From Streptomyces niveus (GTDB lineage Bacteria > Actinomycetota > Actinomycetes > Streptomycetales > Streptomycetaceae): a stretch of 64,000 nucleotides of DNA. The notes beneath the pieces are model-generated. The model saw nothing but the letters and a program-made list of their open reading frames with translations, was not told the DNA's origin and did no database searches. The stretch lies in assembly GCF_002009175.1 (NCBI RefSeq), contig NZ_CP018047.1, positions 7,865,001-7,929,000 on the forward strand. The letters run 5' to 3'. Shown piece by piece: positions 1 to 64,000 of this stretch. Each line of letters begins with the position of its first letter. The stretch's first letter is position 1. The position numbers and the translations under genes were made by a program.

Positions 1-844
1 TGCCCGACGCCAGAGGGGAGCGGGCCAGTTCGATACAGCCCGCGGTGATCAGGGCGATCGCGATGAGTTCGGGCAGCAGCCACCAGCCGGTACGCACGCT
101 CTCACCGAACAGCGTCACACCGTAGGTGATGCTGATCAGCGCGTCGCCGAGCGTCAGCATCGGCTGGGACGCGACCAGGGAGCCCGCCTGGAGGGCGTTC
201 TGGAGCAGGAACAGCGCGCCGATCCCGGCGACCGCCGTGGCGTACAGCTGCCAGGACGAGAAGAACGCGGTGACCCCCGACCCTCCTTCGAGCCGGGCCA
301 CCGCGTCCTTGAGGAGGGCTGCCGTCAGCGCGTACGCGCAGGCCGCCGCGAGTCCCAGCAGTGCGGCACGCGTGTTCTTCCGGGTCCGGAGCGCGACGGC
401 GATCAGCAGGGCCTCGAAGAGTCCGGTGACGATCAGCGCCGGGATCCACGAAAGATCCTCGACCGTCTCACTGCCACCGGTCGGCGCCGCCGATCCGAGG
501 CCCACCGCCAGACCCACGGTCACCGCCGCCACGCCGTACCAGGTGGCGCGTGGCAGGCGGGAGTGGAAGGCGTAGCTCGCGATCAGCAGCGTCATGGGCA
601 GCTCGATGACGAAGATCGGCTGTACGACGGCGATGGGACCGGTCGCCAGCGCCACCGCCTGGCAGACCGCCGCCACCATCACGAGCCCGATCCCGGCGAG
701 CCAGACGGGCTTGCGGAGCAGATGCCCGATCAGCGACAGGCGCATGGCGTCGGAGTCGGGAGCGGTGGCCGCGGCACGCCGCTGGAGCACGGAGGCGGAG
801 CCGTTGCTGATCGCGGTCAGCACGGCGAACAGGACACTGATCAC
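1..844 (-). CDS. DMT-family (EamA/NIPA-like) multi-pass transporter, 3' end cut by window
   Basis: Inner-membrane permease of the drug/metabolite transporter superfamily; the substrate cannot be told from sequence. About 281 codons are visible and the reading frame runs off the left edge, so the C-terminus is missing. The protein is a chain of hydrophobic segments (for example ALIVTGLFEALLIAVAL) with short charged loops. It has the internally repeated layout of the family and the conserved late stretch QPMLTLGDALISITYGV. I chose the GTG at 844 because it follows a GGGG-rich Shine-Dalgarno; the ATG pair just upstream is out of frame and soon meets a stop. The gene stands alone, transcribed away from the ceramidase side. 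Confidence 0.8.
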   Translation of the reverse strand, partial: MISVLFAVLTAISNGSASVLQRRAAATAPDSDAMRLSLIGHLLRKPVWLAGIGLVMVAAVCQAVALATGPIAVVQPIFVIELPMTLLIASYAFHSRLPRATWYGVAAVTVGLAVGLGSAAPTGGSETVEDLSWIPALIVTGLFEALLIAVALRTRKNTRAALLGLAAACAYALTAALLKDAVARLEGGSGVTAFFSSWQLYATAVAGIGALFLLQNALQAGSLVASQPMLTLGDALISITYGVTLFGESVRTGWWLLPELIAIALITAGCIELARSPLASG

Positions 845-932
845 CGCCCCATCATGCGGGCGGGGTGCGCCGGGGCCGCTCTCATCGCGGGCGATGCGGC
901 CGCGCGGGGGCCGAACGGGTTACCCGCCCGGT

Positions 933-1012
933 CCCCGACCTCCGGCTCCCGACCTCCGACCCCCGACCTCCGGCTCCCGGCCCCCGGCTCCCGGCGCCCG
1001 GCGCCCGGCGCC
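933..1012. repeat. Low-complexity CCGGCTCCCG/CCGACCTCCG tandem tract
   Basis: This spacer upstream of the transporter and after the ceramidase stop is built from degenerate tandem copies of a 6-10 base unit (variants of CCGGCTCCCG, CGACCTCCG and GGCGCCC). It ends in three GGCGCCC-like copies directly before the ceramidase stop codon. It is strongly strand-biased, with C runs on the plus strand. It may act as a crude terminator or be slippage-prone filler. No ORF in it looks real. Confidence 0.6.
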
Positions 1013-3100
1013 TCAGTTCACCGTGAACGTCGGGGACGTCCCCGTGAACGGCGTGATCTTTCCGAACAGGTTCTTCGCGTCACCGTGGTGCACGATCCGG
1101 TAGGTTCCGGCAGCGGTGTCGGCGCCGATGTCCCAGGTGACCGTGGCTTTCGACGTGCCGGTGAGCCCGTTGATCCGCGTCCACCGGTACTTGGTCCGCC
1201 AGTCGCCGTCGTCCAGGATCCGCACCCACCTCCCGTCGACCAGCCGCTGCACCTCCAGGAAGGTGCCGCCGCGGCGCAGGTTGTTCTTCGGATGACCGGT
1301 CGCGAACTCGACCGTCGCGGTCCGGCCGCGGGTGTACGACGCGTCCGGCGGGGTCAGGACGGAACCGAACGCGCTGTTGGGCGGCGGGTTGTCGTAGACG
1401 ACACCGGTCTGGAAGTTGAACTGCCGCCCCGACTCGTCCGGCGGCGCGGTCCCCCGGTCGATCGTGGTGCCGTCGCGCAGGGACGCCGCGACCCGCGCGT
1501 ACTCCTGCTGGTAGGCGGGCAGCGTGTAGCGGCCGTAGAGGGTGGAGCCGCCCTCGTACTGCTGGGAGTCGTACTCCTCCGGCGTCGTCACGTACTGGCT
1601 GTAGGAGTTGGCGTACCCCTGGAGCAGCACCCGGTCGAGCGGGACACCCAGTTGCTCCGCCACGGTGCGGCGGACCCGGAGCCCGGAGGTGATGGTGAAC
1701 TCCCCCGGACCGGCCACGAGATGGAGATCGCCGATCTTCATGATCTGCAGGGGCAGGATCTTCGGGGTGACCGGGTGGACGTTGCTCAGCAGACCCGTGG
1801 GGACGAGGCTCGCCTTCGGATACTGGCACGTCGCGAGCCAGGCGGGCGTGTCGATGTGCAGCGCTTCGATGATGGAGGCGACCGGGGTGCGCATGCCCTC
1901 CTCGAAACCGGGGATCGCCGGACCGTCCTCGACGCTGCCCGCGAGCGTGGACGCGCCCACGACGGCGGGGCAGGTGCGGTGCTCCTTGCCGTCCGGGGTG
2001 TAGGCCCCGTTCACGGTCACGTTCTCCATGTCGACGTAGGCGAGCCGGGAGTCGACACCGCCGCTGACGGGCTTCGCGTCCCGGTAGATCTCGCGGGCCT
2101 TGCCGAGCTGGCGTTCACCGAGGATGCGCGCGTTCTCGAACTCGTCCTCGGTCGGGCCCGATCCCGGCTTCAGATTGAGATTGGGGGACATGTCGCCGGC
2201 GTTGGTGTTGGGGAAGGCCGCGACGAAGCCCGGTGTGTTGTCGAGGTAGCGCACACCCTCCAGGTCGTGTTCCCACGCGTAGGAGGCGTAGCCCTTGTTG
2301 TCGGGACTGATGAGCGTGTTCTTGTTGGTGATCGAGGTGTTGTGGGTCGCGAACCAGCTGATCGCGCCGGCGTCCTTGTCGCCCTGCCGGAAGCGCAGCA
2401 CGGTCATCGCCGGGTCGATACCTCCGGGGAAGGCCGCCCGGTCGGCCGCCGGATTGCGGTCGAAGGCGGTCCGGGAGCGGTTGACACTGGCGTTGGTGAG
2501 AGTGCCGGTGCCCAGACTGATGGTGCCGGGCCGCAGATCCTCGTGCGCCTTCACGACGGACTCGACGATGCCGTCGACGATCGCCCGGTAGGTGCCGCTC
2601 TGGAAGCCGAGTACGGAGAGGTTGTACGCGACGTCGTGGGAGTAGCCGCCGGGCCCCGAGTGGGTGTGGGTGGCGGACAACAGCACGTTCTCGTCGCCGT
2701 AGAGGCTGCCGTAGCGTTCCTTGAGGCGTGAGATGACGCCCTGCTGGACGGACTGGAAGATCATCGCGAGGTCGGCGTTGACGTACACCACGCGTTTGCC
2801 GCTCGACGGGTCGGCGACGACGAACGCGCGCGAGCGCTGCCGCTGGTGGATGCCGGACGTCTTCTGGTCGAAGCTCGAATAGCCCATCATCCCGGTCTCG
2901 GCGGCCTCGCCCGTGACGTCGGCGATGCCGCGCCCGACGAGATAGTCCCCGGCGACGGCGTCGGCGGTGCCCGAGGCCGGGCCGCCGGAGGCGAGGGCCG
3001 GGGGAGGGGCGGTGAACGAGGCCGCTCCCAGGGCCGCGACGAGCGCCAGGACGGCGAGCCGGCTTCTGGAGCGACGGGTGGTGGGGGGTGGGGGTGGCAT
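1013..3100 (-). CDS. Secreted neutral/alkaline ceramidase
   Basis: A 695-residue exported amidase that hydrolyses ceramide to sphingosine and fatty acid (family knowledge). The first 38 residues form a Sec-type signal peptide with basic start, hydrophobic core and ALA-S cleavage region. The Zn-site motif THTHSGPGG lies near residues 144-152, and a second His is in WFATHNTS near 253. The nucleophile motif NAGDMSPN places the catalytic Ser near 305. The C-terminal third looks like the beta-sandwich domain of the family, and full length is normal. The ATG at 3100 has a GGAGG Shine-Dalgarno 5 bases upstream; longer in-frame starts would add an Arg/Pro-rich leader before the signal peptide. It is probably used to scavenge sphingolipids in soil. 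No operon partner. Confidence 0.93.
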   Translation of the reverse strand: MPPPPPTTRRSRSRLAVLALVAALGAASFTAPPPALASGGPASGTADAVAGDYLVGRGIADVTGEAAETGMMGYSSFDQKTSGIHQRQRSRAFVVADPSSGKRVVYVNADLAMIFQSVQQGVISRLKERYGSLYGDENVLLSATHTHSGPGGYSHDVAYNLSVLGFQSGTYRAIVDGIVESVVKAHEDLRPGTISLGTGTLTNASVNRSRTAFDRNPAADRAAFPGGIDPAMTVLRFRQGDKDAGAISWFATHNTSITNKNTLISPDNKGYASYAWEHDLEGVRYLDNTPGFVAAFPNTNAGDMSPNLNLKPGSGPTEDEFENARILGERQLGKAREIYRDAKPVSGGVDSRLAYVDMENVTVNGAYTPDGKEHRTCPAVVGASTLAGSVEDGPAIPGFEEGMRTPVASIIEALHIDTPAWLATCQYPKASLVPTGLLSNVHPVTPKILPLQIMKIGDLHLVAGPGEFTITSGLRVRRTVAEQLGVPLDRVLLQGYANSYSQYVTTPEEYDSQQYEGGSTLYGRYTLPAYQQEYARVAASLRDGTTIDRGTAPPDESGRQFNFQTGVVYDNPPPNSAFGSVLTPPDASYTRGRTATVEFATGHPKNNLRRGGTFLEVQRLVDGRWVRILDDGDWRTKYRWTRINGLTGTSKATVTWDIGADTAAGTYRIVHHGDAKNLFGKITPFTGTSPTFTVN

Positions 3101-3445
3101 GGAAACCTCCTGGGCGGGAGAGGAACGGGACGCCGGTCCCGGTCGGGCGGCCCGCCGATGCCGGCGGGCGCGCGGTGGTGCCCCGACGGTAGAGGCGCGT
3201 GCCCTTGATCGCATAGATCTCTACCGGACAGTAAGTACCCGGCGCCGCAGAGGAGATGGGAGGGGCCGGGACGCCCGGCCGGGTATCGCCCCCGAGCCGG
3301 TACGTGTACAGCTCCCGCCACCCAGGCGACCGGGACGGTCCGCACCCCGCGCTGGTCGGCTTCCCGCCGGTCCCCCCCCCGGCCGGTCGGCGGCGCCGAA
3401 GGAAATTCCCTACCCCGTCCGCCGGAAAAGGCGGAGACTCGTCCC
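3101..3445. other. Divergent intergenic region with an 8-bp inverted repeat
   Basis: This non-coding spacer must hold the promoters of the leftward ceramidase and the rightward TOPRIM gene. The only ordered structure I see is the inverted repeat CGGTAGAG (3187-3194) and CTCTACCG (3219-3226). Their centres are 32 bp apart, about three helical turns, and they lie 87-126 bp before the ceramidase start. No convincing -35/-10 pair and no small ORF with a ribosome binding site were found. Confidence 0.4.
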
Positions 3446-4063
3446 GTGGCAGACATGGGTTCGTTCCAGGAGGCCGTCATCGCGTGGGCGGCCGGCGGCC
3501 CCGGCCAACGGGCGCACGAGCTCGCCGCCACTCTGCCCGTCCGGGCGGCCGTCCTGCTCGAAGGTCCGAGCGATGTCGCGGCGGTCGACGCGCTGGCCGC
3601 GAGACGCGGCCGGAACCTGGCGGCCGAAGGGGTCTGCGTCCTGTCGATGGGCGGTGCGATGAGCGTCGGCCGCTTCGTGAGCCTCCTCGGCCCGCCCGGC
3701 CTCGGCGTCCGTCTCACGGGACTCTGCGACGAGCAGGAGCGCAGCTTCTACGACCGCGCGCTGGAGCGGGCCGGTGCGGCGCGGCAGGGGTTCTTCGTCT
3801 GCGCGGCGGATCTGGAGGACGAACTCATCCGCGCGCTGGGCGTGGGACGTGTGGAGGAACTCGTACGGGCCGAGGGCGACCTGCGCGCCCTCCAGACCTT
3901 CCTGCGTCAGCCCGCTCAACAGGGCCGCACCTCACAGCAGCAGTTGCGGCGCTTCCTCGGCACGAAGAAGGGGCGAAAGATCCAGTACGGCCGTGTCCTC
4001 GTCGAGGCGCTCGACGCCGACCAGGTACCGGCCCCGCTCGACGGCCTGCTCACCAGCCTCTGA
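3446..4063 (+). CDS. Stand-alone TOPRIM-domain protein (OLD-nuclease-like)
   Basis: A 205-residue cytoplasmic protein that resembles the TOPRIM half of OLD-family nucleases and related nucleotidyl transferase/hydrolase proteins. Visible TOPRIM elements are the glutamate loop LLEGPSDVAAVDAL near residues 36-50, the glycine turn SMGGAMSVGRF, and an acidic segment GLCDEQE near 92-98 followed by CAADLEDELI. The usual N-terminal ABC-ATPase of OLD proteins is absent and no ATPase gene lies beside it. The GTG start at 3446 has an AAGGCGGAG-like Shine-Dalgarno about 9 bases upstream. The role is unknown; nucleic-acid cleavage is only an inference. It has its own transcription unit. Confidence 0.75.
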   Translation: MADMGSFQEAVIAWAAGGPGQRAHELAATLPVRAAVLLEGPSDVAAVDALAARRGRNLAAEGVCVLSMGGAMSVGRFVSLLGPPGLGVRLTGLCDEQERSFYDRALERAGAARQGFFVCAADLEDELIRALGVGRVEELVRAEGDLRALQTFLRQPAQQGRTSQQQLRRFLGTKKGRKIQYGRVLVEALDADQVPAPLDGLLTSL

Positions 4064-4385
4064 CCCCGGGCGGCGAACGCGGCGGCGGAACAGACGAGCG
4101 ACACCTGGCGGGTCGGCCACGCGGGTACCTGCCGCACGGTCCTCGACGGACACGGCTCCCGGCCGGACGCGCGGCCCGGCCGATGATCGACACGCCCGGG
4201 CAGCGCACCTCCGGTAGCGTTGTTCGGACGACGTGCTCATCCAGGGTCGCCCTCTCTCGCCGCCGACCCCCTCCGCCGATCGACCGCGCCTTTCACGCCG
4301 GTCCGCGGCGTGAACGCGCATTCCGGTCGGGGACTGAACTCCGGCGCACACGTGGAGTTGTCGATCAGTTCGGAAGGAAGTCACC
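4064..4385. other. Intergenic region, nothing recognised
   Basis: A spacer of about 320 bp between the TOPRIM gene and the hydrolase, both rightward. It presumably contains the hydrolase promoter, but I see no consensus promoter, hairpin terminator, palindrome or credible small ORF. The last bases, GGAAGGAAGTCACC, are the Shine-Dalgarno region of the next gene. Confidence 0.4.
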
Positions 4386-5213
4386 ATGCCCTTCGCCACC
4401 GCCAAGGACGGCACACAGATCTACTACAAGGACTGGGGCGCGGGTCAGCCCGTCGTCTTCTCCCACGGCTGGCCGCTCATCGCCGACGCCTGGGACCCCC
4501 AGATGAAAGTGATGGCGGACAACGGCTTCCGCACCGTGGCCCACGACCGGCGCGGCGGCGGACGCTCCGGCCAGACCTGGGAGGGCAACGACCTCGACAC
4601 CTACGCCGACGACCTCGCGGCGGTCATCGAGGACGCCGGTCTGCGCGACGTCATCCTCGTCGGCCACTCGACGGGCGGCGGAGAGGTCACCCGCTACATC
4701 GGCAGGCACGGCTCCGGCCGGGTCGCCAAAGCCGTACTGCTGGGAGCGATCCCGCCGCTCATGCTCAAGACGGAAGCGAATCCCGAAGGGCTCCCGATCG
4801 ACGTCTTCGACGGAATCCGGGAGGGCGTGGAGAAGGACCGCTCGCAGTTCTACCAAGAACTCAGCGCCGCGTTCTACGGTGCCAATCGCGACGGCTCGAC
4901 CGTCTCCCAGGGAACCCGCGACGAGTTCTGGCTGTGGGGAATGACGGTCGGTATCAAAGGCGCCTACGACTGTGTGAAGGCGTTCTCCGAGACCGACCTC
5001 ACCGAGGACCTCAAGCGGTTCGACGTACCCACGCTGATCGTTCACGGCGACGACGACCAGATCGTGCCGATCGTGGCCGCCGGCGACAAGTCCTCCCAAC
5101 TCGTCAAGGACGTGACCTACAAGGTCTATCCGGGTGCGCCCCACGGGCTGGCGATGGTGCCCGAGTTCGCGGGACGCTTCAACGCGGACCTCCTGGAGTT
5201 CGCACGTAGTTGA
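4386..5213 (+). CDS. Alpha/beta hydrolase, cofactor-free haloperoxidase/esterase type
   Basis: A 275-residue soluble alpha/beta hydrolase of the non-heme chloroperoxidase (perhydrolase/arylesterase) group. The catalytic triad is readable: nucleophile elbow GHSTGG with Ser95, acid in GDDDQIVP (about Asp224), and His253 in APHGL. The oxyanion-side motif SHGWPL is near residue 26 and DRRGGGRS near 54-61. Length and motif spacing are normal. The ATG at 4386 follows GGAAGGA at good spacing. In vivo such enzymes usually act as esterases or perhydrolases, and halogenation is a side reaction, so the natural substrate is unknown. The gene is monocistronic. Confidence 0.9.
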
Positions 5214-5266
5214 GCGGTGCGCCCGGACGTCCCGGATGCGGATCGATCCGGTTGACGGCCGGGACG

Positions 5267-6085
5267 TCACAGCCAGCCGCGCCGGGCCGCCTGCCAGGCG
5301 AGCTGCATACGGGTGGTCGCTCCGGCGAGTTCCATCATGTGCTGGATATGACGCTGCACGGTGCGCCGGCTCAGCCCCATCTGGCTGGCGATCGCCTTGT
5401 CGGCCACGCCCGCCACGACGTTGTCGACCGCGCCCTCGTCGTCGAAGAAGGCCTTCTCGTGCAGCACCCGGTAGGTCACGCCACGGCCCAGCGCGTCGAA
5501 CTCCGCGTCCTTGCTGCCCGACGGCATGGCCACGTACTGGGCCTTGCAGAACCAGAACGCCCCGAGGTCGTCGGAGGGAACCCGGACCGACCGGGCGTCG
5601 ATGCTGTCCAGGCGGCGGGTGGGAGAACCGTCGTCGGCGAAGCCGGTGAGCCGCCGCACCGCGGCGTCCGCGAACCCGTCGGCGCCCGCCACGATCAGGG
5701 GCAGTCCCTCGGCATGTGCCTCGTCGTAGCGCTGCGCGACGAGCGCGGTCACGTCGAACAACTTCTTGTCCAGACGTCCGGCGGAGACCAGCTCCCCGGC
5801 GTCGGAGGGCAGGATCGTCAGCCGGCCGTCCTCCTCAAGGGTCCGGAAGACGATGCCCTTACGGCCCTTTCCCGGCTCGACCGAGACGACCCGGCCGTCC
5901 TCGTCACCACCCGCGAGAGTGACCCGGTCGCCGGTGATCAGGCGCACGGAGACACTGCCCGCCGCGGCCCCGCCGCCCGCCGGCTTCTCCCGTACTGCGC
6001 TGGTGGTGGCCGACACCGGCGCCACGGCGCCGGCGGCCAGAGTCAGTCCCGCCGATATGGCCGCCACAAGGCGGATCCGTCTCAT
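5267..6085 (-). CDS. Chimeric ORF: S8-protease signal/propeptide fused to LuxR/TrmB-type regulator C-terminus
   Basis: A 272-residue intact ORF assembled from unrelated parts. Residues 1-26 are a Sec signal peptide. Residues about 45-178 match the propeptide pattern of Streptomyces subtilisin-like (S8) proteases (VRLITGDRVTL, PGKGRKGIVFRT, LDSIDARSVRV, DLGAFW), but no Asp/His/Ser catalytic domain follows. From about residue 179 the sequence changes to the middle of a TrmB/LuxR-like regulator (ALGRGVTYRVLHEKA), and at about 228 it jumps to that family's C-terminal helix-turn-helix (DKAIASQMGLSRRTVQRH). Both joins keep the frame. Likely a deletion product of two neighbouring genes. Whether it is expressed is unknown; an exported DNA-binding domain makes no obvious sense. 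Confidence 0.75.
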   Translation of the reverse strand: MRRIRLVAAISAGLTLAAGAVAPVSATTSAVREKPAGGGAAAGSVSVRLITGDRVTLAGGDEDGRVVSVEPGKGRKGIVFRTLEEDGRLTILPSDAGELVSAGRLDKKLFDVTALVAQRYDEAHAEGLPLIVAGADGFADAAVRRLTGFADDGSPTRRLDSIDARSVRVPSDDLGAFWFCKAQYVAMPSGSKDAEFDALGRGVTYRVLHEKAFFDDEGAVDNVVAGVADKAIASQMGLSRRTVQRHIQHMMELAGATTRMQLAWQAARRGWL

Positions 6086-6512
6086 CTGGTGCCATGCCTT
6101 CCGTTGTGCGAAGTGAGGAGTTCACCTGCTGCACAGACTCCTGTGGCGCCGGATGGGTGTCACTGGATTCCGGTGGCACAGGTGGGACATGTCCCAACGG
6201 CGACACGCGCCCCGCGAAGGCCCTCGTCGGAGAGCCGGGAACGCTGCGTCGTCGGGTGGAGGCTTTCGGTCACCCGCACCGTCGAGGCCAGTGCCTCCGG
6301 GCCGAAGCGGGCCCTGGCGGGAGCGGTGTCCACATCAGTTGTTCGATAATGGACTAAAGCGGATAAAACGCCCGCCCGGATCGGTACGCTCGGAGATGGG
6401 TACTCCATTCGACCGATCCCGAAGGAGCCAAGGAAATGAGTCCCCGCGTGGAGGAGCCGGCACGGGGTCCCCGCAGGCCCCGCGACAGCCGCTGTGAGGT
6501 GTGGAGGTTCCC
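6086..6512. other. Divergent intergenic region between chimeric ORF and PP2C gene
   Basis: A non-coding spacer of about 430 bp that should contain the promoters of the leftward chimeric gene and the rightward phosphatase. Its one clear feature is the 14-bp palindrome listed separately. ORFs in all frames here are short, Arg-rich and lack ribosome binding sites. Confidence 0.4.
6183..6196. promoter_or_regulatory. Perfect 14-bp palindrome TGGGACATGTCCCA
   Basis: TGGGACATGTCCCA is a perfect dyad about 100 bp upstream of the chimeric ORF start and about 315 bp before the PP2C gene. It has the size and symmetry of an operator. It may have belonged to the protease or LuxR-type gene whose remains form the chimera. 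The bound protein is unknown. Confidence 0.45.
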
Positions 6513-7604
6513 GTGATCGCCGGGCGCCCTGTGCACGCCTCGCGCATCGCGGAGATGGTGCCGCACGCGCTGATCGCGACGGTCGTGCTCGTCGACGTTC
6601 TGGCACAGTCCGCCGTCCTGCTGTCCCTGCTCGCCGCGCCCCCCGCTCTCGCCGCCGCCACCAGCCGGCCGCGTGCCGTCGCCCTGGTGGGCGGGCTGGC
6701 CATCGTCGTGTGCGCGGGTGTGGTCGTCGCGGACGAGACCCTGGCGCCCGGCCGCGGGATGGTCGCGCTGGGCTCCGTGGCATTCGTCGCGCTCGTCGCC
6801 GCCTACGCCTCGGTCGTCCGCGTCCGGGCGGTGGAGAAACAACGGAAGACCATGCGTGAACTCGTGGACGTGCGGGCGGTCGCCGACGTCGCCCAGGCGG
6901 CGATCCTCGGTCCGGTGCCCCGCACCAGCGGCCCGATCGAGTTGGCGGTCTCCTACACCTCCGCGGCCGTGGGGGCGCGGATCGGCGGGGATCTCTACGA
7001 AGCCATCCCCTTGGCCGGGGGAGGAGTCCGTCTGATCGTCGGAGACGTGCAGGGCAAAGGGCTGACAGCGGTACAGACGGCGGTCACGGTCCTGACGGCC
7101 TTCCGCGTCAGGGTGCTGGGGGCCGGCAGCCTCCAGGAGGTGGCGCAGCACATCGAGAACGCTCTGAGGCTCCGCGAACTCTCCGAGAAGTTCGTCACGG
7201 CGGTCCTGGCCGACTGTACGGAGGACGGAGTGGTGACCCTGCTGAACTTCGGGCATCCGCCACCGCTCGTACGCCGGGCGGACGGCACCGTCGTGCCGGC
7301 GGAGCCCGACGTACCGGGCCCGCCCCTCGGTCTGCCCCGAGGCCTGAGCAAGCACTTCCTCGACGGCTCCGGCACCTGCTCGGTGCGGCTGGGACCCGGT
7401 GACCGGCTGCTGTTCTACACCGACGGCACCACCGAGGCCCGCGACACCGACGGGGTGTTCTTCGAGCTCCCCGAGACCGTCCGCCACCTCGACCACGACG
7501 ACCTCGACCATGACCTCGCGACCCTGCGCGGCGCGCTCGCCGCCCACACCCGCAGGCCGCTGGACGACGACGCCGCGCTGCTCCTGCTCCGCCTCACCGG
7601 CTGA
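6513..7604 (+). CDS. Membrane-anchored SpoIIE-type PP2C serine phosphatase
   Basis: A protein of about 363 residues. It starts with three hydrophobic helices (roughly residues 15-105), then a short linker, and a SpoIIE/RsbU-like PP2C catalytic domain. Metal-binding motifs are GGDLYEA, GDVQGKG, FYTDGTTEA and the late DDDAALLLL. Such enzymes dephosphorylate STAS anti-anti-sigma proteins in partner-switching cascades. I prefer the GTG at 6513, which has GGAGG 5 bases upstream; an in-frame GTG at 6501 has its AG-rich run too close. No STAS or HATPase partner is adjacent, though such genes occur at 54.3-58.6 kb. Confidence 0.87.
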   Translation: MIAGRPVHASRIAEMVPHALIATVVLVDVLAQSAVLLSLLAAPPALAAATSRPRAVALVGGLAIVVCAGVVVADETLAPGRGMVALGSVAFVALVAAYASVVRVRAVEKQRKTMRELVDVRAVADVAQAAILGPVPRTSGPIELAVSYTSAAVGARIGGDLYEAIPLAGGGVRLIVGDVQGKGLTAVQTAVTVLTAFRVRVLGAGSLQEVAQHIENALRLRELSEKFVTAVLADCTEDGVVTLLNFGHPPPLVRRADGTVVPAEPDVPGPPLGLPRGLSKHFLDGSGTCSVRLGPGDRLLFYTDGTTEARDTDGVFFELPETVRHLDHDDLDHDLATLRGALAAHTRRPLDDDAALLLLRLTG

Positions 7605-7714
7605 GCACCGGCCGGGTCCGAGGGGCTGTCCTCCCCTTCCCGCCCGCATGGCGCGGGGGTGGGCGATCCCGAAATGGAGGTAACACCAAGTGGCGAACTG
7701 ATTACGTTCCGTTC

Positions 7715-7729
7715 TAGTCTCGCCCCCGA
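7715..7729 (+). promoter_or_regulatory. Possible -10 box placing the SARP gene on a leaderless transcript
   Basis: TAGTCT at 7715-7720 fits the TANNNT -10 pattern and ends 8 bases before the ATG at 7729. No Shine-Dalgarno precedes that ATG (the bases are C-rich). Together this suggests transcription starting at or next to the start codon. No good -35 is visible, so this is tentative. Confidence 0.3.
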
Positions 7730-10700
7730 TGAACGCATCGTACGAGTTCGGGATCCTGGGACCGCTCGTCGTCACACGCGACGGTCGGAATATGAGCCTC
7801 GGCGCCGCCCAACTGCGCACACTTCTCGCCGCGTTGCTGCTCGACGCCGGTCGTGTCGTCCCGGTCGACGCGCTCGTGGACCGGCTGTGGGGGGAGTGTC
7901 CGCCGCGGGGCGCCAGGAACGCCGTGCAGAACTACGTCCTGCGGCTGCGCCGGGCCCTCGGCCCGGAGGTCGTACGGACGGACCGGCGCGGGTACGCGCT
8001 CGACACGGAGGGCGGACACCGGCTGGACGCGGACCGGTTCGCCTCCCTCACCCGGGAAGGCGCGGCCGCGCTCGACGCGGACCGGCCCGAGCGGGCGCTG
8101 GAACTGCTCGGCGAAGCGCTGGCGCTGTGGCGGGGGGAGCCGCTGGCCGATCTGGAGCCGGAACGGTTCCGGGACGTCGTACCCGTCCTGTGCGAACAGC
8201 GGCTGGCCGCCGAGGAGTCGTGGATCGACGCCGCGATCCGCCGCGGGCGGCCCGCGGACGCGCTCCCGGAACTGCGCAGGCTGACCGGGCTCCACCCGCT
8301 GCGCGAACGGTTCTGGGCCCAGCGGATGCTCGCGCTGTACCAGTGCGGCCGACAGGGTGAGGCGCTGGCGAGCTACCGCGAGATCAGCGTGCTGCTCGCG
8401 GAGGAACTGGGCGTCGATCCGGGCACCGAACTCAAGGCCCTGCACCAGCGGATGGTCATGGCGGCGCCGGACCTCGCCCCCGCCGTACCCCGGACAGGGA
8501 CGGGCTCGGCGGTATCGGCAGCCCCGGCAGTACCGCCACCCGGTCCGGGCCGGAGCGGGAACCTGCCCGCCGAGACCACCTCGTTCATCGGACGGGAGAA
8601 GGAACTCGCCGAGGCGGAGCGGCTGTTGGGACTCTCCCGGCTGGTCACGTTCACCGGCGTGGGCGGGGTCGGCAAGACCCGGCTCGCGCTCCGCACCGCG
8701 CGACGGGTGGCAGCCGCCTTTCCCGACGGGGCGTGGCTCGTCGATCTCGCGGCGGTCGCCGATCCGGCGCTGGTGGAACGGGCCGTCGCCGAGTCGCTGG
8801 GGCTGCGCGACCAGTCCACACGTTCCGCGACCGACACGGTCGCGGACCACCTGCGCGCCCGCCGTCCGCTGCTCGTACTGGACAACTGCGAGCACCTGGT
8901 GGACGCCGCGGCCACACTCGTACTGCGGCTGCTGCGGGCCGCGCCGGACCTGCGAGTGCTCGCCACCAGCCGCGAGAGGCTGGGCGTACCGGGCGAACAC
9001 CTGCTGCTGGTGCCCTGTCTGACGCTCCGTGAGGAGCGGGGCGGCGGCGCGTGCGAGGCGGTGCGACTGCTGTACGACCGCGCCGCCGCCTGCGCGGTCG
9101 CACGGCGGACGGGCGAGGGTGACGGCGAGTCGGCGGCCGAGCTGTGCCGGCGTCTGGACGGCATCCCGCTGGCCATCGAACTAGCGGCGGTACGGCTGAG
9201 TTCACTGAGCGTGGAGGAGGTCCTGGAACGGCTGGAGGACCGTTTCCGTCTGCTGTCGGCCCCGCGCCATCTGTCGCACGGCCCGGCCGGGTGGCCCGTC
9301 GCGCTCGACGGGCCCGGACCGGGAGGCGTGCCCGGACAGGCGTCGGGACTGGTGCCAGGACAGGCGCCGGGACGGGCGCCGGTGCTCGCCCCCGGCCGCT
9401 ACCTCCAGACCCTGCGCGGCGTCATGGACTGGAGCCACGGTCTGTGCACGCCGGGAGAACGGCTGCTCTGGGCCCGGCTGTCGGTCTTCGTCGGCTGCTT
9501 CGACCTCCGGGCCGCCGAGGCCGTCTGTGCGGACGAGGCGGGCCGGCCGGAATCGTGCGAGGCGGCGGAGGGCATCGCAAGGGAGGACGTACTGGACCTG
9601 ATCGACGGTCTCGTCCACAAGTCCGTGGTGACGGTCGAGCCCGCCGTGTCACCGGGGCGGCACGGCGGCGCCACCCGCTACCGCCTGCTGGAGACCATCC
9701 GCCAGTACGGTACGGACCGTCTGCGGGCGGCGGGCAGTTCGACCGGACTGCTCGTCAGGCACTGCGAGTACTACCGGGCACTCACCGCCAGCGCCGCCGC
9801 CGAATGGTGCGGGCCCGACGAGGCAGGCTGGCTGGAGCGGCTGCGCCGGGAACTGCCCAACATCCGCTCGGCGCTGGACTTCTGCCGTGTGAGTCCCGGC
9901 CTCGCGCCGACCGGCGCGGCCATCGTCGTGGACCTGACGCGGACGCGCTGCTGGTTCTTCGGCAGCACACTCGGTGAGGCCCGCCACTGGATCGACAGCC
10001 TCTCTCCGCTGGTCGATCCGGGCCTCGGCGAACTGACGGTGATGGTGCCGGTCATGAAGGCCTTCGTCGCGATCATCCAGGGGGACCATTCGGCGGCCGA
10101 GGCCCACCTCGCCGAGTGCCGGGCCGTCGCGCCCGGGACGCCGAGACCCGCGCCCGTCGTCTACATCGAGGGTGTGTACGCGCTCCTGGTGCCCGGCGAA
10201 CCGGCTTCCATCGCTCAACTCGCTTCTGCCCGAGGTGAGTTCATCGCGGCCGGACGGACCGGGGACGCGCACATGGCCACCATGTTCTGGGCGATGGCCG
10301 CGGCGTTCCTGGGAGACCGGGCCGAGGCCCGCCTCGCCTGCGACACCTACGTCGCCGAGGCCGAGAGCGCGGGCGCCGAGTGGGCGCGGACCTGGGCCCA
10401 GTGGTGCACCGGACTGACCGAACTGCTGCACGGAGAGCCGCGCCGAGGGCTCGCGCCCCTGTGCGACGCACTCGTACGGCAGCGTGCCCTCGACGACAAC
10501 TGGGGCCCCGCCTGGACCCTGGAGACCCTGGCCTGGACACTCGGCGCCCTCGGGCACCACGACCGGGCGGCCGTGGTCCTCGGGGCGGCGCACCGGTACC
10601 GCCAGGTGACGGGCGCCAGGATCACCGAACTCCGCCCCTTCGGCACACTCCACGCCCGCACACGCGCCCTCGTACAGGAGCACATGGCGGCAGGGGCATA

Positions 10701-10794
10701 CGCCGGCGCGTGGGAGCGGGGTGCGACGGCCGAGGACAGCATTGCCCTCGCGCTCGGGATCGCACACGAGGTGCGCCGGCCGACGGACAGGTGA
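7729..10794 (+). CDS. SARP-family regulator with BTAD, NB-ARC and C-terminal helical repeats
   Basis: A 1021-residue AfsR/SARP-type transcriptional activator. The N-terminus is an OmpR-like winged helix (residues about 5-95, FGILGPLVVTRDGR), followed by a bacterial transcriptional activation domain to about 245 (FWAQRMLALYQCGRQGEALASY is split around its helices). A Pro/Gly linker leads to an NB-ARC ATPase with P-loop GVGGVGKT near 310-317, Walker B LLVLDNCEH, and RLDGIPLAIELAA. A winged-helix/TPR-like C-terminus follows. Such proteins often switch on antibiotic clusters or respond to phosphorylation or ATP state. No biosynthetic core genes are directly adjacent, so the target is unknown. A Gly/Pro-rich insert near residues 520-560 looks like linker expansion. 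Confidence 0.92.
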   Translation: MNASYEFGILGPLVVTRDGRNMSLGAAQLRTLLAALLLDAGRVVPVDALVDRLWGECPPRGARNAVQNYVLRLRRALGPEVVRTDRRGYALDTEGGHRLDADRFASLTREGAAALDADRPERALELLGEALALWRGEPLADLEPERFRDVVPVLCEQRLAAEESWIDAAIRRGRPADALPELRRLTGLHPLRERFWAQRMLALYQCGRQGEALASYREISVLLAEELGVDPGTELKALHQRMVMAAPDLAPAVPRTGTGSAVSAAPAVPPPGPGRSGNLPAETTSFIGREKELAEAERLLGLSRLVTFTGVGGVGKTRLALRTARRVAAAFPDGAWLVDLAAVADPALVERAVAESLGLRDQSTRSATDTVADHLRARRPLLVLDNCEHLVDAAATLVLRLLRAAPDLRVLATSRERLGVPGEHLLLVPCLTLREERGGGACEAVRLLYDRAAACAVARRTGEGDGESAAELCRRLDGIPLAIELAAVRLSSLSVEEVLERLEDRFRLLSAPRHLSHGPAGWPVALDGPGPGGVPGQASGLVPGQAPGRAPVLAPGRYLQTLRGVMDWSHGLCTPGERLLWARLSVFVGCFDLRAAEAVCADEAGRPESCEAAEGIAREDVLDLIDGLVHKSVVTVEPAVSPGRHGGATRYRLLETIRQYGTDRLRAAGSSTGLLVRHCEYYRALTASAAAEWCGPDEAGWLERLRRELPNIRSALDFCRVSPGLAPTGAAIVVDLTRTRCWFFGSTLGEARHWIDSLSPLVDPGLGELTVMVPVMKAFVAIIQGDHSAAEAHLAECRAVAPGTPRPAPVVYIEGVYALLVPGEPASIAQLASARGEFIAAGRTGDAHMATMFWAMAAAFLGDRAEARLACDTYVAEAESAGAEWARTWAQWCTGLTELLHGEPRRGLAPLCDALVRQRALDDNWGPAWTLETLAWTLGALGHHDRAAVVLGAAHRYRQVTGARITELRPFGTLHARTRALVQEHMAAGAYAGAWERGATAEDSIALALGIAHEVRRPTDR

Positions 10795-10857
10795 GCCGCG
10801 CAGTGACCCGGGCGTGACCGGGACGACAGCGCCGGCCGGAATGGTGAGTCGCGAGAA

Positions 10858-10883
10858 CACCGCGGGCGGCGCCGCCCGCGGTG
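10858..10883. terminator. Perfect 26-bp GC palindrome after SARP gene
   Basis: A self-complementary sequence with 13-base arms (left arm CACCGCGGGCGGC) and no spacer, 60-90 bp after the SARP stop. It would form a stable hairpin and probably ends the SARP transcript before the small secreted protein gene. No T run follows, which is usual in Streptomyces. Confidence 0.6.
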
Positions 10884-10937
10884 CGACGCGTCACCGCACG
10901 ACACCCGATGACAGACACGAAACCGAACAGGAATCCC

Positions 10938-11261
10938 ATGCGTAAGCGCCACGCTCTTCGTACCGCAGTCAGCGCCACGATGCTGGCCGGAGCCCTTGTC
11001 CTCGGCTCGGGCACGGCCATCGCGAGCAGCTTCCTCAGCTGGTCGGGACCGCAGAACACCGGGAGCGCCCGAGAGGTGTTCGCCTGCGGCTGCAACGAGA
11101 TCGACCCCGGTCACAAGGCGGCCTACCGCTTCACGTACACCGGCCAGACCGCCGCGATGTACAACGAGGAAGGCTGCCGGGGGAAGGTGCACACCACCTT
11201 CCGCGGCAGCCAGGAGAGCCGGGGCGCCTTCGGCTGGAAGAGCGTCTTCTTCCACTGCTGA
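10938..11261 (+). CDS. Small secreted Cys-rich protein, possibly beta/gamma-crystallin-like
   Basis: A 107-residue predicted secreted protein. Residues 1-30 form a Sec signal peptide (MRKRHALRT start, hydrophobic core, AIA-SS cleavage). The mature part of about 77 residues contains four Cys (ACGCNE, EEGCRGK, terminal FHC), enough for two disulfides, and many aromatic and Gly residues. The MYNEEGCRGK...GWKSVFFHC pattern faintly recalls the small beta/gamma-crystallin fold of Streptomyces metalloproteinase inhibitors and killer-toxin-like proteins; this is only an inference. The ATG at 10938 is preceded by AGGAA at proper spacing. It lies between two strong hairpins, so it is monocistronic. Confidence 0.75.
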   Translation: MRKRHALRTAVSATMLAGALVLGSGTAIASSFLSWSGPQNTGSAREVFACGCNEIDPGHKAAYRFTYTGQTAAMYNEEGCRGKVHTTFRGSQESRGAFGWKSVFFHC

Positions 11262-11287
11262 GCGGCGTAAAGGCTGAACCGGCCGAG

Positions 11288-11330
11288 CCACGGGTGGGTG
11301 GACCCCGGTCCCAGGTCCACCCACCCGTGG
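11288..11330. terminator. Strong hairpin terminator, 17-bp perfect stem
   Basis: Arms 11288-11304 (CCACGGGTGGGTGGACC) and 11314-11330 are perfectly complementary around a 9-base loop, 26 bases after the stop of the small secreted protein gene. It is a clear intrinsic-type terminator that also insulates the downstream kinase/aminotransferase gene. Confidence 0.85.
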
Positions 11331-11382
11331 CGGCACATCAGGAGTCACTCCGGGCTCCGCCCCTCGTCGCTCGGCTCCACCG

Positions 11383-11411
11383 TTGACACGGGTAACTCCC
11401 CTGGCTACATT
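11383..11411 (+). promoter_or_regulatory. Consensus vegetative promoter for kinase/aminotransferase gene
   Basis: TTGACA at 11383-11388 and TACATT at 11406-11411 are separated by exactly 17 bases, an excellent housekeeping-sigma promoter. The expected start point near 11418 leaves a 5' leader of about 57 bases before the ATG at 11475. No operator-like palindrome overlaps it. Confidence 0.7.
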
Positions 11412-11474
11412 GCGCCGGAACGATCCGGCAGGCGTTCCCGCGAGGCCGGTTCCGGCCCTCGGAGGGGGAGCAGA

Positions 11475-14400
11475 ATGGGGTTCTCGGCCGCGGACTGGCG
11501 TGTGCCCGCCATGGTTGCCGTCGATGACACCACGGTGGCGGCCGTGCTGTCGGAGCGGTTCGGCGTACGGGGGACCGTCCGGGACCTCGGCAGTCAGCAG
11601 GACCGCAACTACCGGGTACGCACGGAGTCGGGCGGTGACCACGTCCTGAAGATGGCGAACCCCGTGTCCGATCCCGCCACCCTGCTTGCCCAGGTGACGG
11701 CGGCCGAGCATCTTGCCGCCGCCGATCCCGCTCTCCGGCTGCCCCGTGCGCGGGCCGGCGTCGACGGCGACTTCGTGCAGCGGATCACCGTCGGGGGTGT
11801 GGCGCTGCACTGCCGGCTCTTCGACTACGTACCCGGCGAACCGATCATGGACAGCCGCTACCTCGCCCCACGTGTCGTGGCCCGGCTCGGTGAACTCGCC
11901 GGATGTACGACCGCTTCCCTGGCCGGTCTCGACATGCCGGACACGGACCGTCCGCGGCTGTGGGACCTGCGCAACGCGGCGGATGTCGTGGAGGCCCTGG
12001 CCCCGTTCATGACCGACACGGCGCGCGCCGAACGCGTGATGCGCGAGGCCCGCGCGGCTCACGCGCGGCTGCGCTCCGTCGAGGCGCGGCTGCCGGTCCA
12101 GGTGATCCACGGTGATCTCACCGACAACAACGTCGTGTGCGAACCGGGGCCGGACGGTCGCCCCATGCCCGTCGGTGTCATCGACTTCGGCGACCTGGGG
12201 CACGGCTGGGCCGTGGCCGAACTCGCCGTCACCTGCGCGTCCGTCCTGCACCACCACGGCTCCACTCCGGCGTCCGTGCTGCCCGCTGTAAGGGCCTTCC
12301 ACGCGGTCCGCCCGCTGGCCGGGCCGGAGCTGGACGCGCTGTGGCCGCTGATCGTCCTGCGGACCGCGGTCCTGGTGGTCAGCGGCCAGTACGACGTCCT
12401 TCAGGACCCCGGCAACGAGTACGCCGAGACCGCGCTGGAGCGCGAGTGGGCGATGTTCGAGGCGGCCGTCTCGGTTCCCACGGAGGTCATGACGGCCCAA
12501 CTGCGGTCGGCCGTCGGGCACTTGGCGCCGCCCGGTCCGCCGGCGGCCGTCCACCCGCTCCTGCCGGACCTGGTGGGCGGCGTCGAGACGCTGGACCTGT
12601 CAGTGTCCAGCACCGCGCTGCACGAGGGCCGCTGGCTGGCCTCCGATGCCGAAGACGTCCTGGCCGCACGGGCGTTGGAGCGGAACGGTACGGCTGTACG
12701 GACCCGGCACGGCGAGTACCGGCTGACCCGTTCGAGGCCGGGCGAACCGGACGCCGCGACCCTGGCGCTCGGGACGGAGCTGCGTGTCGCGGTTCCGACG
12801 GCGGTCCGGGCGCCCTGGGCGGGATCGCTGGTGCGGCACTCCCCGGACGGGGTGACGCTGCGGACCGAAGACGGATGGACCCTGGTGCTCGACGGCATCG
12901 ACGTCGGCCCGGATGCGGATGCGGAGGGGGCCAACGCCGGTGTGATCGCAAGCAATCGCACCGTCCAGGCCGGGGCGCCGCTCGGTACCGTCGTCCCGCG
13001 TCCGGACGGCTCCGCCGCGCACCTTCAGCTCTCCCGGCTGGCGGACCGGCCCGCGCCGCGCACGGTCCCACCGGAACTGGCCGACGGCTGGCTGGCGGTG
13101 TGCCCGGACCCGGCCGCGCTCTTCGAGCCCGCAGCCCCCGACGTCCCCGCAGCCCCTGCCGTCCCCGCCGTCCCCGCCGTCCGCACGGAACCGGGCACGA
13201 CCGCCGCGAGCCTCCTGGAGCGCCGTGAACGCTCCTTCGCCGCCGTACAGGAGCACTACTTCGACTCGCCACCCCGTATCGAGCGCGGCTGGCGCGAGCA
13301 TCTCGTGGACACCGAGGGCCGCTGCTACCTGGACATGCTCAACAACGTGACCATTCTCGGGCACGGCCATCCCGGCCTGAGCGAGGCGGTCCACCAGCAG
13401 TGGCAGCGCCTCAACACCAACTCGCGCTTCCACTACGAGTCCGTCGTCAGCCTCTCGGAGCGGCTGGCCGCCCTGCTGCCGGACGGCCTGGACACCGTCT
13501 TCCTCGTCAACAGCGGTTCGGAGGCGGTGGATCTGGCGCTGCGCCTCGCGTGGGCGGCAGCCGGACGGCAGGACGTCGTCGCGGTGGGGGAGGCGTACCA
13601 CGGCTGGACGTACGCCTCCGACGCCGTCTCGACCTCGGTCGCCGACAATCCCGGCGCGCTCGCCTCGCGCCCCGACTGGGTGCACGTCCTGCCCGCGCCG
13701 AACGCCTACCGGGGCAGCCATCGCGGCCCCGACGCCGAGCGGTACGGTCCGCTCGCGGCCGACTCGATCCGGGAGCTTGCCCGGTCGGGACGCCCTCCCG
13801 CCGCGTTCATCTGCGAGCCGTACTACGGCAACGCCGGAGGCATGGCCCTGCCCGACGGCTATCTCCGGCAGGTGTACGAGGCGACCCGCGCGGCGGGCGG
13901 TCTGTGCGTCGCCGACGAGGTGCAGGTCGGCTACGGGCGGCTCGGATCGCACTTCTGGGGCTTCGAGCAGCAGGGCGTCGTACCGGACATCGTCACCGTG
14001 GCCAAGGCGATGGGCAACGGGCACCCGCTGGGCGCGGTGATCACCTCCAAGGAGATCGCCGACACCTACCGCTCCCAGGGCTACTTCTTCTCCTCGGCCG
14101 GCGGCAGCCCGGTCAGCTCGGTCGTCGGGCTCACCGTGCTCGACGCCCTGCGGGACGAAGGGCTCCAGGAGAACGCCCGGATCGTGGGCGGCCATCTGCG
14201 CGACCGGCTGCTGGAGCTTGCCGACCGGCATCCGCTGATCGGCGCGGTGCACGGGACGGGGCTCTACCTCGGGGTGGAATTCGTCAGGGACCGGGCGACG
14301 CTGGAGCCGGCCGCCGAGGAGACCGCCGCGATCTGCGAGCGGCTGCGCGAACTGGGCGTCGTCGTACAGCCGACATCGGACCGGCTGTGTGTCCTGAAGA

Positions 14401-14483
14401 TCAAGCCCCCGCTCTGTCTGACCCGCGAGAGCGCGGACCGGTTCGCCGCCGTGCTCGACGACACCCTGACCCACGGATGGTGA
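11475..14483 (+). CDS. Three-domain fusion: APH-type kinase, M23-like domain, class III aminotransferase
   Basis: A 1002-residue cytoplasmic fusion. Residues about 20-330 form an aminoglycoside-phosphotransferase-fold kinase (catalytic loop HGDLTDNN near 212-219, metal motif VIDFGD). Residues about 395-565 resemble the peptidase-M23-like insert known in this architecture, but the metal-binding His residues look lost. Residues about 590-1002 are a class III PLP aminotransferase with the PLP Lys in VAKAMGNG (about Lys844). The family relates to hydroxylysine kinase and phospho-lyase enzymes that phosphorylate an amino alcohol and then eliminate phosphate and ammonia. Here one chain would carry both steps. 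The ATG at 11475 has a strong GGAGGGGGAG. Its stop overlaps the LacI start. Confidence 0.9.
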   Translation: MGFSAADWRVPAMVAVDDTTVAAVLSERFGVRGTVRDLGSQQDRNYRVRTESGGDHVLKMANPVSDPATLLAQVTAAEHLAAADPALRLPRARAGVDGDFVQRITVGGVALHCRLFDYVPGEPIMDSRYLAPRVVARLGELAGCTTASLAGLDMPDTDRPRLWDLRNAADVVEALAPFMTDTARAERVMREARAAHARLRSVEARLPVQVIHGDLTDNNVVCEPGPDGRPMPVGVIDFGDLGHGWAVAELAVTCASVLHHHGSTPASVLPAVRAFHAVRPLAGPELDALWPLIVLRTAVLVVSGQYDVLQDPGNEYAETALEREWAMFEAAVSVPTEVMTAQLRSAVGHLAPPGPPAAVHPLLPDLVGGVETLDLSVSSTALHEGRWLASDAEDVLAARALERNGTAVRTRHGEYRLTRSRPGEPDAATLALGTELRVAVPTAVRAPWAGSLVRHSPDGVTLRTEDGWTLVLDGIDVGPDADAEGANAGVIASNRTVQAGAPLGTVVPRPDGSAAHLQLSRLADRPAPRTVPPELADGWLAVCPDPAALFEPAAPDVPAAPAVPAVPAVRTEPGTTAASLLERRERSFAAVQEHYFDSPPRIERGWREHLVDTEGRCYLDMLNNVTILGHGHPGLSEAVHQQWQRLNTNSRFHYESVVSLSERLAALLPDGLDTVFLVNSGSEAVDLALRLAWAAAGRQDVVAVGEAYHGWTYASDAVSTSVADNPGALASRPDWVHVLPAPNAYRGSHRGPDAERYGPLAADSIRELARSGRPPAAFICEPYYGNAGGMALPDGYLRQVYEATRAAGGLCVADEVQVGYGRLGSHFWGFEQQGVVPDIVTVAKAMGNGHPLGAVITSKEIADTYRSQGYFFSSAGGSPVSSVVGLTVLDALRDEGLQENARIVGGHLRDRLLELADRHPLIGAVHGTGLYLGVEFVRDRATLEPAAEETAAICERLRELGVVVQPTSDRLCVLKIKPPLCLTRESADRFAAVLDDTLTHGW

Positions 14484-15583
14484 TCCGGAGGCCGCGTACG
14501 ACACCGGACACGTCCGGCTCCGACCGCTCCGACCGCTCCGACCGCTCCGGAGGCTCGGGCGGCCCCGCCGGGCCCCGTCCCGACGACACCCCGCCGCCCA
14601 CGATCGCCGACGTGGCGCGCGAGGCGGCGGTCTCCAAGACCACCGCGTCGGACGCGCTGCGCGGCCACGGCCGGGTCTCCGGCGCGACCCGTGACGCGGT
14701 CGAGGCGGCGGCCCTGCGACTCGGCTACTCGCCCAACAGGAACGCGCGTTCGCTGCGTACATCGGTGACCGAGACCGTCGCTCTGCACATCCCGGAGGTC
14801 CTGACGAGCGCCGAGTACTACATGTCGTTCGTCTTCGGGGTGACCGAACAGGCGACACGGGCCGGCCTCAACGTCACGATGATCTCCTCCGGTCATCTGC
14901 CGCACCGCGGGGCGCTGCCCCAGGTGGACGGCCTCGTCCTCTGCGACCCGATGGCCGGGGACCCTGTCGTCGAGGCGCTGATGAACTCGGGACTGCCGGT
15001 GGTGACCGCCGAGCGGTACGTCGGCGACAAGGAGTCCACCGGCGTGGTCTGCTCCGACCACGAGACCACCACGGTCGAACTGCTCGACCACCTCCGGGAC
15101 ATGGGGGCCGTCCGGCCCGCCTTACTCGCCTCCGACAGCACCGCGGAACGGGCCGCGACGGTGCTCGACACCTACCGCCGGTGGTGCGTACGCAACGGGC
15201 TGCCGGACACCGTCCACAAGGCGCCCTTCGGCTCGCCCCCCGAGGTGCCGCGAGCCGAGGTGGCCCGGATGCTTGCCGGGTCCCCGGAGACCGACGCCGT
15301 AGTCTGCGCCGCCGACGGCGCCGCCGTGACCGTGCTCCCCGAGATCCGGGCGGCGGGCCGTACGGTCGGCAAGGACCTGCTCCTGGCCTCGTGCGTCGAC
15401 AGCACCACCATGCGTCTTTCGGACCCCCCGATCACGGCGATCGATCTGCGACCTCGTGACATGGGCGCGGAGTGCGCGCGCCTCCTCTGCGACATCCTGT
15501 CCGGCCGCTCGCCGCGCGGCACGGTCCGGTCCCTTCCGATCACCCTCAACACCCGCGCTTCGACCGGCCTCCCGCGCCCGTAG
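14477..15583 (+). CDS. LacI-family transcriptional regulator
   Basis: A 368-residue repressor. After a variable 36-residue leader with a tandem Asp-Arg-Ser repeat comes the LacI helix-turn-helix (TIADVAREAAVSKTTASDAL), a hinge (YSPNRNARSLRTS) and a periplasmic-binding-protein-like effector domain ending in a typical LPITLNTRAS. The ATG at 14477 overlaps the aminotransferase stop by 7 bases, so the two are translationally coupled. It probably senses the substrate or product of the fusion enzyme and controls that operon. A GTG at 14480 is an alternative start. Confidence 0.9.
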   Translation: MVIRRPRTTPDTSGSDRSDRSDRSGGSGGPAGPRPDDTPPPTIADVAREAAVSKTTASDALRGHGRVSGATRDAVEAAALRLGYSPNRNARSLRTSVTETVALHIPEVLTSAEYYMSFVFGVTEQATRAGLNVTMISSGHLPHRGALPQVDGLVLCDPMAGDPVVEALMNSGLPVVTAERYVGDKESTGVVCSDHETTTVELLDHLRDMGAVRPALLASDSTAERAATVLDTYRRWCVRNGLPDTVHKAPFGSPPEVPRAEVARMLAGSPETDAVVCAADGAAVTVLPEIRAAGRTVGKDLLLASCVDSTTMRLSDPPITAIDLRPRDMGAECARLLCDILSGRSPRGTVRSLPITLNTRASTGLPRP

Positions 15584-15936
15584 TAAGAGATCCGGCGCGC
15601 GACTCCGCTCGCAGCGCGGTCCCGAACTCGCGGGCGTCACCACCCGCACCTGCATGGGCGTTTCGGCCATCCGTTTCACAGGGCGCCCTCCCACCCGGCA
15701 AGGGCCCGTGCATCCGGCACGCACCGATTCCCCAGCGGTCACGCGGTTTCCGGAGCGTCCGAAACACACGCGTTCGAAAACGCCTTCTCGTCGTTGAGCT
15801 TCACGACGTGCCCGATCGACCTTCCAGGAGGCCCAGTTGACCTCGGCTGAGACACGGCAACCACACGGAGCGGGCGGTCCGCGGCCACGCGGAAGGAGTG
15901 CCGTGTCCGAGCACGGGGGTATGCGAGGTGGGCAGC
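15584..15936. other. Leader region of the ABC/NUDIX/dipeptidase operon
   Basis: About 350 bp between the LacI gene and the ABC transporter. It contains one short ORF with a canonical ribosome binding site (listed separately). Other short frames (for example 15654-15797) lack Shine-Dalgarno sequences. I see no strong hairpin after the LacI stop and no consensus promoter. Confidence 0.4.
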
Positions 15937-15944
15937 ATGAGTGA
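15837..15944 (+). CDS. Candidate 35-residue small ORF upstream of ABC exporter
   Basis: A TTG start at 15837 sits 5 bases after a perfect AGGAGG (15826-15831). The frame encodes 35 residues, Gly/Arg/His-rich, starting MTSAETRQPHG and ending in MRGGQHE. Its TGA overlaps the ABC transporter start by 8 bases, so translation would be coupled. Within it, a GTG at 15903 has its own AAGGAG and would give a 13-residue version. It could be a leader peptide or a precursor for export by the adjacent transporter; neither is shown. It has no Cys and no hydrophobic core, and the RiPP idea is speculative. Confidence 0.35.
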   Translation: MTSAETRQPHGAGGPRPRGRSAVSEHGGMRGGQHE

Positions 15945-17955
15945 GTCCAGCGACGCGTCGGCCGAGAGCGTCCCGGGGCCGCGCACCACCCCGCCCCCGA
16001 GCGAGAAGCCGGCCGCAGGGCCACCGGACGGACCGGGGTCGCGGACCGTACCCGTACCCCTATCCGTACCCGAGGCCGTTCCCGAACCCGAGCCCGAGAT
16101 GCGATACGTCGACCTGACCGGCAGCCGTGAAGCGGCCGGGCGTTCGATCCGGATGCGCGACATGGCGCGGCGCCTGCCGCAGTTGGTCCGCCGGTCACTG
16201 GCTCTCGCCTGGCGTGTCGACCGACGGGCGACCATCGGGCTCCTGCTTTGCCAGGCCGCCGCGGGCGTGATGCAGGCCCTGGGCCTGGTCGCCATCAGCG
16301 GAACCCTGACCGCGCTGCTGACCGGCGGCGACGTCTACGACCGGCTCCTTGAGGCGTGGCCGTCCGTCGCCCTGCTGGCCGGCGCGGCCGGCGCGCGTGC
16401 GCTTCTCGGGATCATCGTCAGCTGGCTCTCCTCCCGGCTCGGCCCGCTGATGTCGCGCGAGGCCGAGCTGATGCTGCTCACCGGCTGCGCCGAGGTGGAG
16501 CTGTGCGCGTACGACGAACCGGACTTCAACCGCGACCGCGAGGCCGCCGACCGCGGTGCCCAGGTCACCGGGGACCTGATCGACGAGGGGCAGGACCTGA
16601 TCGCCTCGGCTGCCTCCTTCCTGGCCGGAGCCCTCGTGCTGGCGGGAGTGAGCTGGGTGCTCCTGCCGCTTCTGGTGGCGGCGAGCCTGCCGCAGGCCCT
16701 GGCCCAGGTCAGCGCCGCGCGGGTGCGCTATCTGGCGAATCTGCGGAGCAACGGCGACCAGCGGATGCTGTCGGTGCTGCGCTGGCACATCTACACCAAG
16801 GACGCCGCCGACCAGATCCGCGCCGGCACCATGGCCGGCTTCCTGTCCGGCCGTTACCGGCAGACGGTCACCCGGATCAACCGGGAGGACCGGGCCGCGG
16901 CCGACACCGGGGCCCGTATGTCCCTGGTCGGTGCGCTGTGCGGGGGACTGGGGTCGGCGGTCGTGTGGGCCGCGGTCGTATGGCTGCTGGCCAACGGCCG
17001 TATCAGCGTCGGGCACGCCGGGACGGCGGTCTTCGCCCTGCAGACGGCCGGTCAGTCGGTCCGGGGACTGGTCTCCGTCGGGGCGCGGGCCGTGCGCACG
17101 GGGCTGTACATGGACGACTGGACCGGGTTCCTCGACAAGGCCGGCGGCTACCGCATGCGCCGGGGCGAGCACCGGCCGGAGCCCCCGAAGACGATCGAGA
17201 TCAAGTCGGTCTCCCACCGCTACGCAGGGAAGGACCGGGACGCGCTGTCCGACGTCTCCCTCACCCTGCGCCGGGGCGAGGTCACCGCCCTGGTCGGCTT
17301 CAACGGCTCGGGCAAATCGACACTGTCCAAACTCGTCAGCGGCCTGTATCTGCCCACGGGCGGGCAGGTGTTGTGGGACGGCGTCCCTGTCGGCGACGCG
17401 GACCCGCAGGCGCTGTGGCGGCAGGTCGCCCTGGTGCCGCAGGACTACGCGCACTGGCCCTTGACGGTGCGCGAGAACATCACACTCGGCCAGCCCTCAC
17501 CGCAGGGCGACTCGGCCGTGCGCGAGGCATGCGAAGCCTCCGGAGCCGACGAGGTCGTCGACAGACTCGGCGCCGGTCTCGACACCCTTCTCGCCCGCGA
17601 ATGGCTGAACGGGGAGGAGTTGAGCGGCGGCCAGTGGCAACGCGTCGCTCTCGGACGGGCGTTCTTCCGAGAGGCCGGACTGCTGGTCCTCGACGAGCCG
17701 ACCGCGAACCTGGACCCCCGGGCCGAGTACCGGATCTTCCAACGGCTACGGGACCTGGCACGCGACCGGGTGGTGCTGCTGGTGACCCACCGCATCACCA
17801 ATGTCGCCGTGGCCGACCGGATCGTCGTCCTCGACGAGGGCCGGATCGTCCAGGAGGGCACCTACCAGGAACTGGCCGAACAACCGGGCCTGTTCCAGCA
17901 GTTGCTGTCCTACCAGGTCGCCTCCGCGGTGACCCCGAACGGTGAACAGCGATGA
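15937..17955 (+). CDS. ABC exporter half-transporter (fused membrane and ATPase domains)
   Basis: A 672-residue protein with an N-terminal Pro/Ser/Glu-rich tail of about 55 residues, six predicted membrane helices (about 100-400) and a C-terminal nucleotide-binding domain. Walker A is GFNGSGKST, the signature is LSGGQ in EELSGGQWQRVALGRAF, and Walker B is LLVLDEPTANLD. The layout is that of peptide/lipid/drug exporters that work as dimers. The ATG at 15937 has GAGGTGGG just upstream; a GTG at 15898 is a weaker alternative. It is the first sure gene of an operon in which each stop overlaps the next start (ATGA, GTGA). The cargo is unknown. Confidence 0.88.
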   Translation: MSESSDASAESVPGPRTTPPPSEKPAAGPPDGPGSRTVPVPLSVPEAVPEPEPEMRYVDLTGSREAAGRSIRMRDMARRLPQLVRRSLALAWRVDRRATIGLLLCQAAAGVMQALGLVAISGTLTALLTGGDVYDRLLEAWPSVALLAGAAGARALLGIIVSWLSSRLGPLMSREAELMLLTGCAEVELCAYDEPDFNRDREAADRGAQVTGDLIDEGQDLIASAASFLAGALVLAGVSWVLLPLLVAASLPQALAQVSAARVRYLANLRSNGDQRMLSVLRWHIYTKDAADQIRAGTMAGFLSGRYRQTVTRINREDRAAADTGARMSLVGALCGGLGSAVVWAAVVWLLANGRISVGHAGTAVFALQTAGQSVRGLVSVGARAVRTGLYMDDWTGFLDKAGGYRMRRGEHRPEPPKTIEIKSVSHRYAGKDRDALSDVSLTLRRGEVTALVGFNGSGKSTLSKLVSGLYLPTGGQVLWDGVPVGDADPQALWRQVALVPQDYAHWPLTVRENITLGQPSPQGDSAVREACEASGADEVVDRLGAGLDTLLAREWLNGEELSGGQWQRVALGRAFFREAGLLVLDEPTANLDPRAEYRIFQRLRDLARDRVVLLVTHRITNVAVADRIVVLDEGRIVQEGTYQELAEQPGLFQQLLSYQVASAVTPNGEQR

Positions 17956-18512
17956 CACCACGCGAATCACCGACGACCATGCCGGGTGAGCGGCCGAGCG
18001 GCGGGAGGGCCGAGCCCCGGATGTCACTCGACCGATATGCCGAGACGGTCCTCAAGGCAACCGCCTGGGCCTGCTTCTACTTCACCGACGAGGACGACCG
18101 GCCGTTGCAGCTCCACTCCGTCTATTCTCCCGCCCACCCGTGGCAACTCGTGGGCGGCACGATGGACCCGGGCGAGCGCCCCTGGCAGACGGCACTTCGC
18201 GAGTGCCGGGAGGAAACCGGCATCACACCGACCGGCCCGCCCCGCCTACTGGCCATGGTGTACGGCCTGCCCGGCGGCGGATGGCCCTACAGCACGGTCG
18301 GCTGCGTCTTCGACGGAGGCCGGCTCACCGCGCCGCAGATCCGTGACATCACCGTCGACCCACGGGAGCACGACGAGGTCCGCGTCCTGCCCCTCGCCGA
18401 GTGGGAGGCCTTGATGCCGCCTCGCGACTTCACGCGCCTGACCGCCGTCGCGACGGCCCGCCGCACGGGCGAGGCCGCGTACGTCGACACGTGGGACTGG
18501 GGGAGCGAGTGA
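17952..18512 (+). CDS. NUDIX hydrolase
   Basis: A 186-residue protein whose NUDIX box at residues about 69-91 fits the consensus GX5EX7REUXEEXGU fully (G..MDPGE.......RECREETGI). It would hydrolyse a nucleoside diphosphate linked to another group; the substrate is unknown. The start ATG overlaps the ABC transporter stop (ATGA). An internal ATG at residue 24 (MSLDRYAETV) could be the true start, since the first 23 residues are unlike the family. It is co-transcribed with an exporter and a VanX-like dipeptidase, an odd mix that hints at processing of a small peptide or nucleotide-activated metabolite. Confidence 0.88.
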   Translation: MTPRESPTTMPGERPSGGRAEPRMSLDRYAETVLKATAWACFYFTDEDDRPLQLHSVYSPAHPWQLVGGTMDPGERPWQTALRECREETGITPTGPPRLLAMVYGLPGGGWPYSTVGCVFDGGRLTAPQIRDITVDPREHDEVRVLPLAEWEALMPPRDFTRLTAVATARRTGEAAYVDTWDWGSE

Positions 18513-19162
18513 ACAGCGGCATCGTGTTGATGTCCGACCCGAGTGTGGCGGCGATTCCTCTGCGCGAATGCGGCCAGGACCTCGTCGACGTGCGCGCGCA
18601 CGGCCTGAAGGCCGACGACCGCAGACACGACCCGGCCGGTGCCTTCGCCCACGTACGGCAAGGTGTCCTCACCAGGCTGCTGTACGCACAGTCGCTTCTG
18701 CCGGCCGGAGTGCTCCTGCTGTTCGTGGAGGGATACCGACCGCCCGCCCTGCAGCGTCGGTACTTCGAGAAGTACTCCGACGAGCTGATCCACGCCCACC
18801 CCGATTGGTCGGCAGCACAGATCCGGGCGGCCGCCGGCCGCTTCGTGTCACCCCCGGAGATCGCGCCGCACTCCGCCGGCGCGGCCGTCGACGTGACTCT
18901 GACCGACCACCGGGGCCGCGAGCTGGACATGGGCACCCGCGTCAACGCCAACCCGGAGGAATCCGACGGAGCGTGCTACACCGACGCTCCGGGCCTCGGC
19001 GCCGAGGCACTGACGAACCGGACCACGCTCACGACCGCGTTGTCGGCGGCCGGGCTGGTCAACTACCCGACCGAGTGGTGGCATTGGTCGTACGGCGACA
19101 GGTACTGGGCGCTGAAGACCGAGCGGCCCACGGCCCGTTACGGCCCAGTCGAACTGCCCTAG
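18509..19162 (+). CDS. M15 (VanX-like) D-Ala-D-Ala dipeptidase
   Basis: A 217-residue zinc dipeptidase-like protein. VanX-type residues are all present: Arg77 in EGYRPP, Zn ligands His121 and Asp128 in PHSAGAAVD, catalytic Glu189 and Zn ligand His192 in EWWHWSYGD. There is no signal peptide, which fits a cytoplasmic dipeptidase. The GTG at 18509 overlaps the NUDIX stop (GTGA) and has GGGGGAG upstream. The final TAG is part of the CTAG target site duplicated by the IS5 element, so the insertion left this gene intact but cut off anything downstream. VanX alone does not give glycopeptide resistance; no vanH or vanA is present here. Confidence 0.87.
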   Translation: MNSGIVLMSDPSVAAIPLRECGQDLVDVRAHGLKADDRRHDPAGAFAHVRQGVLTRLLYAQSLLPAGVLLLFVEGYRPPALQRRYFEKYSDELIHAHPDWSAAQIRAAAGRFVSPPEIAPHSAGAAVDVTLTDHRGRELDMGTRVNANPEESDGACYTDAPGLGAEALTNRTTLTTALSAAGLVNYPTEWWHWSYGDRYWALKTERPTARYGPVELP

Positions 19163-20052
19163 GAGTTGTCTTCAAATGTCACGCCCACATCAGGAGCGAT
19201 GCGAGGGCGATGGCTGCTTGGTAGGACTCGGCGGTTTTGTCGTATCGGGTCGCGATGCCGCGCCATTGCTTCAAGCGGTTGAAGCAGCGTTCGACCACGT
19301 TGCGCCGCTTGTAGAGCTGCTTGTCGAAGGCCGGCGGGCGCCCGCCGAGGCTGCCCCGCCGGAGGCGGTTGCGGATCTGGTCGGCCCGTTCGGGGATGGT
19401 GTGGGCGATGCCCCGCCGCCGTAGCCAGGTCCGGATCGCTTTGGAGCTGTAGCCCTTGTCGCCCAGGACGTGATCGGGCCGGACGCGGGGCCGTCCCGGG
19501 CCGGTCCGGGGCACCCGGATCGCCTCCATCACGGCGGTGAACTGGGTGCAGTCGTTGGTGTTCCCGCCGGTGAGGGTGAAGGCGAGCGGCCGGCCGACGG
19601 CGTCGCATGCCAGATGGATCTTGCTGGTCAGGCCACCTCGGGAGCGTCCGAGCGCCGTGTTGCGGAGCCCCCTTTTCGGGCCCCGGCGGCGTGCTGGTGG
19701 GCGCGCACGACGGTGGAGTCGACCGACACCAGCCAGTCGATGTCCCCGGCCGTGTCCGCTCCCGCCTGCGCGGCCCGGAGCATCCGCTCGAACGTGCCGT
19801 CCAGAGCCCACCGGCGGAAGCGGGTATGCAGCGTGGCCCACGGGCCGTACCGCCCGGGAACATCCCGCCAGGCCGTTCCGGTGCGGAACTTCCACACGAT
19901 CCCGTTGAGCACCGTGCGGTCGTCCAGCCGCTTCCGCCCCCGCAACGACCCAGGCAGCAGCGGCCGGACGAACTCCCACTCGACATCCGACAGTTCATGA
20001 CGACGTATCACCCGACCATGATCCACCACACGAGATCATTTGAAGACACCCC
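19163..20052 (-). mobile_element. IS5-family insertion sequence, about 890 bp, CTAG target duplication
   Basis: The ends are imperfect inverted repeats: left GAGTTGTCTTCAAATG and right (reverse complement) GGGGTGTCTTCAAATG, 14 of 16 identical. CTAG occurs directly outside both ends (19159-19162 and 20053-20056), matching the YTAR/TNA-type targets known for IS5 relatives (IS427-like two-frame elements). The interior holds one transposase in two frames. Perfect target repeats and an intact DDE triad suggest recent insertion and possible activity. Confidence 0.9.
19179..20029 (-). CDS. IS5-family transposase, two frames joined by -1 frameshift
   Basis: DDE transposase encoded in two overlapping frames. 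The first (GTG 20029 to 19628) carries the N-terminal helix-turn-helix region (RHELSDVEWEFVRPLL) and the first Asp (VSVDSTVVRAH). The second (stop 19179) carries the rest, with Asp in LGDKGYSS and Glu in RRNVVERCFNRLKQ. The AAAAGGGGG run (positions 19676-19668, minus strand) lies exactly where the frames must join, and slipping back one base connects them. This is the programmed -1 arrangement common in IS427-type elements. The fused product is about 283 residues and the DDE triad is complete. Confidence 0.88.
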
Positions 20053-20086
20053 CTAGCGCCCCGCGCCGGCTCTCGTGTCGTGACCG

Positions 20087-20770
20087 TCACAGTGAGGCGC
20101 CCCCGCACATGACCAGTGTCTGGCCGGTGATCGAGCCGCCTTCCGTGCCCAGTAGGAACGCCGTGAGGCCCGCGACGTCCGAAGGGGTGACCAGGGCGCC
20201 GAGTGGTGGCAGTACCGGTGGGGTTGTCGACCGTCCGGGGTCGCGGAGCATCGGGGTGTCGGTCGGGCCGGGGGCGACGACGTTGACCGTGATACGGCGC
20301 GGGGCCAGTTCGGCGGCCCAGGAGCGTGCCAGCGCGGCGAGTGCCGCCTTGGTGGCCGCGTACTGGCTCTTGCCCGCCACACCCGTCATCGTGCGGCTGC
20401 CGATCAGCACCACCCGGCCGCCGTCGGCGATCCGTCCGACCAGGGCGTCCAGCAGGACGGCCGCCGCCTGCACGTGCACGCTCCACATCAGCGCCCCGTC
20501 GTCCGCCGACAGTGCGCCGAGCCGTGCGGACCGCTGAAGCCCGGCGGCGTGCACGACCGCGTCGACCGGTCCGACCTCCGCCAGCAGCGCGGGCAGCCCC
20601 GTGGTGTCGGAGAGATCGGCCGGGATCCAGCGCGGTGCGACGGGTGCCGTGGGCGGACGGGTACGGCAGAGCGCGGTGACCCGCCACCCCTCGTCGAGGA
20701 GTCGCGCCGTGATCGCCGCGCCGATTCCGGAGCTGGCGCCGGTGACGACGGCGTGGCGCGGCTCAGGCAC
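20087..20770 (-). CDS. SDR-family NAD(P)-dependent oxidoreductase
   Basis: A 227-residue short-chain dehydrogenase. It has the cofactor motif TGASSGIG near the N-terminus, NNAG-equivalent HAAG, catalytic YAATK, and a typical C-terminus ending in TGQTLVMCGGASL. The GTG at 20770 overlaps the stop of the upstream sialidase-like gene by 8 bases, so it is the last gene of the nine-gene leftward unit. It likely oxidises a sugar or sugar-acid hydroxyl in the pathway of this island; the substrate is unknown. The nearby IS element sits just past its 3' end and does not disrupt it. Confidence 0.88.
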   Translation of the reverse strand: MPEPRHAVVTGASSGIGAAITARLLDEGWRVTALCRTRPPTAPVAPRWIPADLSDTTGLPALLAEVGPVDAVVHAAGLQRSARLGALSADDGALMWSVHVQAAAVLLDALVGRIADGGRVVLIGSRTMTGVAGKSQYAATKAALAALARSWAAELAPRRITVNVVAPGPTDTPMLRDPGRSTTPPVLPPLGALVTPSDVAGLTAFLLGTEGGSITGQTLVMCGGASL

Positions 20771-22001
20771 CGGTGGCCCAGTCCGGCGCGACGCGTACGT
20801 ACTTGATGGCCTGTCGCCAGTAGGTGTACGCGATGTGCAGCGTCCCGTCCGGGCCCTGGAGGATCGTCGGGTAGGAGAACTCACGGTTGAGCCGGTCACG
20901 GGAATTGTTGGTCAGGCAGTGCCCGTCACCGGTCTCCAGGTCCCGGCGGACCGGCCAGGTCCGGCCGCCGTCGGCCGAGAGTGCGAGGGTCAGAGGCGCG
21001 CGGGGCGCTCCCCAGAACGCCGATCCGCTGCCGTCGCCGGCCACGAAGTGGGGCTGTGGCGCCGAGCTTTGGTCCGCCGGCCCGTCGCTCGCCAGCCCTT
21101 CGTCGTCGATCTCGTCGTACAGCGAGACACGCCGCGCGGTGGCGTCGGCGGCGCTGCTGTGGTTGAGGACGAGGGCGAGCCGCCCGTCGGCGAGCGGGAC
21201 GTACTGCACGGAGGAGTTGTTGTTGGGCAGCTCACCGGATACCGGTTCGCTCCACGTCTCCCCGTCGTCCTCGGACCGTGACATATACACGGCGTCCGCC
21301 CAGCGGCTCCGGTAGAGGGCGAGCAGGGTGCCGTCGGCCAGCGGGTGGATGTTCATGTGGACGCAGCCGGTGCTGCCCGGTACCGCCCGCTCCGTCCAGG
21401 TGACGCCCTCGTCGTCGCTGATCATGACCGCGCTGGTGTCGTGGTCGCCGACCCACGGGACGCCGGGGATGGCCACGCAGTGGAAGACCGGCAGCAGCCA
21501 GCGCCCGCCGGGCAGCACGGTGACCGGCTGCCGGACGAAGACACCGCCGCGTTCGGTGGCCGGGAACAGGGTGCGTACGGGCCCCCACGTGCGGCCGGAG
21601 TCGTCGGAGATCCGTGTCCGGACCTCGGCGGTGTCCTGGTTGCCGGCCAGTTGAGCGGTGTAGAGGAGCCACAGCGCGCCGGAGGGGGTGACGAACAGCA
21701 GGGGGTTCTGCTCGGACCGGGTGGCGTCGTCGGAGAGCCGGACCGGTTCGCTCCAGGTGTCGTCGGGGGAGAGGCGGGAGAAGTACGCGGAGATGTCGGG
21801 GACGCCCTCCTGCGTACCGGCGAACCAGACGCACCCCAGGTCGCCGTCGGGGAGCAGTGCCAGATTGGCCGCGTGGTTCTGGACGGCGGGCGCGGGAAGG
21901 AACGCCTCGTGCCGGGCGGGGTCGTCGGGGTGGGCGCGCACCACACCGTCCGGCCGGGGCGGGGGCGGCGGGGAGAGCGCGAGCTGTCGACGGGTTTCCA
22001 C
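20763..22001 (-). CDS. BNR-repeat sialidase-superfamily protein, no signal peptide
   Basis: A 412-residue six-bladed beta-propeller of the sialidase (BNR/Asp-box) superfamily. Four Asp-box repeats are readable: SDDSGRTW, SDDEGVTW, SEDDGETW and SADGGRTW. There is no signal peptide, so it acts in the cytoplasm, presumably on an imported small glycoside rather than on polymers. The GTG at 22001 has AAGGA 8 bases upstream. It sits between an aldolase and an SDR in a sugar-acid catabolic operon. True neuraminidase activity is doubtful, because no sialic-acid genes (nanA, nanK, nanE types) are seen. Confidence 0.83.
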   Translation of the reverse strand: METRRQLALSPPPPPRPDGVVRAHPDDPARHEAFLPAPAVQNHAANLALLPDGDLGCVWFAGTQEGVPDISAYFSRLSPDDTWSEPVRLSDDATRSEQNPLLFVTPSGALWLLYTAQLAGNQDTAEVRTRISDDSGRTWGPVRTLFPATERGGVFVRQPVTVLPGGRWLLPVFHCVAIPGVPWVGDHDTSAVMISDDEGVTWTERAVPGSTGCVHMNIHPLADGTLLALYRSRWADAVYMSRSEDDGETWSEPVSGELPNNNSSVQYVPLADGRLALVLNHSSAADATARRVSLYDEIDDEGLASDGPADQSSAPQPHFVAGDGSGSAFWGAPRAPLTLALSADGGRTWPVRRDLETGDGHCLTNNSRDRLNREFSYPTILQGPDGTLHIAYTYWRQAIKYVRVAPDWATGA

Positions 22002-22120
22002 GAAAGGTTCCTTGTCCTGGTGTGTACGGGCGCGACGGCGGTTCGGGGCGCGACGGCGTTTCGACGTACGGACGGGACGGCCCGGCGGCGGACGGCCCGG
22101 CCCTCGCCCACGGCCCGGCG

Positions 22121-22894
22121 TCAGGTCGCGGAGGAGCGGCGGGCCGCCCCGAGGTGGTCGCGTGCCGCCTGCTCCAGATGCGTCAGATCGCTGGACACCG
22201 AGGCGTAGGTGAAGCCCTCCGCGAGCCGGCGGGCCGCGGTGGTCCCGTCCGGGGTATGGATGCCGACCGCGATGCCCGCCTCGTCGGCGGCCTCCCGGAC
22301 CGCCCGGAGCGCGGCCTCGAACTCCGTGTCCACGGCCGGGTCGGTGGACGTCGCCCCGCCCAGGGCGATCCGCAGGTCGGAGGGGCCGATGTAGACGCCG
22401 TCGAGGCCGGGCACGGCACAGATCTCCTTGACGGCCGCCAGCCCCGCGGCCGTCTCGATCATGGCCAGTACCACGGTCGCCTCATGGGCCTCGGCGGGCG
22501 CCGGGCCGATGCGCAGCGCCGACCGCATGGGCCCGTACGACCGCCGCCCGGCCGGCGCGTACCGGCAGGAGGCGACGGCGTCCGCCGCCTGCTCCGGGGT
22601 GTCGATGAGCGGGACGATCACCCCGGCGGCCCCCGCGTCCAGCGCCCGGCCGATCGGCACCGGGTCGTTGGCCTCGACCCGGACCAGGCCGGCGGAGGCG
22701 CCCCCGGCGTCGATCGCGGTGAGGCTGTGCAGCAGGCCGCTGTAGCCGATCAGGCCGTGCTGGCCGTCCAGGCACACGTAGTCGTAGCCGAGGCGGGCGA
22801 TCCGTTCGGTGGCGACCGGTGCGTCCAGGATCGACCAGTAGCCGATCAGCCGTTCGCGCGAGCGCAGGGCGGTGGCGAACCGGGCAGCGTTCAT
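22121..22894 (-). CDS. HpcH/HpaI-family class II aldolase
   Basis: A 257-residue metal-dependent aldolase of the 2-keto-3-deoxy-sugar-acid/HpaI group, which cleaves 2-keto-4-hydroxy acids to pyruvate and an aldehyde. The metal Glu lies in MIETAAGL and the metal Asp in IGPSDL; the N-terminal DGQHGLIGY matches the family's DxEH-type loop. The ATG at 22894 has AAGGAG at good spacing. It is 26 bases after the aldo/keto reductase gene and 119 bases before the BNR gene on the same strand. It supplies the C-C cleavage step for the island's substrate. Confidence 0.9.
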   Translation of the reverse strand: MNAARFATALRSRERLIGYWSILDAPVATERIARLGYDYVCLDGQHGLIGYSGLLHSLTAIDAGGASAGLVRVEANDPVPIGRALDAGAAGVIVPLIDTPEQAADAVASCRYAPAGRRSYGPMRSALRIGPAPAEAHEATVVLAMIETAAGLAAVKEICAVPGLDGVYIGPSDLRIALGGATSTDPAVDTEFEAALRAVREAADEAGIAVGIHTPDGTTAARRLAEGFTYASVSSDLTHLEQAARDHLGAARRSSAT

Positions 22895-22920
22895 CAGGAT
22901 CTCCTTGGTGGGGGTGGGAG

Positions 22921-24000
22921 TCAGCGGTTGTAGGCGGGCATCGGCCCGCGCAGTGCGGCGCCGACCTCGTCGCAGGCGGCGGTCACGTCGGCGGGCAGCG
23001 GACCGGCCCCGGCGGCGGCGATGTTCGCCCGCAGATGATCGAGGCGGGAGCCGCCGAGCAGCAGGGCGTGTACGTCGTCCCGGCCGAGCAGCCAGCGCAG
23101 CGAGAGATCGGTGAGCGGTATCCCCGCCCCGTCCGCGATCACGGCCAACCGCTCGACGGCGTCGAAGAGTCGCGGGTCCCAGTAGCGCTGCCGGTACATG
23201 GCGGCGAGCGCGGAGTCGCCGAAGCGGCCGTCGGCCGGGGTGTCACCGAAGCGGTGGCGGCCGGTGAGCAGACCGCCGCCCAGCGGGTTGTAGACCATGG
23301 TGAACAGACCGCTGGTGCGGGCGTATTCGAGGTACTCCTCCTCGACGCGGCGGGCCAGCAGGTTGTAGAGCTGTTGCGCGATCACGGGGCCGGGCGCGCC
23401 GATGCGTTCCGCGGTGTGGACGACCTCCGAGATCTGCCAGGCCGCGAAGTTGGAGACACCGAGGGCACCGATCTTCCCCTCGGCTCTGAGCTCGGCGACG
23501 GTCGCCAGGGTGTCGGCCAGCGGCACCGTACGGTCCGGCTGGTGCAGATAGAACAGGTCCACATGGTCGGTGCGCAGCCGCCGCAGACTGCCCTCCAGGG
23601 CCCGGCGCATGCCGGTGGGGGAGAGCGGTGAGTGGTCCCCGGTGTCGGGGTGCGGCATGCCCGCCTTGGTGGCGAGCACCATCCGGGCCCGCCGGGCGGG
23701 GGTGAGGGCGGCGGCGAGGATGGTCTCGGTGCCTCCGCCCGCGTAGGCGTTGGCGGTGTCGACGCCGGTGATTCCGGCGTCGAGCGCCGCGTCGAGCATG
23801 GTGAGGGCGTCGGCGGGGCCGACGGTGTCGCCGAAGGTCATGGTGCCCAGGACGAGCCGGGACAGCGGTACGGGAACACCGGGCAGGACGGTGCCGGCCG
23901 GGCCGGTGCCCGTCGGCGGGCTGTCGGGCCGGGAGTCGGCCGGCCGGGGGGCGTCCGGCCGGGAGTTGTCCGTGTCCGGTGTGCTGGTCATCTCGCTCAT
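22921..24000 (-). CDS. Aldo/keto reductase
   Basis: A 359-residue NADPH-dependent TIM-barrel reductase. Catalytic tetrad: Asp and Tyr in VDTANAYAGG, Lys in LATKAG, His in FYLHQPDR; the strand-one motif LVLGTMTFG and the cofactor region SRLDHLRAN are typical. The first 38 residues are a Pro/Asp-rich extension. Its ATG overlaps the upstream ATPase stop (ATGA). It likely reduces or oxidises an aldehyde or hemiacetal in the same pathway, for example the aldehyde released by the neighbouring aldolase. Confidence 0.9.
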   Translation of the reverse strand: MSEMTSTPDTDNSRPDAPRPADSRPDSPPTGTGPAGTVLPGVPVPLSRLVLGTMTFGDTVGPADALTMLDAALDAGITGVDTANAYAGGGTETILAAALTPARRARMVLATKAGMPHPDTGDHSPLSPTGMRRALEGSLRRLRTDHVDLFYLHQPDRTVPLADTLATVAELRAEGKIGALGVSNFAAWQISEVVHTAERIGAPGPVIAQQLYNLLARRVEEEYLEYARTSGLFTMVYNPLGGGLLTGRHRFGDTPADGRFGDSALAAMYRQRYWDPRLFDAVERLAVIADGAGIPLTDLSLRWLLGRDDVHALLLGGSRLDHLRANIAAAGAGPLPADVTAACDEVGAALRGPMPAYNR

Positions 24001-24950
24001 TCCGTGGTTCCCGATACGGTCGCCGCCTCGGCGGGCGGCCGGGGCCTGGTGTCGGTGTCGTCGGCCCTCGCTCCGCCCGCGCGGGCGGAGACGACGGACC
24101 GTGGTTTACGGCCCCGCATGGCGGCCGGGTCGAGGGCGGCGCGGCGCAGAGCGCGGGTGTAGGGCTCGACGGGCGAGGCCAGGACGGCGGCGGTGGCGCC
24201 GCGCTCCACGACGCTCCCGGAGCGCATCACGAGGATGTCCTCGCTGATCTCGCGGACCACGCCCAGGTTGTGGGAGATCACGATGAAGGTGAGCCCGGTG
24301 CTCGCCTGGAGGTCCCGGAGCAGCGCGAGGACCTGCGCCTGGACGGAGACGTCGAGCGCGGAGGTGGCCTCGTCGCAGACGAGCAGTTCCGGGTCGCTGG
24401 CCAGCGCGCGGGCGATGCCGATGCGCTGGCGCTGTCCGCCGGAGAACTCCGCGGGCCTGCGCTGGAGGGCGGAGCTGGGCAGCCCCACCCGGTCGATGAG
24501 TTCGGCGGCGCGTTTGGACCGTGCCGTACGGGAGCGCTCACCGGCCAGCCGCAGCGGCTCGGCGACGATGTCCTCGGCGCTCAGATGCGGGTCCAGGGAT
24601 CCGTACGGGTCCTGGAAGATCATCTGCACCCGGCGCCGGTGCGGGCGCAGCCGCCGCTCCGACAGGGCGCCGAGGTCGGTTCCCTCCAGCAGGATGCGGC
24701 CGGAGGTCGGGCGGATCAGCCGGACCAGGGAGTGGGCCAGGGTGGACTTCCCGCAGCCGGACTCTCCCACCACGGCCAGGGAGGTGCCGCGTTCGACGGT
24801 GAAGGAGATGTCGTCGACGGCCCGGAAGGTGCCGCCCGGGACCGGGTACTCGACCACGAGGTTCTCGACGGCTAGGAAGGGGGCGCCGGCCGGCGGTGTG
24901 TTCCCGGACTCCGGGGTGCCGGACGGTGTGTTCAGCGGCGGCGTGTTCAT
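23997..24950 (-). CDS. Oligopeptide-type ABC importer ATPase, OppF/DppF-like
   Basis: A 317-residue nucleotide-binding subunit of a dipeptide/oligopeptide-type importer. Walker A is GESGCGKST, the signature FSGGQRQRIGIARAL, Walker B LLVCDEATSALD, with the H-loop in VISHNLG. The C-terminal peptide-transporter extension (SPVEPYTRALRRA) is present. Its start overlaps the preceding ATPase by four bases. It pairs with the next gene's ATPase in a heterodimer driving the two permeases. In this context the cargo may be an acidic or glycosylated small molecule rather than a peptide. Confidence 0.92.
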   Translation of the reverse strand: MNTPPLNTPSGTPESGNTPPAGAPFLAVENLVVEYPVPGGTFRAVDDISFTVERGTSLAVVGESGCGKSTLAHSLVRLIRPTSGRILLEGTDLGALSERRLRPHRRRVQMIFQDPYGSLDPHLSAEDIVAEPLRLAGERSRTARSKRAAELIDRVGLPSSALQRRPAEFSGGQRQRIGIARALASDPELLVCDEATSALDVSVQAQVLALLRDLQASTGLTFIVISHNLGVVREISEDILVMRSGSVVERGATAAVLASPVEPYTRALRRAALDPAAMRGRKPRSVVSARAGGARADDTDTRPRPPAEAATVSGTTE

Positions 24951-25825
24951 CGGACGGCCTTCTCGTCGGCGGGAACGGCGGGCGGGGTCTCGTCCCAGGG
25001 GCCGAGGACGGGGACGGTCGCGAGCAGGTCGCGGGTGTACTGCTCGCGGGGTGCGTCGACCACCTGCTCGACGGGCCCGGACTCGATGAACCGGCCGCCG
25101 CGCATCACATGGATCCGGTCGGAGACCAGCCGGGCCACCCCGAGGTCGTGGGTGATCATCAGGATGCCGATGGCGGTGCGTTCCTGGAGCTCCATCAGCA
25201 GATCCAGGATCCCGGCCTGCACGGTGACGTCGAGGGCGGAGGTCGGCTCGTCGGCGATGATCAGGACGGGTTCGGCGGCCAGTGCGATGGCGATGAGGAC
25301 ACGTTGCAGCATGCCGCCGGAGAGTTGGTGCGGGTACGCCTTCCAGACCGTGGTGGGGTCGCTGATCCGGACCAGCGCCAGGAGTTCCAGGCCCTTCTCG
25401 CGGGCCTGGCCGCGGCTCAGGGAGGAGTGGCGCAGGGCGATGGCCTCGCCGAGCTGGCGGCCGACGGAGTGCACGGGACTGAGCGCGGTCATCGGGTCCT
25501 GGGGGATCAGCGAGACCTTGCGCCCCCTGACCTTCGCGGCCGCGCCGGGGTCGGCGACGATGTCCACCCCGGAGATCCGGGCCGAGCCGGAGAGTACGGC
25601 GAGCCCTTCCGGGAGCAGCCGCAGGATGCCCATGGCGGTGGTGGATTTCCCGGATCCGGACTCGCCGATGATGGAGACGGTCTCGCCCGCGGCGATCCGG
25701 AAGCTGACACCGTCGACCGCGCGCACGACGCCGTGCGCGGTGATCAGTTCGATCTGGAGGTCGTCGACCTCCAGGAGCGGGCGGTCCGTTGCCGTGTCGG
25801 CCACGGCGGTGGCGGTGGCGTTCAT
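24947..25825 (-). CDS. Oligopeptide-type ABC importer ATPase, OppD/DppD-like
   Basis: A 292-residue ATPase subunit. Walker A is GESGSGKST, the signature LSGGMLQRVLIA, Walker B LIIADEPTSALD, and the H-loop is in MITHDLG. The terminal OppD-type segment (APREQYTRDLLATVP) is present. I chose the ATG at 25825, which overlaps the upstream permease stop as ATGA; the longer frame upstream is antisense-like, out-of-family sequence. It is the first ATPase of the importer operon. Confidence 0.92.
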   Translation of the reverse strand: MNATATAVADTATDRPLLEVDDLQIELITAHGVVRAVDGVSFRIAAGETVSIIGESGSGKSTTAMGILRLLPEGLAVLSGSARISGVDIVADPGAAAKVRGRKVSLIPQDPMTALSPVHSVGRQLGEAIALRHSSLSRGQAREKGLELLALVRISDPTTVWKAYPHQLSGGMLQRVLIAIALAAEPVLIIADEPTSALDVTVQAGILDLLMELQERTAIGILMITHDLGVARLVSDRIHVMRGGRFIESGPVEQVVDAPREQYTRDLLATVPVLGPWDETPPAVPADEKAVR

Positions 25826-26751
25826 GACGTGACCTCTGCTGCTTGACGGCGGGTACGGATACGGTCGCGAAGGCCGTCGCCGATCAGGTTGACCCCGACG
25901 ACGAGCAGGACGATGACCAGGCCGGGCAGGGTGACCAGCCACCAGGAGGTGGTGATGTAGTCCTGGCCGTCGGAGATGATCCGTCCCCAGGTGGCGAAGG
26001 GACGCTGCGGCCCCGCGCCCAGATAGCTCAGCGCGCTCTCCAGGAGTACGGCCTGCGCGAGCAGCAGCAGTACGACAAGGCTGGCCTGCCCGATGACATT
26101 GGGCACGATGTGGCGCAGCAGCACGCCGACCCTGCGCAGACCCAGTACCCGCGCCGCGGCGACGTACGGTTTCTCCCGCTCCACCAGCACCAGGGACCGG
26201 GTCAGCCGGGCCACTTCGGGCCACTGGGCGATGGCGATGACCGCGGTGATGACCGGTATCGAGGGTTCGAAGAGGGCCACGACCAGGAGCAGCATCATCA
26301 GCAGGGGCAGGGAGAGCTGGGCCTCCAGCAGCCGGGAGACGACCGAGTCCACCCAGCCGCCGAAGTATCCGGCGGCGGCTCCGGCGGTCAGGCCGATCAC
26401 TCCGGAGACCAGGACCGCGAGTATGCCGATGGACAGGGAGACCTGTCCGCCGTGCAGGACGCGGGACAGCAGGTCACGGCCGAGCTGGTCGGTGCCGAAG
26501 AGATGGCCTTCGGTCAGCGGGGCCAGCCGGCGTTTGCCCAGGTTCTGGGAGTCGGGGCCGGCGAGGGGCAGGACGGAGGCCAGCGCGATGGGCAGCACCA
26601 CCAGCAGGGTGCACACGGAACCGGCCCACAGCTTCAGCCGGGAACTGCGCCTGCGGCGGGTGGCGGAGGCGCGGGCCAGCGTTTTGCCGGTGACGGCGCT
26701 GGGGCGGCGGGGCGGCGCGGCCGGGCCGGGGGACTGGAGAGCGGTGCTCAT
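25822..26751 (-). CDS. Oligopeptide-type ABC importer permease, DppC-like
   Basis: A 309-residue inner-membrane permease. It has one N-terminal membrane helix, the OppC-type extracytoplasmic loop (HLFGTDQLGRDLLSRVLHG), then five helices with the permease loop in VLGLRRVGVLLRHIVPN. Its start lies 3 bases after the DppB-like stop. It forms the translocation pore with the DppB-like subunit. A basic, Pro-rich cytoplasmic leader of about 40 residues precedes the first helix. Confidence 0.92.
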   Translation of the reverse strand: MSTALQSPGPAAPPRRPSAVTGKTLARASATRRRRSSRLKLWAGSVCTLLVVLPIALASVLPLAGPDSQNLGKRRLAPLTEGHLFGTDQLGRDLLSRVLHGGQVSLSIGILAVLVSGVIGLTAGAAAGYFGGWVDSVVSRLLEAQLSLPLLMMLLLVVALFEPSIPVITAVIAIAQWPEVARLTRSLVLVEREKPYVAAARVLGLRRVGVLLRHIVPNVIGQASLVVLLLLAQAVLLESALSYLGAGPQRPFATWGRIISDGQDYITTSWWLVTLPGLVIVLLVVGVNLIGDGLRDRIRTRRQAAEVTS

Positions 26752-26754
26752 GGC

Positions 26755-27684
26755 TCAGGCCGCCTTTCCGAGACGTACCCGCGGGTCGAGCAGCGGGTAG
26801 GCGAGGTCGATCAGGAGTTGTACGAGGACGGCGAGGGCGGCCGTGACCAGGACGGTGGCCTGGATGAGCGGGTAGTCGCGGGTCTCCAGTGCGCGGACCA
26901 CGAGGGAGCCCACGCCGGGCCAGCCGAAGACGACTTCGACGACGACCACACCGTTGAGCATGCCCGCGAACCGGGTACCGAGGGCGGTCAGCACCGGGAT
27001 GCTGGAGTTGCCCATGGCGTACCGCCAGGTCAGGGCCCGTTCCGAGACTCCGCGCGAGCGGGCGACCGTGACGTACGGGGAGGCGAGGGTGGTCATCATC
27101 TCGCGGCGCACGAGGCGGGAGATCAGCGCCATCTGGAGGATGGCGACGGTGACGGTGGGCAGGATCAGACCGCCCCAGGTGGTGAAGCCGGAGGCGGGCA
27201 GTGCGGGGATCAGTACCGAGAAGACGGTGAGCAGCATGACGCCGCTCCAGAAGTCCGGCATGGACTGCCCGGCGATGGTGACGATGTTGGCGCCGAGTTC
27301 GCGGGCGGTGTCGGCGCGGCGGGCCATCCACACGCCGAGGGGAACGGCGACGACGGTGGTCAGCAGGATCGCGGAGGTGGCAAGGGTGATGGTGGCGGGG
27401 AGCCGTTCCAGGACCACGTCCAGGGCGGGGGTCCGGAAGGAGTAACTGGTGCCGAGGTTGCCGGTGACCAGATCGCGGAGGAAGACGCCGTACTGGCTGA
27501 GCAGCGGCTTGTCGAGGCCGAACTGTTCGCGGACGCGAGCGAGATCGGCGGTGGTGGCGGTGGGGCCGGCGTACGCGGTGGCGGGGTCACCGGGGGCGAG
27601 GCGGACCAGGACGAACACGGTGGTGACGGTCATGAAGACGGTCAGCAGGCTCTGTCCGAGGCGCCGTGCCAGATAGCGGAGCAT
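26755..27684 (-). CDS. Oligopeptide-type ABC importer permease, DppB-like
   Basis: A 309-residue permease beginning MLRYLARRLGQSL, the typical OppB/DppB opening, with six membrane helices and the permease coupling loop ARSRGVSERALTWRYAMGN. The ATG at 27684 is 3 bases after the binding-protein stop, and its GGAGG lies inside that gene's end. It is the second gene of the nine-gene leftward unit. Confidence 0.92.
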   Translation of the reverse strand: MLRYLARRLGQSLLTVFMTVTTVFVLVRLAPGDPATAYAGPTATTADLARVREQFGLDKPLLSQYGVFLRDLVTGNLGTSYSFRTPALDVVLERLPATITLATSAILLTTVVAVPLGVWMARRADTARELGANIVTIAGQSMPDFWSGVMLLTVFSVLIPALPASGFTTWGGLILPTVTVAILQMALISRLVRREMMTTLASPYVTVARSRGVSERALTWRYAMGNSSIPVLTALGTRFAGMLNGVVVVEVVFGWPGVGSLVVRALETRDYPLIQATVLVTAALAVLVQLLIDLAYPLLDPRVRLGKAA

Positions 27685-27687
27685 CGC

Positions 27688-29262
27688 TCAGCCCTCCAGG
27701 CGCACGGTGGCGAGGTCGTAGGAGTTGACGGACTGCAGTCCCAGGTCCTGGACGCGGTCGCGCCGGGCGGTGACCACGTCGGGCACGAAGGCCCACAGAG
27801 CGGGCCACAGGGCCCAGATCTCCTTCTGCGTGGTGGCCAGTTGGGCCAGGCGTCGGGCGGTGTCGATCTCGGCCGACGCGTTGCTGAGCGCGTCGGCGAT
27901 CCGGGGGACGACGAAGCCCTGGTAGGTGTCGCGGGTCTTCTCCTTCTCCGCGGTGCCGCCGAACATGCCCTGGAGGGTGCTGATGGCCTGGCCGGAGGGG
28001 CTGCCGAAGCCGTTGCCCAGGATGTCCCAGTCGCCGCGCCGTCCCTGGCGCCACTGGAGGATGTCCCCGCCGGGTTCGAACTGCTGGAGGGTGGCGGCGA
28101 CGCCGACGTCGCGCAGCATCTCCAGGAGGGCCTCCATCACCGAGGTGTCGGCGGCGAACTCGCCGGTCTCCCAGATGACCTTCACCTTGAGACCCCGGAC
28201 TCCCAGCGAGTCCAGCATCTTCCGTGACTTGCCCGGGTCGTAGACGTAACTGCCGGTGCGGACCGCGCCTTCCAGCGTGAGCGGTACCACGCCCCGCGCC
28301 GCCTCGGCGGAGCCGGTCAGGACGTCGCGTATCAGCGCCTGCCCGTCGACCGCCAGGCTCAGCGCCTGCCGGACCCGTGGGTCGGCCAGCGGCTGGCCCT
28401 CCTTCTTACGGAAGTTGAAGAAGAGCTGGTTGATCCGGGTGCCGGCGGCCCGCTGGATGCTCACACCGGGCAGTCCGTCGAGCTGGTCGGCGGAGTCGGG
28501 GGTGAGGGAGTCGACGACGTCCAGCTCCCCGGCGCGCATCGCCATCACCCGGCTCGACTCCTCGGGCACGAAACGCACCCGCACGTTGTCTATACGGGGA
28601 CGGGGGCCCCAGTAGGCGGTGTTGCGGGCCAGGGAGTACTCACCGGTGCCGCCGTTGGCCGCCGTCACCGTGTACGGCCCGGAGCCGAGGCCGCCGGACA
28701 GTTCCTCGGGGCGGTTGGCCTTGGCGGGGGTGATGAGGATGTTGGCCATGAGGTAGTCGAGTACCGGCAGGGGCCGTCCGGTGCGCAGATGGAAGGTGCG
28801 GGAGTCCACCTGCTCGACGGTCGGCAGCTCGGGGAAGAACCCGGTGATGAAGGAGCCGTTCACCTGGCCGTACATCTTCAGTGCGGTGGCGACGTCGGCG
28901 ACCGTGACCGGGCTGCCGTCGGAGTAGCGCACGCCCGAACGGAGCCGGACCGTCCAGCGGGTGGGTGCGGTGAGTTCGAAACGGTCGGCGAGAACCAGCT
29001 GGAGCTTGAGCCCCTCGCCGACCCGTGTGAGCGACTGCCGGACGGCGCGCTGCACGGTGACGGCGGCGTCGAACTGGTTGAGCTTGTTGTCCAGGCTGAC
29101 CAGGGAGCGGTTGAACCCCAGACTGATCGTGCCCGGCCCGGGAGCCCCGGTGGGCCCGGCGCACGCCGACCCGAGACCGAGGGTGAGGCCTGCACCGGCT
29201 CCGGCGCCGACACGCAGCACAGTGCGTCGGCTCAGGGGCGGACCGGTATCGAAACGGGTCAT
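27688..29262 (-). CDS. Tat-exported solute-binding lipoprotein of peptide-type ABC importer (SBP family 5)
   Basis: A 524-residue extracellular substrate-binding lipoprotein. The N-terminus combines a twin-arginine signal (SRRTVLRVG) with a lipobox (LGSAC), so it is probably Tat-exported and lipid-anchored. The body fits SBP family 5 (RWTVRLRSGVRYSDGSPVTV, RVRQALSLAVDG). The ATG at 29262 has AGAGGT 6 bases upstream; the longer frame lacks a signal. It is the first gene of the leftward unit and divergent from the kinase/PdxA gene, sharing a control region of about 260 bp with it. Confidence 0.9.
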   Translation of the reverse strand: MTRFDTGPPLSRRTVLRVGAGAGAGLTLGLGSACAGPTGAPGPGTISLGFNRSLVSLDNKLNQFDAAVTVQRAVRQSLTRVGEGLKLQLVLADRFELTAPTRWTVRLRSGVRYSDGSPVTVADVATALKMYGQVNGSFITGFFPELPTVEQVDSRTFHLRTGRPLPVLDYLMANILITPAKANRPEELSGGLGSGPYTVTAANGGTGEYSLARNTAYWGPRPRIDNVRVRFVPEESSRVMAMRAGELDVVDSLTPDSADQLDGLPGVSIQRAAGTRINQLFFNFRKKEGQPLADPRVRQALSLAVDGQALIRDVLTGSAEAARGVVPLTLEGAVRTGSYVYDPGKSRKMLDSLGVRGLKVKVIWETGEFAADTSVMEALLEMLRDVGVAATLQQFEPGGDILQWRQGRRGDWDILGNGFGSPSGQAISTLQGMFGGTAEKEKTRDTYQGFVVPRIADALSNASAEIDTARRLAQLATTQKEIWALWPALWAFVPDVVTARRDRVQDLGLQSVNSYDLATVRLEG

Positions 29263-29377
29263 CGTTGACCTCTTGACATTGACGGGGGTCGCTTGGCGCT
29301 TAAACCCCGGTTGGTATGCACCGGCGGCGGGTGCCAGGTGTTTCGTGCCGGTCACCGTGCCATGGTGTGCGCGAGAT

Positions 29378-29406
29378 GCGCAAGGCCTCTCGCGCAAATC
29401 GCGCAA
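29378..29406. promoter_or_regulatory. Three direct GCGCAA repeats, candidate DeoR operator
   Basis: GCGCAA occurs at 29378-29383, 29392-29397 and 29401-29406 in the region between the two divergent catabolic units. Related GCGCGA steps occur next to them. DeoR-family repressors often bind short direct repeats, and a DeoR gene closes the rightward unit, so this is the best candidate shared operator. Confidence 0.4.
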
Positions 29407-29520
29407 CGTGTGTCAGTATCGAGAGCACCCCGCCCGGCGGGAGACATGGCCGCCCGGCTCGGTCACCGCCTGTGTCACTTCCGTCTCCACCAGCAGTTGC
29501 TTCCTATGCGAGGAGGGCTC

Positions 29521-31935
29521 GTGCCGCTCGGACCCGGTCAGCGCGTACTCGCCGTCGCCGACGATCTGTCGGGCGCCGCCGAGACCGCCGCCGCACTCCT
29601 CTCGCGCACAACGCGCACCAGAGTGCTGCTCGATCCGCGCACAGCCACGCCCGCGCCGGTCGGTACCACCACCGTCTTCGACCTGGACTCGCGACAGCTC
29701 TCCGCCACCGGCGCGGCCGACCGGATCACCGCCGCCATGACCGGCCTCGCCCCCGGCACCCTCGTCCTGAAGAAGGTCGACTCCCTGCTGCGCGGGAACC
29801 TCGCCGCCGAGATCGCCGCCCTCGCGGCCACCGGCCGGGGCGTGCTCCTCGCCCCCGCCCTGCCCACCGCCCACCGCACCGTCCGCGACGGCGTCCTGCA
29901 CACCGACGGCGTCCCCCTGCACACCGGGAACGCCTGGCGCGCCGAGACCGCCCCGCCGCCGCGCTCGATCGCCGAGGCACTGCGGGCCCCCGTCGCGCTG
30001 CTGGGACTCGCCTCCGTACGGGGCCCCGCCCACCTCCTGCGCACCGCCCTGCGCGAAGCGCTCGCCACCGGCCTGCCCGTCGTCGCCGACGGGGAGACGG
30101 ACGCCGACCTCGACGCGCTGCTCGCCGCCGCGCTGGACGTCGACCCCCGCGTCGCGCTGGCCGGCTCCGGCGGACTCGCCCTCGCCCTCGGCCGGACACT
30201 CGACGGCGGGCCGCCCGCGCCACTGCCCCCGCCCGGCCCCGCCACCCGCCCGCTGCTCGTCGTCGTCGGCACCGCCGAACCCCTCGCCGCCGAACAGGTA
30301 CGGCGTCTGGTCACCGACGGAGCGGCCCTGTACTCCCTGGACCCCGGCGCGCCGTACCCCGGCGACCCCCTGCCCCCGCTCCACCCCGGCAGCACCGTCC
30401 TCACCCTGCGCCCCGGCGGCCCGCCCGACCCCGCCGCCGCCCGCGCGATCGTCCGGAACCTCGCCCGTACCGCCGCGGCCCTGCTCGACGCCGCCCCCGG
30501 CCCGGCCGACCTGGTGCTCACCGGCGGCGAGACGGCCCGCCGGGTACTCGAAGCCCTCGCCGTCCGCGAACTGCGCCCATGGGGACAGGTCCACCACGGG
30601 GCGGTACTCGCCACCACCCCCGACGGCCGGACCGTCGTCACCCGGCCGGGCAGCTTCGGTGACGCCGACTCGCTACGCCTCATCGCCCGCGCCCTGCGCG
30701 CCCCGGCCGCCCGCGCTCCCGCCGCGGATTCGGCGGCCCCGCACACGCCGGCCGACGCAACTCCCGCCGGCCGAACTCCCGCCGCCCGCACGGCGGTCCA
30801 CCCACCTCCCGACCCCGGCCGACCGGCCCCGACACCCCGACGCATCTCTCTCGACCACGCGAAAGGCCCGTTCATGAACGCCACCCCCGCCGCTCCCGCA
30901 GGCACCGAACCGACCGCCGCCGAGAAGAGCGACGCGCTGCCGGTCATCGCCGTCACCATGGGCGACGGCGCCGGGATCGGCCCGGAAGTGATCGTCCCCG
31001 CCCTGCTGGACCCCGGCACCCTCAGCCGTATCCGGCCCGTCGTCGTCGGCGACGCCGAGCGGCTGCGCCGGGCCGCCGAACTGGTGGGACTCGCGGACCG
31101 TGCGGAGATCGTCACCGTCGAAGGGCCCGGGGACGCCGAGTTCACCCCCGGCCGTATCAACGTCATCGACCTCGGGCTGCTCCCCGCCGACCTGCCCTGG
31201 GGCACGCTCTCCGCGGTCGCGGGCGACGCCGCCTACCAGTACGTACGGGTCGCCGCCGAACTCGCCCTCTCCGGCGCCGTCCAGGGCATCTGCACCGCCC
31301 CCCTCAACAAGGAGGCCCTGCACGCCGGCGGCCACCTCTACCCCGGCCACACCGAACTCCTCGCGCACCTCACCGGTGTCGAGGAGGTCTCCATGATGCT
31401 CTCCACCGACACCGTCAAGGTCATCCACGTCACCACCCACATCGGCCTGATCGACGCGGTCAAGCGGATCGAACCCGGCCTGGTGGAGCGCACCGTCCGG
31501 CGCGGCCACGACGCCCTGGTGCGGGCCGGGGTCGAGCACCCGGTGATCGGGGTCTGCGGGATCAACCCGCACGCCGGGGAGAACGGCCTGTTCGGCTACG
31601 GCGAGGAGGAGGAGAAGATCGTCCCCGCACTGGAGATCCTGCGCGCGGACGGTATCGACGCCCGGGGACCACTGCCCGCCGACACCGCGTTCTTCCTCGC
31701 CGGACGCGGCGACTACGACCTGATCGTCGCCATGTACCACGACCAGGGCCACGGCCCGGTGAAGATCCTCGGCCTCGAGGCGGGCGTCAATCTCACCGTC
31801 GGCCTGCCGGTGATCCGCACCTCCGTGGACCACGGCACCGCCTTCGACATCGCGGGGACCGGTACCGCCGATCCCGGTAGCATGATCGAGGCACTTCGGC
31901 AGGCGGCCGAGCTGGCCCCCAGCCCCACCGGCTGA
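29521..31935 (+). CDS. Fused four-carbon acid sugar kinase (DUF1537) and PdxA-type dehydrogenase
   Basis: One 804-residue frame holds two enzymes. Residues 1 to about 400 form a DUF1537 acid-sugar kinase (VADDLSGAAETAAA, VLKKVDSLLRGN, late glycine loop VLTGGETARRVLEAL). A Pro/Ala-rich linker runs to about 450. Residues 452-804 form a PdxA-family NAD-dependent dehydrogenase (TMGDGAGIGPEV, metal His in YPGHTELLA, NPHAGENGLFG, YHDQGHGP). Known partners of this kind turn D-threonate or D-erythronate into the 4-phosphate and then to dihydroxyacetone phosphate. The GTG at 29521 has AGGAGG 4 bases upstream. An ATG at 30874 with GAAAGG upstream could also yield free PdxA. No stop or frameshift separates the halves. 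Confidence 0.87.
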   Translation: MPLGPGQRVLAVADDLSGAAETAAALLSRTTRTRVLLDPRTATPAPVGTTTVFDLDSRQLSATGAADRITAAMTGLAPGTLVLKKVDSLLRGNLAAEIAALAATGRGVLLAPALPTAHRTVRDGVLHTDGVPLHTGNAWRAETAPPPRSIAEALRAPVALLGLASVRGPAHLLRTALREALATGLPVVADGETDADLDALLAAALDVDPRVALAGSGGLALALGRTLDGGPPAPLPPPGPATRPLLVVVGTAEPLAAEQVRRLVTDGAALYSLDPGAPYPGDPLPPLHPGSTVLTLRPGGPPDPAAARAIVRNLARTAAALLDAAPGPADLVLTGGETARRVLEALAVRELRPWGQVHHGAVLATTPDGRTVVTRPGSFGDADSLRLIARALRAPAARAPAADSAAPHTPADATPAGRTPAARTAVHPPPDPGRPAPTPRRISLDHAKGPFMNATPAAPAGTEPTAAEKSDALPVIAVTMGDGAGIGPEVIVPALLDPGTLSRIRPVVVGDAERLRRAAELVGLADRAEIVTVEGPGDAEFTPGRINVIDLGLLPADLPWGTLSAVAGDAAYQYVRVAAELALSGAVQGICTAPLNKEALHAGGHLYPGHTELLAHLTGVEEVSMMLSTDTVKVIHVTTHIGLIDAVKRIEPGLVERTVRRGHDALVRAGVEHPVIGVCGINPHAGENGLFGYGEEEEKIVPALEILRADGIDARGPLPADTAFFLAGRGDYDLIVAMYHDQGHGPVKILGLEAGVNLTVGLPVIRTSVDHGTAFDIAGTGTADPGSMIEALRQAAELAPSPTG

Positions 31936-32011
31936 CGCTTCCGGCCCTCCGCCACCGACGCGGACGCCACGCTGCCGACTCGGACAACCACAGGACGGGA
32001 GCACAACCACC

Positions 32012-32806
32012 GTGAGTGTCACGGGTTCACGCCGCCGCGATCAGATCGTCCACCTCGCCACCACGACCGGACTGGCCAGCGTGGAGGAACTCTCACGCAC
32101 CTTCGAGGTGACCGCGTCCACCATCCGCCGTGACCTGGCGCGGCTGCATTCGGAGGGCCGGCTGGCTCGCACCTACGGCGGCGCGATGGCCCTGACCGCA
32201 CACCCCGAGGCGAGCCTGCGCCAGCGCACGGGGGAGGCGTTCGACGCGAAACGGGCCATAGCACGCTGGGCCGCGGCCCGGATCGTCCCCGGCGAGAGCG
32301 TCTTCCTGGACGCCGGGACCACCGTGGGCGCCCTCGCCCACGAACTGCGCGGCCACAAACCGCTCACGGTCACCACCAGCGGTCTGACCGCGCTTCAGGA
32401 ACTCGGCGATGTCGACACCCTCGAAGTCCAGTGCCTCGGCGGCACCCTGCGCCCGCTCAGCCAGAGCTTCATCGGACCGCTCGCCGAGGCGGCCCTGGAG
32501 CAGATGACGTTCGACCGGGCGTTCCTCGGGACGGACGGGGTGACCGCCGAACACGGCCTCTGCGAGGCCGACCACCGCCAGACCCGGCTCAAGCAACTCG
32601 TCGCCCGCCGCTCCCAGCGCGTGTACGTCCTCGCCCACGCCGCGAAACTGGACCGCCGCCCCTTCCACGCCTGGACCCGGCTCGCCCCACCCTGGACCCT
32701 GGTCACGGACACCGGCGCGGACCCGGACACCGTCAAGGCCCTGCGCGGCCAGGGCATCACGGTCACGCTGGTGGGCCTCGGCCAGGGCGACGGAGGGCCC
32801 GGGTAA
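32012..32806 (+). CDS. DeoR/GlpR-family transcriptional regulator
   Basis: A 264-residue repressor with an N-terminal DeoR winged helix (SVEELSRTFEVTASTIRRDL, about residues 20-45) and a sugar-isomerase-like effector domain (FLDAGTTVGALA, FLGTDGVTAEHGL). The effector is likely a phosphorylated intermediate of the neighbouring acid-sugar pathway. It begins with GTG at 32012, 76 bases after the kinase/PdxA gene, and is probably co-transcribed with it. It is the natural candidate to control both divergent units of the island. Confidence 0.9.
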   Translation: MSVTGSRRRDQIVHLATTTGLASVEELSRTFEVTASTIRRDLARLHSEGRLARTYGGAMALTAHPEASLRQRTGEAFDAKRAIARWAAARIVPGESVFLDAGTTVGALAHELRGHKPLTVTTSGLTALQELGDVDTLEVQCLGGTLRPLSQSFIGPLAEAALEQMTFDRAFLGTDGVTAEHGLCEADHRQTRLKQLVARRSQRVYVLAHAAKLDRRPFHAWTRLAPPWTLVTDTGADPDTVKALRGQGITVTLVGLGQGDGGPG

Positions 32807-32822
32807 CCGTACTGCCGCGGTC

Positions 32823-32848
32823 GGTTCATGAGCGCACGGCTCATGACC
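32823..32848. terminator. Weak hairpin between convergent DeoR and LacI genes
   Basis: CATGAGC (32827-32833) and GCTCATG (32839-32845) form a 7-bp stem with a 5-base loop, extendable with a bulge by flanking GGT/ACC. It sits in the short space between two convergent genes, where a bidirectional terminator is expected. The stem is short, so confidence is modest. Confidence 0.35.
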
Positions 32849-32887
32849 GCACGGCGGGTCGGCTTCTCGCGGACGAGTGGGCCGGGT

Positions 32888-33985
32888 CTACCGGACCGGC
32901 CGGCGCGAAGGCGAGGGCGGAGGCGCGGTGCTGTCGCGTACGACGAGCCGTGTGGGGACCAGCGTGAGACCGTGCCGCGTCTCCTCGCGACGCATCTGCC
33001 GAAGGACGCCCTCGACGCAGCGCCGTCCCACCTCGGCGAAGTCCTGGTGAATGGTGGTCAGGGGAGGCAGGAACGAGCCGGATTCGGGGATGTCGTCGAA
33101 ACCGACGACGCTCACGTCCTCCGGCACTCTCCGGCCCTGCCCGTGCAGGGCCCGCAGGAGCCCCAGCGCCATCTGGTCGTTGGCGGCGAACACCGCCGTG
33201 CAGTCCTCCTGGGACGCGAGTTCCAGGCCCGCCCGGTAGCCGGACTCCGCCGACCAGTCACCCCGGACGAGGGGCGGCGGGGTGCGCCCCGCCTCGGTGA
33301 GTTCGGCGCGCCAGGCGTCGGCGCGGCGCTGCGCGGCGTAGGACTCCTCGGGACCCGCGAGGTGCCGGACCGTGCGGTGGCCGAGGTCGAGCAGATGGCG
33401 CACGGCGGTGCGCGTTCCGCCCGCCTGATCGGTGTCCACCACGGTGTACCGGTCGCCGGCGTCCGAATCGGCCACGACGACCTGGACGTTCGGCGGCAGC
33501 GACAGGGTCACCGCGTCGATCAGATGCACTTCCTGGATGATGATGACGGCGTCCACGGCCAGTTCCCCCAGCCGGGAGAACGCCCCGCGCACCTCGTCCT
33601 GCGTGGGGACGGCGACGGGCAGGAGCGTGACGGCGTAACCCTCGTGCGCCGCGGAGGTGGCGATCGCCTCCAGGGTGCGTACGTTTCCGGTGGTGGAGAG
33701 GCCGAAGGTGATGACGCCGATGGTGCGGAACTCACCGCGCTTGAGCGCCCGCGCGGCGCTGTTGGGCCGGTAGCCCAGCTCCTTCATGGCCGCCAGCACC
33801 TGCCGCCGGGTCTCCTCGTTCACCCCCGCGTAGCCGTTGGAGACGCGGGACACGGTCTGCGAGGAGACCCTCACCAGCCGGGCGACGTCCGCCATGGACG
33901 CGCCCCGGGTGGCGCGGGCGGCCCGTTCCCCGTTACGTACCGGCGCCCCCGGCACGCCCGCCGAGGTGCTGTCCACTGTGCCCAC
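32888..33985 (-). CDS. LacI-family repressor of the beta-galactoside operon
   Basis: A 365-residue repressor. The LacI helix-turn-helix (ASMADVARLVRVSSQTVSRV) is at residues about 29-50, then the hinge (YRPNSAARALKRG) and an effector domain ending FVGFDDIPESG-type loops (VVGFDDIPESGSF), TTIHQDFAEVG and TRLVVRDST. I chose the GTG at 33985, with GAGGGAG just upstream. It is divergent from the sugar ABC/GH42 operon. Two identical LacI-type palindromes lie in the shared spacer, so it most likely represses that operon and perhaps itself, released by a galactoside. Confidence 0.92.
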   Translation of the reverse strand: MGTVDSTSAGVPGAPVRNGERAARATRGASMADVARLVRVSSQTVSRVSNGYAGVNEETRRQVLAAMKELGYRPNSAARALKRGEFRTIGVITFGLSTTGNVRTLEAIATSAAHEGYAVTLLPVAVPTQDEVRGAFSRLGELAVDAVIIIQEVHLIDAVTLSLPPNVQVVVADSDAGDRYTVVDTDQAGGTRTAVRHLLDLGHRTVRHLAGPEESYAAQRRADAWRAELTEAGRTPPPLVRGDWSAESGYRAGLELASQEDCTAVFAANDQMALGLLRALHGQGRRVPEDVSVVGFDDIPESGSFLPPLTTIHQDFAEVGRRCVEGVLRQMRREETRHGLTLVPTRLVVRDSTAPPPSPSRRPVR

Positions 33986-34027
33986 CCGTCTCCCTCGCCG
34001 CCTTCGGGCGCGGTTCCCCGCGGACCC

Positions 34028-34057
34028 TTGACCACCGTCAAAGGGGCAGTGTAGACA
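34028..34057 (+). promoter_or_regulatory. Promoter of sugar ABC/GH42 operon
   Basis: TTGACC (34028-34033) and TAGACA (34052-34057) are 18 bases apart, a plausible housekeeping promoter reading toward the permease genes. The predicted start near 34064 lies immediately before the first operator, so repressor binding would block initiation or early elongation. The leader would be about 125 bases. Confidence 0.5.
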
Positions 34058-34069
34058 TGCCGCCACCAG

Positions 34070-34085
34070 ATGTTTACGTAAACAT
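34070..34085. promoter_or_regulatory. LacI-type operator O1, ATGTTTACGTAAACAT
   Basis: A perfect 16-bp palindrome with the central CG typical of LacI-family sites. It lies just past the predicted transcription start of the ABC/GH42 operon and is identical to the second copy at 34114. It is the likely target of the adjacent LacI repressor. Confidence 0.75.
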
Positions 34086-34113
34086 AACAGCCCTGGATCC
34101 CTTGTCGCGCGGG

Positions 34114-34129
34114 ATGTTTACGTAAACAT
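34114..34129. promoter_or_regulatory. LacI-type operator O2, ATGTTTACGTAAACAT
   Basis: An identical second copy of the palindrome, extendable to 18 bp (GATGTTTACGTAAACATC). The centres of the two copies are 44 bp apart, about four helical turns, so two repressor dimers would sit on the same face and could cooperate. Confidence 0.75.
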
Positions 34130-34188
34130 CAGGGCGCCCCGCCACGCCCCGCCACGCCGGTTCCGAGATGGACGAGCGAGGAACGAAC

Positions 34189-35115
34189 ATGACGACGCTG
34201 CGACCGCCGGTGGCGGTGAGACGAAGCCCCGCCCCGTCCCCGCCGAGACGGAGCCGCCGCTCCTGGACGGGGTGGGGGTTCATCGGCCCCTTCGCGGTCG
34301 TGTTCGCCCTCGTCTTCCTGGCGCCGATCCTCTACTCGATCCACCTCAGCCTGTTCCGGGACCAACTGATCGGCGGCACCACCTTCGTCGGCCTGGACAA
34401 CTACCAACAGGCCCTGAACGACGACCAGTTCTGGGCCTCGCTCGGCCGGGTCTCACTGTTCCTTGCGGTACAGGTGCCGATCATGCTCGGTATCGCCCTG
34501 CTGATCGCCCTCGCCCTGGACAGCGGCCGCCTCTACGGGCGGGACTTCTTCCGTATCGCGATCTTCCTGCCGTACGCCGTGCCCGCCGTGGTCGCCACCC
34601 TGATGTGGGGCTTCATGTACGGCACCCGCTTCGGCCTGGTCGGCGACATCAACGAGGCCTTCGGCATCACCCTGCCCGACCCGCTCTCGACCGACCTGGT
34701 CCTCGCGTCGATCGGCAACATCGTCACCTGGGAGTTCGTCGGCTACAACATGCTGATCCTCTACGCCGCGCTGCGCGTCGTACCCCACTCGCTCTACGAG
34801 GCCGCCGAGATCGACGGCGCCGGCCAGCTCCGGGTCATCACCGCCATCAAGCTCCCCGCCATCCGCGGCGCCCTCGTCATCGCGACGATCTTCTCGGTCA
34901 TCGGGAGCTTCCAGCTCTTCAACGAGCCGAACATCCTTCGGCAGTTGGCGCGCAACGCCATCACGACGGACTACACCCCGAACTTCTACACCTACTCGCT
35001 CTCCTTCAACGGGCAGCAGCACAACTACTCCGCGGCGGTCGCCATCATCATGGGGCTGATCACCATGGTCATCGCCTATGTCGTGCAGCTGCGCGGCATG
35101 CGCAGGGAGGCCTAG
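34189..35115 (+). CDS. Sugar ABC importer permease, MalF-like
   Basis: A 308-residue CUT1-type permease with six membrane helices, opening with FIGPFAVVFALVFLAPI. The EAA coupling loop is EAAEIDGAGQ. The ATG at 34189 follows GAGGA with 7 bases spacing; an upstream in-frame ATG at 34168 has no Shine-Dalgarno. It is the first gene of a four-gene operon (two permeases, binding protein, GH42 beta-galactosidase). No dedicated ATPase is present, as usual for Streptomyces CUT1 importers, which share the MsiK ATPase encoded elsewhere. Confidence 0.92.
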   Translation: MTTLRPPVAVRRSPAPSPPRRSRRSWTGWGFIGPFAVVFALVFLAPILYSIHLSLFRDQLIGGTTFVGLDNYQQALNDDQFWASLGRVSLFLAVQVPIMLGIALLIALALDSGRLYGRDFFRIAIFLPYAVPAVVATLMWGFMYGTRFGLVGDINEAFGITLPDPLSTDLVLASIGNIVTWEFVGYNMLILYAALRVVPHSLYEAAEIDGAGQLRVITAIKLPAIRGALVIATIFSVIGSFQLFNEPNILRQLARNAITTDYTPNFYTYSLSFNGQQHNYSAAVAIIMGLITMVIAYVVQLRGMRREA

Positions 35116-35118
35116 CCC

Positions 35119-36117
35119 ATGACCGGAACGAGCAGCACGAGCAGCACGGGCAGTTCCGCCGCAGCCCCCTCTCAGTCCGGACCCCCGTCCGCCTCGCCGC
35201 CCGGATCCGGCCGCGCCGCCGACGCGACGAGGAGGGCGCCCCGTCTGCGTACACCCCGCCGGCGCACCCTGGGACGTCCCGGACGCAGCGTGCTGCTGAC
35301 CGTGCTCACCGGCCTGGTCCTGCTGTACACGGTGATCCCCCTGGCCTGGCTGGTCATCAGCGCCACCAAGACCCAGGAAGGGCTTGCCGATTCGTCCGGA
35401 CTCTGGTTCGGCGACGACTTCGCCCTGTGGGACAACATCAGCCAGACGTTCACGTACGACGACGGCATCTTCCTGCGCTGGCTGCTCAACACCCTGCTGT
35501 ACGTGGTGCTCGGGGCAGGCGGCGCCACGTTCCTGGCGATCCTCGGCGGCTACGCGCTGGCGAAGTTCGACTTCCCCGGAAAACGCGCGGTGTTCGCCGT
35601 GGTCATCGGCGCCGTCGCCGTCCCGGGAACCGCTCTCGCGGTCCCCACCTTCCTGATGTTCAGCAAGATGGGACTGACGGACAGCCCATGGGCGGTGATC
35701 ATTCCCTCGCTGGTGTCGCCCTTCGGTCTCTATCTGATGTGGGTCTTCGCCACCGAGGCCATCCCCGTGGAGCTGCTGGAGGCCGCCCGCATCGACGGCG
35801 CGGGCGAGGCGCGCACCTTCTTCCGGGTCGCCCTGCCGCTGCTCGCCCCCGGCATCGTGACCGTGCTGCTGTTCACCACCGTCGCGACCTGGAACAACTA
35901 CTTCCTGCCGCTGATCATGCTCAAGGACCCGGACTGGTACCCGCTGACCCTGGGCCTGAGCAGCTGGAACTCCCAGGCCGAGACGATCGGTGGCGATGTG
36001 ATCTTCAACCTGGTGATCACCGGTTCGCTGCTCACCATCGTGCCGCTGATCGGCGCGTTCCTGCTGCTGCAGAAGTACTGGCAGTCCGGGCTCGCCGCCG
36101 GAAGCGTCAAGGAATAG
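35119..36117 (+). CDS. Sugar ABC importer permease, MalG-like
   Basis: A 332-residue partner permease. It has an N-terminal Ser/Thr/Pro-rich cytoplasmic tail of about 50 residues, then six membrane helices, with the coupling loop EAARIDGAGEARTFFRVALP. The ATG at 35119 is 3 bases after the MalF-like stop, and GGGAGG lies in that gene's end. It forms the pore with the previous subunit. The long polar tail is longer than usual for MalG proteins. Confidence 0.92.
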   Translation: MTGTSSTSSTGSSAAAPSQSGPPSASPPGSGRAADATRRAPRLRTPRRRTLGRPGRSVLLTVLTGLVLLYTVIPLAWLVISATKTQEGLADSSGLWFGDDFALWDNISQTFTYDDGIFLRWLLNTLLYVVLGAGGATFLAILGGYALAKFDFPGKRAVFAVVIGAVAVPGTALAVPTFLMFSKMGLTDSPWAVIIPSLVSPFGLYLMWVFATEAIPVELLEAARIDGAGEARTFFRVALPLLAPGIVTVLLFTTVATWNNYFLPLIMLKDPDWYPLTLGLSSWNSQAETIGGDVIFNLVITGSLLTIVPLIGAFLLLQKYWQSGLAAGSVKE

Positions 36118-36234
36118 CGCCGCCTGCATCTGTACGCACACCCGCACGCTCGCCCGCCCGTACGCACCTGAACGCCCGCCCATCCGTACGCACGCACCCC
36201 GCCGTCCCGCCCACGAAGAAGTGGAAGCACCTCC

Positions 36235-37572
36235 ATGCGCCGAACTCCCGGCCGCCTGCTGCGCGGCATCGCTCTCCTCTCCGTCCTCGCCCTGGGCGCG
36301 ACCGCCTGCGGCGGCTCCGACGACGGCAGCACCGACCAGAAGCCGGTCTCCGCCGAGGACATCCAGGCGGCCCTGAAGAAGGGCGGTACGGTCACGGTCT
36401 GGGCCTGGGAGCCCACGCTGGAGAAGGTCGCCGCCGACTTCCAGGTGAAGTACCCCAAGGTCAAGATCAACCTCGTCGGTGAGCGGTCCGGCGACAAGCA
36501 TTACACCGCGCTGTCGAACGCCATCTCGGCCGAGAAGGGCGTCCCCGACGTGGCACAGGTCGAGTACTTCGCGGTGGGGCAGTACTCCCTCACCAAGGGC
36601 CTCACCGAGTTGTCCCCCTTCGGCGCCGGCAAGCTGGCCGACAAGTACACCCCGGGCCCCTGGAACGCCGTGAGCGACGGCGACAAGGTCTACGGCCTGC
36701 CGATGGACTCCGGCCCGATGGCGCTGTTCTACAACAAGAAGGTCTTCGACAAGCACAAGATCGCGGTGCCGACCACCTGGGACGAGTACGTCGACGCGGC
36801 CCGCGAACTCCACAAGGCCGACCCCAAGGTCTTCATCGCCAACGACGCGGGCGACGCCGGCTTCGCCACCAGCATGCTGTGGCAGGCCGGTTCACGTCCC
36901 TACACCGTCGACGGCACCGAGGTGAAGGTCGACTTCTCCGACGCGGGCGCGAAGAAGTACACCGACACCTGGCAGCAACTCCTCGACGAGAAGCTTCTCG
37001 CGCCCGTCAACGGCTGGACCGACGACTGGTACAAGGGTCTTGGTGACGGCACCATCGCCACCCTGGCCACCGGCGCCTGGATGCCCGCCAACTTCGTCAC
37101 CGGCGTGCCGAAGGCCGCAGGCGACTGGCGAGCGGCACCGATGCCGGCCTGGACCGAGGGGGACAAGGCGAGCGCGGAGAACGGCGGCAGCTCCCTGGCG
37201 CTGCCCGCGCTGGGCAGGAACAAGGAACTCGCCTACGCCTTCGCCGAGTACGCGAACGCAGGTGACGGCGTGCCGACCCGCGTCGAACAGGGAGCCTTCC
37301 CGGCGACCACGGCGGAGCTTCGGTCCGAGGAGTTCCGCGACACCGAGTTCGAGTACTTCGGCGGGCAGAAGGCCAACGAGATCTTCGCCGACTCCGCGGC
37401 CAATGTCGCCGACGACTGGGCGTATCTGCCCTTCCAGCAGTACGCCAACTCGATCTTCAACGACACCGTGGGCAAGGCGTACGTCTCGGACACCGAGCTG
37501 GCCGCCGGCCTGAAGTCCTGGCAGGACGCCTCGGTCAAGTACGGCAAGGAACAGGGCTTCACCGTCAAGTAG
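36235..37572 (+). CDS. Sugar-binding lipoprotein of ABC importer (SBP family 1)
   Basis: A 445-residue extracellular binding lipoprotein. The signal peptide ends in a lipobox LGATAC with lipidated Cys25, followed by GGSDDG. The body shows family-1 features (VAADFQVKYPKVKINLV, GLPMDSGPMALFYNKKVFDK, GAWMPANFVTGV). It lies 117 bases after the MalG-like gene in a spacer with repeated CGCCCG/CGTACGCAC runs. Together with the GH42 enzyme downstream, the ligand is most likely a beta-galactoside or galacto-oligosaccharide. Confidence 0.92.
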   Translation: MRRTPGRLLRGIALLSVLALGATACGGSDDGSTDQKPVSAEDIQAALKKGGTVTVWAWEPTLEKVAADFQVKYPKVKINLVGERSGDKHYTALSNAISAEKGVPDVAQVEYFAVGQYSLTKGLTELSPFGAGKLADKYTPGPWNAVSDGDKVYGLPMDSGPMALFYNKKVFDKHKIAVPTTWDEYVDAARELHKADPKVFIANDAGDAGFATSMLWQAGSRPYTVDGTEVKVDFSDAGAKKYTDTWQQLLDEKLLAPVNGWTDDWYKGLGDGTIATLATGAWMPANFVTGVPKAAGDWRAAPMPAWTEGDKASAENGGSSLALPALGRNKELAYAFAEYANAGDGVPTRVEQGAFPATTAELRSEEFRDTEFEYFGGQKANEIFADSAANVADDWAYLPFQQYANSIFNDTVGKAYVSDTELAAGLKSWQDASVKYGKEQGFTVK

Positions 37573-37678
37573 TCCGAGTAGTCCGAACGGTTCGAGTGGT
37601 CCGGGTGGCTCGCGCTGTCGCGCTGTCGCGCTGCCCGGGTACGGCCGTCAGCCCCCGTGACACACCGGAAGGAACGCC

Positions 37679-39721
37679 ATGATCTCCACCCTCCTGTCCC
37701 GGCCGCACGGGCCGGACGGTGATCCCACCCCACGCCTCGTGTACGGCGCCGACTACAACCCCGAGCAGTGGCCCCGCGAGGTATGGAAGGACGACGTGCG
37801 GCTGATGCGCGAGGCCGGCGTCAACCTGGTCTCCGTGGGGATCTTCTCCTGGGCCCGTCTCCAACCGACCCGTTACACCTGGGACTTCGCCTGGCTGGAC
37901 GAGGTCATGGACCTGCTGCACGCGGGCGGCATCGCCGTCGATCTGGCCACGGCCACCGCGTCCCCGCCGCCTTGGCTCACCACGGCCCACCCGGAGATCC
38001 TGCCGGTGACCGCCTCCGGCGAGACGGTGTGGCCGGGGGCCCGGCAGCACTGGCGCCCCACCTCTCCCGTCTTCCGTACCCACGCGCTCGCCCTGGTACG
38101 GAAGCTGGCCGAGCGGTACGCGGACCATCCGGCCCTGGTGGCCTGGCACGTCTCCAACGAACTGGGCTGCCACAACATCTACGACCACTCGGACGACGCC
38201 GCCCGCGCCTTCCGCGACTGGCTGCGCGCCCGCCACACCACGCTCGACGGGCTCAACCACGCCTGGGGCACGGCGTTCTGGTCCCAGCGTTACAGCGACT
38301 GGGACCAGATCCTGCCACCCCGGCTGGCCGCCTCCCACCCCAATCCCACGCAGCAACTGGACTTCAAGCGCTTCTCGTCCGACGCGCTGAAGGACCATCT
38401 GCGCGCGGAACGGGACGTCCTGCGGGAGATCACACCCGATGTTCCCGTCACCACGAACTTCATGGTGATGGGCGGGACCAAGGGCATGAACTACCCGGAC
38501 TGGGCGGCCGAGATCGACTTCGTCTCCAACGACCACTACGCCCACCCCGGCCCCCAGGACCGGGACGAACTGTCCTTCTCCGCCAACCTCACCAGCGGTA
38601 TAGCCGGCGGCCGCCCGTGGTTCCTCATGGAGCACTCCACCAGCGCCGTCAACTGGCAGCCCGTCAACGTGCCCAAGCGTCACGGCGAGCTGGCCCGCGA
38701 CTCACTGCTGCACGTCGCGCACGGCGCCGACGCCGTCTCGTTCTTCCAGTGGCGCCAGTCGGCGGCCGGCGCCGAGAAGTACCACTCCGCGATGGTCCCG
38801 CACGCCGGACCCGACAGCGACGTCTTCCGCGCGGTCACCGGCCTCGGACAGACTTTGCGGGCGCTGGCGCCCGTCGCGGGGACCGAGCGTGAACCGGCCC
38901 GGGTCGGCATCCTCTTCGACTGGGACTCCTGGTGGGCCTGCGAGCAGGACTCCCACCCCACCTCCCGGCTCGACTACCGGCAGGAAGCGCTCGACTGGTA
39001 CTCCGCCCTGCTCGCCCTCGGCGTACGGGCCGACGTCGTCACCACCAGGAACGATCTCGAACGGTACGACCTCCTGATCGCGCCCGTACTGCACATGATC
39101 CCCGCGCCACTGGCCACGCGGCTCACCCGGTACGTCGACGACGGAGGGCACCTGGTCACCACCTACTTCTCCGGTGTCGTCGACGAGAACGACCACATCT
39201 GGCTCGGCGGTCACCCCGGTGCGCTGCGCGAGTTGCTGGGCATCCGCATCGAGGAGTTCGGTCCCCTGCTCGACGGTGAGAGCGTCCCACTGGACGGCGC
39301 CGGTCCCGGCACCCTGTGGACCGACCGGATCACCGTCACCGACCCCGAGACTGAGGTGCTGGCCCGCTACGAGACCGGGGCGTACGCCGGCCGGCCCGCC
39401 GTCACCCGCCGTACGCAGGGCCGGGGTTCGGCCGCGTACATCTCCACCAGGCTGGGCGTGAGCGGCCTCGTCGGCCTGCTGCCGAAACTGCTCGCGACCG
39501 CAGGCGTGGAGAGCGAACTTCCCGGGCCCGTGCGAGGAAGCGTCGAGCAGGCCGTACGCCGCGACGCCGGGAGCCGCTACCTGTTCCTCGTCAACCGGAC
39601 CGACGGGCCGGTATCGCTGCCCGGAGTCACCGGGGAGATCCTGACCGGCCGGACCGACACCCAGGGCGTGCTCGTCCTGGCGCCCAGGGAGGTCGCCGTA
39701 CTGCGGCAGCCCAACACCTGA
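37679..39721 (+). CDS. GH42 beta-galactosidase
   Basis: A 680-residue cytoplasmic glycoside hydrolase of family 42. The acid/base Glu161 is in VSNELGCHN and the nucleophile Glu318 in FLMEHSTSAVNW. The N-terminal barrel opening YGADYNPEQWP and the trimerisation/C-terminal domains are all present at normal length. There is no signal peptide, fitting uptake of the intact galactoside first. The ATG at 37679 has GGAAGGA at 5 bases. It is the last gene of the operon; a clear terminator follows. The short 105-bp spacer before it contains TCCGAGTAG and GCTGTCGC repeats. Confidence 0.95.
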   Translation: MISTLLSRPHGPDGDPTPRLVYGADYNPEQWPREVWKDDVRLMREAGVNLVSVGIFSWARLQPTRYTWDFAWLDEVMDLLHAGGIAVDLATATASPPPWLTTAHPEILPVTASGETVWPGARQHWRPTSPVFRTHALALVRKLAERYADHPALVAWHVSNELGCHNIYDHSDDAARAFRDWLRARHTTLDGLNHAWGTAFWSQRYSDWDQILPPRLAASHPNPTQQLDFKRFSSDALKDHLRAERDVLREITPDVPVTTNFMVMGGTKGMNYPDWAAEIDFVSNDHYAHPGPQDRDELSFSANLTSGIAGGRPWFLMEHSTSAVNWQPVNVPKRHGELARDSLLHVAHGADAVSFFQWRQSAAGAEKYHSAMVPHAGPDSDVFRAVTGLGQTLRALAPVAGTEREPARVGILFDWDSWWACEQDSHPTSRLDYRQEALDWYSALLALGVRADVVTTRNDLERYDLLIAPVLHMIPAPLATRLTRYVDDGGHLVTTYFSGVVDENDHIWLGGHPGALRELLGIRIEEFGPLLDGESVPLDGAGPGTLWTDRITVTDPETEVLARYETGAYAGRPAVTRRTQGRGSAAYISTRLGVSGLVGLLPKLLATAGVESELPGPVRGSVEQAVRRDAGSRYLFLVNRTDGPVSLPGVTGEILTGRTDTQGVLVLAPREVAVLRQPNT

Positions 39722-39793
39722 GCCCCGTGGACGCGAACAAGAGCGAGAACGAGAACGCGCCACCGGCACCAGCACCGGCACCGGCACCGCCCC

Positions 39794-39827
39794 TGGACCG
39801 TCCTGCCCGCCGAGGCAGGACGGTCCA
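39794..39827. terminator. Hairpin terminator after GH42 gene
   Basis: Perfect 14-base arms (39794-39807, TGGACCGTCCTGCC; 39814-39827) with a 6-base loop, 73 bp after the beta-galactosidase stop. It ends the beta-galactoside operon before the cellulase control region. Just upstream is a short CACCGG tandem run. Confidence 0.85.
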
Positions 39828-39949
39828 CACCGCGGCCCCCACACGTGAATGTGCGTCAGCGGTCGATCTCTGAAGCCCGCGGCCCTCTGCTCTGTCGAAT
39901 GAGTTCGACTCTTCAAGAACCTTGACCGGGCCATGACCCGCGCTCAGTA

Positions 39950-39963
39950 TGGGAGCGCTCCCA
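39950..39963. promoter_or_regulatory. CebR box, TGGGAGCGCTCCCA
   Basis: A perfect 14-bp palindrome identical to the operator reported for the cellobiose-responsive LacI repressor CebR in Streptomyces. It lies 160 bp upstream of the GH6 cellulase start, so that gene is probably repressed by a CebR encoded elsewhere and induced by cellobiose or cellotriose. A TTGACG at 39976-39981 may be the -35 of the controlled promoter. Confidence 0.88.
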
Positions 39964-40122
39964 CTGATTCAAGGCTTGACGCGCCACACGCGATTCCTTG
40001 CCGTGCGGCGCTCCGCACCAGATGTCCCGGACTGATCAGCTCCTTGGACGGCACCCCCACCCGCATTCGGCATCGGGCCGCCGCGACCATCGGCGCGCCC
40101 CGGACGGAGAGTGACTTCAGCC

Positions 40123-41847
40123 ATGAGATCTCGTACGGCCTTACTGGCCGCCGCCGCACTGACAGCAGCCGCCACCGGAACAGCCACCGCCGCGGGCGCG
40201 GCCCCGAACGGCGCCGCCGCCGCGGGCTGCACCGTCGCCTACACGGTGCAGAGCCAGTGGGACTCCGGTTTCACCTCCGGCGTCACTGTCACCAACACCG
40301 GTGACGCGGTGAGCGGCTGGAACCTCACCTGGTCCTTCGCGGGCAACCAGCGCGTCACCCAGGGCTGGAACGCCGACATCGCCCAGAGCGGCGCCGGCGT
40401 CACCGCCAGGAACGTCGCCCACAACGGCACACTCGCCACAGGCGCCTCCGCCTCCTTCGGCTTCAACGCCTCGTACAGCGGCGCCAACGCGACACCGGCC
40501 ACGTTCAAGCTGAACGGCGTCACCTGCAACGCCGGCCCCACCGACCCGCCCACCGACCCGCCCACCGACCCGCCGACCGATCCTCCCGGCCCCGGCGACC
40601 GCGTGAACAACCCCTACGCCGGTGCCAAGGTCTACGTGAACCCAGAGTGGTCGGCCAAGGCCGCCGCCGAACCGGGCGGCAGCCGCATCTCCGGCCAACC
40701 GACGGGAGTCTGGCTCGACCGCACCGCCGCGATCGAGGGCGTCGGGAGCGCCATGGGCCTGCGCGACCACCTCGACGCGGCGCTGACGCAGAAGGGCGCC
40801 GGCGAGCTCGTCGTCCAGCTCGTCATCTACAACCTGCCGGGCCGCGACTGCTCGGCCCTCGCCTCCAACGGGGAACTCGGCGCGACCGAGATCGACCGCT
40901 ACAAGACCCAGTACATCGACCCGATCGCCGCGATCCTCGCCGACCAGAAGTACGCCGGTCTGCGCATCGTGACGACCGTCGAGATCGACTCCCTGCCCAA
41001 CCTCGTCACCAACGTCACCCCGCGCCCGACCGCCACCCCCAACTGCGACACGATGAAGGCGAACGGCAACTACCAGAAGGGCGTCGGCTACGCCCTGAAC
41101 AAGCTGGGCGACGCGCCCAACGTCTACAACTACGTGGACGCCGGACACCACGGCTGGCTCGGCTGGGACGACAACTTCGGCCCGTCGGCGGAACTCTTCA
41201 AGACCGCCGCCACCACCGAGGGCGCGACCCTCGGCGACGTACACGGCTTCATCGTCAACACCGCCAACTACAGCGCTCTGAAGGAGAACCACTTCACCAT
41301 CGACGACGCCGTCAACGGTGTCTCGGTCCGTCAGACCAAGTGGGTCGACTGGAACCGCTACGTCGACGAACTCTCCTACGCCCAGGCCATGCGCGCCAAG
41401 CTCGTCTCGATCGGCTTCGACACCAACCTCGGCATGCTGATCGACACCTCCCGCAACGGCTGGGGCGGCACCGCCCGGCCCGCCGCTCCCGGTCCCAGGA
41501 CAACGGCGGACGCCTATGTCGACGGCGGTCGCTACGACCGGCGCATCCACCTCGGCAACTGGTGCAACCAGTCCGGAGCCGGTCTCGGCGAACGGCCCCA
41601 GGCCGCGCCCGCCGCCGGCATCGACGCCTACGTGTGGATGAAGCCGCCGGGGGAGTCGGACGGATCCAGCACGGCGATCCCGAACGACGAGGGCAAGGGC
41701 TTCGACCGCATGTGCGACCCGACGTACGAGGGCAACCCCCGGAACAACAACAACAAGTCCGGGGCGCTGTCCGGAGCACCCGTGTCCGGGCACTGGTTCT
41801 CCGCCCAGTTCCAGGAACTCATGAAGAACGCGTACCCGGCGCTGTAG
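40123..41847 (+). CDS. Secreted cellulase: CBM2 plus GH6 cellobiohydrolase/endoglucanase
   Basis: A 574-residue secreted enzyme. It has a Sec signal peptide to about residue 27, then a family-2 cellulose-binding module (about 35-133, bounded by two Cys and bearing SGWNLTWSF). A (PTDP)n linker follows, then the GH6 catalytic domain to the end. GH6 motifs include VVQLVIYNLPGRDCS, NVYNYVDAGHHGWLGW, IDTSRNGWGG and WMKPPGESDG. The CBM-first order and loop-rich length suggest an exo-type cellobiohydrolase. The ATG at 40123 is preferred over a GTG at 40111, whose GGAGA is too close. It is controlled by the CebR box upstream and ended by a 44-bp palindrome. Confidence 0.94.
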   Translation: MRSRTALLAAAALTAAATGTATAAGAAPNGAAAAGCTVAYTVQSQWDSGFTSGVTVTNTGDAVSGWNLTWSFAGNQRVTQGWNADIAQSGAGVTARNVAHNGTLATGASASFGFNASYSGANATPATFKLNGVTCNAGPTDPPTDPPTDPPTDPPGPGDRVNNPYAGAKVYVNPEWSAKAAAEPGGSRISGQPTGVWLDRTAAIEGVGSAMGLRDHLDAALTQKGAGELVVQLVIYNLPGRDCSALASNGELGATEIDRYKTQYIDPIAAILADQKYAGLRIVTTVEIDSLPNLVTNVTPRPTATPNCDTMKANGNYQKGVGYALNKLGDAPNVYNYVDAGHHGWLGWDDNFGPSAELFKTAATTEGATLGDVHGFIVNTANYSALKENHFTIDDAVNGVSVRQTKWVDWNRYVDELSYAQAMRAKLVSIGFDTNLGMLIDTSRNGWGGTARPAAPGPRTTADAYVDGGRYDRRIHLGNWCNQSGAGLGERPQAAPAAGIDAYVWMKPPGESDGSSTAIPNDEGKGFDRMCDPTYEGNPRNNNNKSGALSGAPVSGHWFSAQFQELMKNAYPAL

Positions 41848-41854
41848 TACCTCT

Positions 41855-41898
41855 CTTCGGCGAGGCGGGTCGAAGCGCTTCGACCCGCCTCGCCGAAG
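41855..41898. terminator. Perfect 44-bp palindrome after GH6 cellulase
   Basis: Two 22-base arms meet with no spacer (centre 41876/41877), 8 bases after the cellulase stop. It would fold into a very stable hairpin and is the natural terminator. Its core TCGAAGCGCTTCGA also has the form of a LacI-family operator and resembles the site at 41938 before the next gene, so it may serve both roles. Confidence 0.85.
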
Positions 41899-41937
41899 GG
41901 CCGTGCCGTCGCACCACAGCCACCACAGCACAGACCG

Positions 41938-41951
41938 TCGAAGCGATTCGC
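41938..41951. promoter_or_regulatory. Candidate LacI autoregulatory operator TCGAAGCGATTCGC
   Basis: A near-palindrome 23 bp upstream of the LacI start, matching the core of the 44-bp palindrome (TCGAAGCGCTTCGA) at 11 of 14 bases. The centres of the two sites are 68 bp apart. The repeated element directly before a LacI gene suggests autoregulation. Confidence 0.45.
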
Positions 41952-41973
41952 AGCCGAGTCCGGGAGAGCGGGA

Positions 41974-43146
41974 ATGATCACTCTTGCCGAGGTCGCCAGG
42001 CACGCCGGAGTCTCGGCCAGCACGGTGAGTTACGTCCTCAGCGGCAAACGGTCCATCTCACCGGGCACCTGCGAGCGCGTCGAGCGCAGCATCCATGAAC
42101 TGGGCTACAACGCGGGGGCCCGCGCCCTGGCCGGCGGCAGATCCGACACCATCGCGCTGATGCTGCCGGCGCACACCGACATGTACGCCCCGTCGATGCT
42201 GGAGACCGCGATTGCCGTCACCAACACCGCCCGCGCCTACGGCTACGACGTGCTGCTGACCGGCGAGGAAGGCGCCGCCGCCGTACGCCGGGTCACCGGC
42301 GGCGCCCTCGCGGACGCCGTCATCCTCATGGATGTCGGGCCGGCGGACGAGCGACTGCCGCTGCTGCGCGAGAGCGACAAGCCGGTCGTACTGATCGGCC
42401 CGCCCGCCGATACGGCCGGACTGACCTCCGTGGACCTCGACTTCACGGCGACAGGCGCGCTGTGCGCCGACCACCTGGCCGCACTCGGCCACCACGACAT
42501 CGCCCTGATCGCCGGGCCGTCCGGATCGGCCGGGCGCACTCTGCACGGGCTGCGCACCAGAAGTCGTGAACTGGGCCTGATCACGCGGCACTTACCGTGC
42601 GACGGCGGCCACGCGGCAATGACGGACACGCTCGCCCACCACTTCGCCGAGCACCCCGCCACCTCGGGATTCGTTCTCCAGCACGACCCGGCGCTCGAAC
42701 CGCTGCTCGACGCCCTGCGCCGACAGGGCCGACCGGTCCCCGAGAGAGCCTCCGTGGTCGCGATCTGCCCGGACCGAGTGGCGCTCCGGTCGTCCGTACA
42801 CCTCACCTCGGTCTCCATCCCGGCACAGGAGATGGGCCGGCGGGCAGTGGAACAGATCGTCGCCGAGCTGACCGGCGAGCACGCGGCCGAAGCCCCCCCT
42901 GATCACCCCGAAACTCACGATCCGCACCACCTCGGGCCCGGCCCCACACAACACCTGACGCGAGCCCCCGCGCCCCCGACGCGGCTGCCTGCCGGGCTCC
43001 GACGCGCGGTCCCCGGCGGCCGGGAGGTCGATCACCGCCGCTGTGCGGGCGTGGGCGGTGCCGACCGAGATGCCGAACCGGCGGCTGAGCCGTTGTTACC
43101 GCACGGGACGCCCCGGCAGGGGTGGCCGGCAGCGGGATCACCGTGA
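41974..43146 (+). CDS. LacI-family regulator with frameshifted C-terminus
   Basis: The first 307 or so residues are a normal LacI repressor: helix-turn-helix ITLAEVARHAGVSASTVSYV, hinge YNAGARALAGGRS and effector domain through SIPAQEMGRRAVEQIVAELTG. At a run of seven C (42893-42899) the frame then enters 80-odd residues of Pro/His/Arg-rich sequence unlike the family. With one C fewer the frame would read APLITPKLTIRTTSG, a typical LacI ending, and stop at 42956-42958. This is therefore a one-base insertion, a slippage site or a sequencing error. DNA binding may survive. It is adjacent to a cellulase but has its own candidate operator. Confidence 0.85.
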   Translation: MITLAEVARHAGVSASTVSYVLSGKRSISPGTCERVERSIHELGYNAGARALAGGRSDTIALMLPAHTDMYAPSMLETAIAVTNTARAYGYDVLLTGEEGAAAVRRVTGGALADAVILMDVGPADERLPLLRESDKPVVLIGPPADTAGLTSVDLDFTATGALCADHLAALGHHDIALIAGPSGSAGRTLHGLRTRSRELGLITRHLPCDGGHAAMTDTLAHHFAEHPATSGFVLQHDPALEPLLDALRRQGRPVPERASVVAICPDRVALRSSVHLTSVSIPAQEMGRRAVEQIVAELTGEHAAEAPPDHPETHDPHHLGPGPTQHLTRAPAPPTRLPAGLRRAVPGGREVDHRRCAGVGGADRDAEPAAEPLLPHGTPRQGWPAAGSP

Positions 43147-43189
43147 GGTTATCGACGCGATCGCGTGGAAGTTCCGGAGCGGATCGCAA
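43136..43189 (+). pseudogene. IS5-type transposase N-terminal relic
   Basis: The 18-residue stretch DHREVIDAIAWKFRSGSQ matches the N-terminal signature of IS5-family transposases (DHREVI.AI..K.RTG). The sequence departs from the family directly after it and no DDE domain follows. It differs from the intact element at 19.2 kb. It is a leftover of an old insertion beside the frameshifted LacI gene. Confidence 0.6.
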
Positions 43190-43193
43190 CCAC

Positions 43194-43388
43194 CTAGCCG
43201 TCGTCGCCGCTCGTCCCGTTCAGGCCCGGGCGCCGGTTCTTCTGAGAGCGGCGGACCACCTTGCCCGCGGCGAGCGTTACGGTCGCCACCGTACGGACCG
43301 AGCGGGGCCCGCCACGCTCGGCCCACACCACACACACGCACCCGCCGACAGCAAGCGCCACGACGCCCAGCAGTACCAGAGCGATCAT
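43194..43388 (-). CDS. Small single-pass membrane protein, unknown function
   Basis: A 64-residue protein with one N-terminal membrane helix (IALVLLGVVALAVGGCVCVVW) followed by a basic polar tail ending in Gly/Asp. The ATG at 43388 is preceded by GGAGGTGG, a very strong Shine-Dalgarno, which supports it as a real gene. It is not recognised as a named family. It faces away from the UPF0104 gene. Confidence 0.6.
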   Translation of the reverse strand: MIALVLLGVVALAVGGCVCVVWAERGGPRSVRTVATVTLAAGKVVRRSQKNRRPGLNGTSGDDG

Positions 43389-43617
43389 GCTTCCACCTCC
43401 GCGTTCATTCGTTCGGTCCCGCTGATCGTCTCAGGCGCTCGTACCTGTTCCGGCAGCGCCGCCGCTTCCACGGATGGAGGGAACAGAACGCCACACGGCT
43501 CGGGCCGTTCCGCCGGCCGACGGGCGTACGACACCGCGAAGTCGCGCAGAGCGGGGACCCCCCTTGTGGGAACTCCCCGCCCGCGCCTTTGGCGCGTCAT
43601 GGAAGGACGGCCGCGCC

Positions 43618-44574
43618 GTGCCGATGACCCTGCCCTCCGCACTGCGACGGTTGCCGCTGCGGCAGTTGGTCTGTCTCGTTCCGCTCCTCCTCGTGGCCGT
43701 CTGGGTGGCCGGGAACTGGCCGGTGATCCTCTCGGGCATCGACGAGTTGCGCCGCGCCGACCGGAACTGGCTGCTGGCCGCCGTCCTCGTGACCGGGGCG
43801 TGCTGGATACCGGTCTGCCTGCTGCGCCAGGGCACCGTCATGGAACGGCTGCCCGCCGGGCGGCTGCTGGCCTCCCAGATCGCGGCCGGATCGGCCAACC
43901 ATCTGCTGCCCGCCGGGCTCGGCGCTCACGCGGTGACACTGCGGTTCCTCAAGGGCTGCGGGATACCCACCGCACGGGCCTGCGCCGCGCTCGCCCTCTA
44001 CTCGCTGGCCCAGCCGATCGGCCGGTACGCCCTGCTGCTCACGCTCATGGCCGCCCACCCGCAAGCCGTCCCACTGCGCGCCCTGCTGCCGGCGGGACAC
44101 AGGATGCCGGCCCTGCTCCTCCTGGCCGCCGGGCTCACGCTCGCCGCGCTGGTGCTGTGGTCGGTGCGGCCGCTGCGCCGCTTCGCCGGGGACTTCCTGC
44201 GGACCGCGCTGACCGACGCGCGCGCCCTGCACACCAGGCCCGCCCGGGTGATCGCCCTGTGGACCGGGGCGCTCGCCTTCCCCGCGCTCCAGGCCGGCGT
44301 CATGGTCACGGTCGCCCGCGCGCTCCAGATGCCGGTGCCCACCGCCTACATCATGATCGCCTACCTGGCCGCCGGAATCGTCGCCGGGATCGTGCCGACC
44401 CCGGGCGGGATCGGCTCCGTCGAGGCGGCCCTGTTCATCGCGCTCGTCGGCGCGGGCTCCCCGGCCTCCGTGGCGACCGCCGCGGTCCTCGGATTCCGCC
44501 TCGTCACGGTGTGGCTTCCACTGCTGCCCGGGGCTCTGGTACTGGCCGTACTGGTCCGCCGGAAAGTGCTCTGA
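43618..44574 (+). CDS. UPF0104 / lysylphosphatidylglycerol-synthase-TM-like membrane protein
   Basis: A 318-residue integral membrane protein with about eight helices and the family signature near the end, PTPGGIGSVEAALFIAL. Family members lie beside glycosyltransferases and are thought to act in lipid or polyprenyl-linked sugar handling; they lack the catalytic domain of MprF. The GTG at 43618 follows GGAAGGA by about 10 bases; an ATG at 43624 is the alternative. Its 3' end overlaps the convergent GT87 gene by 71 bp. That neighbourhood suggests a role with mannosylated lipids. Confidence 0.83.
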   Translation: MPMTLPSALRRLPLRQLVCLVPLLLVAVWVAGNWPVILSGIDELRRADRNWLLAAVLVTGACWIPVCLLRQGTVMERLPAGRLLASQIAAGSANHLLPAGLGAHAVTLRFLKGCGIPTARACAALALYSLAQPIGRYALLLTLMAAHPQAVPLRALLPAGHRMPALLLLAAGLTLAALVLWSVRPLRRFAGDFLRTALTDARALHTRPARVIALWTGALAFPALQAGVMVTVARALQMPVPTAYIMIAYLAAGIVAGIVPTPGGIGSVEAALFIALVGAGSPASVATAAVLGFRLVTVWLPLLPGALVLAVLVRRKVL

Positions 44575-45781
44575 ACTCCTGATCCGGCGACCGCAGGGGG
44601 AGTGTCAGGAGCAGTGCGAGCGCCGTCCAGACGAACGCGTTGGCGCCGATGAAGCCGTCGATGCCGCTCGCGTCGTACCGCCACAGCCATACGACGTAGC
44701 TGCACAGCATCACGTACACCCCGACCGCCACGGTCAACGGGCCGCCGCGGCGCGGCGGTTCGAGTGCCCGGTCGGCGAGAATGGCGAGCGCCGGGAGCAG
44801 CCAGACCAGGTGGTGCACCCAGGTCACCGGGCTGACGAGGCACGCGGCGGCGCCGGTCAGCGCGATGCCGCCGCGTATGTCGCCGGCCGCCCGCGCCTTG
44901 TCGACGCGGTACGCCCAGAGACCGACGATCGCGAGGACGCCGAGGGCCCACCACAGCCGTTCGGGTTCGTGCGGTGCGGCGAGCCGGGCGAGGACGCCCT
45001 GCCAGGACTGGTTGGAGACGTAACTCAGGTCGCCGATGCGGCTCGTGTCCCAGAGAGCCGATGTCCAGTACGCGTACGAGGCGCCCGGTGCAAGCAGGAA
45101 AGCGAGCAGGGTCGCGCCCACGGCGACGGTGACGGCCGTGCCGGCGGCACGCCGGCGGCGGGTGACGACGAGATACCCGATGAAGATCGCCGGGGTGAGC
45201 TTGACCGCCGCGGCGAGTCCGATGCCGATGCCCGCCCACCGGCTGCCGGTGGACAGCAGCCGCGCGTCGGTGAGGACGAGAGCCAGCAGGAGGAGGTTGA
45301 CCTGGCCGAAGCTGATGCTGTCGTAGACCGGTTCCAGCAGTGCGAGCATGCACAGGATCAGGGTGTAGGAGGTCCAGCGGTCCAGGCCGTGACGGCGGAT
45401 CACCGGTTCGGCGAGGCGCCGCAGGATCAGGGCCAGGGCGCCGAGGTTCGCCACGATGCCCGCAGTGAGCGCGACGGGCCAGCTGAGCAGTGACAGCGGC
45501 AGCACGCACAGGGCGGCGAAGGGCGGGTAGGTGAATCCGTACACCTGGCCGGGCACCCGGTAGTCGTAGAGCCCGGCGCCCCGCACCCCGCCCTCGGCAC
45601 CGGTCCAGTGGCGCACCGCGTCGTAGTAGACCCACAGGTCGAACCAGTCGCGGTGGTACGGGACGGTCGCCACGAACGTCGTCACGCCCGCGCACAGCAC
45701 GCCCAGGAGCAGCGGCCCGCGCCGCGACCCGGACCACCGCCCCGACCCGGACCACCGTCGTGTCGCGCCTCGCCCGGTCAT
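44504..45781 (-). CDS. GT87-family (DUF2029) polyprenyl-phosphate-mannose mannosyltransferase
   Basis: A 425-residue GT-C-fold membrane glycosyltransferase with about ten helices. The first periplasmic loop has the motif DLWVYYDAVRHW, with acidic residues after helix one, followed by YDYRVPGQVYGFTYPPFAAL, typical of DUF2029 alpha-1,2-mannosyltransferases. Its ATG overlaps the MptB-like stop (ATGA), so the two are co-translated. It probably extends or branches a mannose chain on the outer face of the membrane using polyprenyl-phosphomannose. Confidence 0.85.
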   Translation of the reverse strand: MTGRGATRRWSGSGRWSGSRRGPLLLGVLCAGVTTFVATVPYHRDWFDLWVYYDAVRHWTGAEGGVRGAGLYDYRVPGQVYGFTYPPFAALCVLPLSLLSWPVALTAGIVANLGALALILRRLAEPVIRRHGLDRWTSYTLILCMLALLEPVYDSISFGQVNLLLLALVLTDARLLSTGSRWAGIGIGLAAAVKLTPAIFIGYLVVTRRRRAAGTAVTVAVGATLLAFLLAPGASYAYWTSALWDTSRIGDLSYVSNQSWQGVLARLAAPHEPERLWWALGVLAIVGLWAYRVDKARAAGDIRGGIALTGAAACLVSPVTWVHHLVWLLPALAILADRALEPPRRGGPLTVAVGVYVMLCSYVVWLWRYDASGIDGFIGANAFVWTALALLLTLPLRSPDQEFRALSGGPVRPVPEPRAAVEATP

Positions 45782-47322
45782 GCCGTCCTCCCCGGTTCCC
45801 GTACGGCCGGTGTCATTTCGTCGCGCGACATCTCGCGCGCCCACCAGAGCACGACCACCGCGAACACTCCGCCGCACATCGCGAGCGTCAACTGGAGTCC
45901 GTCCGCGGCGAGTCCGCTGGGCAGCTGGGCCAGCGCGAGCACGCCGCTGGCGACGGCCACCGCCCGGCGCGCCGGTCCCGGCGGGGCGGCCGCCGCCAGC
46001 GGGAACAGCCCCCACAGCACGTACCAGGGGCGGATCGCCGGGCCGAGGACGGCGACCGCGATCAGGCTGAGGCCCAGCGCGTACACGGGGCTGTGCCGGG
46101 GGCGGCGCAGCCACACCACCAGCACGGCGACGGCCGTCGCCGCCAGGCCCACCGCGCGCCAGGCGTCCAGGGCGAACGGTGCCAGGTCGCTGCCCGCGCT
46201 GTGCAGAACCGACGCGGTCATCCGGCCGAGGAGGGAGGTGAGGGCCCAATTGTGCGGGGACACGGGGGTGTTGAGGGCGCCGATCCAGCCGTAGCCGGTG
46301 CCGGCGACCGCGGTCACCGCGGCGGTCGTCGCGAGGGCGACAGCGGTGACCGCGCCCCCCGCTCTGAGCCATCGGTACCGGCCGGTGAGCCCGCCGGCCC
46401 AGAACACGGCGACGGCCAGCAGGCCCAGCGCGGCAGGCGCCTTGACCAGCGCGGCGAGCGTCATCAGGACCGCGCCCAGCATGGGGAAACGGCCCTTCGC
46501 GGCCACCAGCGCCATGCCGAGCAGACCCAGCATCACGGCGTCGTTGTGCGCGCCGGCCACCAGATGCAGCAGGAGCAGCGGATTGAGCGCCCCCAGCCAC
46601 AGCGCGGCGCCCGGGGCGGTTCCACCGCGGCGGGCCAGCAGTACCAGCGACAGCACCATCAGGCCCACGCCGAGCAGCGCGACCAGCCGCATACCCAGCA
46701 CCCCGGCCGAGAGCTCCGCCCCCGACGCACGCGCGATCAGCGAGGCGAACGACAGGAACAGCGGACCGTACGGGGTCGGCGTGTCCTGCCAGAGCGGCGA
46801 GACCTGCGCGGCGAGCGGACCGCCGAGCCGGTCGGGACCATGGGTGTACACATCGATCCGGGCGTCCACCATCGCGCCCTGCGCCAGATAGCTGTACACA
46901 TCGCGGCTGAACAGCGGCGGGGCGACCAGCAGTGGCGCGGCCCACACCACGAGCGTGACCACCATGGCGCGCGTACCGGGCGGCCGCGGTCCGTGCACGG
47001 CGCGGCCGAGCCAGGCCCAGGCGGCGACGAGCAGCACGAGCCCGAAATAGGCGCCGAAGAGTCCCACCGCCGCCGCTTCCGACGACGGTGCCAGGGCCTC
47101 ACCGACCGGCAGGGCACCGGCACTCGCGCCGCCGACGGCCACGGCCGTGGAACCGGTGAGCCCCAGTAGCCGGCACTTGCGTATATGCGATTCGTCGCCC
47201 GGGGTCAGCACCCAGGGAGCGTGTCTGTGGCCGGTGGCTGGAAGGGAACGTGCGGTGCGCCGGGGAGAGTCCGGAAGATGTCGGACGTGGCGGCGGTCCG
47301 CCTCGTTCGCCGTCCCCGGCAC
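45778..47322 (-). CDS. mptB: MptB-type alpha-1,6-mannosyltransferase, polyprenol-phosphomannose dependent
   Basis: A GT-C membrane enzyme of up to 514 residues with about 13 helices. Recognisable MptB features are PPLFSRDVYSYLAQGAMV, PTPYGPLFLSF, LHLVAGAHNDAVMLGLLGM and AIRPWYVLWGLFPLA. In mycobacteria and corynebacteria MptB starts the alpha-1,6-mannan backbone of lipomannan. In Streptomyces the acceptor is not settled. The start is uncertain: the GTG at 47322 has no good Shine-Dalgarno, and an internal GTG near 47211 is possible. It is first of the pair with the GT87 gene. Confidence 0.83.
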   Translation of the reverse strand: MPGTANEADRRHVRHLPDSPRRTARSLPATGHRHAPWVLTPGDESHIRKCRLLGLTGSTAVAVGGASAGALPVGEALAPSSEAAAVGLFGAYFGLVLLVAAWAWLGRAVHGPRPPGTRAMVVTLVVWAAPLLVAPPLFSRDVYSYLAQGAMVDARIDVYTHGPDRLGGPLAAQVSPLWQDTPTPYGPLFLSFASLIARASGAELSAGVLGMRLVALLGVGLMVLSLVLLARRGGTAPGAALWLGALNPLLLLHLVAGAHNDAVMLGLLGMALVAAKGRFPMLGAVLMTLAALVKAPAALGLLAVAVFWAGGLTGRYRWLRAGGAVTAVALATTAAVTAVAGTGYGWIGALNTPVSPHNWALTSLLGRMTASVLHSAGSDLAPFALDAWRAVGLAATAVAVLVVWLRRPRHSPVYALGLSLIAVAVLGPAIRPWYVLWGLFPLAAAAPPGPARRAVAVASGVLALAQLPSGLAADGLQLTLAMCGGVFAVVVLWWAREMSRDEMTPAVREPGRTA

Positions 47323-47427
47323 GTGAGGGACCCGTCGCAGACAGCCCCGTCCGCCCCAGCCGCGTCCGCCCCGGCCCCTTCCGCGCCGCGTGCACCTGAG
47401 CTGACGGGCTTTCGAACCCGTACGTCC

Positions 47428-48420
47428 TCAGGAGTGCGCCTCCTCCTTGACCTCACCGGCGGAAACCTGAGCCAGGACCCGGGTGAGCCAGCCGGTGCGG
47501 GTCCGGCGGGCCGCGGCCGAGACGTGCGCCTGGGGGAACAGCGCGTCCAACCCGTGGCAGCCGCCCGCCCAGATGTGCAGTTCGGCCTGGCCGCCGGCCG
47601 CCCAGATCCTGGAGGCGTAGGCGACGTCCTCGTCGCGGAAGACCTCGGCGGAGCCCGCGTCGACATAGGCGGTCGGCAGATTCGACAGGTCGTCGGCCAC
47701 CGCCGGTGAGACATGGCCGGGCACCTGCTCGTCCTCGATGCCGCCGAGCACGGACCGCCAGCCGAATTCGTTCATCTCGCGGGTCCAGACGCCGGGCCCG
47801 CCGGAGTACTGCCGACTGGAGACGGTGCCGTTGCGGTGGTCGAGCATGGGGCAGATCAGCATCTGCGCGGCGATGGCCGGGGCGCCGAGATCGCGGGCCA
47901 GCAGCGCGACACCGGCGGCGAGGCCGCCGCCGGCGCTCGTACCGGCGACGACGATCCTGGCGGGATCGATGCCCAGTTCGGCGGCGTGCCCGACGGTCCA
48001 GAGCAGCCCTTGGTAGCAGTCGTCGACCAGGGTCGTGCCCGTGGCCTCAGGTGCGAGCCGGTAGTCCACGGTGACCACCACCGCGCCGAGTTCGTCGAGC
48101 CACTCCAGCGGGATGTCGATCTGCGAGAAGCGGTCACCCATGACCATCCCGCCACCGTGCATCCAGTAGACGCACGGCGCGTCGACCGGGCTCTCGGTTC
48201 CGGCGGGGCTGAGGACCGTCAGCGGAATCGGCGTGCCGTCCGAGCCGGGCACGGTGACCTCGCGCCGGTCGACCGCGCGGCCGGCGAGCAGAGGCTCGAC
48301 GGGCATGGACGAGAACGGGCGGATCCGCGCGAGCGCCTCGGCGTCGAGTTGCGAGGGCAACTCCATATCGGCGAGCAGCGTGTGCAGTTCGAGATCGAGA
48401 CCGGGTCGGGGCACAGACAT
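47428..48420 (-). CDS. Alpha/beta hydrolase, hormone-sensitive-lipase (GH-DSAG) family esterase
   Basis: A 330-residue soluble esterase/lipase. The oxyanion-hole motif HGGG is at residues 88-91, nucleophile Ser162 in GTSAGGG, the acid in DAGSAEVFRDE and catalytic His in GGCHGLD. VDYRLAPE is the typical family motif. The ATG at 48420 has AAAGGTCTCC just upstream. It lies 143 bp after the ABM monooxygenase gene on the same strand and could be read through from it. The substrate is a short-chain ester; its exact nature is unknown. Confidence 0.9.
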   Translation of the reverse strand: MSVPRPGLDLELHTLLADMELPSQLDAEALARIRPFSSMPVEPLLAGRAVDRREVTVPGSDGTPIPLTVLSPAGTESPVDAPCVYWMHGGGMVMGDRFSQIDIPLEWLDELGAVVVTVDYRLAPEATGTTLVDDCYQGLLWTVGHAAELGIDPARIVVAGTSAGGGLAAGVALLARDLGAPAIAAQMLICPMLDHRNGTVSSRQYSGGPGVWTREMNEFGWRSVLGGIEDEQVPGHVSPAVADDLSNLPTAYVDAGSAEVFRDEDVAYASRIWAAGGQAELHIWAGGCHGLDALFPQAHVSAAARRTRTGWLTRVLAQVSAGEVKEEAHS

Positions 48421-48563
48421 GGTGGAGACCTTTCGTCGGGCGACGCCTCAGGCGATGCCGTGTGATCAGGGAGGGGGCGGAGGGCCCGGCCGGCGCGCGG
48501 GGCCGCCGGACGGTAACGGGGGCGGGACCGGGGGAGGGACCGGGATGGATCGGCCGGCCGGTC

Positions 48564-48881
48564 TCAGAAGGCCGCTCTGCCGCCGACCGGGACATAGTCG
48601 GTGTACGAGGGCTCCCCGGCCAGCAGCTCGCCCGTCCGCGCGACGATTGCCTGGGCGGCCTCGCCGGCGAAGGCCCGGTGGTGGTCCTCCTCGCTCGTCC
48701 ACCCCTCGGTGACATGGACGACGGCGGGGTCGGACGCGGAGCGGGAGACGAGGTAGACGAGGCAGTGTTCGCTCGAACCGGGGCTGCCCTCGTCCAGGCC
48801 GGTCAGCAGCAGCTCGACCAGCTGATCACTCATCCCCGGCCTGGCGGTCAGGACGGCGTTGAATCCATAAGTGGCGTTCAC
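48564..48881 (-). CDS. ABM-domain monooxygenase (putative quinol monooxygenase)
   Basis: A 105-residue single-domain protein of the antibiotic-biosynthesis-monooxygenase fold (dimeric ferredoxin-like barrel). It shows GFNAVLTARPGMSDQLVELL and the late VTEGWTSEEDHHRAFAG characteristic of YgiN-like quinol monooxygenases. The GTG at 48881 has GGAGAAGGA at correct spacing. It is divergent from the AraC gene, and the space between them contains a promoter module duplicated before the SDR at 50 kb, so it is probably a target of that regulator. No cofactor site is expected. Confidence 0.83.
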   Translation of the reverse strand: MNATYGFNAVLTARPGMSDQLVELLLTGLDEGSPGSSEHCLVYLVSRSASDPAVVHVTEGWTSEEDHHRAFAGEAAQAIVARTGELLAGEPSYTDYVPVGGRAAF

Positions 48882-48915
48882 GATTTCCTTCTCCTTCAGC
48901 TGTGGACTTTCGGTG

Positions 48916-48983
48916 ATCCCATTCAACCGCTGTGACCTGCAAAAACGATAGAGAAATCCTCCCGTGTACTTGCACGATCCTCT
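48916..48983. promoter_or_regulatory. Duplicated promoter module, copy 1 (ABM/AraC spacer)
   Basis: Box A at 48916-48940 starts ATCCCATTCAACCGCTGTGA and box B at 48968-48983 is ACTTGCACGATCCTCT. The same boxes in the same order, with the same 52-bp start-to-start distance, occur at 50824-50891. Here the module lies 35 bp upstream of the leftward ABM gene and inside the divergent AraC promoter region. It is the likely binding site of the adjacent AraC regulator. Confidence 0.75.
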
Positions 48984-49026
48984 CTATCAGAAGACCTGGT
49001 GCCGGGTTGTGTGCTGCAATCAGGTC

Positions 49027-49932
49027 ATGGACCCCGACGAGTTCCGCACCCTGCTCGACCGGCACGCCCGGCCCGACTGGACCACCGCCATCGACGGCGT
49101 ACTCATCTCGAAGGTCGACCGGTCCGACCCGCCGGCGCCCTCGATGTCCGGCACGGTGCTGGCGGTCATCGCCCAGGGCGCCAAACGGCTCGCCCTCGGC
49201 GACAAGGTGTACGAGTACGGCGCCGGCCAGTACCTGGTCGCGTCGGTCGACCTGCCGGTCACCGGAGAGTTCACCCGCATCGAGCCCGGCCGGCCGGCAC
49301 TGGGATTCGGCCTCACACTCGAACCCTCCGCCATCGCGGAACTCCTGCTGGACGCCGGCCCCGGAGACGCACCGCGTACCGGCGGCGGCACACCGTCGGG
49401 CATCACGGTCAGCGACACCCCGCCCGCGCTGCTCGACGCGGTGGTCCGGATGCTCCGCCTGCTGGACGAACCGCGGGACCGCGCCGTGCTGGCGCCCCTG
49501 ATCAAGCGCGAGATCCTGTGGCGCCTGATCACCGGCGAACAGGGCGCGGCCGTCCGCCAGTTCGGACTCGCCGACAGCAGCCTCAGCCATGTCTCCCGCG
49601 CCGTGCGCTGGATCCGGGAGCACTACGCGCAGCCCTTCCGCGTCGAGGACGTGGCACGGCTCTCCGGGATGAGCGTCTCCGCCTTCTACCGCAACTTCCA
49701 GGCGGTGACCGCGATGAGCCCCATCCAGTTCCAGAAGCAGATCCGCCTCCAGGAGGCCCGGCTGCTCCTCGCGACCCGCCCCGGCGACATCACCGGAGTC
49801 GGCCGGCACGTCGGCTACGACAACCCGTCACAGTTCAGCCGCGAGTACCGCCGCCAGTTCGGCACACCACCCAGCCAGGACGCGGCCCGCCTGCGGACCA
49901 CCGCGCGTACCCCTGCGGCCGTACTGCTCTGA
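49027..49932 (+). CDS. AraC-family transcriptional regulator
   Basis: A 301-residue regulator with an N-terminal AraC_N-type ligand domain (residues about 15-160) and a C-terminal pair of helix-turn-helix motifs (FRVEDVARLSGMSVSAFYRN; VGRHVGYDNPSQFSREYRRQ). The conserved PIQFQKQIRLQEARLLL links them. The ATG at 49027 is preceded by CAGGTC; an earlier frame start lacks the domain pattern. It is divergent from the ABM gene and convergent with an SDR whose promoter carries the same module, so a three-gene regulon is likely. This AraC group is often linked to aldehyde or quinone detoxification genes. Confidence 0.92.
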   Translation: MDPDEFRTLLDRHARPDWTTAIDGVLISKVDRSDPPAPSMSGTVLAVIAQGAKRLALGDKVYEYGAGQYLVASVDLPVTGEFTRIEPGRPALGFGLTLEPSAIAELLLDAGPGDAPRTGGGTPSGITVSDTPPALLDAVVRMLRLLDEPRDRAVLAPLIKREILWRLITGEQGAAVRQFGLADSSLSHVSRAVRWIREHYAQPFRVEDVARLSGMSVSAFYRNFQAVTAMSPIQFQKQIRLQEARLLLATRPGDITGVGRHVGYDNPSQFSREYRRQFGTPPSQDAARLRTTARTPAAVLL

Positions 49933-49936
49933 CGGC

Positions 49937-49980
49937 GTACCGACCTCCGCAGGGCGTGCCCGTTCCGCGGAGGTCGGTAC
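49937..49980. terminator. Bidirectional hairpin between AraC and SDR genes
   Basis: Perfect 14-base arms (49937-49950, GTACCGACCTCCGC; 49967-49980) around a 16-base loop, between the convergent AraC and SDR genes. It is a clear bidirectional terminator. Confidence 0.8.
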
Positions 49981-50004
49981 GGCGTCACCTCGCCCGCCGA
50001 CCGG

Positions 50005-50754
50005 TCACTTCGCCTGAGCGAGCTGGACCGCGTCGGCACCGGCCGGGAAGCGCAGCTGGCCGGTCGTGTCGTGCACGGCCCGCCACACCGTCTCGGCGAC
50101 GTCGCTCTCCCTGGTGAACAGGTCCTGGCCCGTGAAGTCGCCCATGGCCTTCTGCGCCCACGGCGCGTACGCCGCCGGGACCAGCTCGTCCAGCGAGGCG
50201 CCGTTCATCGCGTTGGCCGCGAAGTTCGTCGTCAGACAGGCACCCGGCTCGACAGCCTTCGCCCGCACACCGAACGGCGCCAGTTCGAGGGCGAGGGACG
50301 CGGTGAACCCCTCGATGGCCATCTTGCTCGCCTTGTAGACGGCCGAGAGCGGCATATGACCCAGCACCACGCTGGAGGTCACATTGACCACCACGCCGGA
50401 GCCGCGCTCGCGGAGCTGGGGGAGTACCGCCTGCGTCATTGCCATCACACCGAAGGTGTTGGTCTCGAAGACGTCCCGCACCCGGTCCATGGGCGTGCCC
50501 TCGAACACACCGATGGACGGGACGCCCGCGTTGTTGACCAGTACGTCGATGGGTCCGGCCGCATCGAAGGCGGCGGCGATGCTCTCCGGCCTGGTCACGT
50601 CGAGTTCAACGACGCGGAGCCGATCCGACTCGGGCAGGACGTCCGTACGCGGCCTGCGCATCGTGGCGATGACGTTCCACCCCTGCGAGTGGAAGTGAAG
50701 GGCGGTCTCACGCCCGTATCCGGATGAAGTACCGGTGATCAGAATCGTCTTCAT
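50005..50754 (-). CDS. SDR-family oxidoreductase, probable AraC regulon member
   Basis: A 249-residue short-chain dehydrogenase. Cofactor motif TGTSSGYG at residues 8-15, NNAGVPS, catalytic Ser in NVTSSVV, and YKASK. Length is normal. I chose the ATG at 50754, which has GAGGATCACACC before it; the longer frame is unrelated sequence. The promoter about 70 bp upstream carries copy 2 of the module found before the ABM gene, so the convergent AraC protein probably controls it. The substrate is unknown. Confidence 0.9.
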   Translation of the reverse strand: MKTILITGTSSGYGRETALHFHSQGWNVIATMRRPRTDVLPESDRLRVVELDVTRPESIAAAFDAAGPIDVLVNNAGVPSIGVFEGTPMDRVRDVFETNTFGVMAMTQAVLPQLRERGSGVVVNVTSSVVLGHMPLSAVYKASKMAIEGFTASLALELAPFGVRAKAVEPGACLTTNFAANAMNGASLDELVPAAYAPWAQKAMGDFTGQDLFTRESDVAETVWRAVHDTTGQLRFPAGADAVQLAQAK

Positions 50755-50823
50755 GGTGTGATCCTCAGGGACGGCGGGAACCATGGGCGGGTTGCATTTT
50801 CCCGCTCCACAGAAGAACTCGTA

Positions 50824-50891
50824 ATCCCATTGAACCGCTCTGACCTGCGGTGATAGTAGAACTATTCTCGCTTCCCCTTGCACAATCCTCT
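50824..50891. promoter_or_regulatory. Duplicated promoter module, copy 2 (SDR promoter)
   Basis: Box A at 50824-50848 starts ATCCCATTGAACCGCTCTGA and box B at 50876-50891 is CCTTGCACAATCCTCT. Box A differs from copy 1 at two positions and box B at two positions, while the spacer between them has largely diverged. Selection has kept the two boxes and their 52-bp phasing, which points to protein binding. Confidence 0.75.
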
Positions 50892-50895
50892 GGGC

Positions 50896-51849
50896 TCAGC
50901 CCGGCGCGTCCATCAGAGCCGCGACATAGGCGTCCAGCCGCTCCTCCACGGCTCGGGTCGTCAGCTCGGTCCTCCCCGCCTCCCGCCACGGCCCCGACAC
51001 CAGCTCCAGTTCCTCCGAGAACGCCAGCGCGTCCCGCACCCGCCAGTACAGACGCTCGCTCGCGGTGGCGGCCGGCGTCCCGCCGGCCTCCTCGTACGCC
51101 TCGGAGAACCGCAGACCCCACTCCGGGCCGTGCAGCAGCGCGAGATTGGTGGAGCAGTGCGCCATATCGAGATCGGCAGGGCCCCAGGAGATGCCTGTCC
51201 AGTCGACAACGCCCGTGATCCGGGGACCTGCCGGGCCCGTGCGCGGCACCTCGAACAGCACGTTGCCGGGGTGGAAATCCCGGTGCAGGAACCGCCCTTC
51301 GTAGGACGGCGCGGGCCCCCTGATCACCTCGATCGCCGCGGCCCATGCCGCCGCGTCGGCGCCCTCCGGGGTCACGACGGTGTCGGCGGTCGTCAACGTC
51401 GTGTACTCCGGGGGCCGCTCGGCGGCCCGCAGGGCGTGGATCGCCACGAGTTGACGCGCCAGCAGTGGGACACGCGCCTCCAGCCCCTCGTCGTCGAGGA
51501 CCGTGCGGCCCGGCAGATGGGTCATGAGGAGCGACGGGTACTCACACTGCGCGCCCGCCGGATCAACCGCGACCAGTCCAGGAGCCGCCACGCCGGTCCC
51601 CGCGAGCATCGTCAGCGCGCCGGCCTCCCTCTCCAGCCCGTCCCCGGCGTCCTCCACATCGACGAACGTCCGCAGCACCAGCTCCCGCGTGCCTCCGCCC
51701 CGCGCCCTGACGGTCAGCCTCCGCATCTCGGCGGTGATGCCGCCGTGCAGCGCCTCGCTCCCGACGACCTGCTCACCGTCCGCCAGGTGCCGGCCGACCC
51801 AGGCCAGTGTCAACGGTCGCACAACTGCCGCCTCATCGTGATCGGTCAC
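50896..51849 (-). CDS. APH-family phosphotransferase
   Basis: A 317-residue kinase-fold phosphotransferase (APH/choline-kinase-like). The catalytic loop HRDFHPGNVL contains the HxDxxxxN signature, and the metal motif is GVVDWTGISWGPADLD. The N-lobe has the LVLRTF strand with the ATP-site basic residue replaced or shifted. The start is uncertain; I prefer the GTG at 51849, 16 bases after the upstream hypothetical gene. Substrate unknown: small-molecule or antibiotic phosphorylation are both possible. It forms a likely two-gene unit with that upstream gene. Confidence 0.82.
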   Translation of the reverse strand: MTDHDEAAVVRPLTLAWVGRHLADGEQVVGSEALHGGITAEMRRLTVRARGGGTRELVLRTFVDVEDAGDGLEREAGALTMLAGTGVAAPGLVAVDPAGAQCEYPSLLMTHLPGRTVLDDEGLEARVPLLARQLVAIHALRAAERPPEYTTLTTADTVVTPEGADAAAWAAAIEVIRGPAPSYEGRFLHRDFHPGNVLFEVPRTGPAGPRITGVVDWTGISWGPADLDMAHCSTNLALLHGPEWGLRFSEAYEEAGGTPAATASERLYWRVRDALAFSEELELVSGPWREAGRTELTTRAVEERLDAYVAALMDAPG

Positions 51850-51865
51850 GGCGCCACCCGAGTGG

Positions 51866-52387
51866 TCAACGACTCGCGCTTCCGTGGCTTCCCCGGATGT
51901 ACGGGGCGAACAGCAGGGACCAGTTGGCCACGGTGGAGAGGGCGCTGATCGCCTGATGCGCGGTTGCGTCGGAGGCAGCAGTCTCGACGGTGGCCGCGCT
52001 GAGGAGGTACAGCAGATGCCCCTGCGCGGCACCGGCGTCCCCGGTCTCCAGCACACGGGTAGTGAAGGTGCGTTGTTCGTCCCGCCACACCAGATCCGAA
52101 CCGTCGACCGAGGACCGGACCAACTGCGCCCAGTGGAGCTCGTCATGGGCGCCCGTACGCTGGCGCATGTGCCGTGTGGCGAACCGTGCCATGGCTTGCT
52201 CGTCATCGATCAGCGGTGAGAGCACCTGGTCGGACGAGAAGTCGAAGCCGAAGAAGAGACGACGCCCGTCGAGGACCAGCGATTCGATACCACCGATCGC
52301 ACCGATCCGGCCGGGCAGCCCAACGGTCAGGTCGACTGTCCCGTCCCTCGCCGCGGTTGTGCCCACCGACGCTCCGTCGACTGCCAT
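51866..52387 (-). CDS. Hypothetical protein, unknown family
   Basis: A 173-residue soluble protein, not recognised. It begins with a predicted beta-rich half (TVDLTVGLPGRIGAIGGIES) and ends in helices (HLLYLLSAATVETAASDATA). There is no signal peptide, membrane helix or Cys cluster. The ATG at 52387 has GAGGGG about 9 bases upstream. It is followed by the phosphotransferase gene and is divergent from a small XRE regulator, which may control the pair. Confidence 0.6.
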   Translation of the reverse strand: MAVDGASVGTTAARDGTVDLTVGLPGRIGAIGGIESLVLDGRRLFFGFDFSSDQVLSPLIDDEQAMARFATRHMRQRTGAHDELHWAQLVRSSVDGSDLVWRDEQRTFTTRVLETGDAGAAQGHLLYLLSAATVETAASDATAHQAISALSTVANWSLLFAPYIRGSHGSASR

Positions 52388-52569
52388 GGTTGGTTGCCCC
52401 CTCGTGATCACTGCCGGACTGTCAGCAGAGTCTCTGTCGCATCCCACTGAGTAGCCGTCCACTCGAAGCCAATGCCGGCTGGCTCCGCTCGCGTTCGGCC
52501 AATCGCCCCACCTGAGTAGGGTAGAGGCCTCCACTGGCAGGGCAGGGATCCGCACCATCGGATGGCGAA

Positions 52570-52833
52570 GTGACGATCTTCCCGCCGGAACCGAACCTCG
52601 AAGCGCTACGTCTGAAGCTGGCGCGGCTGCGGGGTGACCACGGCTGGAGCTACGACGAACTGGCCGGCCGCAGTGGCCTGTCACGGCGCACACTCGTCGA
52701 GATCGAACAGGGCCGCACCATCGGCACCCTGGCCACCTGGCACGCCCTCGCGCATGCTCTTGGTGTCCCGCTCGACGAACTCTTCGGCACCCTGTGCGCG
52801 GGCCACGACCCCCCGCTGCCCCAGGACGGCTGA
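52570..52833 (+). CDS. Small XRE-family DNA-binding protein
   Basis: An 87-residue protein consisting of one Cro/CI-type helix-turn-helix (YDELAGRSGLSRRTLVEIEQ, about residues 28-47) with short tails. The GTG at 52570 follows GGATGGCG. It has no effector domain, so it acts as a simple repressor or as an antitoxin-like regulator. It is divergent from the hypothetical/phosphotransferase pair across a 180-bp spacer that has a TAGGGT -10-like box. Confidence 0.8.
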   Translation: MTIFPPEPNLEALRLKLARLRGDHGWSYDELAGRSGLSRRTLVEIEQGRTIGTLATWHALAHALGVPLDELFGTLCAGHDPPLPQDG

Positions 52834-52906
52834 GACCGTTCGACCCGCTTTCCAAGACCACGGGACGGATCACCCGTACCGGCTTCGCGGATCGCGGCGC
52901 GCGGGA

Positions 52907-53608
52907 TCAGCCGTCGGACGGTTCGGGTGAGTCGTCGGAGGTGAGCGGCCCGAACACCCCCGGCAGGGTGGGCGTTGATGCCCTTCCACCGATGACGGTG
53001 ACTCCCATGAGCTGTTCCAGTCGGTTCAGCAACGCCGCCGAGAGCGCCCCGCGGGCTTCGTCGGCCTTCACGAGAGCCCGTTCCAGTTCCTCGGTCCTTC
53101 CCGCGTCCAACGGCTCCTGCTTGATCACCGCCACACGCGTCAGCTCAGTGACGCGGCGCAACGCGTGCAGCACACGGGACTGTTCGGGCGATCCCGATTC
53201 CGAGGGGTACGGATAACCGTAGCCCGACTGATGGATCCAGATGCCGTCGTGGAGTGCGTGGTCCAGGGCGGACTGCGCGCTGTTCCGGGCGATGGCCACC
53301 GCTTCGTCGAACGACTCGATGTCGACCAGTCGACCGAGCTTGAGGTCCTGGATCGTGCGGGCCAGCAGGTCGTGCCACGTGCGTGTGGTCGTGCGCATGA
53401 GGATGACGCGCGTGGTCTCGGCCTCCCGATTGGCACGGCCCAGCGCCTCCGCGTTGGCGGCCTCGGTCTCTTGCCTGGTCGCCTCCGTCTGGCGGCGCTG
53501 CGCGCGAAACGCGCTCCGCTGGGCCTCGATCGGCCCCCAGAAAGTCGCGGCCCCCGCGACCAGGGCTCCACCCAGTGCGCCCAGTAGCCCGTAGACCGCC
53601 TCCGACAT
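52907..53608 (-). CDS. Hypothetical membrane-anchored coiled-coil protein
   Basis: A 233-residue protein with one N-terminal membrane helix (VYGLLGALGGALVAGAATFW), then a charged helix with coiled-coil character (Gln/Glu/Arg/Ala-rich, about residues 30-75) and a mostly helical cytoplasmic body. It is not assigned to a family, though the layout recalls small actinomycete proteins of unknown function. The ATG at 53608 is chosen because the membrane helix starts right after it; upstream in-frame sequence is Arg/Pro-rich and antisense to the DUF1876 leader. Confidence 0.65.
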   Translation of the reverse strand: MSEAVYGLLGALGGALVAGAATFWGPIEAQRSAFRAQRRQTEATRQETEAANAEALGRANREAETTRVILMRTTTRTWHDLLARTIQDLKLGRLVDIESFDEAVAIARNSAQSALDHALHDGIWIHQSGYGYPYPSESGSPEQSRVLHALRRVTELTRVAVIKQEPLDAGRTEELERALVKADEARGALSAALLNRLEQLMGVTVIGGRASTPTLPGVFGPLTSDDSPEPSDG

Positions 53609-53873
53609 GGCCTCAGCCTTTCCACCCTGACGGAGCGTCATGCGAAGGCGGCCCACTTTTACCGAAGGAGCCCTTGTGCCGACCGGCCTTGCCCGGCTCA
53701 GCGTCAACCGGGAGCCGACCGTTCCGCGCCGACCGTTGCCCGACAGGGCCCGGCCGCGGAAAGCGGCGGGATACGTGCTCGGCGCCGGCCCCGCTTCGAC
53801 TGGCTCCGGGGCTGGGGCGGGCGCACGCTGGAGAGAGGGGCGCGTCGTGGGGGTGACCTGGAGGTGGTACATC

Positions 53874-54146
53874 ATGTCGACGCTCGTCGGATGGCACGTG
53901 GAACTGCAGTTCGCCGAGGAGGGGAATCGCACCAGCGCAGCGGCACTGGTCAGGCTTGCCGACGGCTCGGAGCTGAGGGGCCGGGGCTACGCGTTGCGTC
54001 ACCCCACTGACCCGGAGCAACTGCGGGTGGGCGAGGAGATCGCTGGCTCACGGGCCCTGGCGGACCTCGCGTCGCAGCTCTTGGAGAAGGCGCACGCGGA
54101 GATCGACGAGACGTCGGGCCGTCACTCCCACCCGATCAACCATTGA
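53874..54146 (+). CDS. DUF1876 (dsRBD-like) small protein
   Basis: A 90-residue actinobacterial DUF1876 protein: GWHVELQFAEEGNRTSAAAL, then LADGSELRGRGYALRHPTD and VGEEIAGSRALADLASQLL. The family usually occurs near stress-response genes and has unknown biochemical function. The ATG at 53874 has GGAGGTGG at proper spacing and gives the usual family length. A GTG at 53676 also has a good GAAGGAG, but its 66-residue extension is Arg/Pro-rich and unlike the family, so I did not use it. Confidence 0.85.
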   Translation: MSTLVGWHVELQFAEEGNRTSAAALVRLADGSELRGRGYALRHPTDPEQLRVGEEIAGSRALADLASQLLEKAHAEIDETSGRHSHPINH

Positions 54147-54253
54147 GAGCCCGGCTCGGTGTGTCCGGCTTCGAACGCGTCGCACCCGGAGCTGATCGGC
54201 AACGAGGGGGACGTGCCACTCGTGGGCCCGCGTAGCGCGCAGCAGCCCGGCGC

Positions 54254-54296
54254 GAGCAGGCCCGCCCCCGCGAGGCGGAGGCGGGCGGCCTGCTCA
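54254..54296. terminator. Imperfect GC hairpin between convergent genes
   Basis: GAGCAGGCC near 54254 pairs with GGCCTGCTC near 54288, with further imperfect GC pairing inside. It lies between the DUF1876 gene and the convergent STAS gene and touches the STAS stop codon. It is a plausible bidirectional terminator, less regular than others in the window. Confidence 0.4.
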
Positions 54297-54692
54297 GGAG
54301 TGTTCGCCGCCGGGTACGTCCTGCTGTTCCTTGGCGACGGCGCTCCCGGCACCGGATCTCGGATCGGTCAGGTGGCTCAGCGTGCCGGTCAGCCGCAGGA
54401 TGCGTTCCAGCGAGGCAGGGCGTCCGTCGAGATGCAGCCGTACCCCGGCCGCGTCGGTTGCCCGGTGGACCGCCAGCAGGGTCGCCAGGCCCATGGAGTC
54501 ACAGGTGACCAACCGGGAACAGTCCAGGCGCAGATGGCGCGTGCCGGTGTGGCGGGACAGCTGCTCGCGGGTCTCGTCGAGGAGCTGCTGGGAGCTGTCG
54601 TAGTCGAGGTCGCCCTCGATGCTCACGCACACGGTGTGCTCATCGGTCAGCGAGACGGTCAGCAGCAGGCCGGCGGGCGGAATCGTCGTCAT
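54294..54692 (-). CDS. STAS-domain anti-anti-sigma factor
   Basis: A 132-residue STAS protein: VSIEGDLDYDSSQQLLDETR, then the phosphorylation-site region RLVTCDSMGLATLLAV, with Ser in the CDSMG position typical of SpoIIAA/BldG-like proteins. The C-terminal 20 residues are a polar tail. Its ATG overlaps the stop of the B12-binding-like gene (ATGA). It is the probable substrate of the PP2C phosphatase two genes upstream, releasing a sigma factor from an anti-sigma kinase. Confidence 0.9.
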   Translation of the reverse strand: MTTIPPAGLLLTVSLTDEHTVCVSIEGDLDYDSSQQLLDETREQLSRHTGTRHLRLDCSRLVTCDSMGLATLLAVHRATDAAGVRLHLDGRPASLERILRLTGTLSHLTDPRSGAGSAVAKEQQDVPGGEHS

Positions 54693-55843
54693 CGGAGCAC
54701 TCCTGATCCGGATCGTGCGGCGGGAACGGCGGAGCCGTTCAGCGCCTGTCGGGCATGGTTGATCAAGCGGCCCGCCCGGGGGAACTCCTTCAGTTCCGTC
54801 TCGAGAACGTCCAGGGCGGGCGTCAGGGAGACCGCGGGGACGCCACGGGCGGTGAGGATGCCCGCCGTCCAGGTGAGGAAGCGGGTGAACAGCTGCTCGC
54901 AGTCCATGTAGAGCGCGGCGACCAGGAAGTCGACGATGTGGCCGAGGTCCTCCGCGGTGTGCTGGCGCTGGCGTTCCGTGTAGGACCGCATCGCGGGGAA
55001 ACGGTCCTCCAGCCCCGCGAGAGCGGCCTTGACGAGGCGGCCGCTGTCCCGCCGCACCATCGTGTACTCCTGATCCACGAGATGGGGCAGGTCGTCGACG
55101 GGCTGATGGCCGGCGAGCGGCGGTTTCAGGGGGCTCCTGGCCAGCAGATCCGCCGCGGCGCGGCCGTCCGGCGCCCATGCGTCGGCACCCAGCAGCCGGG
55201 CGTAGCGGCCGTCGTCACAGAACGCGGCGCCGCCGACCAGCACGGGGACGCCCACCGCCTGGCAGGCGGTGACGGCGGCGTGCGCGGCGGGCAGCCGCGT
55301 CGCCAGAGAGCTGGAGAGGGCGACGGCGTCCGGGCCCGTACGGTGCACATGGCCGATCAGGTGCGGGGTGGGCACCTGGGCACCGAGGTAGTCGACGTGC
55401 CAGCCGCGCAGCCGCAGCACCTCGGCGAGCAGCCGGGCGGGGAGCGCGTGCCACTCGCCGTCCACACAGGCGACGGTGATACGTCCGGGCCCGTCCTCGC
55501 GGGTGACGCGTTCGGGCCGGCCCAGGGCCGGGTCCGGAGCGTGGCGCGCGGCGAGGGCGGCGATCATCCGGTCGTTGACCGCCGTCGCCGCGTGCTCCAT
55601 CGCCACGCTCATCCGGTTCGCGGCCCACTCCTCGCCCACCTTGCGCTGGACGGTGCCTATGACGTCGAGCAGAAGAGACTCGTCGTCGGCTCCCGCGCTC
55701 CGGGCGCCCAGGACGACTCCGTACGCCGCGTACTCGTCGCCGCACGACACCGCCTCCCACAACTTCTCAGCGGCGCCGCGGAGTTCGGCCTCTCCGAACG
55801 GGGACGGGCAGGCCGGCGCGGGGTGTTGCGGGGAGGTACTCAT
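54689..55843 (-). CDS. B12-binding-domain-like sensor/regulator in partner-switching operon
   Basis: A 384-residue protein. An N-terminal helical segment (VGEEWAANRMSVAMEHAATA, about residues 70-90) matches the B12-binding-2 cap of CarH/MerR-type sensors. It is followed by a Rossmann-like B12-binding domain (ITVACVDGEWHALPARLLAE, DYLGAQVPTPHLIGHV), then a C-terminal helical region. The usual DxHxxG cobalamin-ligand motif is replaced near VDGEWHALPA, so cobalamin binding is uncertain. It overlaps both neighbours by four bases, between a PP2C phosphatase and a STAS protein, which suggests a sensory input to that switch. There is no DNA-binding domain. Confidence 0.8.
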   Translation of the reverse strand: MSTSPQHPAPACPSPFGEAELRGAAEKLWEAVSCGDEYAAYGVVLGARSAGADDESLLLDVIGTVQRKVGEEWAANRMSVAMEHAATAVNDRMIAALAARHAPDPALGRPERVTREDGPGRITVACVDGEWHALPARLLAEVLRLRGWHVDYLGAQVPTPHLIGHVHRTGPDAVALSSSLATRLPAAHAAVTACQAVGVPVLVGGAAFCDDGRYARLLGADAWAPDGRAAADLLARSPLKPPLAGHQPVDDLPHLVDQEYTMVRRDSGRLVKAALAGLEDRFPAMRSYTERQRQHTAEDLGHIVDFLVAALYMDCEQLFTRFLTWTAGILTARGVPAVSLTPALDVLETELKEFPRAGRLINHARQALNGSAVPAARSGSGVLR

Positions 55844-57540
55844 GCGGTGAACCTGCCCGGTCCACGTCCGCCCACCGCGCTGAGGTGATTGTTGCGCGGG
55901 GCGGTGATCGCGACCACGGCCATGTCGTCGTGCCGTCCACCGCGGACCCACTGGGAGGCCAGCATCTGGATGTGCTCCACCACCGCCGCGGCCGGCATCC
56001 CGGTGCACTGGGACAGGGCGCTGTGCAGTCGTTCCTCCCCGTACAGGTCGCCGCCGAGGGGGCCGCCCTTGGCCTCGGTGATGCCGTCCGTGAACAGCAC
56101 GCAGGTCTCACCGGGCGCGAGACTGGCCTCCACCGTGACGGCCGTCGCCTCGGGCAGCGCGCCCACCAGAGTGCCGCGAGTGCGTGCCTCCTCGACGTGT
56201 CCGTCGCCGCGCACGATCAGCGGGGCCGGATGGCCGGCACTGGTCAGCCGCAGTCGCACACTGCCTGCGTGCCGTACGGCCGAGGCGAGGACGAGGGTCG
56301 CGAAACGGGTGTGGTGCGAGTTGAGCAGGGCGCCGTTGAGCAGGCTGAGCACCCGCTGGTGGTCGTCGGCCATCGGGAGCAGCGCGTGGAGCGTGTTTCG
56401 GATCTTGCCGGTGAGTACGGCGGCCTCCAGGCCCTTGCCGCACACGTCACCGAGGATGACGAGGGATTCCTGGCCCTCCGCGTCGGCGGGCGCGGGGTGG
56501 ACGTCGTAGAAGTCGCCGCCGACGCGTTCGCTCTCGGCCGCGGGCCGGTAGGCGCCGGCGAACTCCACGCCGGACACGTCGTGCAGGACCGGCGGCAGCA
56601 GTTCACGCATCAGCGTCTCGGTGATGGAGCTCTGCTCCGCGTACAGCCTGGCGGCGGAGAGCGCGGCCCCCGCGCGGGCCGCGAACAGCCGGGCGAAGAC
56701 CTCCTCGTTCTCGGTGAACGGTGCCTGATCCGCGCCCCGGAGGAGCACCAGCGCGCCGGCCGGCACTCCATGGCCGGGCAGCGGGGTCACCACAATCGAG
56801 CCGACCGTGCCGAAGCCCTCCGGAACGATCCAGGCGGGCGCGGCGGCGGGATCGATCCAGCGCGAGGGCACCGGCGGGAAGCCCTGGAGAGCCTCGGGCA
56901 GGCCGGGGACGAGGTCGGGCTCGACACCGACCTGCCGGCGCACCGGCTCACCGTCGCGCGTGCACGAGACCATCGCCAGCCCACGGCCGGCGGGCGGCTC
57001 GATCACCAGGGCGGCGTCGGCGAGGTGACCGGCGGCGAGCCTCGCCGTCGTCGCCGTACAGCGGGCCAGATTGAGCGACGACAGAAGCGCGTTCGAGGCG
57101 TCACCCAGAAAGGCGGTCCGTTCGCGCTCCATGTGCAGCGCCCTGCGGGCCAGCCGGTGATCGGTGTCGTCCACCAGCCACCAGACGACCTCACCGGTTT
57201 CCTCGCAGGTGGGGTGCGCCTCGAAGCTGCGCTCGCCGATCTCACCTCGGATGGCGGCGCTGACGGAGGGCGCCGTCACGGCCGATCCCGCACCCGTACG
57301 GCTCCCGACCGGAACGGAGGTCAGGTTCTGGTGCGCGGTGGCCAGCCACTCGGGCACCGCGCCGGTCACTTCCGCCCCCGGACGTGCGCGCGGGAGCAGG
57401 GCCGAGGCGGTGTCGTTGAGGAAGCGCACGACCCCGTGCGCGTCCGCGACGAGCACCGGATACGGCGCCAGACGGAGAGCGGATCTCTTCATGCCACCAC
57501 CCGTATCGGTCGGTTGTTCCGCGGAAGTCGTCACACTCAT
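55840..57540 (-). CDS. PAS/GAF-linked SpoIIE-type PP2C serine phosphatase
   Basis: A 566-residue cytoplasmic phosphatase. Residues about 20-140 look like a PAS sensor (PYPVLVADAHGVVRFLNDTA, EVVWWLVDDTDHR), 145-320 like a GAF domain, and about 335-550 form the PP2C domain. Metal motifs are VGGDFYDVH, GDVCGKG, LFTDGITEA and RHDDMAVVAI. It would dephosphorylate the STAS partners on either side. The start at 57540 has a weak Shine-Dalgarno; an ATG at 57492 (MKRSALRLAP) is possible. It is the first gene of the leftward operon. Confidence 0.9.
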   Translation of the reverse strand: MSVTTSAEQPTDTGGGMKRSALRLAPYPVLVADAHGVVRFLNDTASALLPRARPGAEVTGAVPEWLATAHQNLTSVPVGSRTGAGSAVTAPSVSAAIRGEIGERSFEAHPTCEETGEVVWWLVDDTDHRLARRALHMERERTAFLGDASNALLSSLNLARCTATTARLAAGHLADAALVIEPPAGRGLAMVSCTRDGEPVRRQVGVEPDLVPGLPEALQGFPPVPSRWIDPAAAPAWIVPEGFGTVGSIVVTPLPGHGVPAGALVLLRGADQAPFTENEEVFARLFAARAGAALSAARLYAEQSSITETLMRELLPPVLHDVSGVEFAGAYRPAAESERVGGDFYDVHPAPADAEGQESLVILGDVCGKGLEAAVLTGKIRNTLHALLPMADDHQRVLSLLNGALLNSHHTRFATLVLASAVRHAGSVRLRLTSAGHPAPLIVRGDGHVEEARTRGTLVGALPEATAVTVEASLAPGETCVLFTDGITEAKGGPLGGDLYGEERLHSALSQCTGMPAAAVVEHIQMLASQWVRGGRHDDMAVVAITAPRNNHLSAVGGRGPGRFTA

Positions 57541-57763
57541 GAGGTCCGCTGTGCGGCCTCGTCACCCCTTTCATCTCGACATGAGAACGGTTGCCCCCTG
57601 AGAACCGTCCCGCACCTCCGACCTTGGCGACATGCATCAACAAATCACCGCGAAAGCGATACAAAACCGCAAATCGTCGTTACGGCTCGAGGTGCTTGCG
57701 GTCCGAGGCGCCTCCGGCCCCCGCCGTTACGGAGTCCGGCACCTCTCATGGCAAGCTGACCCG

Positions 57764-58114
57764 GTGTTCGAGGACTTGGAGAGCGCGGTCACAGGAACCG
57801 CTGAGAATGACGCCTTCATCGTGACGGTGAAGGGCGGTATCGATTTCGACAGTGCACAGGACCTGAAGGAGGTGCTGGCGGAAGCGCGCCGGGCGGAGAC
57901 TCCACGGACGGTGGTCGACCTGTCCGGGCTGATGTTCGCCGACTCCGCCGTGCTGCACGTACTGCTCGGCGCCCAGCGCGAACACCGCGCGGCGGGGCGC
58001 CGAATGGTGGTCGCCGGGCCGCTGGGTCAAACCGTGCTACGCCTCTTCGAAGTCACGGGGACCTCGGACTTCTTCACCATGGCCCCGACCCTCGACGCCG
58101 CGCTGACCTCGTAG
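57764..58114 (+). CDS. STAS-domain anti-anti-sigma factor
   Basis: A 116-residue STAS protein: FIVTVKGGIDFDSAQDLKEV, then VVDLSGLMFADSAVLHVLLG with the phosphorylatable Ser in ADSAV. I use the GTG at 57764, since upstream in-frame sequence is not STAS-like; the Shine-Dalgarno is weak and the start uncertain. It is followed after 9 bases by an HATPase gene, giving an antagonist/anti-sigma pair divergent from the PP2C operon. Confidence 0.88.
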   Translation: MFEDLESAVTGTAENDAFIVTVKGGIDFDSAQDLKEVLAEARRAETPRTVVDLSGLMFADSAVLHVLLGAQREHRAAGRRMVVAGPLGQTVLRLFEVTGTSDFFTMAPTLDAALTS

Positions 58115-58123
58115 AGCTGTGAC

Positions 58124-58645
58124 ATGACGGAGGGCACACGCACCCGGGAACCACCGCGTGAAGACCGGTCGTCGGGGCAGACGGGGCCTACGGTGAATGT
58201 GGAACAGGCAGGACACGAGGCCCAAGGCGGAGCCCGGAGCGCGGAGTCCGAGAGGGCCCGGCCGCTCCCGGCGCTGCCCGAGAACGCGGCAGCGGCGCGG
58301 GCACACGTCGTCGCGCTGCTGCACAGCGGGTTCTGCGAGATCGACGAGACCACCATCGACGACGTCGTCCTCGCCGACGTGCTGCTCGTCACCTCCGAAC
58401 TGGTCACCAACGCGCTGCGACACGGCGGCGGCATCACGGACTTCGCCGCCGAACTGGCCGACGACGGGCTGCGGATCATGGTGGCCGATGCGAGCGACCA
58501 GCCACCGGTCACCGTCACGCACCGTCCCGGTGAACACACCGCCGGCGGATACGGCTGGCTGCTCGTCTGCCGGCTGGCCAAGAGTGTCGCCGTCACGGTG
58601 ACGGGCTCGGGCAAACGGATCGAAGCGTTCCTGAGGCTCTCCTGA
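58124..58645 (+). CDS. HATPase-domain anti-sigma factor/serine kinase-like protein
   Basis: A 173-residue protein. A disordered leader of about 50 residues precedes a GHKL ATPase: N box SELVTNALRHGG, G1 box VADASDQPPV and G2 box GGYGWLLV. Streptomyces has many such RsbW-like proteins that phosphorylate STAS antagonists and bind sigma factors. The ATG at 58124 has GAGCTG upstream. Its direct partner is most likely the STAS protein just upstream. The cognate sigma factor is not in the window. Confidence 0.9.
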   Translation: MTEGTRTREPPREDRSSGQTGPTVNVEQAGHEAQGGARSAESERARPLPALPENAAAARAHVVALLHSGFCEIDETTIDDVVLADVLLVTSELVTNALRHGGGITDFAAELADDGLRIMVADASDQPPVTVTHRPGEHTAGGYGWLLVCRLAKSVAVTVTGSGKRIEAFLRLS

Positions 58646-58804
58646 GCCGGAGCCTGAGCCGAGGCTCTGCCAATCGGAGACTCCGCACGCTCTTCAGCAA
58701 GCTCTTCAACGCCCTCCCGTGGCGTCGCTCGTCTCAGCGGTCCGGTCCATGTCGGCCGGCGGCCAAGTCCTCTCGCGGTCGGTCTGGCAGCGGATCCATG
58801 GCAC

Positions 58805-58838
58805 CGGCCTCGGCAGCGCCGCCGCGCTGCCGAGGCCG
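58805..58838. terminator. Hairpin terminator after small secreted protein gene
   Basis: Perfect 15-base arms (58805-58819, CGGCCTCGGCAGCGC; 58824-58838) with a 4-base loop, 18 bases past the stop of the leftward secreted protein gene. It also separates that gene from the convergent HATPase gene. Confidence 0.85.
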
Positions 58839-58855
58839 ATGAGGGAATGCGGGAA

Positions 58856-59269
58856 TCAGGGGACCAGGAGGGAGAACTGCTTGTACGCCCCACCCTGCTG
58901 GTCGTTGGCGGTGACGATCAGCAGGTTGTCCGTGGCGTTGCCGCACTCACTGGTCGCGCCGGGGTGGACGTAGATGAAGCCGGGGTACCCGCCGGTGGTC
59001 AGTGTGGCGACCGGAGTGATCTCGTCGACGTTCAGGCGCGGGTCGCTGAACTTCACGCAGAACCGGCCCGCGGCGGCCCCGAGGGACACCGAACTGATGC
59101 CTTTGGACCGCACGATGCTTCCGTCCGCGTTGATCACCCCGGACGCCTGGGCGTAGGGAGCGGTCACGCCTCCGGCGGCGGCCAGCGCGACTCCTCCCAC
59201 CGCCGTAGCCGCGACACCGAGCGCGGCGCTGGTCCAGACGATGGCACGGGTCCTCTTGCTCTTGAACAT
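58856..59269 (-). CDS. Small secreted protein, unknown function
   Basis: A 137-residue predicted secreted protein. A basic start (MFKSKRTRAIVW) and hydrophobic core lead to a signal cleavage near ALAAAGG. The mature part has two Cys (RFCVKFSD, TSECGN) that could form one disulfide, and beta-rich repeats. The ATG at 59269 is preceded by AGGAGGGG. I do not recognise the family; similar small beta-rich secreted proteins are common in Streptomyces. It is monocistronic with a clear terminator. Confidence 0.75.
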   Translation of the reverse strand: MFKSKRTRAIVWTSAALGVAATAVGGVALAAAGGVTAPYAQASGVINADGSIVRSKGISSVSLGAAAGRFCVKFSDPRLNVDEITPVATLTTGGYPGFIYVHPGATSECGNATDNLLIVTANDQQGGAYKQFSLLVP

Positions 59270-59542
59270 GCGGATGCCCCTCCTGTGCGATACCGCCACC
59301 TCCCTGGGCCGCGGCACTCACAAGCTAGGGGCGCCTCCGTGGCCGGATGATCTTCCGCGTGGCAAACCACCCGTGAAGAGGGCGCTGGACGCGATCGCGT
59401 CGGATCCCTTCGCCACCGGTACGCCCCAGCAGGCGAATCGCTGCTCCTGCTCGGACGGGACAGGGCCGTACAGAGGGAGTCGGCTCAGGGCGCCCGACAA
59501 CGGCCTCGCTCCGCGCCCCCACCGCCCGCTGAGCGATGCCGG

Positions 59543-60907
59543 TCAGTCGACGATGTACCACTCGTCCTTCATGTACTCCATGGTGGAGTCTCCGAGGTCG
59601 CCCTCGGAGAAGGTGACGGACGCCCTGATCGCCGTCGCCGGGATCTCGAACCTGCCGGGGGCCGACTCGGTGACGCCCTGGGGGTCGACCGTCGCGGTCT
59701 GCAGCGCCTTCTTCTGCGCCGGCGAGATCATCTGGAACGTGATGAGGAACGTCGACTCGCACGGACCGAACCCCTGGTCCTCGGCCTGCTTCGCCGCGGG
59801 CCCGGCCACCTCGCAGACGGCGTCGATGTCCTCCCGGCCCACGGCGTGGAGGAACTCCTCGTACCGCTTGATCGCGCCGTCCTTCGTCTTGGGCGAGTTG
59901 GGCGCGGGCTGCTCGGCAGGGGGATCGGCCGGGGGATCCGCCGGCGGCTTGTCCGCGCCGCCGCAGGGTTTGTCCGTGAAGATGCCCGGCAGGAGACGCT
60001 TCGGGTACGGGCCCTTCGGCCCGTTGTGCGCCTTCACATGTGGCTGCGCACCCCACCACCCGGCGTACCCCGACCAGGGCTCACCGTCGACGGGACGGAC
60101 GTTCTCCCACGTGCGCCACTCACTGCCCTTCTCCGACGCCCGGTCGACCCCGTGAACTCCAGCAGTCGGGTACGAAGCGTGTGAACCGAGTGCCGAGTAG
60201 ACCGTCGGATGCCCGTCGCTCGGGCTCAGGTCCGACCACTTCGCGCTGCACGGATCGCTGCCGTGCTTGGCGAACGTCGTAGCCTCCGGCTCGCCGTCGC
60301 GCAACTGGACCGCGACGCGCTCCCAGTCGCCCTCGTGCTTGTTGCCCACAGCCGACAGCCTGTTGTAGGGGTAGAAGAACCAGTACACGTACGCCGTACG
60401 CGCCGGGTCGGTCTTGTGCTTGTGGTACTCCCAGTAGACCGGCGCGCCGGTGCCCTCCCCCTTCCGTACCTCGTCCGGCGGGTCGAGAAAGAACCTGGCC
60501 TTTTCATCGGTCGTGGCGCGCCGCTCGTCCCGGTGTCCGGGGCAACCCACCGGCGTCGACGAGGGTTTACCCGGCTCGACATCCGCGTGCCGGTAGCCGT
60601 CCTCGCCGGCACCCCCGCCCAGCCGCCGGGGCTCGACCGGGTCGGCCACCGGCGGCTCGTCACGGCAGAAGCCGCCGTCGTGGTCGTAGCGCAGCACCGA
60701 GCGCTCGATGAATCGCGTCGCGTCCATCGGCATCAGCGACTCCTTCTCGTGGAGCCGCACCAGTGGCGCGAACCGAGCCGCCGCAGTCGCGGACGCCTCC
60801 GAAGGCTCCGCGCCCGTGAACTCCTTCTCCTTCTCCGGACCGCACGCGACCAGAACCAAAGAGGCCGACACCGCCACGCCCACCATCGCCCGCACCCGAA
60901 CGCTCAC
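59543..60907 (-). CDS. Vps62-like lipoprotein with C-terminal extension
   Basis: A 454-residue lipoprotein with lipobox LVLVAC about 20 residues from its start. The central part (about residues 40-300) resembles the Vps62/DUF946 fold: RFAPLVRLHEKESLMP, YWFFYPYNRL, HEGDWERVAVQL, YSALGSHASYPTAG. A repeated Pro-Ala-Asp linker (PPADPPADPP) leads to a C-terminal domain of about 120 residues resembling extracytoplasmic ligand-binding or lipoprotein modules. The GTG at 60907 has AAGGGGG 6 bases upstream. It is probably surface-anchored. Function unknown; the family includes toxin-like and storage proteins. Confidence 0.75.
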   Translation of the reverse strand: MSVRVRAMVGVAVSASLVLVACGPEKEKEFTGAEPSEASATAAARFAPLVRLHEKESLMPMDATRFIERSVLRYDHDGGFCRDEPPVADPVEPRRLGGGAGEDGYRHADVEPGKPSSTPVGCPGHRDERRATTDEKARFFLDPPDEVRKGEGTGAPVYWEYHKHKTDPARTAYVYWFFYPYNRLSAVGNKHEGDWERVAVQLRDGEPEATTFAKHGSDPCSAKWSDLSPSDGHPTVYSALGSHASYPTAGVHGVDRASEKGSEWRTWENVRPVDGEPWSGYAGWWGAQPHVKAHNGPKGPYPKRLLPGIFTDKPCGGADKPPADPPADPPAEQPAPNSPKTKDGAIKRYEEFLHAVGREDIDAVCEVAGPAAKQAEDQGFGPCESTFLITFQMISPAQKKALQTATVDPQGVTESAPGRFEIPATAIRASVTFSEGDLGDSTMEYMKDEWYIVD

Positions 60908-61096
60908 CGATCCCCCTTCGGTCGCCCGCCACCGACCGACAGGCACGTCAGAACACCACGCAGAATCCGCCGGAACGGTTCCCGCGCAGCGGACCGTGGA
61001 CGGCCTCGCCTGTACGGGACCCGGCCGGGACTCCATGGCGGCCATTTCCGGGACCTTGTCCGTGGGCCGGCTGCGAGGCCCTGGTGATCAGGGGAT

Positions 61097-61129
61097 GCGG
61101 GGCCGGTCCGTTGAGGGACACGGCCCCGC
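61097..61129. terminator. Hairpin after septum-formation-like gene
   Basis: GCGGGGCCG (61097-61105) pairs with CGGCCCCGC (61121-61129) around a 15-base loop, 16 bases past the stop of the leftward lipoprotein gene. A plausible terminator of moderate strength. Confidence 0.5.
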
Positions 61130-61144
61130 CGATCCGACGGGGTG

Positions 61145-62032
61145 TCAGCCCGCCCAGACCTCGGCCTCGTCGGCCGGGACGGTGGTGGCCAGGCCCAGTT
61201 CCTTGCGGGCGGCGACCGACTTGTTCGGGTCGATGCCGGTGAACGCCGAGTCGTAGGCGATGTAGAAGGTGTCGGCGTCGGCGGCGTTCGCGGCCTTCTT
61301 CCAGTTCCCCGCCGCCTTCGTCAGCGTCCCGCGGAGCTTGCCGACCTCGGCGCCCTCGATACCGTCAAGGCCCGTGACGTGTGTGTCGAGCGCGGCCGCG
61401 ACGGCCTTGGCCTGCGCCTTGTAGCCGTCGAGGTCGTCCTCGACGGCTTCCGTCTCGGACTGGTTCGCCCACAGGGCTTCGTAGACCGCGTTCGAACCCG
61501 TGAGGTACGTGTTCTGCTCCGGCTTCAGGGACTTCGCGGTGTCCAGCGAGCCGCTGAACGTGCCCTTCTCCGCGGTGTAGGTGCAGCTCACCGAACGGTC
61601 ACCCGTCGCCCAGCTCTCTGCGGTCGGGGTGTAGTAGAAGAGGGCGACGCCCTTCGGAAGCGCCCAGGTGTCCGGCGCGTACTTCTGCGCCTCGACCGGG
61701 CAGCGGTCGTCCGCGACCTTCGAGACCCCGTCGTCGCCGGGGTACTCCTTGCCCTTGTCGATCGCGAACTCGCCGACGACCTGGCCCTCGTGCGCCTCGT
61801 CGCAGGGCACGATCTCGACGGTGTAGGCCGTTCCCTCGGCCTTACCGGTCGGGTTGTAGCAGTCGCCGGTGTCCAGCGAGAAGACCGATCGCTGGCGGGC
61901 CACCGTCTTCGCGCCGTCCTTGGCGCTGTCGACGGCATCGGAGACGTCCGAGCATCCCACCGCGCCGATCGCGAGCAGGGCCACAACGACCGGTATGCCG
62001 CGAAGAGAACGATACGGGGAACAGACTGTCAT
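61145..62032 (-). CDS. Septum-formation-family lipoprotein
   Basis: A 295-residue lipoprotein: lipobox IGAVGC after a short signal, then an acidic linker and a Septum_form-type domain (FSLDTGDCYNP, VEIVPCDEAHEGQVVGEF, DDRCPVEAQKYAP). Conserved Cys pairs are likely disulfides, and a helical C-terminus follows. Proteins of this actinobacterial family are linked by name to septation, but their biochemical role is unclear. The ATG at 62032 has AGAGG 10 bases upstream. It is monocistronic, divergent from a small membrane protein. Confidence 0.82.
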   Translation of the reverse strand: MTVCSPYRSLRGIPVVVALLAIGAVGCSDVSDAVDSAKDGAKTVARQRSVFSLDTGDCYNPTGKAEGTAYTVEIVPCDEAHEGQVVGEFAIDKGKEYPGDDGVSKVADDRCPVEAQKYAPDTWALPKGVALFYYTPTAESWATGDRSVSCTYTAEKGTFSGSLDTAKSLKPEQNTYLTGSNAVYEALWANQSETEAVEDDLDGYKAQAKAVAAALDTHVTGLDGIEGAEVGKLRGTLTKAAGNWKKAANAADADTFYIAYDSAFTGIDPNKSVAARKELGLATTVPADEAEVWAG

Positions 62033-62503
62033 GACGTGTACATCCTCTTATTTGATCTTGATGAGGGTCGCGCGCATCGTATGCCATTCCTGTGGCCCGG
62101 CTGCACGGAGGCCCTCACCTCATCGCGACATTCCTGACTCGCGACCGGCGGCAATGGTTGTACAACAACGGGCCTGCCGGGACGGGATGCCGCCGCACGG
62201 CAGGACCAAGTCGTCACCCGCGAACCCCGGGAGCAGGAGCAGGCCGTGCTTGAGCAGAAGGCCAGGCGCCTGGCTGTCGCGCCATCGGTGGCGACCGGGA
62301 CGCCGGGACGCACGGACGACGCGAGACGGATACGGCTCCGCCGGTGAAACGGACTACGCCGAGTGGGGCTTGCGGCCGGACGCTACCTGCCCGTCAGCGC
62401 GTGAATCGCATGCGCCGGCCGACCGTCCCAACTCCACCTGGCTGTAAGAAGTTCGACTGTGCGAAACGATAGATTTGGCGCCGCACCCGCGAGAGAGGCC
62501 ACA
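62033..62503. other. Intergenic region, nothing recognised
   Basis: About 470 bp between the divergent lipoprotein and small membrane protein genes, slightly less GC-rich than its surroundings near 62040-62060. I see no palindrome, hairpin, promoter consensus or credible ORF in it. If the next gene starts at GTG 62459 rather than TTG 62504, the spacer is 45 bases shorter. Confidence 0.4.
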
Positions 62504-62815
62504 TTGACGAGCAAGAAGGTTTGGGCGTCAGGCGTGGTGGGGTTCCTCGTCGGCGCCGGAGCGATGTTCGCGGTGACGGTCGTGGTGGACGACGATCCGA
62601 AGGTGACTGTCCGGTCGAAGACGGACATGCCGGAGACCCGTGAGGGGCTCATCGCCGCGTGGACGGCCGAGCTGAAGAAGGCGGGCAAGGAGAAGCCGGA
62701 CGGCTGGGAGGGGCTGACCACCGGCGAGATCCGCGACCGGTACCTGTCGCAGTACTTCATCAACGCGCCCGACGCCGAAGACATCGACCCGGACATGGTG
62801 GTCCAGCGGGACTGA
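62504..62815 (+). CDS. Small membrane-anchored protein, unknown function
   Basis: About 103 residues: MTSKKVWASG, then one membrane helix (VVGFLVGAGAMFAVTVVV) and an exported acidic/charged tail with DMPETREGLIAAW and a late TTGEIRDRYLSQYF. The TTG at 62504 has GAGAGG 5 bases upstream and places the helix at the usual distance; a GTG at 62459 would add 15 residues. The family is not recognised. A strong hairpin follows. Confidence 0.6.
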   Translation: MTSKKVWASGVVGFLVGAGAMFAVTVVVDDDPKVTVRSKTDMPETREGLIAAWTAELKKAGKEKPDGWEGLTTGEIRDRYLSQYFINAPDAEDIDPDMVVQRD

Positions 62816-62861
62816 CCTCGGCAACGACGAAGGGGCCCGCAGCCGCCGGGCCGGCAACAAC

Positions 62862-62900
62862 GTCGGCTCTCAAGACCACAACCAGGTCTTGAGAGCCGAC
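62862..62900. terminator. Hairpin terminator, 16-bp perfect stem
   Basis: Arms 62862-62877 (GTCGGCTCTCAAGACC) and 62885-62900 are perfectly complementary around a 7-base loop. It lies between the small membrane protein gene and the convergent FG-GAP gene, so it can act for both. Confidence 0.88.
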
Positions 62901-62975
62901 TACAGGCCAGTAACGGCGTCAACCAACTGCGTTCAGGCGGGTCCGGCCCCTGTGACGAGCCGCTCCGCCAAGTCG

Positions 62976-64000
62976 CTATCTGGCGAGGACGTCGCCGAAG
63001 TACGACAGACCGGAGGGCCCGCCGACCGAGGCGGCGCCGAAGCTCGTCGAACCGGTGGCGGTGACACCGCTCGTAACGGACTTGAAGAGCCAGACCGAAC
63101 CCGCGCCCGCGTTCTCGGCGAAGGCGCCGGCCACCAGCTCCGCGCGGCCGTCCTTGTTGCTGTCCGTGAGTTCGACGGAGGCGCCGAACTGATCCTCGGC
63201 CTCGGAGGCGCCGGGCACGCCCGCCGTGTCCTGCGTGAAGCTCTTGGAACCGGTGCCGGTCAGCCCCTTGGCGGAGCCCCGCAGCACGGTGACCGTGCCC
63301 GTGGCCCGCTTGCTCCCCGTGGCCTCGTTCGGCGCGCCGATCGCAACGTCCGCGTAACCGTCGCGGTCGGTGTCACCCGCGGCCAGGCTCCAGCCGAAGC
63401 GGTCACCCTTCTTCGCGGTGCCGGGAACTCCGGTGGTGTCCTGGGTGATACGGACCGGCGTACGGGTGGACAGTCCGGCGGCGCTGCCGTACGTCACGGT
63501 GATCGCACCTCCGAGACCACCGTTCGGTTCGTCGGTGGACTTCTCCATGAAGTTGCCGGTGACGATGTCCCCGTAACCGTCCTTGTCGACATCGGAGATG
63601 ACGGCCTCGTAGCCCCCGGCGACCTTGCTCGACGCCTTGAGACCGGTCGTGCTTCCCTTGTAGAGGACGCTGCGCGTCCGGTACGCGTCGCCGCTCTCCT
63701 CCTGGCCCATGACCAGCAGGTCGGTCGCGCCGTCGCCGTTGACATTCCCCGCGACGATCCTGTCGGCGTTGATGCCGGTCTGGTTGTACGTGTCGATACC
63801 GACGAGACCCGCCGCCTTGCCGGTCCGGGAGACAGGTCCCTTGAATATGTTCAGCTCGGGTGCGGCGAGGTTGACGGCGGCCAGGTCGGTGCGTCCGTCC
63901 CCGTCGAAGTCACCGGTAGCGAGCCCCCAGCCCAGTTCGTTCCGGTACTTGGGCAGCGGCGCCGAAATGTCGACGGCCGACTTCAGCCCGCTCGCGCCGC
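62976..64000 (-). CDS. FG-GAP repeat (integrin-alpha-like) protein, 5' end beyond window
   Basis: About 341 codons of the C-terminal part are visible; the start lies beyond the right edge. At least five FG-GAP repeats with Ca-binding loops are readable (DFDGDGRTD, NVNGDGATD, DVDKDGYGD, DTDRDGYAD, DSNKDGRAE), each followed by a GxxG blade turn. The protein would form a beta-propeller, and family members are typically exported and cell-wall or extracellular. The tail ends GLSYFGDVLAR without an anchor. Its ligand is unknown, and no partner gene is visible. Confidence 0.88.
   Translation of the reverse strand, partial: GASGLKSAVDISAPLPKYRNELGWGLATGDFDGDGRTDLAAVNLAAPELNIFKGPVSRTGKAAGLVGIDTYNQTGINADRIVAGNVNGDGATDLLVMGQEESGDAYRTRSVLYKGSTTGLKASSKVAGGYEAVISDVDKDGYGDIVTGNFMEKSTDEPNGGLGGAITVTYGSAAGLSTRTPVRITQDTTGVPGTAKKGDRFGWSLAAGDTDRDGYADVAIGAPNEATGSKRATGTVTVLRGSAKGLTGTGSKSFTQDTAGVPGASEAEDQFGASVELTDSNKDGRAELVAGAFAENAGAGSVWLFKSVTSGVTATGSTSFGAASVGGPSGLSYFGDVLAR

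Follow-up and report, generated by a model that had tools for sequence, protein, structure and literature searches.

The 272-aa open reading frame (ORF) described here, located near an end of the Streptomyces niveus chromosome, appears to be a deletion-born fusion of an S8 protease gene with a gene for a TrmB/LuxR-type regulator and is probably functionless, a reading to which we assign a probability of about 93%. The stretch of DNA analysed (64,000 nucleotides of contig NZ_CP018047.1; hereafter, the window) lies 61–125 kb from the chromosome end of a 7.99-Mb genome represented by a single contig. In the ORF list of the window the ORF is one unbroken reading frame running through two junctions, J1 and J2 (Table 1).

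Table 1. Coordinates of the chimeric ORF, its constituent pieces, the two junctions and the conserved upstream box in the window (L066, locus of S. scopuliridis RB72; L067, locus of S. niveus NRRL 2466; HSP, blastn segment).
Feature	Position	Strand	Description and basis
Chimeric ORF	5267..6085	-	S8 protease and TrmB/LuxR regulator remnant; matches piecewise an intact pair of adjacent genes in L066 and L067
5' part of S8 protease gene, residues 1–178	5552..6085	-	Signal-peptide-like start and propeptide; homology to long S8 proteases
Regulator middle piece, residues 177–227	5405..5556	-	94.7% nucleotide identity to L066 9118–9269
Regulator C-terminal piece	5266..5418	-	Truncated LuxR/GerE helix-turn-helix and stop codon; GerE profile match
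Junction J1	5552..5556	-	5-bp microhomology TCTGG; L066 5311 joined to 9118–9122; overlapping HSP ends
Junction J2	5405..5418	-	14-bp imperfect direct repeat; HSP overlap, L066 9256–9269 and 9565–9578
Conserved 32-bp box	6174..6205	-	Candidate operator/promoter element of the former protease gene

Residues 1–178 are homologous to the N-terminal end of long S8 proteases; residues 177–227 and 223–272 align with two different, separate parts of a single TrmB/LuxR regulator. The protease 5' part together with its upstream region is 83.6% identical (blastn, nucleotide level) to positions 4650–5311 of L066. Thus, the chimera of a protease N-terminal part and a regulator C-terminus reported in the earlier note is indeed present at this place and on this strand, its pieces matching separate proteins. 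When the whole ORF was searched against Pfam, GerE (PF00196) was the sole family above the cut-off (residues 223–263, E = 1.9e-6), and the domain is incomplete: the match covers profile positions 14–54 of 57, compared with 2–54 in the intact L066 regulator. Residues 1–178 alone gave zero Pfam matches, and the label 'S8 propeptide' is thus based on the homology with complete proteases; the signal-peptide-like character of the N-terminus was judged by eye. The Peptidase_S8 catalytic domain (PF00082), found at residues 229–486 of the L066 protease, and the TrmB N-terminal domain (PF01978), found at residues 17–83 of the L066 regulator upstream of its GerE domain (residues 287–339), are both absent from the ORF according to Pfam. 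No NCBIfam model scored above the cut-off, and in neither collection does a single family span the whole ORF. The ATG at position 6085 is kept in most of the aligned relatives. A database prediction of the same ORF (P0001, window positions 5267–6067) uses a later start codon and is 266 aa long.

Judging from their sequences, the two parts of the ORF correspond to separate neighbouring genes in relatives. In S. scopuliridis RB72 the protease gene (L066 4775–8563, 1262 aa) and the regulator gene (8670–9716, 348 aa) lie on the same strand, 106 bp apart, and the layout is the same in S. niveus NRRL 2466 (proteins of 1260 and 348 aa). Full-length separate genes of the kind that the earlier note suggested looking for in other strains are therefore present. 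Matches to the whole ORF at E ≤ 1e-25 were retrieved from 42 of 392 genus genomes, the window's own included, and matches to the regulator part at E ≤ 1e-16 from 51 of the 392. With the window's own genome excluded, a regulator match was located within 8 kb of the protease match (N-terminal part, E ≤ 1e-25) in 30 of 41 genomes; 24 of these nearby pairs are arranged in tandem with the protease upstream, five are convergent and one is divergent. The other 11 genomes comprise four that yielded no regulator match at E ≤ 1e-16 (G085, G224, G227 and G295), three with the regulator on another contig (G028, G259 and G264) and four with the regulator elsewhere in the genome (G256, G297, G325 and G349). 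More distant matches to an S8 protease and to a LuxR-type helix-turn-helix were also found within ∼2 kb of each other (G024, G019, G004, G015, G012, G021, G005 and G002), so that the pairing may reach beyond this subfamily. No literature on an S8 protease paired with a TrmB/LuxR regulator was found among the titles and beginnings of abstracts listed.

Compared with the intact Streptomyces pairs, the window retains the same order and strand, homologous pieces of both genes and the upstream region, but is missing the S8 catalytic and TrmB domains, a part of the regulator middle and the start of GerE. Two deletions relative to L066 account for the difference. At J1, 3811 bp are missing and the interior of the protease gene is joined to the interior of the regulator gene; at J2, 309 bp (103 codons) are missing inside the regulator gene. 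Both junctions lie close to where the earlier note had placed them (near 5551 and 5404), and its suggestion of a deletion scar of two neighbouring genes is borne out by the tandem intact pairs in relatives and by the different deletions in a sister genome (see below). The opposite polarity, insertion of DNA between the genes in relatives, was rejected: L066 has complete domains on both sides, and the window therefore carries the shortened form.

The microhomology at J1 would be consistent with microhomology end joining, and the repeat at J2, the two copies of which are identical at 11 of 14 positions in L066 and at 13 of 14 in the sister genome G377, would suit slippage or single-strand annealing. 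The J2 repeat pair is not among the seven families listed in a repeat search of L066. In Streptomyces ambofaciens, repair of induced breaks in the central chromosome by non-homologous end joining is reported to leave deletions of 191 bp to 23.6 kb (PMC5869714), and the frequency of indels between close strains is reported to rise toward the chromosome ends (PMC8627663). In the proposed course of events, an ancestor would have had an S8 protease gene and, behind it in the same orientation, a TrmB/LuxR regulator gene. A 3.8 kb deletion at the 5-bp microhomology would have fused the protease gene, at codon 178, with the middle part of the regulator gene, and a deletion of 309 bp between the imperfect 14-bp repeats would have removed the regulator segment preceding the helix-turn-helix, the frame being kept by chance on both occasions and the protease and regulator activities presumably being lost.

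The preservation of the frame, considered in the earlier note as unlikely for random decay, carries little weight. Two junctions are both in frame with a chance of 1/9, and the in-frame state is consequently weak evidence of anything. Moreover, in G377, where the junction is out of frame, the protease frame likewise meets no stop codon over dozens of codons into the regulator sequence; false frames in high-GC DNA can stay open long.

The fusion itself was encountered only once. A protein search in which 8000 candidates were scored gave 288 matches at E ≤ 0.001; among the 120 of these that were listed, only the window's own protein (one member, one contig) covered more than 65% of the query, the other 119 covering at most 65%. 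Likewise, among the matches listed for three overlapping sets of 61, 392 and 356 genomes, none besides the window's own extended across both halves. A conserved family with the architecture of this ORF was thus rejected: among the matches listed, neither the genome nor the protein searches yielded another carrier, and the findings that the earlier note had named as contradicting its proposal, the same architecture in many species or one Pfam family covering the ORF, were not obtained among those matches. The unfused state can be taken as ancestral, since the other matches listed are unfused and G377 is broken differently, a polarity drawn from this comparison rather than from tree reconstruction. 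A second close copy of either parent in the same genome was considered as well and rejected by a search of that genome, where the best other match to the N-terminal part had an E value of 1.57 and the best other helix-turn-helix match was 46% identical.

That only one sequence of the fusion is known could also reflect an error in the sequencing or assembly of this genome. We consider this extremely improbable, given that the genome is a single contig and 99.99% complete, that the junctions are clean and fall within microhomology, and that the G377 locus is also broken, at other breakpoints.

The G377 locus is syntenic with that of the window, the flanks being 94.3% (window positions 1–937), 91.5% (995–5231) and 88.1% (5977–7957) identical; among the loci compared, such flanks were seen in no other genome except for two short stretches of L061. 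Further along the window sequence, ∼7.6 kb of it (7958–15604) is replaced by ∼1 kb in G377 (L078 12486–13490). The replaced stretch holds most of a SARP-type regulator gene (BTAD) and a gene encoding APH and aminotransferase domains (11298–14483), and 154 bp of it (window 10441–10592) are inverted in G377.

In both the window and G377 the two genes are broken and the upstream box is retained, but the breakpoints differ. In G377 the protease start is still there, ∼0.33 kb of the propeptide region is missing and the end of this region is retained slightly past the protease breakpoint of the window; the sequence then enters the regulator at about position 9245 of L066, with a longer regulator tail kept through to the stop codon. 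This regulator remnant is not in the frame of the protease start. Since DNA lost from one locus is retained in the other, and vice versa, neither can derive from the other.

The protease breakpoints of the window and G377 (L078 9973–10660) are nevertheless close, 4 bp apart by blastn ends and ∼11 bp by eye, the chance of which would be about 0.2–0.6% if breakpoints were uniform over 3789 bp. Such nearness is not expected of independent events; it may be due to chance or to a local fragile spot. It would also be explained by a shared ancestral deletion that fused the pair before the two lineages split, with each lineage then trimming the junction. We regard this scenario as unlikely in view of a further homologue, P0002 (encoded on a 3263-base contig with the source label 'lgn'). 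Over a shared stretch of 62 residues P0002 differs from G377 at two positions and from the window at seven, the window and G377 differing at nine; P0002 aligns with the intact L066 protease up to L066 residue 421, well beyond the breakpoint of the window. Being nearer to G377 and yet uncut past the breakpoint, it favours independent losses: barring recombination, the common ancestor should have been intact, although the point depends on one protein from a short contig, the homology of which to L066 stops after P0002 residue 415. The conserved helix-turn-helix described below also fits a regulator that was intact until recently. The pair was thus probably broken independently in two lineages.

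Over the helix-turn-helix stretch, the window and G377 differ by five mismatches in 150 bp, all at third codon positions, one of them changing His to Gln; the flanking hydrolase and SpoIIE-type genes are 94.7% and 92.0% identical, respectively. This pattern suggests a recent loss of the regulator, with selection acting on it during most of the period after the split. The N-terminal part has accumulated 23 synonymous and 21 nonsynonymous changes in the window, 4 and 4 in L066, and 11 and 15 in L067, so that the balance in the window is similar to that in the intact homologues and shows no sign of long decay. In the regulator part, 7 synonymous and 6 nonsynonymous codon changes were counted in the window, against 9 and 1 in L066 and L067 together; among the six nonsynonymous changes, one was made by the junction, two are common to G377 and one to P0006. 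Conservation of the helix-turn-helix and the balance of changes in the N-terminal part fit recent loss, but continued selection too, and these substitution patterns do not discriminate between a scar of recent origin and a young gene under selection.

Alignment of the regions upstream of the protease gene, comprising the window and 24 of 37 distinct regions (N-terminal part at least 54% identical; one of the 24 is the window's locus again), revealed a strongly conserved stretch. With up to 3 mismatches allowed, the pattern TGTCGCNNTTGSGACATGTCSCACCTGTGCCA has a single site in each of 30 of the 392 genus genomes, and a reversed-pattern control gave zero sites in the same 392 genomes. Upstream of the start of this S8 protease, and on the same strand, are 26 of the 30 sites, 21 of these at a distance of 84–90 bp; the remaining four are in G165, G108 (opposite strand), G311 and G177 (other contig). 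Since the pattern was drawn from those upstream regions, its presence there is partly by construction; its absence elsewhere in those genomes is not an effect of pattern construction. The box may represent an operator of the partner TrmB/LuxR regulator. It is absent at up to 3 mismatches from several genomes that have both genes (for example, G034, G220, G393 and G258), which makes the link between the box and the regulator a lead rather than a result. In the window and in G377 the box survives although both genes are broken there. A simple scan for a sigma-70 promoter gave no hit within window positions 5200–6500.

The upstream box and the start are kept, and transcription of the fused gene may thus continue. 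The predicted protein, a signal peptide with a propeptide that has lost its protease and a DNA-binding domain that is out of place and incomplete, would most likely be degraded and useless. An AlphaFold2 model of the ORF, based on 22 sequences, has low overall confidence (mean pLDDT 59.6, pTM 0.42): residues 41–120 form the only confident block (mean pLDDT per ten residues, 76–90), the values are below 50 at residues 178–227 and range from 61 to 71 across the helix-turn-helix. The protease and TrmB domains are gone, the LuxR domain is incomplete and, the N-terminus being signal-peptide-like, the DNA-binding part of the predicted product would be exported. In our judgement it is therefore highly probable that the ORF has no function.

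The earlier note had left room for a newly formed gene with an exported DNA-binding domain. A new functional gene could indeed be useful through an exported product, such as a propeptide-type inhibitor, or through one that stays inside the cell and binds DNA; in its most specific form, a very young gene, driven by the former protease promoter, would encode a secreted, folded propeptide carrying the fused tail and would have acquired a use, for example, the inhibition of related S8 proteases; we hold this form to be just as improbable as the general case. The open frame, the start codon and the upstream box are all retained, residues 41–120 are modelled confidently (pLDDT 76–90) and the helix-turn-helix is conserved relative to G377. 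Yet the fusion stands alone in the protein search and no other listed genome match spans both halves, 13 profile positions are missing at the start of the LuxR match, the pLDDT of residues 178–227 is under 50, there would be no obvious target for a DNA-binding domain outside the cell, and the sister genome G377 is without a fused product. Taken together, these points make a functional new gene very unlikely. If it were nonetheless real, the sister species would have lost the same pair without gaining a gene.

Fusion genes born by deletion are known, for example, acrR-glcD and mlaE-htpX of the Mycobacterium tuberculosis/bovis split (Kaul et al., preprint 2026, PMC12803068), and, on the part of that preprint that describes them, the ORF belongs to this already known class. 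As in those fusions, separate genes were joined by deletion, domains of the parents were lost and no function is evident. Unlike those fusions, as far as the same description goes, the ORF is known from one genome only, is separated from its intact relatives by two deletions, has a secreted protease and a neighbouring regulator as parents, and has a sister locus where the pair was broken otherwise. As a cleanly resolved case, in which both breakpoints are located and the sister locus is broken in another way, it illustrates a route to in-frame chimeric ORFs close to the ends of Streptomyces chromosomes, and cautions that an open in-frame fusion need not be a purposeful gene. In addition, the intact protease–regulator pair with its conserved upstream box makes the regulation of these proteases directly testable.
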